27,577 bases of DNA from a virus. The stretch spans positions 1 to 27,577 of IMG/VR virus record IMGVR_UViG_3300007540_000081; one strand, given 5' to 3'. Positions 1-27,577 of this stretch are shown here, one piece after another (position 1 is the first letter of the stretch; each line of letters starts with the position of its first letter). Both the position numbers and the translations under genes were made by a program. The notes under the pieces are model-generated. The model did not search any database. It worked only from the letters and a program-made list of their open reading frames with translations, and was not told the origin of the DNA.

Positions 1-233
1 CCAATCCAGCCTATAAATGGTTGCCACCCAGCAACGAATACGCTGCGATGGGTGGCTTCTTTTGCATTAACATCTAATTGTTTTTCTGCAAGCTTTTGTT
101 GAATGCGTTGCATAATAATTTTTTTATCTAATTTCTCTTCTTCTGATGTATGAATTGAATCTATAACCGAAGCAACTTGTTTTAAAGCTCCGTCTTTACC
201 ACCTAGTAAACCAGATAACAATCCAAATGCCAT
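1..233 (-). CDS. 3-TM holin (GTA_holin_3TM-like), C-terminus cut by window edge
   Basis: I translated this by hand because the ORF runs off the left edge. It starts at ATG 233-231 and about 77 residues are visible. The N-terminus is small and glycine-rich (MAFGLLSGLLGGKDG), followed by a charged amphipathic stretch and then THRSVFVAGWQPFIGW, which leads into the first membrane segment just where the window ends. That order is typical of the 3-TM holin family first described in gene-transfer agents, which opens the inner membrane at lysis; this is family knowledge, not shown here. Its ATG overlaps the stop of the 39-residue gene upstream (TAATG), so it is probably translationally coupled. The membrane segments themselves lie mostly outside the window. 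Confidence 0.8.
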   Translation of the reverse strand, partial: MAFGLLSGLLGGKDGALKQVASVIDSIHTSEEEKLDKKIIMQRIQQKLAEKQLDVNAKEATHRSVFVAGWQPFIGWI

Positions 234-352
234 TAAATGGCTCCGATAATAATGATTACGATTACAGCTACAATAGCCGCTTTAATCCAATCCTTCATCT
301 TCCAGTCGCTCCACTCTTTTAGGTGCGCCCATAGATCTTTTAGTAAGTTCAT
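233..352 (-). CDS. Small single-pass membrane protein (39 aa)
   Basis: This short ORF was found by reading the gap between neighbours. It encodes 39 residues: a Trp- and Lys-rich N-terminal half (MNLLKDLWAHLKEWSDW) followed by one strongly hydrophobic helix (AAIVAVIVIIIIGAI) that reaches the C-terminus. A strong Shine-Dalgarno (AAAGGAGG) sits just upstream of ATG 352. The stop overlaps the start of the 3-TM holin by one base (TAATG), so the two are probably made together. Position and shape suggest a lysis accessory (second holin, antiholin or spanin-like peptide), but no family is recognisable and this role is inference. Confidence 0.75.
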   Translation of the reverse strand: MNLLKDLWAHLKEWSDWKMKDWIKAAIVAVIVIIIIGAI

Positions 353-383
353 AGAACCTCCTTTGTTAAAGTCGAATAATATA

Positions 384-569
384 CTATTTTACGCCTTTGA
401 AAGCTACTTTTTTAATTTGCATTCGACTTGTTTGTCCTTGAGGCCCAGATCCTTTATTATCTTTTACCACAAAAGGAGAGTAAACATGCTCCGCTGTGCC
501 AGCAACTTTTCTATTAGGAAATGGGTTTTTCTGAGGAACAATAGTCATTTTTGCATTTTTAAATTTCAT
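384..569 (-). CDS. Hypothetical late protein, 61 aa
   Basis: A small basic protein (about 61 residues, rich in Lys, Gly and Pro) with no membrane segment and no motif I recognise. It lies in the late operon between the 80-aa gene and the lysis genes, and has a GAGG Shine-Dalgarno seven bases before ATG 569. The sequence is low in predicted helix and contains several turn-forming stretches (NPFPNRK, DNKGSGPQG), so it may be a small virion or scaffold-associated protein. That is only a guess from position. Confidence 0.6.
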   Translation of the reverse strand: MKFKNAKMTIVPQKNPFPNRKVAGTAEHVYSPFVVKDNKGSGPQGQTSRMQIKKVAFKGVK

Positions 570-577
570 TTTTTACC

Positions 578-820
578 TCAATGTATAGTTGGTTTATCAT
601 CATTTAATTCTTGTAAAGCATGTTCTATAAATAGTAAAGCATCCTCTTCTGCATAGCCTTTTCCGATAAACAATTGTTTTATTTTTACTATTAAAGCTTC
701 CGCCATAATAAGAGCAGCTCCTTCGTTTTTCACGTGAAAACTTACAAACTTATCTATGTGATCTAAAAATATATCGAATACTTGTTGAGGAATTACTAAT
801 TCTTTTACTGGTTGATCCAT
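578..820 (-). CDS. Hypothetical late protein, 80 aa, coupled to portal
   Basis: An acidic, mostly helical 80-residue protein of unknown function. Its ATG at 820 overlaps the portal stop codon (TAATG), and the end of the portal gene supplies a GGCGGGA Shine-Dalgarno, so translation is probably coupled to portal. Residues 1-45 include a stretch rich in Val, Phe and His (VFDIFLDHIDKFVSFHVK); the C-terminal half ends in an acidic helix. I see no signal peptide and no known motif. Genes directly after portal in related phages are often small and uncharacterised, so position does not settle the role. Confidence 0.65.
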   Translation of the reverse strand: MDQPVKELVIPQQVFDIFLDHIDKFVSFHVKNEGAALIMAEALIVKIKQLFIGKGYAEEDALLFIEHALQELNDDKPTIH

Positions 821-3198
821 TATCCCGCCTTTATAAATTTATTACCATCCTTATTCATCTTTTTTAAATTAACATTAGCTCTAAGTTGAGCAATATCTTC
901 AGATGATTCAATTCTAGCTTTATCTATAGTATCTTTTTGCTGTAGTTTTTGTTGATCAAAACCTAATTTTTGTTGATCAATTTGTAATTTAGCTTGATCA
1001 TTCATTGCTCGTTGTTGCAGTTCTTGTTGTTTTAATTGAACAATAGGGTCTGGTTGACCTTCTCCGCTCATTTCTTGTTGTAATTGTCTTACCTCTTGCA
1101 TGAACTGTGCTTCTAATTTAGCAATCTCTGATTCTTTCATATCATCTAATTTTTCCACTTGAGCTGTTTGACCCATTTGTTTCTCCGCTTGTTCTACTTG
1201 CGAAGCCACCATTTCTTTTGCTTTAAGACTTACATGTTCTAAAATGTGTTTATTTAAATCAATTCCTATTTGTGGCATTAATTGGACAATGGGAGACATA
1301 CCAAAACTAATGTGAGTTTGAATATGAGCATCATGATTTTGTCCTTCGTATGCTTCTATTTTATCTGAATCAATAAGCTTTTGATTTTCTTTTGTTGGAC
1401 TCATTGGCTCTGGTTTTTCTAACTTCATTATTTTATCAATGTCATTTACACCAAGTGCTTCATACATTCTGATGTAGGCTTCTTTTACATCATGCAGCTG
1501 TGGTGCACTTGTTGCTAATTGTAATTGTGTTTGTGCCAACTGAATTCGTTGTGACATAGAAAATATATTTGGATCAGCAACCGGGATAACATCAACTCTA
1601 TCATCAAAGTCTGATTGTTTTATACTTCTATCTCCCCCAACTACTTGATAAGGATATTCCTCTGGTAAATAACTTTGAATTACTTTTGCTAAAAGTTTAA
1701 ATTCTTTTTGCATTGAGTAATACATTCTTTTGTGAATGCTACTCATGATACGCGAACCGCGTTCTAATAGTGCAATAGTCGTTCCAACAGGAGCTCCTTG
1801 ATTTCCATCGCCAACTTGCATGTCAGCTATCTGAGCAAATCGTTGTCCTGCCTGTACAACAAATCCTAATAATTGAAATAATGTTTGTGATGGCTCCTTA
1901 TAAGGAAGAGGCATTAATCCATCGCGTATCGCGCCACCCGGTGCATCAACATCTCTAAACTCTCCAGGTTGTAATGGTGCATCATCATCTTTAATTCGTA
2001 AACCACGTGCTTTGAAACCTGCAGGTAAATTTGATAACGTTCCTGCATCAATCAATTGACGAAGAGCTTGTGTCGCTGTTCGTGATAAACCACCAATTAA
2101 ATGTATTAATCCAAAACCATAAAAACCTAATCCCGGTAAAAATTTATAGTGAACAAAGTATTGTTTCTTTTTAAATGTTTCATCACCTTCATCATAGTTT
2201 CTACGAATACATAAAATTTTTCCTGATTGTTCATCAATAGTTACAATGTAAGGAATTTTAATACCTGTTGGCTTTCCTTTATCATCTTTATTTTCAAAAC
2301 CCTCTATGTCTAAATCTACATGAAACTCCAAAAGAGTGTACATGTTTGTTTCTCCAGTTGCTTGTATTCCTTCAACTTGATTAATTTTTGATTTTATATC
2401 TGCACTTGAATATGTTCCGTCATCCGGGGACGGTGGACTAAGATCTACATCTAAGTAAAAACCTGCTACTTGTTTTTTGCGAATATCATTTTCTGATTGT
2501 TTAACCACATGTGTAATGCGATCACAAGAATCTAAATCACTTGCTGTGTAAGGAACAACAAGATCTTCGGCTGGTACAAACTTTGATACAGCACGTTCGA
2601 GCTGCCCATCGTAGTAAACTTTTTTAAAAGTAGAACCACTTAGTGGTAAATAAAATAACATCTGATCGAGCTCAGGTGTATACTCTTCCATCACACTAGT
2701 GATTTGATAATTCATAAATTCTTTAACGCGTTGTGATTGTTGATACACTTCTAATGTTTCTTTGCCCATGACACGCGTTCTGACCGGGCCACCTGAAGGC
2801 ATCATTTCTTTAAAGGCTGTCGAACTAAATTGTGTAACGGCTTCTGCTAATAAAGGATGTGTAACTCCACTTGCTCCTTGAAAAGGTTGAGATCTTTCAT
2901 CATACTTAAAACCTAATAAATCTAAACCTTTTGTATATGTTCTGGACCATTCTTCTCTAGATGTTTTATCATTTTCATATTCCTCCATTAATTCAGAAGA
3001 AATATATTGAAGATCTGAGTCTTCCATGTCTTCTGCTAGATTGTCATAAAAATCAGCGTCCGCGTCCAACGATTCGTCAGAAATGATAGTTTCTTCAGAA
3101 ACTATTTCTATATCGATTGGAGATTCATTTTCAATAGCCGTCTCTAATGTCTCACCGAGCACGGCTTCTAGTTTTTTGTCAATGTTATTTTCAGCCAT
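820..3198 (-). CDS. Portal protein (podovirus type)
   Basis: A 792-residue protein that would form the dodecameric ring at the capsid vertex through which DNA enters and leaves. The call rests on length, position directly after the large terminase, and family-typical segments: an acidic N-terminus (1-70), then a core with RSQPFQGASGVTHPLLAEAV around 100-120 and KEMMPSGGPVRTRVMG soon after, and a mid-region rich in Gly and Phe (GLGFYGFGLIHLIGG). The last roughly 150 residues are glutamine-rich coiled coil with short near-repeats (QQKLGFDQQKLQQ), matching the barrel-like extension of P22-type portals. Start is ATG 3198 with a modest AGGA upstream. The gene ends in a TAATG overlap with the 80-aa gene. 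I could not compare it with databases, but the portal call is firm. Confidence 0.92.
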   Translation of the reverse strand: MAENNIDKKLEAVLGETLETAIENESPIDIEIVSEETIISDESLDADADFYDNLAEDMEDSDLQYISSELMEEYENDKTSREEWSRTYTKGLDLLGFKYDERSQPFQGASGVTHPLLAEAVTQFSSTAFKEMMPSGGPVRTRVMGKETLEVYQQSQRVKEFMNYQITSVMEEYTPELDQMLFYLPLSGSTFKKVYYDGQLERAVSKFVPAEDLVVPYTASDLDSCDRITHVVKQSENDIRKKQVAGFYLDVDLSPPSPDDGTYSSADIKSKINQVEGIQATGETNMYTLLEFHVDLDIEGFENKDDKGKPTGIKIPYIVTIDEQSGKILCIRRNYDEGDETFKKKQYFVHYKFLPGLGFYGFGLIHLIGGLSRTATQALRQLIDAGTLSNLPAGFKARGLRIKDDDAPLQPGEFRDVDAPGGAIRDGLMPLPYKEPSQTLFQLLGFVVQAGQRFAQIADMQVGDGNQGAPVGTTIALLERGSRIMSSIHKRMYYSMQKEFKLLAKVIQSYLPEEYPYQVVGGDRSIKQSDFDDRVDVIPVADPNIFSMSQRIQLAQTQLQLATSAPQLHDVKEAYIRMYEALGVNDIDKIMKLEKPEPMSPTKENQKLIDSDKIEAYEGQNHDAHIQTHISFGMSPIVQLMPQIGIDLNKHILEHVSLKAKEMVASQVEQAEKQMGQTAQVEKLDDMKESEIAKLEAQFMQEVRQLQQEMSGEGQPDPIVQLKQQELQQRAMNDQAKLQIDQQKLGFDQQKLQQKDTIDKARIESSEDIAQLRANVNLKKMNKDGNKFIKAG

Positions 3199-3236
3199 AA
3201 CTTTTTATATCCTATTCACTAATACAAATCTAGTCC

Positions 3237-4694
3237 TTAGTAATACTCATAGGTTTTGTATTCTTTCAAAGGGTCTTGATAATCATCTTTTAACGAAAGA
3301 AAATTACCTTGTCTATAACGCATCATTGCTTGAGTCATACTATCAACAAGGTCATCATGCTCTCCATATGGAAAAGCAGCACACTCTTCAATCATCTCTT
3401 CACTAAATTTTTTCCCCTCTGGAGCCCAAACTTGTCCAGCTTCAAAAATTGGAGAAATAGAATTTACCCTTGTTAACTTATCGTTTCCTCTTGAAGGAGA
3501 ATAGCTGACAACAGGAATTCCCACTTGACGCAGCTCTTGTATCAATGGTTGTCCACTTGCTTTAGCTTCAACGATAATCGTTTCTGGTTCCCAATAATTA
3601 TACTGCTCAAGAGCAACTTTTTTTAATTCTGGAAACTCCCAACGATTTTTTATACAATCTAATAATATAATATTGTCTTTACTGAACTCTGTACGAAATA
3701 CACCCCACGTACTAATGGCACTAAAGTCTGCTGTTTCTTTTTTACTAAAGGCTGTATCATAACTTTGTATGATGTGACGCAGCTCAGGTATTTCTTCTCT
3801 TTTCCACATTTTCCACCATTCGCGTTTAATGATTGCACCTTCTTCAGAAGTTGGTTTTTGTTGGTACTGTGCTTCCCATGACATAACAGGTAAGTTTGCT
3901 TGGATTTTTTCTAACTCTTCTTTTTTCCAATACTCTGGCCAAATTGGTTTACCACTTGGAAGTATTGCTGGGAACTCTATAACTTCCCATTCATCTGCTT
4001 TTACTTCTGCTTGCTGCCTTATCAATCTCCCGGTCAAATCTCTTTCAGACCATCTTGTCATAACAACAACTATAGCTCCCCCAGGCTGAAGTCTTTGTCT
4101 TGGTCCAGATACATACCACTCAAATGCATTATCAAAACTTGTGTCTGTTATACTTTGCTCTGAATGAGGATCATCGATGATTAATAAATCTGCACCACGA
4201 CCAGTAATAGCACCACCGATACCAGCACCAAAATATTCTCCTCCATGATTTGTGTCCCATCGTCCAGATGCTTTTGAATCTGCTCGTAACTGCACTTCTT
4301 TAAAAATTCTCCTATACTGTTCATCGTTCATTAAGTTTCTCATCTTTCTACCAAACCTATATGAGAGCTCTGCTGTGTGTGTTGCTTGTATTATTTTTGT
4401 TTTTGGTTTCTTACCCATGAGCCAAGCGGGGAACAAGTACGAAGCAAACTCAGACTTAGTGTGTCTTGGTGGCATATTAACAATTAATCGTTTTAATTTA
4501 CCAGAAGCTATCTCTTCGAACTTTTTTGCTAATACATTGTGATGATAACCATTAATAAACTCTGGCCAGACTTTTTTAACAAAGTGCATAAAGCTACTTT
4601 GTGCAGCTTCATTATCATCATGCATAGCAATTGCTAGCATTAGCTTTAATTCTTCATCAGAATAGTTTTCAAAATTATTATTATTGGATACCAT
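3237..4694 (-). CDS. terL: Terminase large subunit
   Basis: A 485-residue DNA-packaging motor: N-terminal ATPase and C-terminal nuclease that cuts concatemers. Visible motifs are a Walker-A-like PPRHTKSE (75-82, the variant P-loop of this group), Walker B followed by acidic residues IIDDPHSE (172-179), the coupling motif VMTRW (211-215), and an RNase-H-like nuclease with D313 in SYDTAFSKKETADFS and a late acidic cluster EHDDLVDSM. Length is normal for the family and no key residue is missing. The start has AGGAG five bases upstream. The preceding 272-bp gap holds a terminator-like hairpin and other dyads, so this gene may be partly uncoupled from the small terminase and nuclease upstream. Confidence 0.95.
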   Translation of the reverse strand: MVSNNNNFENYSDEELKLMLAIAMHDDNEAAQSSFMHFVKKVWPEFINGYHHNVLAKKFEEIASGKLKRLIVNMPPRHTKSEFASYLFPAWLMGKKPKTKIIQATHTAELSYRFGRKMRNLMNDEQYRRIFKEVQLRADSKASGRWDTNHGGEYFGAGIGGAITGRGADLLIIDDPHSEQSITDTSFDNAFEWYVSGPRQRLQPGGAIVVVMTRWSERDLTGRLIRQQAEVKADEWEVIEFPAILPSGKPIWPEYWKKEELEKIQANLPVMSWEAQYQQKPTSEEGAIIKREWWKMWKREEIPELRHIIQSYDTAFSKKETADFSAISTWGVFRTEFSKDNIILLDCIKNRWEFPELKKVALEQYNYWEPETIIVEAKASGQPLIQELRQVGIPVVSYSPSRGNDKLTRVNSISPIFEAGQVWAPEGKKFSEEMIEECAAFPYGEHDDLVDSMTQAMMRYRQGNFLSLKDDYQDPLKEYKTYEYY

Positions 4695-4720
4695 AGGGAC
4701 TCCTAGGGCCTTTTTATACT

Positions 4721-4739
4721 AAAAAAGGGGGTACCCCCT
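4721..4739 (-). terminator. Possible minus-strand intrinsic terminator before terL
   Basis: A perfect 14-bp palindrome AGGGGGTACCCCCT (4726-4739). Read on the minus strand it forms a five-base-pair G-C stem with a GTAC loop followed directly by six T residues (4726-4721). It lies between the nuclease gene and the large terminase, so it could attenuate transcription into the structural genes. It could equally be a binding site, since the dyad is perfect. Confidence 0.5.
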
Positions 4740-4818
4740 AGAAAAATCGTTTCCATATGAAAAATTCATGGCTGAAAATTTAAAACATGGTCACAAGCAC
4801 TCTAAATAAAAAAAGGTG

Positions 4819-4855
4819 CCTGGATCCAGGTTCTCATAATCGGCTGAAAACAGCC
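4819..4855. repeat. Palindrome plus adjacent stem-loop in the nuclease-terL gap
   Basis: CCTGGATCCAGG at 4819-4830 is a perfect 12-bp palindrome. GGCTG-AAAA-CAGCC at 4842-4855 is a five-bp stem with a tetraloop, followed on the plus strand by ATTTTT. No plus-strand gene precedes it. Both lie in the 272-bp non-coding gap between the two terminase genes and are more likely protein-binding or packaging-related sites than terminators. Confidence 0.4.
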
Positions 4856-4926
4856 ATTTTTACCATTTTTTCTAAGTACCTAGCCATTAATTGTGAACAA
4901 TGGCCAATTTCTGGGGGTTTTTGGGG

Positions 4927-4958
4927 TAAGGTACGAAAATAAAAGTTATCGTGCCTTA
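4927..4958. repeat. Stem-loop downstream of nuclease gene
   Basis: Arms TAAGGTACGA (4927-4936) and TCGTGCCTTA (4949-4958) pair over ten positions with one G-T wobble and a 12-nt loop. The hairpin ends eight bases from the nuclease stop codon. It has no T run on either strand, so it is more likely an RNA 3'-end stabiliser or a site than a terminator. Confidence 0.4.
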
Positions 4959-4966
4959 TAATTGGC

Positions 4967-5386
4967 TCATTTCCTAGGTTTTTTGGTTCGTGTTTCGTGA
5001 ACCTTTAACAAATAACTAGATATAGTAGCCCAATTGTTCGCTGTTGGGGGTTCGTTTACCCCATTTAAGGCTAATTCCTTCACTTTTAACCCTTCATATA
5101 GAAAGCAACAATCTTTAAGAGGGGTGCTTTCATATTTAGGCACATAAACAATAATATAATTAAAACCTTGTTTGATATTCCACAACCTTAAATTCGTGGC
5201 TATTTGGTGGCTTGAAAGGTTTATTTTATTCCCTTTTGCAACTTTAACTTCCATTAAAATAGTATCCATTATTGACCCAATACAAAGAAGATCTGGAAAG
5301 CCATTTTGTGTTGTGGTTTCAATGCGAATGAAGTTATAAAAAGGTATATTTTTTCTTATTAATTTAATAAAATTTTTCTCTAACAA
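4967..5386 (-). CDS. PD-(D/E)xK nuclease between the terminase genes
   Basis: A 139-residue protein with a compact restriction-endonuclease-like core. Visible catalytic signature: GFPDLL (P31-D32), then MEVKVAKGNK (E46-x-K48), then SSHQ with Q61, the order and spacing seen in small VRR-NUC, Holliday-resolvase-like and Vsr-like nucleases. The N-terminal helix and C-terminal basic tail (ETRTKKPRK) would bind DNA. It sits eight bases after the small terminase gene and before the large terminase, so a role in resolving branched concatemers or assisting packaging is plausible. Substrate cannot be told from sequence. A copy of the CACGAAACAC repeat falls in its 3' codons. Confidence 0.75.
   Translation of the reverse strand: MLEKNFIKLIRKNIPFYNFIRIETTTQNGFPDLLCIGSIMDTILMEVKVAKGNKINLSSHQIATNLRLWNIKQGFNYIIVYVPKYESTPLKDCCFLYEGLKVKELALNGVNEPPTANNWATISSYLLKVHETRTKKPRK
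4985..5002 (-). repeat. CACGAAACAC-family dispersed repeat, copy A
   Basis: On the minus strand this reads GTTCACGAAACACGAACC and matches all 18 bases of the copy at 18422-18439. It lies inside the nuclease gene, read as V-H-E-T-R-T. The ends form a GTTC/GAAC dyad. Confidence 0.6.
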
Positions 5387-5393
5387 ATTATAA

Positions 5394-5930
5394 TTATTTA
5401 CTATCTTTTATATGATTATCTTGGGTTACTTCTAAAGGCTCATGATCAATAATTTTTGTTTGATCAATTACATCTATTTTTTTACTTTGAATTTCTTTTA
5501 ATCTTTTCAATAGTTCTTCTCTTGATAAGTTTTCAATTGAATTTTCTAGTCTAATTGTTGGGTCATATAAGCCCCCTACTTTTCCTCTTAATTGTTCGGC
5601 ATTTATTGAGGCTGAAAAATGTTTTTCTTCTTCGGCTTTTCTTCCTAACTCCTCAAGCCTTGACAAATGTTTATCCATTGAAACTGAATATTTATCTTTT
5701 AATTCGTTTTTCATATCTTGGATAGCCTCGGCAACTAATGGGTATTTGTTGGGGTCTTGTAATTCATAAGCCATTTTTTTTGATACTGTTTCACTATATC
5801 CAGACTTTCTGGCCGATTCTGTTGCTGATTGTTTTCCTAACAAAGTATAATTAGAAAACTCATAAACAAATCTTAATTGTTTAGGGGTTAGCTTTCTTGC
5901 TTTTCTTTTGTCTATTATCTCTTTTTTCAT
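5394..5930 (-). CDS. terS: Terminase small subunit
   Basis: A 178-residue DNA-recognition subunit of the packaging machine. Residues 13-60 carry a Terminase_2-type pattern: LTPKQLRFVYEF, then ATESARKSGYSETVSKKMAYEL, the helix-turn-helix that reads the packaging site. A charged helical oligomerisation region follows (KLEELGRKAEEE-like), then GGLYDP and an acidic/basic C-terminal tail that would contact the large subunit. It opens the late operon; the control region with the ATTACACTACT repeats lies just upstream. No clear Shine-Dalgarno precedes ATG 5930, unlike most genes here, so it may be translated from a nearly leaderless or structured mRNA. Confidence 0.88.
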   Translation of the reverse strand: MKKEIIDKRKARKLTPKQLRFVYEFSNYTLLGKQSATESARKSGYSETVSKKMAYELQDPNKYPLVAEAIQDMKNELKDKYSVSMDKHLSRLEELGRKAEEEKHFSASINAEQLRGKVGGLYDPTIRLENSIENLSREELLKRLKEIQSKKIDVIDQTKIIDHEPLEVTQDNHIKDSK

Positions 5931-6013
5931 ACTGTATTAATTCAAATAGAATTAACATTTTTCTTTTTTGGTATCTAGAAAAAAATCCTTGTTTTCTGTA
6001 AACTAATTAAAAA

Positions 6014-6180
6014 TCTATTACACTACTATTAATTTATTACACTACTTAAAAAGGGGTAGTGTATGACGATTTAAAAGAGAAAACTAATATATTTTGTTAT
6101 CTATTACACTAGTACACTTCTTTTTTAAAAAAATTATTTTTTTTTTTTTCGTCTTCAAAAGGTGCTGTAGTAGTGTATTA
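6014..6180. repeat. Iteron-like ATTACACTACT repeat cluster upstream of terS
   Basis: Five related copies lie within 167 bp: ATTACACTACT at 6018-6028 and 6036-6046, ATTACACTAGT at 6103-6113, and inverted copies GGTAGTGTAT around 6055-6064 and AGTAGTGTATTA at 6169-6180. The first two are spaced 18 bp. The 363-bp region 5931-6293 has no gene. It holds these repeats, homopolymer A/T runs near 6121-6150 and the terminator at its right end. It probably controls the late operon or serves as an origin or packaging site; the choice is open. Confidence 0.65.
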
Positions 6181-6240
6181 AAATTTTTATCATACCATGA
6201 GCTCAAAAAGCCGATTTTAAATTTTTTGTTATTAGACAAT

Positions 6241-6267
6241 AAAAAAAGGGGCTTTATAAAAAGCCCC
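6241..6267 (-). terminator. Intrinsic terminator of the leftward early operon
   Basis: On the minus strand an eight-bp stem GGGGCTTT/AAAGCCCC (6248-6255 with 6260-6267) with a four-base loop is followed by seven T residues (6247-6241). It lies 26 bases after the stop of the 141-aa gene, separating the early operon from the late control region. Confidence 0.9.
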
Positions 6268-6284
6268 ACGAAACACGAAACAAG
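6266..6284. repeat. CACGAAACAC-family dispersed repeat, copy B
   Basis: CCACGAAACACGAAACAAG, identical over 19 bases to 7379-7397. This copy is non-coding and touches the base of the terminator stem, nine bases after the last gene's stop codon. Confidence 0.65.
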
Positions 6285-6293
6285 AATAATTAT

Positions 6294-6719
6294 TTATTTA
6301 ACTTCTTCAATATCTAAAATATCAAGATCTTGGGAAACTAGTTTCATTTTATCCCCTCCTTTATCAAAAAATTCTGAAAAGGTTTTCTCTCTAGCCTCAT
6401 CCAAGTCTTGAGCCTCCACAATCTGAGAATAACTTTCATCAGTATTTATAACAACCTTAAACTTTTTCTTTTTCTCTTTTTTATTTTCTTTAAGGTTATT
6501 TAGTTCAATTAAAGTTCTATTAAAAGCCCTCACCATGTATGATAATGGCATATCTAAAAGAGATATATATTCATTCTTCGATTGCGAAAAATAAGGGGTT
6601 AAAAGTTTCCCTTCCTCATTTATATTAATGTCACAAGGATGTTTCCTTTTAGATCTTACACTTTCAATTGATAATAAGTCTTGAACATCAACAATATGAT
6701 TATTATTTTTATCTTTCAT
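6294..6719 (-). CDS. Hypothetical early protein, 141 aa (last gene of operon)
   Basis: A charged, soluble protein without a recognised family. The N-terminal half contains a run of hydrophobic and polar residues (SKNEYISLLDMPLSYMVRAF), a lysine-rich linker follows (ENKKEKKKKFKVV), and the C-terminal half has alternating acidic and hydrophobic residues ending in LDIEEVK, which could be a small alpha/beta domain. It starts at ATG 6719 behind the repeated AGAAAGGA box, which here lies inside the 3' codons of the upstream gene (11-bp overlap), and it ends just before the operon terminator. Function unknown. Confidence 0.65.
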   Translation of the reverse strand: MKDKNNNHIVDVQDLLSIESVRSKRKHPCDININEEGKLLTPYFSQSKNEYISLLDMPLSYMVRAFNRTLIELNNLKENKKEKKKKFKVVINTDESYSQIVEAQDLDEAREKTFSEFFDKGGDKMKLVSQDLDILDIEEVK

Positions 6720-6927
6720 TTTCTTTTTTCCTTTCTAAATGTTTAATTTCTTGATCTAATTTTAAAACAATAGACGAATATTTATTTGAATACTGTTTTG
6801 CTTTTTTTTCTTGAGCTTTCCAATAAAATATTTTTGAATTATATTCTATTCTTAAAGCTGTTTTTAATTCAATACTATTATTTTTATCACTATCCTTTTT
6901 TAATTGGTTTAGTGTTTCACTTTTCAT
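6709..6927 (-). CDS. Hypothetical early protein, 72 aa, coiled-coil-like
   Basis: A lysine- and glutamate-rich helical protein, probably a short coiled coil (residues 25-72). The longer reading frame starts at 6960, but ATG 6927 is chosen because the AGAAAGGAAAATATAAA box ends directly before it. The last codons (H-L-E-R-K-K-E-N-E-R) are themselves the box of the next gene. No family recognised. Confidence 0.65.
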   Translation of the reverse strand: MKSETLNQLKKDSDKNNSIELKTALRIEYNSKIFYWKAQEKKAKQYSNKYSSIVLKLDQEIKHLERKKENER

Positions 6928-6928
6928 T

Positions 6929-7114
6929 TTATATTTTCCTTTCTTCTTCTTTAAATTCAAAGCCTAATTTTTTTAATATAACTTTTCTTTGATCATTTAT
7001 TGACTTATCACCCCCAAATAGTTTAACAATCAATTTTGAAGTTTCACAAGTGGGGTACATTCTCTCAACTCCATAATCACTTTTAAAATGTACTATTAAT
7101 TTATTATTTTCCAT
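6929..7114 (-). CDS. Hypothetical early protein, 61 aa
   Basis: A small alpha/beta protein of the kind often seen in phage early regions: a beta start (LIVHFKSDYGVERMYP), a helix (ETSKLIVKLFGGDKS) and a final helix with LKKLGFEF. From memory, similar short phage proteins with a YP...L.G...LK.LGF pattern exist, but none has a function I can name. It uses the AGAAAGGAAAAAAGAAA box before ATG 7114. Its own C-terminal E-R-K-I and stop codon are formed by the next gene's box. Confidence 0.65.
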   Translation of the reverse strand: MENNKLIVHFKSDYGVERMYPTCETSKLIVKLFGGDKSINDQRKVILKKLGFEFKEEERKI

Positions 7115-7129
7115 TTTCTTTTTTCCTTT

Positions 7130-7723
7130 CTATTTAATTCTAGTTATCTCACAATTATCAGAGACAAATTTTATTGATAAGCTTTTTAAATCATCATCAT
7201 TTAAAAAGTCTATTACTTCATACATATTTTTAATTTCTCTTTTTTCCTTTATGTTATTAAGTTCAAAAAGTTTTAAAGGGTAGCCAATCCAAGAAATATT
7301 ATCATCAAATAAATTTGATTCCCCATATTCTTTTAATAAAGTTTCCTTTGAATGAATTGATATAATTTCGTCACCATTCCACGAAACACGAAACAAGGGG
7401 CATTTATATTGATTTAAATATATCTCTTCTTCAAAAGGTTTAAATTCAGAAAACCTATTTAATACTGTAAATTTAGCATTATATTCATTTTCTGGAATTG
7501 TGAACCAGAGACAATTATTCCACTCTTCCAAATCCTCAGAGTATTTTTTATCAATTAATTCAACTTCAATTTGATAATGATTGTATTTTTTATCTTCATG
7601 AATGCTTTTCACTACTCCCAACATTCCATTTAAATCAATATCATAATTAAAAACTATATGATGATAATCATCAAATTTTAAAACTTCATTAACTTTTAAA
7701 TTTCTTAAATTTAAATCATTCAT
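7130..7723 (-). CDS. Hypothetical early protein, 197 aa
   Basis: A soluble acidic protein with no recognised motif. It has a beta-rich N-terminal half (NEVLKFDDYHHIVFNYDIDL) and a central region with WFTIPENEYNAKF. The C-terminal third is helical. It is one of the larger unknowns in this operon. Start is ATG 7723 behind an AGAAAGGAAAAAATAAA box. A copy of the 19-base CACGAAACAC repeat (7379-7397) falls in frame and encodes L-F-R-V-S-W. No membrane segment, no cysteine cluster. Confidence 0.65.
   Translation of the reverse strand: MNDLNLRNLKVNEVLKFDDYHHIVFNYDIDLNGMLGVVKSIHEDKKYNHYQIEVELIDKKYSEDLEEWNNCLWFTIPENEYNAKFTVLNRFSEFKPFEEEIYLNQYKCPLFRVSWNGDEIISIHSKETLLKEYGESNLFDDNISWIGYPLKLFELNNIKEKREIKNMYEVIDFLNDDDLKSLSIKFVSDNCEITRIK
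7379..7397. repeat. CACGAAACAC-family dispersed repeat, copy C
   Basis: Identical over 19 bases to 6266-6284 but inside a coding region (197-aa gene, minus strand). The flanking bases diverge apart from G-rich sequence after it. Confidence 0.65.
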
Positions 7724-7742
7724 TTTATTTTTTCCTTTCTTA

Positions 7743-7955
7743 TTAAAGTTTTTTTAAAATAGAATTAAAAAGCCTTATTTCTTTTTTATATCCTTCAATA
7801 TTGCTTTCTATTCCTTTTATTAAATAATCATTTTCAATTGATATAATTTCATCGTCTAAAAGTTCTTGAGATCTATTTCTATTTTCCCCCAACTCCTCAA
7901 CTAAAAAACTATGTTCTTCACTTGTTAAAGTAATAGTTTTATTTTTTTCATTCAT
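7743..7955 (-). CDS. Hypothetical early protein, 70 aa
   Basis: An acidic helical protein starting with a strand-like TITLTSEEHSFLVEEL and continuing as two charged helices. The opening resembles the strand-helix start of small phage regulators, but no DNA-binding motif is clear. ATG 7955 follows the upstream gene's TAA by one base, both embedded in the AGAAAGGAAAAAATAAA box. Confidence 0.6.
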   Translation of the reverse strand: MNEKNKTITLTSEEHSFLVEELGENRNRSQELLDDEIISIENDYLIKGIESNIEGYKKEIRLFNSILKKL

Positions 7956-7956
7956 T

Positions 7957-8214
7957 TTATTTTTTCCTTTCTATTGTTTTTCTAAGGCTTTTAATCTTAT
8001 TATTTAAAGCCTTTCTATTTTCAAAAAGATTTTTTAACTTCTCTTTAAATTCTTTGATTTGGTCTTTTACTTCTTTAATATTACAAGTGTTATCAGTTCT
8101 ATCTTGACAAATGAAACTTAATTCCCTTTGTAATCTTTCTTTTTCTGTTACATCTCTAAAACGATTTAATTTTTCATCAAATACTTGCAATTTAAACCTA
8201 CTATTCAACATCAT
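7957..8214 (-). CDS. Hypothetical early protein, 85 aa, coiled coil
   Basis: Begins with a short beta stretch (RFKLQVFDEKLNRFRDV) and continues as a long basic coiled coil to the C-terminus (VKDQIKEFKEKLKNLF onward). Two cysteines (around 36 and 44) flank the turn between helices. Two ATGs in tandem follow the box. Its last codons E-R-K-K and stop are formed by the ribosome-binding box of the next gene. No family recognised. Confidence 0.6.
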   Translation of the reverse strand: MMLNSRFKLQVFDEKLNRFRDVTEKERLQRELSFICQDRTDNTCNIKEVKDQIKEFKEKLKNLFENRKALNNKIKSLRKTIERKK

Positions 8215-8231
8215 TTTATATTTTCCTTTCT

Positions 8232-8945
8232 TTAATTATCTAAAACAAAACCAGAAAAATCCTTTTTTGCTTTTCCTTTTGCTATTAACCCCACAATACA
8301 ATTTTTAGGGTCTAGAAATCGAAGGTCTGTTTCATCCCCATTAATGACTTTAAACCCTTTGTATTTTTTAGGAATGAAATCACGAAACACAGCCGAAATA
8401 TTACCCCCCTTTTCTAAAATATCAAAAGCTAGATCTCTATTATCTTCATTTAATGAATAAGTTATTGAATAATTAGAAGAGTATTGGCCATTGATATATT
8501 TTAAAGCCCTTTTATAAATTTTTGAATAATCATAAAATTTTATTTTAGGAAACTTTTCAAAGATACCAAAATTTTCCCATGAAATATCACTAGTTCCATT
8601 TAATCTAATACAAGGTTTAAAATTTTCTCTTTTGCATTTTTCAGAAAACTTTTTAATTTCTTTTGTTAGCTTTTCTAAAAAGCTTTCTCTCTCTTGCATA
8701 AACCACCTAGTTTTATTTATTCTTCCCAATTGCACATTCGAAAAAATACCCATTCCAGAAGTATATAAACAAGATTTAGAGCAACCTTTTGAAGCCATAG
8801 AACAAACATTAAAACCACTTTGAATATGTGGAGCAAGATATAAAATTAATGTTTTATATCCTTTCTTTTGGCCTTTTACTGTTTTTGCATTGTTATCATA
8901 ATTGAACAAATTGCCTTTTGTTTTATTAAATATTAAATTTTTCAT
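8232..8945 (-). CDS. Gp88-family phage protein
   Basis: A 237-residue member of what I recognise as the phage Gene product 88 family. Visible hallmarks are YLAPHIQSGFNVCSMASKGC (residues 36-55) continuing to SKSCLYTSG, with Cys48, Cys55 and Cys59 that could bind metal or an Fe-S cluster; the family signature RLNGTSDISWE near 122; and KIKFYDYSKIYKRAL soon after. The biochemical function of this family is not known to me; the Cys arrangement and conserved Arg, Asp and Trp suggest an enzyme. Start ATG 8945 is behind the AGAAAGGAAAAAAGAAA box. It is the only gene of this operon I can place in a family. Confidence 0.8.
   Translation of the reverse strand: MKNLIFNKTKGNLFNYDNNAKTVKGQKKGYKTLILYLAPHIQSGFNVCSMASKGCSKSCLYTSGMGIFSNVQLGRINKTRWFMQERESFLEKLTKEIKKFSEKCKRENFKPCIRLNGTSDISWENFGIFEKFPKIKFYDYSKIYKRALKYINGQYSSNYSITYSLNEDNRDLAFDILEKGGNISAVFRDFIPKKYKGFKVINGDETDLRFLDPKNCIVGLIAKGKAKKDFSGFVLDN
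8381..8390. repeat. CACGAAACAC core repeat, copy D
   Basis: Ten-base core only, inside the Gp88-family gene where the minus strand reads S-A-V-F-R-D. It is in a different reading phase from copy C. Confidence 0.45.
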
Positions 8946-8976
8946 TTTCTTTTTTCCTTTCTACTTTCTTAATTAA

Positions 8977-9552
8977 TTATTTTGTTATTTCACTCCAACA
9001 CCAAGACATAGAAAAAGGGTTAAAAACTTTTATTTTTTTCCCTTCAAATAATATTTGAGTGCTTTTAATTTCTACTTTTCCCCCTTCTTCTTCTGGATCA
9101 TATAAAATAATTGTATCATCATTTTTAATATGAAAAGTAGGGTTAAACTCATATTTAGGTTCCCAATTATCCGAATAATAAGGTGAATTTTTTATAAGTT
9201 CATTATGCTTTTTAATTCCTTCTAAAGTCATATAAACAATATTCCAACCATTCCAGAACCTATGATTATGAATATAACCCTCAACAAAGTTTTTAGGGTA
9301 ATTATCATAAGCATCTATGTAAATTTTCCCAAAATGAAATTCTTCTTTTGGCTCTTCATTTGTAAAGATAATTTTTTTATTTTTTATATCATTTAAAAAA
9401 TTTTCATTTTCTAGGCTTATAGTTTTTACAAAACCCCCACCATAAGCACAAAAATATAATTTGTTGTTTTTTACTTCTTCAATATTTCTATAATATGAAA
9501 AATCACTATTACATAAATATTTTTTATCTTTTATTATTTCTAGAATATTCAT
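8977..9552 (-). CDS. Hypothetical early protein, 191 aa
   Basis: A soluble protein rich in aromatic residues (many Tyr, Trp, Phe). It contains YFCAYGGGFVKTISL near 33-47, a central FVEGYIHNHRFWNGWNIVYM, and a beta-rich C-terminal region with DDTIILYDPEEEGGKVEI and a terminal SMSWCWSEI. No catalytic motif I recognise. Start ATG 9552 behind AGAAAGGAAAATTAAAA. The aromatic content and beta pattern suggest a compact globular domain, possibly an inhibitor or binding protein, but that is speculation. Confidence 0.6.
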   Translation of the reverse strand: MNILEIIKDKKYLCNSDFSYYRNIEEVKNNKLYFCAYGGGFVKTISLENENFLNDIKNKKIIFTNEEPKEEFHFGKIYIDAYDNYPKNFVEGYIHNHRFWNGWNIVYMTLEGIKKHNELIKNSPYYSDNWEPKYEFNPTFHIKNDDTIILYDPEEEGGKVEIKSTQILFEGKKIKVFNPFSMSWCWSEITK

Positions 9553-9554
9553 TT

Positions 9555-9725
9555 TTAATTTTCCTTTCTTAAATATTCATTAATAAAGGTTTCAACTACT
9601 TTGAAACTTTGTTTATTGTCTTTAGGTATTATTTTTAAAAGTTTATCATTTTCATGATAAATATTAAAAGTATTAGAATTTTCGATTATTTCAAAACCCC
9701 TATAAATAAAACTTTTATTTTTCAT
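9555..9725 (-). CDS. Small hypothetical early protein, 56 aa
   Basis: Found by reading the gap between neighbouring genes. It encodes MKNKSFIYRGFEIIENSNTF and continues for 56 residues, a beta-hairpin-like start (FIYRGFEII) followed by a helix. ATG 9725 overlaps the stop of the 91-aa gene (ATGA) and is preceded by GGAGGAGG within that gene, the strongest classical Shine-Dalgarno in this operon. Its final codons R-K-E-N and stop form the box of the 191-aa gene. Confidence 0.6.
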   Translation of the reverse strand: MKNKSFIYRGFEIIENSNTFNIYHENDKLLKIIPKDNKQSFKVVETFINEYLRKEN

Positions 9726-9997
9726 TTATTAGCCTCCTCCAATTCATTTAAATTAAACTTTCTTAATTCTTGCCTAATGATTTTATATAAATGAATATTT
9801 GTAAATATTCTTTTAGCAAGATCAAAATTATTATTTATTTTTGTTGCTACTTCTTTTGAAAAAGTATTTTCATAATCTAAAAAATCGTCATCTGGATGAA
9901 AATTTATTTTATTATCAATTAGCCATTTTATAAACTTTCTATATTCGCTTGTTTCCATAATTTTAAAATTTGGAATTTCTTTTATGACTTCATTCAT
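9722..9997 (-). CDS. Hypothetical early protein, 91 aa
   Basis: A helical soluble protein with a conserved-looking Trp (YRKFIKWLIDNKINFHPDDD) and a C-terminal helix NLNELEEANK. No family recognised. ATG 9997 is one base after the stop of the upstream 43-aa gene and directly behind AGAAAGGAATAAATAAA. It is coupled to the 56-aa gene by an ATGA overlap. Confidence 0.6.
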   Translation of the reverse strand: MNEVIKEIPNFKIMETSEYRKFIKWLIDNKINFHPDDDFLDYENTFSKEVATKINNNFDLAKRIFTNIHLYKIIRQELRKFNLNELEEANK

Positions 9998-9998
9998 T

Positions 9999-10130
9999 TT
10001 ATTTATTCCTTTCTATAAATTGTTGATTAGTCAAAATTTCTTTACTTCCATTATGATAGTATAAAACAAAGTAAGAAATAATTTTATTTTGTTTATACAA
10101 ATCAAATCTTTTTATATTTTTAAAGATCAT
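9999..10130 (-). CDS. Small hypothetical early protein, 43 aa
   Basis: The open frame continues upstream to 10181, but ATG 10130 is preferred because it makes an ATGA overlap with the stop of the 142/183-aa gene and removes a 17-residue out-of-frame extension. The product (MIFKNIKRFDLYKQN...) looks like a small three-strand beta sheet. Its last codons E-R-N-K and stop are provided by the box of the next gene. Confidence 0.5.
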   Translation of the reverse strand: MIFKNIKRFDLYKQNKIISYFVLYYHNGSKEILTNQQFIERNK

Positions 10131-10678
10131 TTTAGAGCCTTTAATAATAATGTTACTTTTAAAACTTCTTGCTTTTCCCAATTTCTAGAAATTCCAGAAG
10201 TGTTTTTTTCCTCGTTAATGTCATCAATTAAAACATCTAAATTATTTTTTAAATGTGGGGCAATTCCTAAAGTTACTAAAACATAATCAAGACAACTATT
10301 TTCTATGTTTTCATCGATTACTTTTCCAGATTTTAATAAAAATTCCCTTTCATTTTTTCTGGTTATTGCCTCGTATTTTTCCATAACCATTTTTACAAAT
10401 TCATCTACTCCAATTTTTTTAAAAACTAGATCGTAATTTTCTTTATTATATAAAAGTTCATGATCATGAATTTCTGAAATAAAATCTTTGTTATCATTGC
10501 CAATAAATTCATTTGCAATTTTATTTATTAATTCGTTTAATAATTTTATATTCATTTTGTTTTTTCCTTTCTCTATTTCTTTATTCATTTTAACAAAATT
10601 ATTTAATTCCCCTTTTTCAAATTTACTTAACTTTTTAAAAAAACGAAAATTTTTATATTCTTCTTTTTTATTCATCAT
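10127..10678 (-). CDS. Hypothetical early protein, 183 aa (or 142 aa from internal start)
   Basis: First gene of the leftward early operon. A charged helical protein without a recognised family; one hydrophobic patch, SCLDYVLVTLGIAPHL, lies near 128-143. Two starts are supported. ATG 10678 follows AGAAAGGATAAAATAAA; ATG 10555, in the same frame at Met42, follows AGAAAGGAAAAAACAAA, an even closer match to the operon's box. The first 41 residues are basic and could be a separate cassette that lost its stop codon. Either one long protein or two nested products is possible. No cysteine cluster or membrane segment. Confidence 0.6.
   Translation of the reverse strand: MMNKKEEYKNFRFFKKLSKFEKGELNNFVKMNKEIEKGKNKMNIKLLNELINKIANEFIGNDNKDFISEIHDHELLYNKENYDLVFKKIGVDEFVKMVMEKYEAITRKNEREFLLKSGKVIDENIENSCLDYVLVTLGIAPHLKNNLDVLIDDINEEKNTSGISRNWEKQEVLKVTLLLKALK
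10556..10572 (-). promoter_or_regulatory. Internal copy of the early-operon ribosome-binding box
   Basis: AGAAAGGAAAAAACAAA directly before in-frame ATG 10555. At other junctions this box ends a gene and begins the next; here it is read through as E-K-G-K-N-K. It decides whether the first gene makes a 142- or 183-residue product. Confidence 0.55.
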
Positions 10679-10889
10679 TTTATTTTATCCTTTCTAAATA
10701 AATATAATAAAATACTACATAATATTATATATAGTTACAATACCTATTATATATAACCCTACATAATAACCCCCTACTATGACAATATAAGGGTTTTTTT
10801 AAATTTTTGGCTTTTTTCCTAGATTTCTCAAGTGTTCTTCTTTTGTTCTTTTAAAAATTTAAAATTTTTTTATTTTTTTTTTAAAAAAT

Positions 10890-10905
10890 ATCCTGGCCCC
10901 AGGAT
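10890..10905. repeat. Palindrome ATCCTGG-CC-CCAGGAT
   Basis: Perfect seven-bp arms around two bases. On the minus strand it is followed by ATTTTTT, so it could end leftward antisense transcription coming from the methyltransferase gene. Equally it could be an operator, because its right end runs into the first 42-nt repeat. Both arms contain CCTGG/CCAGG. Confidence 0.5.
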
Positions 10906-10944
10906 CTGAAAACACTATTGGGCTGAATCAGTTTGAAATCTTTT
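10903..10944 (+). repeat. 42-nt direct repeat, copy 1
   Basis: Begins GATCTGAAAACACTATT and matches copy 2 at 37 of 42 positions. Copy 2 starts exactly 50 bp further on, about five helical turns, so a protein bound to both would face the same side of the DNA. Confidence 0.75.
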
Positions 10945-10952
10945 CAATGCTT

Positions 10953-10994
10953 GATTTGAAAACACTATTAGGGTAAATCAGTTTAAAATCTTTT
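10953..10994 (+). repeat. 42-nt direct repeat, copy 2
   Basis: Begins GATTTGAAAACACTATT and ends 12 bases before the methyltransferase ATG, so it overlaps the likely 5' leader. Its last bases run directly into the Shine-Dalgarno GGAG. Confidence 0.75.
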
Positions 10995-11006
10995 TGGAGA
11001 GAAAGC

Positions 11007-11996
11007 ATGAAATTAAGACATTTAGATCTTTTTTCTGGAATAGGTGGTTTCAGCCTGGGCTTAGAAGCGACAGGTGGATTTGAAACAGTTGCCTTTTGCG
11101 ATATTGAGAAGTATTGTTTAGAAATTTTAGAGAAAAGATATCCCGGCGTTCCCCGGTACACGAATATTAAGGAGTTAAACCATGACACAATCAAAACAGA
11201 TGGAGTTTTTCCAATCGACATCATTACAGGAGGATACCCTTGCCAACCTTTCTCCGTTGCAGGTAGAAAAAAAGGTGAAAAAGATCCAAGACATCTCTGG
11301 CCAGAAATGTTTAGACTTGTCCAAGAGCTGCGACCGACTTGGGTTATTGGAGAAAACGTTAGTGGGCACATTAAACTCGGTCTCGACACCGTTCTCAAGA
11401 ACTTGGAGAGTGAAGGTTACGCCGCAAGGACGTTTAGTATTTCAGCTTCGAGCATCGGTGCGAACCACCAAAGAGAAAGAGTCTGGATTGTGGCGAACTC
11501 CAGACAACATGAAAGGGGGCTCGAACCTTCCGGGAATAAAGAAGGCATTGGACGAGGGTCATCTGAAAAGACCGAGTGGTCAACCAATGCAGATCAGACT
11601 TCAGGATCAAGTCAAAGAGGAGAGATTATGGCCGACACCAAAAACATCGGATCAATACTCAGCTCACATGAAGGAGAACAACAAGGGAATTCCACACGAT
11701 GTAGCGAAGGGCAATCTGAGGGGGATGGTCAAACAATGGCCAACACCTCAAGCGAGCGAACATCACGCGGGGAGACCAGGCGGGAAGATGCAGAAAATGT
11801 TGGGCAATCATCCAGACGTCCGTGGAACGGGTGGTGGGACATTGAACCCGACGTGGGTAGAGTGGCTAATGGGGTACCCAAAAGGGTGGACAGACTTAAA
11901 TCACTCGGAAATAGTCTCGTCCCTTCCATTCCCTACTACATCGGACTCAGCATCCTCCAAACCTATGAAGACGAATTGGCCAACACCTCTGAGTAG
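11007..11996 (+). CDS. C5-cytosine DNA methyltransferase (Dcm family)
   Basis: A 329-residue enzyme that would transfer a methyl group from S-adenosylmethionine to C5 of cytosine in a short DNA target. All key motifs are visible: motif I DLFSGIGGF (7-15), motif IV GGYPCQPFS with catalytic Cys79, motif VI GENV (115-118), motif VIII QRERVW (155-160), and motifs IX/X RVANGVPKRVDRLKSLGNSLVP (284-306, shown in two parts: RVANGVPKRVDRLK, SLGNSLVP). The target-recognition region (about 165-275) is unusually rich in Ser, Gly, Glu and Arg and contains MADT and MANT repeats, because it shares its DNA with a second ORF in the +1 frame. Start is supported by GGAG seven bases upstream. No partner restriction gene is visible, so self-protection or anti-restriction is likely. 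Specificity cannot be read. Confidence 0.93.
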   Translation: MKLRHLDLFSGIGGFSLGLEATGGFETVAFCDIEKYCLEILEKRYPGVPRYTNIKELNHDTIKTDGVFPIDIITGGYPCQPFSVAGRKKGEKDPRHLWPEMFRLVQELRPTWVIGENVSGHIKLGLDTVLKNLESEGYAARTFSISASSIGANHQRERVWIVANSRQHERGLEPSGNKEGIGRGSSEKTEWSTNADQTSGSSQRGEIMADTKNIGSILSSHEGEQQGNSTRCSEGQSEGDGQTMANTSSERTSRGETRREDAENVGQSSRRPWNGWWDIEPDVGRVANGVPKRVDRLKSLGNSLVPSIPYYIGLSILQTYEDELANTSE

Positions 11997-12264
11997 AGAC
12001 TGGAAAGATGGAACAAAAATTCCTCCATCAGTTCGAAGAGGAACGAAAGGTCATTCACTTGCAACAAAAGTTTTGGAAGAAGAAGAAAAGATGTGGCCAA
12101 CACCAACAGCGAATGACGGAAAGCGAGGCGAGATAAACGAAGATGGAACATTAAAAGATAGTTGGAAAAAAAGAAAAGATAAGTGGGCAGCTAAGGGTGT
12201 ACATATGCATAAACCTTTAGACATTGCTGTTGCATTAGATCTGGAGAAAAAAAATGATAAGTGA
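11182..12264 (+). CDS. W-P-T-P repeat protein overlapping the methyltransferase (+1 frame)
   Basis: A 360-residue ORF, 815 nt of which lie inside the methyltransferase gene. It has a clean AAGGAG Shine-Dalgarno seven bases before ATG 11182. After an N-terminal domain (35-100: QDISGQKCLDLSKSC, then VTPQGRLVFQLRASV) come five units headed by WRTP (W104) or WPTP (W150, W186, W266, W305), often continuing xxxD and ending in a hydrophobic VAKG, LATKV or DIAVAL segment. Between units three and four is NPTWVEWLMGYPKGWTDL (222-239), the +1 reading of methyltransferase motif IX. Units four and five lie mostly or wholly beyond the methyltransferase stop yet keep the motif, arguing for selection on this frame. 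From memory, similar hypothetical proteins accompany phage C5-methyltransferases; no function is known to me. It could still be a conserved non-expressed frame. Confidence 0.6.
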   Translation: MTQSKQMEFFQSTSLQEDTLANLSPLQVEKKVKKIQDISGQKCLDLSKSCDRLGLLEKTLVGTLNSVSTPFSRTWRVKVTPQGRLVFQLRASVRTTKEKESGLWRTPDNMKGGSNLPGIKKALDEGHLKRPSGQPMQIRLQDQVKEERLWPTPKTSDQYSAHMKENNKGIPHDVAKGNLRGMVKQWPTPQASEHHAGRPGGKMQKMLGNHPDVRGTGGGTLNPTWVEWLMGYPKGWTDLNHSEIVSSLPFPTTSDSASSKPMKTNWPTPLSRDWKDGTKIPPSVRRGTKGHSLATKVLEEEEKMWPTPTANDGKRGEINEDGTLKDSWKKRKDKWAAKGVHMHKPLDIAVALDLEKKNDK

Positions 12265-12349
12265 AATTTTATTAGGATTAATTTTAATTGTTTTAATTTT
12301 TATTGTTGTCATGGTTTGGGCAATAGGAGAGAAGTTATCTGAAAAATAA
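12254..12349 (+). CDS. Tiny membrane peptide, 31 aa
   Basis: Too short for usual gene calling: MISEILLGLILIVLIFIVVM then VWAIGEKLSEK. One hydrophobic helix with a short polar tail. GGAG lies seven bases before the ATG and the start overlaps the end of the W-P-T-P ORF. Its stop codon (12347-12349) overlaps the open frame of the next ORF, which has no ATG there, so translation could be coupled or frameshifted. A membrane anchor or toxin-like peptide are both possible. Confidence 0.5.
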   Translation: MISEILLGLILIVLIFIVVMVWAIGEKLSEK

Positions 12350-12776
12350 ATTTTGGAGAACACCTACAGCAATTGACTCATCGGAAAATGCAGAACGATA
12401 TGCAGCTCGTTTATTAATGGGGAAGAAAACACGATCATCTGATCATCGTGTTCAAGAAACTTTATCTATTCAAGTGTTTAAAGAAATTTTAAAAGATAAA
12501 CCTGATAGAGTAAAAGAATTATTAAAAGATGAAATGACTCATCGACCACGGCTCCCGGAACAAGAACCATTTGTGAAGTATTTAAAATCACAAACCAATG
12601 CAAAAAAATTAAGTGAAGTGACTGGGATTGATTATACTACCGTCGAACATTGGTTTCGCTTTACAAAATATTTTTCCTACCCAAGTAAAGAGCATTGGAA
12701 CATTATTAAGACACATTTCAATAAGATTAAATATGATGAAGAATTAAATTATGAGGAAAATAAGGAGTGGAAATAG
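12339..12776 (+). CDS. W-R-T-P-headed HTH-like protein with unclear start
   Basis: The frame is open from 12327. An ATG exists at 12417 (119 residues), but the 26 codons before it read as KFWRTPTAIDSSENAERYAA, a sixth copy of the W(P/R)TP unit, so the true start is probably upstream. The only candidate is CTG 12339, preceded by GGAGAG, or a +1 shift from the 31-residue peptide. After the unit comes a helical region, an acidic PRLPEQEPF segment (around 70-80 from the CTG), and near the C-terminus VTGIDYTTVEHWFRFTKYF followed by YPSKEHWNIIKTHF, which looks like a helix-turn-helix of the type appended to some DNA methyltransferases. A DNA-binding or specificity role is inferred. Confidence 0.6.
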   Translation: MKNKFWRTPTAIDSSENAERYAARLLMGKKTRSSDHRVQETLSIQVFKEILKDKPDRVKELLKDEMTHRPRLPEQEPFVKYLKSQTNAKKLSEVTGIDYTTVEHWFRFTKYFSYPSKEHWNIIKTHFNKIKYDEELNYEENKEWK

Positions 12777-12794
12777 CCCAGAAAACAGCCATAT

Positions 12795-12823
12795 TTGACA
12801 TGTTTAGTAATATAATGTAGTAA
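12795..12823 (+). promoter_or_regulatory. Candidate sigma-70-type promoter
   Basis: TTGACA at 12795-12800 and, 17 bases on, TAGTAA at 12818-12823; a better TATAAT lies at 12811 but too close. It precedes the 74-aa gene and its AGAAAGGA box. The stretch just before it shares GAAAACAGCCAT with 4846-4857. Confidence 0.5.
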
Positions 12824-12849
12824 AATACTATATTAAAGAAAGGAAGAAA

Positions 12850-13074
12850 ATGTTTGAATTTTTAAAGAATATTATACAGCCAAAAGAAATAAAAGAGCCT
12901 GGTGATATTAAATTTAAAGATTGTATTAAATCTATATCAGCGAAACACGGATCGCGTGGCTCGTTACTTCAAAACTTATTAGTGTCTTATGTTACCGATG
13001 AAGAGCATGAACATGAAGAGTGGAGAATAAATAGTTTAATGAGTGAAGAACCAAGAAAGGGAGAGCATGATTAA
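12850..13074 (+). CDS. Hypothetical protein, 74 aa
   Basis: A soluble acidic protein with a basic middle (KSISAKHGSRGSLLQNLL) and an acidic, His-rich C-terminus (DEEHEHEEWRIN). Starts at ATG 12850 behind AAAGAAAGGAAGAAA, a plus-strand copy of the early ribosome-binding box. The His/Glu cluster could bind metal. No family recognised. It opens a four-gene plus-strand cluster under its own promoter. Confidence 0.6.
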   Translation: MFEFLKNIIQPKEIKEPGDIKFKDCIKSISAKHGSRGSLLQNLLVSYVTDEEHEHEEWRINSLMSEEPRKGEHD

Positions 13075-13234
13075 AAAATTTTTTAATTATTTTAAAAAAC
13101 CAAAACCAACATTAATTTGGATGCATATTAATAACTCACAATATTATGGAGTTATCGGATGGTTAGCTGATGATCGTAAACAATCTGTTAAAGGAGAAGA
13201 TCATTGGAAAAGAGAAGGTCAATTAAAAAAATGA
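13067..13234 (+). CDS. Small basic hypothetical protein, 55 aa
   Basis: Frame open from 13043, but ATG 13067 is preferred: it follows AAGGGAGAGC and overlaps the previous stop. The product MIKKFFNYFKKPKPTLIWMH is very basic with an aromatic-rich core (YYGVIGWL), perhaps a small beta fold that binds nucleic acid or membrane. No family recognised. Confidence 0.55.
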   Translation: MIKKFFNYFKKPKPTLIWMHINNSQYYGVIGWLADDRKQSVKGEDHWKREGQLKK

Positions 13235-13437
13235 ACCCTTATAAAACTTTTTCACACTGCACTAATTGTTATAAAAAATATCATCATCAAGTGATGATTC
13301 AAACAGATAAAGGAATAAACCATTACTGTTTAAAATGTTTTAATTTAAAGGAGAATGAAAATGAAAAAGAAAAAACAAACACATTACAATCAAATGATTA
13401 CAGTGAAGACCAGAAAACTGCTCGAGAAACTTTGTAG
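13231..13437 (+). CDS. Small zinc-ribbon protein, 68 aa
   Basis: Starts at ATG 13231 overlapping the previous stop (ATGA); an upstream ATG at 13204 in frame is less likely. CTNC (around 10-13) and CLKC (around 33-36) form a four-cysteine zinc ribbon with a basic spacer. A charged, disordered tail follows. Such small ribbons in phages often bind nucleic acid or RNA polymerase; that is family knowledge and not shown here. Confidence 0.6.
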   Translation: MNPYKTFSHCTNCYKKYHHQVMIQTDKGINHYCLKCFNLKENENEKEKTNTLQSNDYSEDQKTARETL

Positions 13438-13516
13438 AAAATCAAAACTTTCTAAGCCCATGCAATTAGAAAGACTTTTGGAAGAAGCAACTGTTTTTTT
13501 TAAAGTTGATCAGTAA
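13361..13516 (+). CDS. Ribbon-helix-helix-like small protein, 51 aa
   Basis: Found by reading a second frame: MKKKKQTHYNQMITVKTRKL and on to 51 residues. The pattern strand (QMITVKT), helix (RKLLEKLCRKS), LSK turn, helix (MQLERLLEEATVFF) is what CopG/Arc-like repressors show. GGAG lies eight bases before the ATG. It overlaps the 3' half of the zinc-ribbon gene in another frame and, by 17 bp, a minus-strand gene at its end. If real, it is the only candidate transcription regulator of classic fold in the window. Confidence 0.55.
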   Translation: MKKKKQTHYNQMITVKTRKLLEKLCRKSKLSKPMQLERLLEEATVFFKVDQ

Positions 13517-13703
13517 AAAACTTTGGATCTTCTGTGACAGGCCCTAGAATTTTTCTTAGGGCTTGTAAACCTTCTGCTAAAATACTTTCCCATTCTTCTT
13601 TTTTAAATACTGTGTTGAACTGAGGATTATAAAATTTAAGAGATACCTTACCACATTTTGAACATTGAGATATTTTTCGAATAGGACTATTAGGTAAATT
13701 CAT
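13500..13703 (-). CDS. CxxC-containing hypothetical protein, 67 aa
   Basis: Residues 14-17 (CSKC) in an otherwise helical protein, with KKEEWESILAEGLQAL and a tail ending DPKFFTDQL. A single CxxC pair could bind zinc only as a dimer. Preceded by AAGGAG, and by TATAAA/TATTAT-like sequences on the minus strand near 13725-13740. Converges on the ribbon-helix-helix-like gene. Confidence 0.55.
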   Translation of the reverse strand: MNLPNSPIRKISQCSKCGKVSLKFYNPQFNTVFKKEEWESILAEGLQALRKILGPVTEDPKFFTDQL

Positions 13704-13751
13704 ACCACTCCTTTTTTTGCGAAGTATAATATTTTATAAGAGAGAAAACAA

Positions 13752-13805
13752 GTATTTTGGTGGAACGGAGGAAAATAATAAAAGGGAGTTTGTCCCACCA
13801 AATAC
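13752..13805. repeat. Long-armed stem-loop between minus-strand genes
   Basis: Arms GTATTTTGGTGG (13752-13763) and CCACCAAATAC (13795-13805) pair over 11 positions with one bulged base. The 31-nt loop is purine-rich and contains GGAGG on the plus strand. On the minus strand it is followed by a T-rich stretch, so it may terminate the HNH-gene transcript. Fills most of the 132-bp gap 13704-13835. Confidence 0.5.
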
Positions 13806-13835
13806 AAATAAATTATAATAAAATAATTTAAAAAT

Positions 13836-14033
13836 TCAACGTAAAAGCTCTTTTAACCAAGAATCTTCTTGTAAAAGATGCTTGTACTTCCATGTGCAAT
13901 ACTCTTTACTGAAGTCTCCACCTAAAAAATCGTTATAAATACAGTCTCTTAAAAAGACTTGGTAAGGAGAATAATATCTCCAAATACAAGTACTAATAAT
14001 AATTGCAGCACAAATTAAAATAGTTTTAATCAA
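13836..14033 (-). CDS. Small membrane or exported protein, 65 aa
   Basis: N-terminal hydrophobic helix MIKTILICAAIIISTCIWRY, then a polar domain with two further cysteines (Cys31 and Cys46). It could be a single-pass protein with a periplasmic domain, or a lipoprotein-like export product. ATG 14033 overlaps the stop of the next upstream gene (ATGA). No family recognised; coupled to another exported-looking gene, so the pair may act at the envelope. Confidence 0.6.
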   Translation of the reverse strand: MIKTILICAAIIISTCIWRYYSPYQVFLRDCIYNDFLGGDFSKEYCTWKYKHLLQEDSWLKELLR

Positions 14034-14248
14034 GTTTTATTAGAAACAAACATTCCTGATTCTAAACACCAAGTATGTACGAAGATTGGGTTTAACCCTT
14101 GAGCTTCTGCTGCACTCTGTAAATCATTTTCTATATTCACACGTCTTACTTCGCACTTCGTTTTATCAAACCATAACTCTGCTGTATGTTTTACTGAAGG
14201 CATTCCAGGCATAGATACCATTGAAATTAGTAACCAAATTTTAATCAT
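14030..14248 (-). CDS. Exported small protein, 72 aa
   Basis: The open frame begins at 14284, but ATG 14248 gives a signal-peptide-like start (MIKIWLLISMVSMPGMPS) and overlaps the stop of the HNH gene. The mature part (VKHTAELWFDKTKCEVRR, then a helix, ending HTWCLESGMF) has two cysteines that could form a disulfide outside the cytoplasm. No family recognised. A role in superinfection exclusion or lysis is possible but unsupported. Confidence 0.55.
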   Translation of the reverse strand: MIKIWLLISMVSMPGMPSVKHTAELWFDKTKCEVRRVNIENDLQSAAEAQGLNPIFVHTWCLESGMFVSNKT

Positions 14249-14765
14249 TGATTGATGATAAGATAGTTTTACACCACAATTCAAGTTCTTTTTCCGTCAT
14301 ATCACCCTTCATAAGGTTGTATCTATAACAAACAAGCTGAATATTACTTAAAGTATACAGTTTTAAATCGTTATCAATTCTATCAATAGACACATTAGTG
14401 TTGACTTTTCTTTGCCCTTTTAAATGTGTAAGTAATACCCCTGTTTTTGCACATTTATAATTTTGTTTTTTAAACAGATATAATAAATCATCTACGGTTA
14501 ACTTAGGGTCAACAGCATGTCTAAATCTTTTTTTTCCGTTTTTTGCGTCTTTCAACCAATGATTTAAAAATTTACGAGGATCTGCACTTATTGCAGCTTT
14601 ATCTCTGTCGCCTTTTCCATTAGTCCAAACGTGTCTATTATGTCTACTTACACAAACCTTGCACCAAGACTTACGTCCATCTATTTTATTTTCTTTTTTC
14701 CTATCAAATTGATTTAAGGGTTTAACTCTTTTACAACGAGTGCAGCTCTTTTCTTTTATAATCAA
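14241..14765 (-). CDS. HNH-type endonuclease-like protein
   Basis: A 174-residue protein with an N-terminal zinc finger (Cys8, Cys11, Cys35, Cys38: SCTRCK...WCKVC), a basic central region and a C-terminal HNH-fold pattern: YKCAKTGVLLTHLKG, then VSIDRIDNDLKLYTLSNIQL and VCYRYNLMKGDMTEKELELW. In this sub-type the expected first His is replaced by Asp in SIDRID, so activity cannot be assumed. Start is TTG 14765 with GGGGAG eight bases before it. Such genes act as homing nucleases or packaging nickases in other phages. The gene lies in a minus-strand island inside the plus-strand half, which fits mobility. Confidence 0.75.
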   Translation of the reverse strand: MIIKEKSCTRCKRVKPLNQFDRKKENKIDGRKSWCKVCVSRHNRHVWTNGKGDRDKAAISADPRKFLNHWLKDAKNGKKRFRHAVDPKLTVDDLLYLFKKQNYKCAKTGVLLTHLKGQRKVNTNVSIDRIDNDLKLYTLSNIQLVCYRYNLMKGDMTEKELELWCKTILSSIND

Positions 14766-14798
14766 AATGGAGGCTCCCCTTTAAATATTACAACTGGT

Positions 14799-15029
14799 TT
14801 ACTCTTTATGAATTTTGTAGTTTTTGAAACACTCCGAGTCGAGAAGTGGCCCGTAGTAGATTGCGATGGAATCTTCAACGCCCTCTGTCCATGTTTGGTG
14901 ATAGTACTTAGTTTCATCGAGTTCCCCTTGTGAGTGACAAATCTCACACTGCTCAATTGATGTTTCTGCTTCGAATGATAATTTAACATATCCATTTCCT
15001 TTACAGTTATAGCAAATCATATTAACCAT
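14799..15029 (-). CDS. DnaJ-like zinc-ribbon protein, 76 aa
   Basis: MVNMICYNCKGNGYVKL followed later by EQCEICHSQGELDE: two Cys pairs, CxxCxGxG and CxxCxxxG, as in the DnaJ central zinc region but with only one pair of knuckles. The C-terminal 40 residues are acidic and end in LDSECFKNYKIHKE. ATG 15029 has a GAGGAAG upstream and overlaps the end of the SNF2 helicase by 13 bp, so it is co-translated with the helicase. A second frame across 14762-14995 is open but has no coding signs. Probably binds helicase or nucleic acid. Confidence 0.65.
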   Translation of the reverse strand: MVNMICYNCKGNGYVKLSFEAETSIEQCEICHSQGELDETKYYHQTWTEGVEDSIAIYYGPLLDSECFKNYKIHKE

Positions 15030-16504
15030 TTTCTTACTTCCTCTGCTAACACCGATGTAGCAAGGTTTATTTTATTTCTAAGAGCATAAATAATTTTTTC
15101 ATCCACTGTTCCTTCAGCAACTAAATCAATGTAAGTAACTTTATCTTTTGTTCCAATACGATGATTGCGTGCCTCTGCTTGTTCTCTTATTTCTAAATCA
15201 TAATTATTAGAATAAAAAATTGTTAGGCTAGCTGCTGTTAACGTTATACCACGTCCCCCGGTCATTGGTTGACCTATAAAAAATCTTGTCATTGGGTCTG
15301 TTTGAAATCGTTCAATGTAATCTTGTCTTACATTCTGAGGAGTGTCACCATAATAAGTGACCACGGATCCCGGCCCATACTTCTTTGATAATGTTTTTTC
15401 AATTGCTTGAATGTCGTGACGATAATTCGCCCAAATGATCACTTTTTCACCATGCTCTTCTAGAATAGCACATAGTTCTTTAATACGATTGTTAGGTAAT
15501 GAAACAACTTTATTATCATCGGTAGCCATGTGGCCACACACTATTTGATGAAGTCTTATCATTTGAGCGAGCACTGACGTAGTCGTCAATGTTTCTTCCT
15601 TGAGCTGCACTAAAGCAAATTTCTTCATTTGCATGTAAGCATCAAGTTGTTCCGTGCTTAATGGAACAGATCTTTTCATCCATACTTGATCAGGTAAATC
15701 AAGAGCGTCTTTCTTTAATACCCGGTAGGAAAACTGTCTTAACTTTTTATTTAATTCTTCTAAATTTTTATAACCAACTACTTTATTAAATGACCTTCCT
15801 CCAAAAGATAACTTTTGCATCTGACAATACCGAGCGCGAAAAGTATATATAGAACTAAAACCAAGCAGCTCATGATTTAAAAAATTACATTGAGCATATA
15901 AATCTTCAGGAGAATTAGTAATTGGAGAACCTGTCATGATAACTCTGTACCTTGCTAGACTACCAAGTTTAGTTATTGCCTTTGTTCTTTGTGCTGTTGA
16001 ATTTTTAATTACAGTGCTTTCATCTACAACCATCATTGCTTGACGAGTTAATAAAAAACGATCTGCAAATTTTTTTCCACGATCCGTAGTAAATGCATCA
16101 ACATTCATTATCAAAACATTTAAATGTACTTTTGCAGGTTCTACTAAAAATAAACTTTGTAATTCTTCTTCATGCTTTTTTGTTTTTTGACCTGTCCATA
16201 CAATAACATTGCGATCAACATGTTCTGGCATATGTGTTTCAATTTCTTTTACCCATGTTCCTTTTACACCATTAGGACAAATAACTAATAAACCAAAAAC
16301 AAATCCATTGTCATATAAGTAAGAAACACCATCAATTAATACTTTTGTTTTTCCACAACCCATCTCCATAAGCAATGCAAATTCATTTTCTCCTCTTTTT
16401 AAATGATTTAAAAAGGCTCCCATTGCAGCTAATTGGTGGCTAAAAGGCTTAGTTTTAAAGCTATATTTTATGTTACTCATACTTTCTAATTTTTTTAATA
16501 ACAT
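15017..16504 (-). CDS. SNF2-type SF2 helicase/ATPase
   Basis: A 495-residue DNA-dependent ATPase. Motifs seen: Q24 before FALLMEMGCGKTK (P-loop 49-54), ICPNGVKGTW (motif Ia), VVDESTVIKN (DEST 161-164), MTGSPITNSPED (motif III, 190-201), and the second RecA lobe with MTGGRGITLTAASL and QAEARNHRIGTKDKVTYIDL (motif VI region, 442-461). It lacks accessory domains and probably moves along duplex DNA to remodel or displace proteins during replication or recombination. ATG 16480 (MSNIKYSF) has AGAAAG upstream and is as likely a start as 16504. Read opposite to the other replication genes, from a 47-bp divergent promoter gap. Confidence 0.92.
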   Translation of the reverse strand: MLLKKLESMSNIKYSFKTKPFSHQLAAMGAFLNHLKRGENEFALLMEMGCGKTKVLIDGVSYLYDNGFVFGLLVICPNGVKGTWVKEIETHMPEHVDRNVIVWTGQKTKKHEEELQSLFLVEPAKVHLNVLIMNVDAFTTDRGKKFADRFLLTRQAMMVVDESTVIKNSTAQRTKAITKLGSLARYRVIMTGSPITNSPEDLYAQCNFLNHELLGFSSIYTFRARYCQMQKLSFGGRSFNKVVGYKNLEELNKKLRQFSYRVLKKDALDLPDQVWMKRSVPLSTEQLDAYMQMKKFALVQLKEETLTTTSVLAQMIRLHQIVCGHMATDDNKVVSLPNNRIKELCAILEEHGEKVIIWANYRHDIQAIEKTLSKKYGPGSVVTYYGDTPQNVRQDYIERFQTDPMTRFFIGQPMTGGRGITLTAASLTIFYSNNYDLEIREQAEARNHRIGTKDKVTYIDLVAEGTVDEKIIYALRNKINLATSVLAEEVRKWLI

Positions 16505-16551
16505 TTTTATTGTATTTTTAAAATAAAAATAATATAGGGTTATTTAGAAAG
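16505..16551. promoter_or_regulatory. Divergent promoter gap, SNF2 helicase and replication operon
   Basis: 47 bp, AT-rich. TTGTAT at 16510 and TAATAT at 16530 are candidate promoter boxes on the plus strand, though their 14-bp spacing is short. Opposite-direction genes start on both sides, so at least one promoter must lie in or near it. Confidence 0.35.
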
Positions 16552-16896
16552 ATGAAAGACACAGAAAATAAAGCAAAAGTATTTGTGGTACAAGAGGTAT
16601 CTAAATTTAATATTATCTCTGCACAACAATATGGGCAACTAATTCCTTTATATGAAGAAGGAAAACAAATTATGTTGTCGCCTGGTCCTGCAATTCGTAA
16701 AGCTAAAAGCATTATGAAAGATTTTAGTGACGATGATTACTTATTATTAATTGGTGATCCAGCTATGATAGGTGTTGCTTGTTCTGTTGCTTCTTACAAT
16801 AATAGGGGAAAATATAAAGTTCTTAAATATGATAGAAGAACCTATACCTATTATCCAATACAGATAGACTTAAATGAAAGGAATAGTTATGAATGA
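16552..16896 (+). CDS. Replication-operon accessory protein, 114 aa
   Basis: A small alpha/beta protein: VFVVQEVSKFNIISAQQYG, LSPGPAIRKAKSIM and DYLLLIGDPAMIGVACSVAS are alternating strands and helices with a Gly-Asp-Pro turn. From memory this is a recurrent unknown in marine phage replication operons. No catalytic motif. It overlaps the next gene by eight bases. A structural partner of the replication genes is likely, but the role is unknown. Confidence 0.7.
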   Translation: MKDTENKAKVFVVQEVSKFNIISAQQYGQLIPLYEEGKQIMLSPGPAIRKAKSIMKDFSDDDYLLLIGDPAMIGVACSVASYNNRGKYKVLKYDRRTYTYYPIQIDLNERNSYE

Positions 16897-17446
16897 TAAA
16901 GTCGATTTTACAAATTTTCAAACTGAAGAAAAAAAAGTAGACATAAGTGAAGTATCTGATGTCTCCGAAGTTTCAAATCAATATTTAAATATTGAATCTG
17001 AAATACTTAACTTAGAAGAACAAGTTAAAAGAAAAAAACAAGAGCTGCAACAAGCCAATGACAAAATTGTTGAACTTATGACACAACGGGGAGTTAAAGA
17101 AATTAAAACTGTTGAAGGTGACTCGGTTAGTTTTAAACCTTTTTATAGAGGTACTATTACTAAAGAAAATCAACCTAAAGCATTTCAATGGTTAGAAGAC
17201 AATGGACATGGTGATTTAATCAAAAACATTGTTTCAATAAAGTTTGGTAAGGGTGATAATGAAGAAGCTGATAATCTAGTTAATGAATTACAGCAAAGAG
17301 AATTATACCCAGATCAAAAACGCAAGGTCGAGCCTATGACCTTGAATGCCTTAATTGGTGAACAAATAAACAAAGGTAACGATATACCGATGGAAACGTT
17401 TAGTGTTTTTGTTGGTAGTAAAGTTAAAATTAAACGGGGAAAATAA
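16889..17446 (+). CDS. Coiled-coil replication-associated protein, 185 aa
   Basis: ATG 16889 is chosen because AAAGGA lies six bases before it. Residues 15-70 form a coiled coil (NLEEQVKRKKQELQQANDKI), followed by a globular part with VEGDSVSFKPFYRGTI and QWLEDNGHGDLIKNIVSIKF, and a basic end (KVKIKRGK). The arrangement is familiar from phage genes directly before the likely ssDNA-binding protein. It may be a recombination or ssDNA-binding accessory factor; that is inference from position. Confidence 0.65.
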   Translation: MNDKVDFTNFQTEEKKVDISEVSDVSEVSNQYLNIESEILNLEEQVKRKKQELQQANDKIVELMTQRGVKEIKTVEGDSVSFKPFYRGTITKENQPKAFQWLEDNGHGDLIKNIVSIKFGKGDNEEADNLVNELQQRELYPDQKRKVEPMTLNALIGEQINKGNDIPMETFSVFVGSKVKIKRGK

Positions 17447-17448
17447 CG

Positions 17449-18270
17449 ATGAACGATGTAACGAGAAAAAAGAAAAATGAAGTATCGACTGAAGTCATTG
17501 ACTTTTCTTCCCACGCTGGTGTTGGGTTTGAAAATGTTAATGCTGGAGAAATGGCAATTCCATTTTTAAAAATTGCTAGTTCTCAAACTCCTGAAGTTAA
17601 AAAATCAAATGCAAAATATGTCGAAGGACTTGAGCAAGGAAATATTTTTAACTCAGTTAACAAAGATTTTTATGATAGTATTTCTGTCATACCTTGTGCT
17701 TTTAGAGTACGCTGTGTTGAATGGTCTCCACTTGGAGAAGGTTCTGGTTATCCAGAAAAAATCTATACTCCAGAAAATTGCCCTCCTCTTACAAGAGGTG
17801 CAGATGGTGAGGATCATTATATGATTAATGGTGCAATGAGCCCTACATATATTGTAAGAACTGCCGAGTATTTTGTTTTACGTTTAAATGATGATGGGTC
17901 TTTTGAAAGATGTCAAATCATTATGCAGAAAACTCAATACAAAAAATCCCGTTATTGGAATACAATGATGATGAATCAAAAAGTACAATCCAAGACTGGG
18001 TCACTTATGACTCTTCCAATGTTTGCGAATGTTTATAAAATGGAAACTGTTCTTGAACAAAATAAGAAGAATGATTGGTGGGGATGGAAAATAACATTAA
18101 ATAAATCTATTAATGATTTAAAAAATCCATCTTTTATTGTGGGGGAAGCACAAAACTTTCATGAACTAGTCAGCTCTGGATCAATTGATCCAGCTCCTGA
18201 AGCTATGGCAGATGCCGAGGAAATTGTTGAAGTCAAGCCTCAATCAGCTCATAGCGAAGTTCTTGGCTAA
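17449..18270 (+). CDS. Likely ssDNA-binding-type replication protein, 273 aa
   Basis: A mostly beta protein with an early AIPFLKIASSQTPEVKKS, an aromatic-rich middle (YDSISVIPCAFRVRCVEWSP) and QYKKSRYWNTMMMNQKVQSK, an acidic C-terminal tail (PEAMADAEEIVEVKPQ). Acidic tails and aromatic beta cores are hallmarks of ssDNA-binding proteins, and the gene sits right before the primase with a terminator between. It starts two bases after the previous stop. I recall similar phage proteins of unknown function, so the ssDNA-binding call is an inference. Confidence 0.55.
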   Translation: MNDVTRKKKNEVSTEVIDFSSHAGVGFENVNAGEMAIPFLKIASSQTPEVKKSNAKYVEGLEQGNIFNSVNKDFYDSISVIPCAFRVRCVEWSPLGEGSGYPEKIYTPENCPPLTRGADGEDHYMINGAMSPTYIVRTAEYFVLRLNDDGSFERCQIIMQKTQYKKSRYWNTMMMNQKVQSKTGSLMTLPMFANVYKMETVLEQNKKNDWWGWKITLNKSINDLKNPSFIVGEAQNFHELVSSGSIDPAPEAMADAEEIVEVKPQSAHSEVLG

Positions 18271-18281
18271 CATTAAATTTT

Positions 18282-18303
18282 AGGGGGCTATGCCCCCTTT
18301 TTT
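18282..18303 (+). terminator. Intrinsic terminator before primase
   Basis: GGGGGC-TAT-GCCCCC (18283-18297) followed by six T residues. It closes the three-gene unit and separates it from primase; transcription of the primase group must either read through or start downstream. Confidence 0.9.
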
Positions 18304-18317
18304 AATTTATATGATTT

Positions 18318-19922
18318 ATGAAAGTAGAAAAATTTAAAAATATATTTAGTGGTTTAGACCGTGCACATGGAGAGTATCGTTATACTGATGTGAAAGCTAA
18401 TGGAAAAAAAGATGGTAAAATGTTCACGAAACACGAACCACCAACTCTTCATATGTATGAAAATCATTTGGAAGGTAAAGAACCTGCTCTTGGTATTGTA
18501 CCAATTCGTGACGATGCAACATCTTCATGGGGATGTATTGATGTAGACGAATACCCTTTGGATCATAAAAAAATATTATCAAAAATAAGAGAATATAATT
18601 TACCATTAATAATGTGCTCATCAAAATCTTTTGGTGCACATATTTTTCTTTTTTCAAAAAAACCTCAATCTGCTGCTTTGTTTCAACAAAAACTTAGGGA
18701 GATAGCTTCTTACCTTGGGCATGCAAAAGCAGAAATATTTCCTAAACAAACACAACTTGCCAATGAAAGAGACACAGGTTCATGGTTGAATTTACCTTAT
18801 CATGGTGAAACCCGGTACGCGTATCTCGATAATGGTGAGGGAGCTACTCTCGAAGAATTCTTTGAACTATATGATAAATATGTTTGTGACGATATCAGTA
18901 AGATAGCAATACAGGTTAAACAAGAAGTCATACCTGATGGACCACCATGTTTACAAATATTAACGACCCAAGGATTTCCAGAAGGTACACGCAATAATGG
19001 GTTATTTAGCATAGGAATTTTTTATAGAAAATCTAATCCCGATAATTGGGAGGCACTGATGGAAAAATATAACCTGGATTATATGGATCCGCCTTTAGAT
19101 GCAGGGGAAATTATTACCTTACAAAAACAAGTAAGGTCAAATAAAACAGATGGTTCTCCTAAGTATTCTTATCGTTGTAATGATCGACCAATTTCTTCTG
19201 TGTGTCAAAAAGCTTTATGTAAACTTAGAAAACATGGCATAGGTCAATCTGATTTTGATCATCCAGAATATAGTGACTTGTCTGTTTTAGGTGATGAGTT
19301 ATGGTTTTTAAATGTAGGAGATAGAAGAATAGAAATAGATGATATTGATGTTTTGTATAGCCATAGATTAATTAGAAAAACTGTTGGTAAACAATTATTA
19401 AAATTTGTCCCTTCAATGAAAGATAAAGATTGGGATGAAATTCTTTCTATATTGTTTGAAAAAATTAGACAAGAAGAAGCTCCTTCTGATGCATCGAAAG
19501 TTGGTGAGTTTAATGATTATCTAAAAGAATTTTGCACAGGTAGAGGTGAGGCTTATTCTATAGATGAGTTAGACATGCAAAAAGCATTTACAGATAATGA
19601 GAAAACAAAAGAGTTTACAATTAATGAAGAAAAAATTGAAGCTAATCCAACTTATTTTAGATTAGTAGATCTATCAAAATGGTTAGAAAATAGTAAGAAT
19701 TTTAAAGTAAAAAGAATTTGGGTTGTTCAAAGATTAAAAGATTTAGGCGGGTTGAATATTACAGTTTCTGTTAGAAAAATACAAACAAGAGTATGGATGT
19801 TACCTGCTTTTGAAAAATCTACAGAAGAAATCGATCTTCCTTCAGTACTTACTGAGAAAGAGGTATCAAGAGAAGATCAAGTATTGGGAGGTAAGAATGA
19901 AAAAGAGGAGATTCCGTTTTGA
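18318..19922 (+). CDS. Archaeo-eukaryotic-type primase (AEP)
   Basis: A 534-residue primase. The N-terminal half is an AEP/TOTE-like catalytic domain: CIDVDEY with metal-binding D75 and D77, CSSKSFGAHIFLF (S101-H108, nucleotide binding), and RDTGSWLNLPYHGETR. A PriCT-like region follows (TTQGFPEGTRNNGLFSIGIF), with a Cys/His-containing VCQKALCKLRKHGIG that could be a zinc site. The C-terminal part is helical and acidic, perhaps contacting helicase. A copy of the 18-base CACGAAACAC repeat lies in the 5' codons. Its stop overlaps the UvrD-like helicase start (TTGA). This primer-making enzyme plus SF1 helicase and PolA form a compact replisome. Confidence 0.85.
   Translation: MKVEKFKNIFSGLDRAHGEYRYTDVKANGKKDGKMFTKHEPPTLHMYENHLEGKEPALGIVPIRDDATSSWGCIDVDEYPLDHKKILSKIREYNLPLIMCSSKSFGAHIFLFSKKPQSAALFQQKLREIASYLGHAKAEIFPKQTQLANERDTGSWLNLPYHGETRYAYLDNGEGATLEEFFELYDKYVCDDISKIAIQVKQEVIPDGPPCLQILTTQGFPEGTRNNGLFSIGIFYRKSNPDNWEALMEKYNLDYMDPPLDAGEIITLQKQVRSNKTDGSPKYSYRCNDRPISSVCQKALCKLRKHGIGQSDFDHPEYSDLSVLGDELWFLNVGDRRIEIDDIDVLYSHRLIRKTVGKQLLKFVPSMKDKDWDEILSILFEKIRQEEAPSDASKVGEFNDYLKEFCTGRGEAYSIDELDMQKAFTDNEKTKEFTINEEKIEANPTYFRLVDLSKWLENSKNFKVKRIWVVQRLKDLGGLNITVSVRKIQTRVWMLPAFEKSTEEIDLPSVLTEKEVSREDQVLGGKNEKEEIPF
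18422..18439 (+). repeat. CACGAAACAC-family dispersed repeat, copy E
   Basis: GTTCACGAAACACGAACC, identical over 18 bases to the reverse complement of 4985-5002 but read as F-T-K-H-E-P, a different codon phase. Confidence 0.6.
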
Positions 19923-21445
19923 TAAAAATTATTTTAGGTCCACCGGGAACAGGAAAAACAACGACATTACTAAATATTTGTCAGCAAAAAAAAGAAAGTG
20001 GGATAGCTTGGGACAAGATAGGTTTTTTCTCTTTTTCCAAAAAAGCTGCTTACGAAGCCAGAGACAGAGCCAGAGAAAAGTTCCAAGCTAGTAAAGATGA
20101 TTTAGTTCATTTTCGTACGTTACATAGTTTTGCTTTAAGCCATCTTCCACAAGATGAAAGTAAGTTAATGAAATCAAAACATTGGAAAGAACTTTCTCAA
20201 AAAATTGGTTTTAATTTAGTTTTTGATAATAACGATCAATCTATTTATACAAATACAAATTATCGTTATGCTAATTTAATTAATTTAGCTCGTTTAAAAG
20301 ATATTTCTCTTAAAAAAGCATTTGATTTTTATAATGATGAGCAATCAATAAAGTGGGAGAGATTGGATTATATTGATAGATCAATAAAAGAATATAAAAA
20401 AAATAATGATGTGTTTGATTTTACTGACATGATTGTTGATTACACAAATGACACATTTTCAACACACTTTGATGTGCTCTTTATTGATGAAGCACAAGAC
20501 ATGCCACGTATTCAATACAACATGGTTGATAAACTTATTAAAACAAGCAAAGAAGTTTACATTGCCGGGGATGATGATCAAGCTATTTTTAGGTGGTCTG
20601 GTGCAGATATCGATAAATTTATTAATTTAAAAGGTGATGTTACTGTTTTAAATAAATCTTATAGATGTCCAAAAAGAATTTATAAATTAGCAAATTTTAT
20701 TATTAGTCACATAAGAAAAAGAAGACCTAAGATTTGGGAACCTAAAGAAGAAGAGGGTAAAATTTATAGAGTTGCAGCTCTTAAACACATAAATATATCT
20801 AAAGGTAATTGGTTAATTTTAGGAAGAACGAAAAAAATTAGAAATGAAATTATAGAAGATACACTTAAAGATTTAGGTTATTGGTATGGAAGAGGAGAAC
20901 ATAGACCCGTATCACGAACCATAATTGATGCTATAGATATTTGGGAAAAATTACAACAAGGTGAATTAATAAGTTTAAAACAAACATCAACACTATATTC
21001 AAAAATTAAATCTGAGAAAAAGAAAAATGGTATTGGTATCAAAAGAGGAGGCAAATCTTTTAAAGGTTTAAATGAAGATTCTTTATTAAGTCTTGATGAC
21101 CTTAAAAAAAATCATGGACTGTTATCTGATGGTAATTGGTATGATGTTTTAGATAACATAGATGCTTATGAGATTGTTTATTTAAGAAGACTTAAAGATC
21201 TTGGTGAAGATTTTAGTAAAGAACCAAGAATAAGAGTATCAACAATTCATCAAGCTAAAGGTGGAGAGTGTGATAATGTAGTTGTTCTTTTAGATTTAGG
21301 TAAATTAGTTTATAAGTCTTACACAAAAGATCCCGATGATGAACACCGGGTATTTTATGTAGCTGTTACAAGAGCAAAACAAAATTTGTATATTGTAGAG
21401 GCTCAGAAACAAGAAGGTTATAGAATGTATGGTGATGAAAGATGA
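19919..21445 (+). CDS. UvrD/Rep-like SF1 helicase
   Basis: A 508-residue 3'-5' type helicase. Motifs: ILGPPGTGKTTT (P-loop, from residue 5), FFSFSKKAAYEARDRA (motif Ia), FIDEAQD (D190-D194), AGDDDQAIFRWSGAD (motif III/ssDNA contact, near 216-230), VSTIHQAKGGECDNVVVL (motif V region, from 440) and YVAVTRAKQNLYIVE (motif VI, from 480). It would open DNA ahead of polymerase or act in recombination. It starts at TTG 19919 with GAGGAG upstream, overlapping the primase stop; it ends in an ATGA overlap with the next gene. Full length for a phage member. Confidence 0.93.
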   Translation: MIKIILGPPGTGKTTTLLNICQQKKESGIAWDKIGFFSFSKKAAYEARDRAREKFQASKDDLVHFRTLHSFALSHLPQDESKLMKSKHWKELSQKIGFNLVFDNNDQSIYTNTNYRYANLINLARLKDISLKKAFDFYNDEQSIKWERLDYIDRSIKEYKKNNDVFDFTDMIVDYTNDTFSTHFDVLFIDEAQDMPRIQYNMVDKLIKTSKEVYIAGDDDQAIFRWSGADIDKFINLKGDVTVLNKSYRCPKRIYKLANFIISHIRKRRPKIWEPKEEEGKIYRVAALKHINISKGNWLILGRTKKIRNEIIEDTLKDLGYWYGRGEHRPVSRTIIDAIDIWEKLQQGELISLKQTSTLYSKIKSEKKKNGIGIKRGGKSFKGLNEDSLLSLDDLKKNHGLLSDGNWYDVLDNIDAYEIVYLRRLKDLGEDFSKEPRIRVSTIHQAKGGECDNVVVLLDLGKLVYKSYTKDPDDEHRVFYVAVTRAKQNLYIVEAQKQEGYRMYGDER

Positions 21446-21717
21446 TATCTAAAGAAATATTACAAGAGGCATCAGATCTCATAGGCGGAGAAAGGAATAA
21501 AGATTACGGAGATAAACTTAAAAATCATCAGCGCATAGCTGATTTATGGTCTATTTTTCTAGAAATAAAAATAGAACCAGAGCAAGTTGCTATCATGATG
21601 GGTTTAGTAAAAATAGCTAGAATTATGCATTCCTCTAAAAAAGATAGCTTTGTTGATTTAGCTGCATATGCAAGCATAGCTGGTGAAATAGTTCAACGAA
21701 AGGGTAAAAATGGCTAA
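21442..21717 (+). CDS. DUF6378-like protein, 91 aa
   Basis: A small helical protein with the pattern I associate with DUF6378: HQRIADLWSIFLEIKIEPEQ then VAIMMGLVKIARIMHSSKKD and SFVDLAAYASIAGEIV. That conserved Asp/His/Lys arrangement resembles MazG-like nucleotide hydrolases in general shape, so a role in nucleotide metabolism is possible. It is coupled by ATGA to the helicase and overlaps the polymerase start by eight bases, so it is made in step with both. Confidence 0.7.
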   Translation: MISKEILQEASDLIGGERNKDYGDKLKNHQRIADLWSIFLEIKIEPEQVAIMMGLVKIARIMHSSKKDSFVDLAAYASIAGEIVQRKGKNG

Positions 21718-23584
21718 TGTTACAGAAACAAATTTTTTTCAACCAAAACCAGAATGGATTCCTCCACATGAATTACCTAACATTTTTGATGCAAAAGTTA
21801 TTGCTTTTGATTTAGAAACTTATGATCCAGAATTAAAAAACAGTGGTCCAGGTTGGACAACAAAACAAGGGCATATAATAGGCATTGCTGTGGCTGTTGA
21901 TGGATGGAAAGGTTATTATCCCATAAGACACGAAAATGGTTTTAATTGGGATAGAAGAAGAGTCATTAATTGGTTTACAAAATTAATGAAAACAGATGCT
22001 ATAAAAGTAGCTCACAATGCTCTTTATGATTTAGGATGGCTTCATGCAGAAGGTATTGAAGTAAATGGGCCAATAGTAGACACAATGATAATGGCTCCTA
22101 TAATAAATGAAAATAAATTTTCTTATGCTTTAAATGCTGTAGGAAAAGATATGTTGAATGAATGGAAAGATGAAAACATATTAAAGCAAGCTGCTACTGA
22201 GTTTGGTGTAAATCCAAAAAGTGAAATGTATAAACTACCAGCTATTTTTGTTGGCTCATACGCTGAACAAGATGCTGACTTAACATTAAGATTATATCAT
22301 CACATGATACCTATAATTGAAAAAGAAAGTCTTAAAGATGTCTATAATTTAGAAATGAGTTTGTTGCCCATAATATTTAATATGATTAAAAAAGGAGTAA
22401 AGGTTGATGTTCAAAAAGCACAAAGTTATAAAAAAAGTTTTAAGGATACAGAAAAGAAGATATTGGATAGTGTATTGGCAGACACGGGTATTGCAGTTGA
22501 TGTTTGGGCTGCAGCAAGTGTGGCGAAAGTTTTTGATAAACTCAAAATAAAATATCCAAGAACAGAGAAAACTAATTCACCTAGTTTTACAAAAGATTTT
22601 TTACTTAATCATTCTCATCCAATTGCTAAAAAAATACAGAGTGCTAGAGAATATAATAAAGTTCAATCAACATTTTTAGATACAATTTTAAAACATGGTA
22701 AGACAGGAAGAGTTCATGCAAGTATTCATCAAATGCGTGATGGAGAATCAGGTACTTTAACAGGTCGTTTAAGTTATTCTAATCCAAATTTACAACAACT
22801 ACCTTCCCGTAATAAAGAAATTAAGAGAAAAATAAGAGGTTTATTTTTACCAGAAGAGGGTGAGACATGGGGATCTTTTGACTATAGTCAACAAGAACCA
22901 CGGATCGCGTCACACTATGCATTTGCTCTTGGATGTGAAGGATCTGAAAAAATTGTAGAAGAATATACAAAAAATCCTAAAGCAGATTTTCACAATATAG
23001 TAGCAGAAATAGCTAAGATCGAAAGGGATCAAGCCAAAACTATTAACTTAGGATTCTTTTATGGAATGGGTGTTAATAAACTTTCTAATGAACTGCAAGT
23101 AGATGTTGATGTTGCAAGGGAGATCTTAAAGGAGTACAATAATAAAGTACCTTTCGTTAAAGATTTAGCGACAACGGTAACAAATTACGCCAACAGTGAA
23201 GGTTATGTCACAACACTCAAGGGAAGAAAATGTAGATTTGAATTGTGGGAACCAACCACCTTTGGCGTATTTAAAGCACTCCCAAAAGAGCAAGCAAAAT
23301 TAAAATATGGAAAGCATCATCATTTAAAACCTGCAGGAACATACAAAGCCTTAAACAGATTAATACAAGGTTCTGCTGCTGATCAAACAAAACAAGCAAT
23401 GATAGAATTACACAAAGAAGGTTTGACTCCTTTAATACAAATTCATGATGAGCTCACTTTAAGCTTTGACGGCTCTGAAGAAACAAAAAATAAAATTATC
23501 TCAATAATGGAAAATGCTGTAAAATTAACAGTTCCAAGTAAAGTTGATTGCGATGTAGGAAAATCGTGGGGAGATGCTGTTTAA
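21710..23584 (+). CDS. polA: Family-A DNA polymerase with 3'-5' exonuclease
   Basis: A 624-residue T7/PolI-type polymerase without a 5'-3' nuclease domain. Exonuclease: FDLET (D34, E36), HNALYDLGW (D107), YAEQD (Y184, D188), all intact. Polymerase: motif A DYSQQEPR (D391), O-helix RDQAKTINLGFFYG, motif C HDE (579-581). The O-helix residue equal to E. coli Phe762 is Leu447. Studies of marine viral PolA report that this position varies (Phe, Tyr, Leu) and link Leu to slower, more accurate enzymes and possibly temperate lifestyles; that link is from the literature and not shown here. Motif A has Gln-Glu-Pro where Ile-Glu-Leu is usual. The gene ends just before a separate promoter. Confidence 0.95.
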   Translation: MANVTETNFFQPKPEWIPPHELPNIFDAKVIAFDLETYDPELKNSGPGWTTKQGHIIGIAVAVDGWKGYYPIRHENGFNWDRRRVINWFTKLMKTDAIKVAHNALYDLGWLHAEGIEVNGPIVDTMIMAPIINENKFSYALNAVGKDMLNEWKDENILKQAATEFGVNPKSEMYKLPAIFVGSYAEQDADLTLRLYHHMIPIIEKESLKDVYNLEMSLLPIIFNMIKKGVKVDVQKAQSYKKSFKDTEKKILDSVLADTGIAVDVWAAASVAKVFDKLKIKYPRTEKTNSPSFTKDFLLNHSHPIAKKIQSAREYNKVQSTFLDTILKHGKTGRVHASIHQMRDGESGTLTGRLSYSNPNLQQLPSRNKEIKRKIRGLFLPEEGETWGSFDYSQQEPRIASHYAFALGCEGSEKIVEEYTKNPKADFHNIVAEIAKIERDQAKTINLGFFYGMGVNKLSNELQVDVDVAREILKEYNNKVPFVKDLATTVTNYANSEGYVTTLKGRKCRFELWEPTTFGVFKALPKEQAKLKYGKHHHLKPAGTYKALNRLIQGSAADQTKQAMIELHKEGLTPLIQIHDELTLSFDGSEETKNKIISIMENAVKLTVPSKVDCDVGKSWGDAV

Positions 23585-23592
23585 AAATTTTC

Positions 23593-23620
23593 TTGACTTT
23601 AATATTATATAATATAATAT
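23593..23620 (+). promoter_or_regulatory. Candidate sigma-70-type promoter after polA
   Basis: TTGACT (23593-23598), 16 bp, TAATAT (23615-23620), followed by further TATAAT boxes. It precedes the AAAGAAAGGAAAATA box and start of the 135-aa gene at 23649. Confidence 0.6.
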
Positions 23621-23648
23621 AGTATAATATTTAAAAGAAAGGAAAATA

Positions 23649-24056
23649 ATGAAATATAAATTTCACGATGGAGGAAGATCAAATACTCCATTTCAAAAAA
23701 AATCTAACTTAGGGGATTGCGTTATAAGAGCATGTACTCTAGCTACAAAATTACCTTATCAAAAAGTTTGGGAAGATTTATGTGAACTATCTAAGACTAC
23801 AGGTATGTTTCCTAATCATCGTCAAACCTATGAAATATTTTTAGCTGAACATGGGTGGATAAAACAAAAAACTCCTAGAGATAAAAATAAAAGAACTATC
23901 TCAATTCGTAATTGGGAATTTAATAAATCTGCTCTTGTAGCTGTATCTCGTCATTTAGTTTTTGTAGATAAACAAACAGTATTTGACACTTGGGATTGTA
24001 GAACAAGAAAGATACAACATTACTTTATCTCAACATCACAATTAATGGGAGCTTAG
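23649..24056 (+). CDS. Cysteine-peptidase-like phage protein, 135 aa
   Basis: A phage protein of the pattern LGDCVIRACTLATKLPYQKV ... VAVSRHLVFVDKQTVFDTWD. Cys24, His102 and Asp113 lie in the order and setting of a papain-like catalytic triad, with a Gly-rich turn before Cys24. Family members I recall are uncharacterised, so peptidase or amidase activity is an inference. It starts at ATG 23649 behind AGAAAGGAAAATA and has its own promoter, so it is expressed separately from the replication genes, possibly for host takeover. Confidence 0.65.
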   Translation: MKYKFHDGGRSNTPFQKKSNLGDCVIRACTLATKLPYQKVWEDLCELSKTTGMFPNHRQTYEIFLAEHGWIKQKTPRDKNKRTISIRNWEFNKSALVAVSRHLVFVDKQTVFDTWDCRTRKIQHYFISTSQLMGA

Positions 24057-24058
24057 TT

Positions 24059-24211
24059 ATGGAAAATAAATATAAAAATTTATTAAAAAAAGAAACAGAT
24101 AGGTTAATTGAATTAGAAAGCAGAGATATTAAACCTAATCAAAAAATAAAAGTTTCTTATAATATGACTAAACTTGGATTAATGATTAATGTAAGAAAGG
24201 TGAAGAAATGA
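24059..24211 (+). CDS. Small basic hypothetical protein, 50 aa
   Basis: Read by hand in the gap after the 135-aa gene: MENKYKNLLKKETDRLIELE and on to 50 residues. A charged helix followed by a short beta stretch (KIKVSYNMTKLGLMI). It starts two bases after the previous stop and overlaps the next gene (ATGA). No family recognised. Confidence 0.55.
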   Translation: MENKYKNLLKKETDRLIELESRDIKPNQKIKVSYNMTKLGLMINVRKVKK

Positions 24212-24363
24212 AAAAAACTTTACATGAAAGATTAATTTTAAGATCAATTCAATTAGATAAGGTCGCGTTACGCGACCCTATGAGCCCTAAACAATTAAGA
24301 GATAGAATAAATTGGGAAAGAGTTAAAAAGATTTTAAATAAAAGATATGAAAATAAAGATTAG
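24208..24363 (+). CDS. Small basic hypothetical protein, 51 aa
   Basis: Helical and basic (MKKTLHERLILRSIQLDKVA, then DPMSPKQLRDRINWERV). The PKQLRDRINWERVKKIL segment could be a small DNA-binding helix pair. It has the palindrome 24261-24277 in its codons. It is the last plus-strand gene and overlaps the end of the minus-strand 67-aa gene by four bases; no clear terminator lies between them. Confidence 0.55.
   Translation: MKKTLHERLILRSIQLDKVALRDPMSPKQLRDRINWERVKKILNKRYENKD
24261..24277. repeat. GC-rich palindrome inside a coding region
   Basis: GGTCGCG-TTA-CGCGACC, perfect seven-bp arms around three bases, encoding K-V-A-L-R-D-P in part. Striking in an AT-rich setting and hard to explain by codon use alone. 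Confidence 0.6.
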
Positions 24364-24563
24364 TTTTTTAATGCTCTTTCAAGCAATATCTCTAATTTTA
24401 TTACTCGCTCTTTTATTTCTGGTATGTCTTGTAATATTATTGCTTCTAGTTGGGTTTGTTTTGACTCGACTGCTTGTAATCTTGTTGACATCATTCCATA
24501 AGTTGCCCCGGCAGCTACGAGTATTAAGCCGAACCAAATAATGTTTTTAAGACTATTTTCCAT
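24360..24563 (-). CDS. Membrane/coiled-coil protein, 67 aa
   Basis: An N-terminal membrane helix (IIWFGLILVAAGATYGMM) followed by a coiled coil to the C-terminus (QAVESKQTQLEAIIL). This layout suits a spanin, holin accessory or tail-tip anchor. Its ATG overlaps the stop of the 378-aa gene (TAATG), so it belongs to the late operon and is its last gene here. No family recognised. Confidence 0.65.
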   Translation of the reverse strand: MENSLKNIIWFGLILVAAGATYGMMSTRLQAVESKQTQLEAIILQDIPEIKERVIKLEILLERALKN

Positions 24564-25699
24564 TAGATTAACTTATTAAAGAATAATCCTGCTGTTGGAT
24601 TATCTCCCCCCACATCACTTATTTCCCCGGTCAGCGTTCCACCAAATAGTGGTTGCGAATAAGAAACACCTCTATTTTTTAAATCTAAATCTATTCCTTT
24701 ACCATCATCTAAAATTTCTCTATACTCATTAACTTGATCTACAATAGGTGCAATATTAGGTTGAAAATTACCAAACAAATTAGCTGTTTGAATTTCTTTA
24801 GGAAGAACTTGGTTAATCCCTGTATTTTGTGCATTTATCATTGGTGGAAAAGCTTGTTGTGTTGGCACAATATCTCTTAATAATTGATTAGCTTTCATAA
24901 AATCACCTGATGTAAGTTGATTTGTGTCTTTTAATTTTTCAAAAGTTTGTGCAAAATTAGGTGGTAACACATTAGTTGGATTATTTAATGTATTATAAAA
25001 AGTAAAAGTATCTTGAGCATTTTGTAATTTAGTATTTTTATAAGAAGTTTTTTCATCTTTTATTGCTTCAATGTTAGTTTCAGATGTATCCTCTTCACTA
25101 ATTGGCCCTACTTGTAATCTTCTTTGTATTTCATCAGGATATCCTTCAATGTTTAAATTATCATAATCATAACTACTTGATGCTTTTGGATAAGGGTCTT
25201 CAAACTTAGGGTTAATAACATTAGCTATTTTATCTTTTAATGTACCAACACCAGTGCTTACTGTATCTTTTATTCTTCCTCCAATACTTGATATTATCTT
25301 TCCTCCAAGAGTATTTTTAACAAAGTTTGCAGGAGCATTCATTGCAAAGTTTGTAAGAGGAAATTTTCGTGCATAAGCTGCCTCCATAGCAGGGGAAGAA
25401 GTTCTTAATCTATTCATTTGTCTTGAATATTCGGGTCTTTCATCTGTATAAAAAGAAAGCATTGATTTTGCAGCTTCGTTTAATCTTTTACCTCCAGTTT
25501 TTTCTAGCTGTCTTCTAACAAAATCTGCATTTTTTTTGGGCATATCTTGCAAAATAGAATTAACACTTGCAGATTGATCTTTTAAATTTTGATTTCTATC
25601 AATAAAATTATCAAGTCTAGCATCACTAGCAGCTTCATTACCTGCTTGAGATAAACCTACAATTCTACTGCGTTGAGTTTGTGAACCTTTATAGGCCAT
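24563..25699 (-). CDS. Putative virion protein, 378 aa
   Basis: A protein with a charged, Gln-rich N-terminal third, a middle with LGGKIISSIGGRIKDT (a Gly-rich hydrophobic stretch that could be membrane-interacting), a disordered Asn/Thr/Pro-rich part, and a beta-like C-terminus (VSYSQPLFGGTLTGEISDVG). It is coupled by TAATG to the internal-virion-protein-like gene upstream and to the 67-aa gene downstream. That context and the composition suggest a DNA-ejection or internal virion protein. No family recognised. Confidence 0.6.
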   Translation of the reverse strand: MAYKGSQTQRSRIVGLSQAGNEAASDARLDNFIDRNQNLKDQSASVNSILQDMPKKNADFVRRQLEKTGGKRLNEAAKSMLSFYTDERPEYSRQMNRLRTSSPAMEAAYARKFPLTNFAMNAPANFVKNTLGGKIISSIGGRIKDTVSTGVGTLKDKIANVINPKFEDPYPKASSSYDYDNLNIEGYPDEIQRRLQVGPISEEDTSETNIEAIKDEKTSYKNTKLQNAQDTFTFYNTLNNPTNVLPPNFAQTFEKLKDTNQLTSGDFMKANQLLRDIVPTQQAFPPMINAQNTGINQVLPKEIQTANLFGNFQPNIAPIVDQVNEYREILDDGKGIDLDLKNRGVSYSQPLFGGTLTGEISDVGGDNPTAGLFFNKLI

Positions 25700-27577
25700 T
25701 ACACCACCATCTGTTTAGGTTTTTTTCTTTGTGTCATTAAAGAGGCTATTCCTCCTTGATTAGCAAACAAAGGCATACCAAATGATTCTAATTTTTGTTG
25801 AGTTTCTGGATTTATACTAGATCCTGCAGGACCCGGTGTTGACTGTGTTGTTGGTGCTGAAGCATCAAGTGTTACTGGGGAATCAATAACATTAGCCATA
25901 ATATCAGAATTTGGTTCAGGTATTTCTATAGAAGGCAGTGTTGAAGCATCATCTATGTTTATATCAATTAAATTTTCTGAAGAAGTTTCTTCGTTAATTT
26001 GATTAATAAGAGCCTCAGTATTATTTTTTTTCTTATTTTCTTCTGCGTTTGGTAGTGTTTCTGGAGGAGTTAACATAAACTCTAACCCCTCTAAATCTTC
26101 TAATTTTAATAGACCTTGATCTACAGCATTTGTTGCTACATTTTTTGCATTTCCTTCACTAAAAAATGATTCTTTTACACCTACTTCAAGCATATTTAAC
26201 AAACTACGTGATATTAATCCTTTTGCTTTACCTTCTCCTGAAGAACTAGCTAATTTTAAATTCATTAAATTATGAACAAATTTTGGATTACTGAAAGCTT
26301 TTGCTATAGCATAAGGTCCGCCTAAAATAAAACCAGATAAAGCAAGGTCATACTGAGTATTTCCTGTTGGAGAACCAAGTGCAATACCTAATGCTGCTAC
26401 TCCTTGTAATGCACTAAATTGACCACTTTGAAGAAATAATGTTCCTCCTCCAGTATCAATACCTTTTTCTTGTGCTTTAGCTAAACCTCTTAAATATTTT
26501 CTAAAATTAAGCATGGCTTTAGGATTTTTTGAAATAGCATTATTCATGAAAAGAGGTTCCATAATATCTTTTCCTTTACCTCTAAATCCATCTAGAGCAC
26601 CTAAAACTCCTTTAGCATTAACTGCTCCTGTAACTGCATCGACATTGGTTGATAGAACATCAGTTAAAAAAGAACCTTGAATTTTTTGTGTCATAAGTTC
26701 AGCAGCTTCTTTAGTAATAACTTTATTTGCTATACCATCTTGTAATAAATTAAAAAAAGCTTCTACTCTTGCAGGTTTGCCTGCAGTAATAAAATTACTA
26801 GCAATAGCACTAGTCATATCTAATCCTTTTTTAGTGAATGCTTTTGATTCGCCAACTAAAAGACCAGTGATAAAATCCATGTTAAATGTTTCAAAACCTT
26901 TATTATACAAGCCATTTGCTTCAGCATATAGTTTTTGAATATTATCTAATTCTTTTTTTGAATATTTTTTTGCACCTTCTTTATTAAGAATTTTTGATAA
27001 AGTATTTATTGACTTGTCCATACTAGTTTGAGTAGCATCCATTAATGCACCAGCTATATTTTTAAATTTTGGACTGCCTGCTATACCAGTTTTAAAAAGC
27101 CCTGTTTCTGATAAGAAATAAGATCTCATATTATTAGCAGTTTCTATATCAACTTTACCATTACCTCCTTCAAACTGTTTAAGATAAGTTCTGAGAGCAT
27201 TAATATTTGGATCATTAGGATCGACAGGTCTTCCTCCTACTCCTTTTCCATACAAAGTTTTTATTTGATTGTTTAATACTTTTGTTAAACCAGATATATC
27301 TATAACTTTAGCATTTCTTCCAACTAATTTAGAAATTTCTTTTGCAACATTTGCATATGCACCATTAATAGCTTCATCATAAAAATCTTGTCCTTTTAAT
27401 AAAAAGTTTTTCATTAAGTCATCAACATTTTCTTGACTAGCTCTTTTCATAAATACTGAAACCATGTTAGCTGTAACATTGTCTCCTGAGCCTTCACTAA
27501 ATTCTCTTGCTAAAAATTTACCCATTTCATTTTGAATAACTTCAACACTTTTAAGTCCTTGTTTTTGCATAGCGCCA
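25699..27577 (-). CDS. Internal virion-like protein, C-terminal part, cut by window edge
   Basis: At least 623 residues. The frame stays open to the right edge and the first visible Met (27570) is preceded by open codons, so the real start is probably outside. Mostly helical, with a Gly-rich hydrophobic region (SALQGVAALGIALGSPTGN and SGFILGGPYAIAKAF, about 395-435) that could insert in a membrane, then an acidic low-complexity stretch and a terminal NQGGIASLMTQRKKPKQMVV. Large helical proteins with such segments are ejected with DNA in podoviruses, so the call rests on shape and place in the late operon. Confidence 0.7.
   Translation of the reverse strand, partial: GAMQKQGLKSVEVIQNEMGKFLAREFSEGSGDNVTANMVSVFMKRASQENVDDLMKNFLLKGQDFYDEAINGAYANVAKEISKLVGRNAKVIDISGLTKVLNNQIKTLYGKGVGGRPVDPNDPNINALRTYLKQFEGGNGKVDIETANNMRSYFLSETGLFKTGIAGSPKFKNIAGALMDATQTSMDKSINTLSKILNKEGAKKYSKKELDNIQKLYAEANGLYNKGFETFNMDFITGLLVGESKAFTKKGLDMTSAIASNFITAGKPARVEAFFNLLQDGIANKVITKEAAELMTQKIQGSFLTDVLSTNVDAVTGAVNAKGVLGALDGFRGKGKDIMEPLFMNNAISKNPKAMLNFRKYLRGLAKAQEKGIDTGGGTLFLQSGQFSALQGVAALGIALGSPTGNTQYDLALSGFILGGPYAIAKAFSNPKFVHNLMNLKLASSSGEGKAKGLISRSLLNMLEVGVKESFFSEGNAKNVATNAVDQGLLKLEDLEGLEFMLTPPETLPNAEENKKKNNTEALINQINEETSSENLIDINIDDASTLPSIEIPEPNSDIMANVIDSPVTLDASAPTTQSTPGPAGSSINPETQQKLESFGMPLFANQGGIASLMTQRKKPKQMVV

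Follow-up and report, generated by a model that had tools for sequence, protein, structure and literature searches.

A uniform ribosome-binding box in the accessory operon of a pelagiphage relative, with a possible second role as a joint for gene exchange

The DNA analysed here (the window) is a 27.6-kb virus record, a fragment of its genome. Its minus strand carries an accessory operon of small open reading frames (ORFs), and 11 of the 12 starts between positions 10695 and 6294 are preceded by AGAAAGGA, exactly 9 nt and the ATG (Table 1). The preliminary description had listed 11 starts with a uniform box and an A-rich spacer of near-fixed length. Both statements hold at every one of them, the spacer being exactly 9 nt throughout. 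Other spacings are absent from the operon, except at second ATGs. All 11 boxes are located on one strand and in one operon, and the remaining start, at 9725, carries GGAGGAGG in place of the box.

Table 1. Start boxes and associated features of the accessory operon.
Feature	Coordinates	Strand	Remark
Accessory operon of small ORFs linked by the box	6294..10695	-	no terminator-like site between genes
Terminator-like hairpin GGGGCTTTTTATAAAGCCCC followed by a T run	6248..6267	-	3' of the last operon gene
Start box AGAAAGGAAAAAAGAAAATG of gene 6719-6294	6717..6736	-	
Start box AGAAAGGAAAATATAAAATG of gene 6927-6709	6925..6944	-	upstream ORF reads ...E-R-K-I-TAA
Start box AGAAAGGAAAAAAGAAAATG of gene 7114-6929	7112..7131	-	anchor family g2
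Start box AGAAAGGAAAAAATAAAATG of gene 7723-7130	7721..7740	-	family g16
Start box AGAAAGGAAAAAATAAAATG of gene 7955-7743	7953..7972	-	upstream ORF reads E-R-K-K-TAA
Start box AGAAAGGAAAATATAAAATG of gene 8214-7957	8212..8231	-	
Start box AGAAAGGAAAAAAGAAAATG of gene 8945-8232	8943..8962	-	anchor g1, GP88 family PF17338 / phrog_1617
Start box AGAAAGGAAAATTAAAAATG of gene 9552-8977	9550..9569	-	empty site of the g31 cassette (filled: L040, L212, L222)
Ordinary Shine-Dalgarno GGAGGAGG of gene 9725-9555	9733..9740	-	sole operon start without the box
Start box AGAAAGGAATAAATAAAATG of gene 9997-9722	9995..10014	-	upstream frame reads E-R-N-K-TAA
Box AGAAAGGAAAAAACAAAATG within ORF 10678-10127 (start 10555)	10553..10572	-	in-frame E-K-G-K-N-K-M, gene-fusion joint
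Start box AGAAAGGATAAAATAAAATG of first operon ORF 10678-10127	10676..10695	-	

The window contains 15 copies of AGAAAGGA, where 2.06 would be expected. The 20-mer AGAAAGGAWWWWWNAAAATG, with up to two mismatches allowed, is found in 12 copies versus 0.28 expected, and 11 of these copies are starts. Positions -17 to -10, -7, and -3 to -1 do not vary among the 11 boxes, and conservation extends from -17 through the ATG with a sharp drop 5' of -17. The 8-nt core is constant, whereas the spacer drifts and tolerates lineage-specific changes (AAAAAGAAA, AGAAAGAAA). A motif-enrichment comparison with other genes, which the preliminary description had proposed, places the box at 11 of 12 operon starts and at none of about 30 other starts in a hand-made gene list of the window (Fisher p about 3e-9). 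Two further copies of AGAAAGGA, one at 8859 within a gene and one at 21489, lie away from starts. The plus-strand copies before 12850 and 23649, formerly counted as the same box, were dropped because their spacing is 5 nt instead of 9 nt; they are ordinary Shine-Dalgarno (SD) sites and thus a different element. No inverted repeats were found at the boxes. A promoter role for the TAAAAT present in some boxes was rejected, as its T is often replaced by G, A or C and promoter-like matches in the operon occur at the chance level of shuffled sequence. Within one genome, the boxes resemble each other more closely than in global shuffles (p < 0.0005). As the corresponding signal within groups is weak (p = 0.037), it gives only a hint of concerted evolution of the box.

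Terminator-like sites are present only after the last operon gene and upstream of the first, and a scan of the operon yielded no terminator-like hairpin between its genes. The operon is probably transcribed as a single unit. With no terminators between the genes and promoter matches at chance level, the only signal that a cassette requires is a ribosome-binding site, and the box provides one. A search of the window against Rfam gave no match, and PADLOC and NCBIfam searches with the operon proteins gave weak or generic matches only.

The terminase of the window is about 60% identical to those of the pelagiphages HTVC027P and HTVC023P, phage 023Pt_psg01, and the lake phage DSL-LC04. DNA similarity to the operon was found in ten isolate or fosmid phages, all of them pelagiphages or uncultured marine phages, and this makes a SAR11-type host likely. 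The phage is an ocean phage and kin to phages infecting SAR11. AGAAAGGA is the exact complement of UCCUUUCU, and this end is present in 93 of 93 readable SAR11 16S genes, whose tail reads ...ACCTCCTTTCT before AAGGA or similar. The box therefore combines complementarity to the 3' end of a host-type 16S rRNA, the host type being taken from the relatives, with a workable distance from the start. Specifically, AGAAAGGA could act as an extended SD sequence pairing with the last 8 nt, UCCUUUCU, of a SAR11-type 16S rRNA, where both the mature 16S end in SAR11 and the translational strength of the box are predicted. AGAAAGGA followed by N9 and ATG has 0 occurrences in 893 kb of SAR11 DNA, a sample consisting of regions around rRNA genes, and by this limited sample the box is not a habit of the host.

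Relatives were collected by scans with the terminase, the GP88-family protein (8945-8232), and the box itself, and are mostly metagenomic short-read contigs. About 20 distinct contigs contain the same operon, and the box with strict 9-nt spacing stands at 98 of 121 operon starts in these contigs. Whether gene order is fixed and the box is kept in relatives had been named as the decisive comparison: the box is present, the order is not fixed, and gain, loss and relocation of genes break at the box. Gene content varies in nearly every related genome, with the anchor genes g1 (GP88), g2, and g0 mostly retained, and the slot between g1 and g2 is either empty or filled by a set of one to three genes, with about ten alternative sets among the contigs. 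In box-free relatives with a terminase identity of 82-86%, the whole operon is absent, and the flanking genes are common to them and the window. Four 50-kb reference phages have at most two starts with a similar 17-mer, versus eleven in the window.

Homologues of the anchor gene sit at the early end of T7-like pelagiphages. In the cultured pelagiphage HTVC309P, an identical AACAGAAAAGGTAAAT precedes gp1, gp2, gp3, and gp6, i.e., four of the first six genes, and no other start among its 48 annotated genes. Bylgja and S42C7 contain three copies each of their own version of the box, and column shuffles never gave more than two copies. Thus, the same genes carry different, internally uniform boxes depending on the lineage. 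In the unrelated phage contig L175, about fifteen small genes are preceded by GAAAAGGAGATAAAAAAATG.

Comparison of the related contigs localises many of their differences to the box. Between L040 and L212, a stretch of 3910 nt that ends with the box and ATGA after g1 shows 99.9% identity, and the two contigs then continue with unrelated genes. In three filled and empty pairs, the cassette is flanked by copies of a rare box variant. The cassette g31 of L040, L212 and L222 lies between two AAATTAAAA boxes, of which the window has one, and all seven AAATTAAAA copies are at the g31 site. Likewise, g33 of L021 is located between two AAGAAGAAA boxes with a single one in L020, and all three AAGAAGAAA copies are at the g33 site. 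A 67-aa cassette in L196 is enclosed by two AAATATAAA boxes, while L015 and L040 have one. The boxes flanking such polymorphic cassettes are more alike than random pairs from the same genome (p = 0.0002, and p = 0.0016 once related events are collapsed). In the 13 collapsed events, the flanking boxes differ at 8 positions in total, compared with 18.1 expected for random pairs from the same genomes. Relocation is illustrated by g38, which is 93.3% identical between L022 and L214 over a 327-nt stretch that begins shortly before its own box and ends shortly after the next one. It is placed before g1 in L022 and after g1 in L214, the g1 genes of the two contigs being 75% identical. The matches of g35, g56, and g16 also begin exactly at a box. 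A chimera test was borderline (p = 0.035). Identical boxes extend the alignments through the box, so that crossover points cannot be placed within it.

Pairwise pure indels have the box in their direct repeat in 28 of 49 cases inside the operon versus 1 of 46 outside, counts that are based on contig pairs and are not independent. About 20 of the 49 operon indels lack an exact box in the repeat, which counts against the explanation favoured below. Some of them have variants such as AGAAAGGGCAAAAGATG and others only 4-14 nt of microhomology, as in the 648-bp deletion of L201.

The box can be read in three frames. The first encodes E-R-K-K/I and, when the spacer has a T, TAA one base before the ATG. 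The second reads R-K-E-N or a similar sequence and terminates at TAA, at ATGA, or a few codons inside the following gene, and the third reads K-G-K-N-K-M, which has no stop and joins both genes. The proposal that the box provides the C-terminal codons and stop of the upstream gene is borne out before 6927 (ERKI-TAA), 7955 (ERKK-TAA), and 9997 (ERNK-TAA), as is the reading R-K-E-N and TAA before 9552. The listed start 10555 does carry the box, but it sits in frame inside ORF 10678-10127; the box is therefore read there as EKGKNK-M in a fused ORF.

This first ORF is modular, with the arrangement a-b-c in the window, a-c in L222, b-c in L273 and L201, and c alone in L046. L214 has a fusion of module b with g14 at GGAAAAAATAAAATG. 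This joint and those of a-b and a-c read KGKNKM or GKNKM, sequences derived from the box. A further case is g16, which stops at residue 95, in a box, in L214 and L213, and runs on to 197 residues in the window and L212. In L046, the residue-95 point is joined in frame to g2 via AAT AGA AAG GAA AAT AAA ATA, which is the box minus its ATG. The fused genes carry mutated boxes and keep them as in-frame linkers, as fossils of the fusion.

The best explanation, which is considered probable, is that the box is an extended SD sequence, uniform across the accessory operon, that doubles as a homology joint for cassette exchange. A 20-bp translation-initiation region, made up of AGAAAGGA, the fixed 9-nt A-rich spacer, and the ATG, would recur ahead of almost all genes in one co-transcribed accessory operon. 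Since the copies are near-identical direct repeats exactly at the gene borders, recombination between them, within one genome or among co-infecting relatives, would add, remove, or relocate cassettes of box and gene. The approximately 20 bases of near-identity per border would serve as a target for annealing or homologous recombination, and each exchange at the box would yield a translatable product. As the box could be crossed in all frames, with a stop (ERKK-TAA), an ATGA-type or slight overlap, or an in-frame fusion (KGKNK-M), exchange would also have produced fused proteins and C-terminal tails. The box homology would be acted upon by an annealing or recombination enzyme of the host or phage. 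Phage Rad52-like recombinases are tolerant of divergence (PMC3945230). No recombinase was identified among the window proteins, which counts against this explanation. The conserved 273-aa protein encoded at 17449-18270 (Pam3_Gp34, phrog_2402) was examined by alignment and structure modelling. Since the model has low confidence (pLDDT 59.7) and no PDB match reached E 0.001, no recombinase role is claimed for it. Regarding the earlier suggestion of gene swapping by homologous recombination at the box, the breakpoints in relatives do fall at the box; that homology drives the exchange, instead of random joining with selection for precise joins, is what we infer from the comparisons.

Random joining would suffice if the box were simply an optimal ribosome-binding site under translational selection, and if illegitimate recombination left only well-spaced joins as survivors. 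Such selection agrees with the exact match to the SAR11 16S tail and with the invariant 8-nt core next to a drifting spacer, and it would place surviving breakpoints at gene borders anyway. However, the structural and replication genes of the same phage manage without the box, and the spacer variants are common to both cassette-flanking boxes and the empty site. The abrupt divergence of L040 and L212 exactly at the box after 99.9% identity and the different, internally uniform boxes of homologous genes in other pelagiphages also argue against it, and translational selection on its own appears unlikely.

Alternatively, a regulator such as a phage RNA-binding protein, a small RNA, or a modified ribosome might control the whole operon through the box, with shuffling as a by-product. 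Conservation beyond the SD core (-7 and -3 to -1 invariant in 11 copies) and confinement to one operon would fit such a regulatory element. Conserved bases unable to pair with 16S rRNA also occur in start-associated sequences (PMC3203893). A candidate regulator was not identified, the spacer varies by lineage (AAAAAGAAA, AGAAAGAAA), and neither an Rfam match nor an inverted repeat was found at the boxes. As the main explanation regulation is improbable, and it is compatible with a homology joint.

A dedicated mobile cassette system, with an integron-like site-specific recombinase recognising the box, would account for cassettes that move as box-gene units and occupy several slots, but it is very doubtful given that the box lacks inverted-repeat structure and varies freely in its spacer and by lineage, and that no integrase-like gene was found among the searched proteins of the window, a genome fragment. 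Misjoining of cassettes at 20-bp repeats by short-read assemblers is conceivable for a box repeated up to 11 times in relatives that are mostly short-read metagenome contigs, but hardly credible, as the same filled and empty states (g33, g31, g20) recur in independent contigs differing by 5-10%, the fused genes have mutated boxes, and usual assembly k-mers are longer than 20-22 bp repeats.

The closest known elements are the start-associated sequences (SAS) and ESAS of Cluster K mycobacteriophages and Cluster EF Microbacterium phages (PMC3203893, PMC7302621). Like these, the box is a short, conserved, asymmetric motif at the ribosome-binding position of many non-structural genes of different families, in one orientation; it can pair with 16S rRNA, and its sequence is specific to a phage group. 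The box, AGAAAGGA plus 9 nt, differs from the SAS consensus GGGATAGGAGCCC or GGGAAAGGACCCC. Unlike SAS, which are mostly in large intergenic gaps and belong to genes more than 50 bp from the upstream gene, it stands where genes abut or overlap. About half of the SAS come with 17-bp imperfect inverted repeats just upstream (ESAS), none of which was found at the boxes. Cassette exchange at the motif is not described for SAS in the available text of PMC3203893 and PMC7302621. The most interesting part is the putative use of the box as a recombination joint, for which the evidence is comparative. The 17-bp repeats of Cluster O mycobacteriophages resemble the box in that two copies flank a gene and one remains at the empty site of relatives, and recombination between the repeats was proposed there as well; unlike the box, they are palindromic and not tied to translation starts (PMC4351075). 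The operon genes differ from morons in having no promoter and terminator of their own, and from integron cassettes in that the boxes lack an inverted repeat and no integrase is among the window proteins searched, the genome being incomplete. The PeSL elements of T4-type phages are reportedly short repeated expression signals that lie between small accessory genes and mediate modular shuffling, and are said to carry an early promoter and a terminator hairpin. No promoter with terminator stem-loop lies between the operon genes, and the box, unlike PeSL, is a translation-initiation region only, within one transcription unit. In lambdoid phages, boundary or linker sequences provide short homology at gene borders and have been proposed to target mosaic joins. 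These sequences differ from border to border, whereas one sequence serves nearly all operon borders here. In broad searches of the literature for ribosome-binding sites that serve as recombination joints, SAS and the Cluster O repeats were the closest parallels.

In a wider context, many marine phages may use a single lineage-specific start sequence throughout an accessory operon and keep it uniform through recombination, with the ribosome-binding site as the recombination joint, a generalisation for which the chances appear about even. The boxes of HTVC309P, Bylgja, S42C7, and L175 are hints in its favour from other lineages. As the joint would coincide with the ribosome-binding site, gain, deletion, relocation, and in-frame domain fusion would all pass through the translation signal, and the sequence initiating translation would also be the homology used for joining genes. 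This offers a concrete and testable way in which small phage genes of unknown function could be gained, lost, moved, and fused without breaking expression. Screening for uniform start boxes would offer an easy means of locating accessory gene islands and of correcting gene starts and fusions in phage annotation.

The first ORF of the accessory operon, which encodes 183 aa and has the look of an annotated gene, is a fusion across a box, the 20-base start sequence of this operon. Its modules a, b and c are reshuffled across relatives, occurring as a-b-c, a-c, b-c, c and, with gene family g14, b-g14. An inverted repeat, AAATGAAATAAA...TTTATTTCGTTT, is conserved between the anchor gene g1 (GP88 family) and the next box in contigs L018, L020, L021, L201, L273 and L326, and remains with g1 whichever gene comes after the box.

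Ahead of the plus-strand start 12850 lies AGAAAGGAAGAAAATG, which equals the AGAAAGGAAGAAAGAAAATG box of relatives less one GAAA unit, a likeness that may be due to chance. In L175, an unrelated phage contig, GAAAAGGAGATAAAAAAATG or a close variant precedes each of about fifteen small genes. The cultured pelagiphage HTVC309P (L515) carries the identical 16-mer AACAGAAAAGGTAAAT ahead of the ATG in four early genes, and this 16-mer precedes none of the other annotated genes of its genome.

Coordinates of the features described
Sequence	Positions	Strand	Feature
Window	10127-10678		Fused first ORF
Window	11007-11996		C5-methyltransferase gene
Window	12837-12852	plus	AGAAAGGAAGAAAATG
L175	3188-10650	minus	Small genes
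HTVC309P	939-4380		Early genes

The C5-methyltransferase gene has a GC content of approximately 0.47, and the adjoining operon one of 0.22. Outside the operon, GC-rich repeats such as GGCGTTCGCCACAATC are often common to indels between relatives; they are a separate repeat class from the box.
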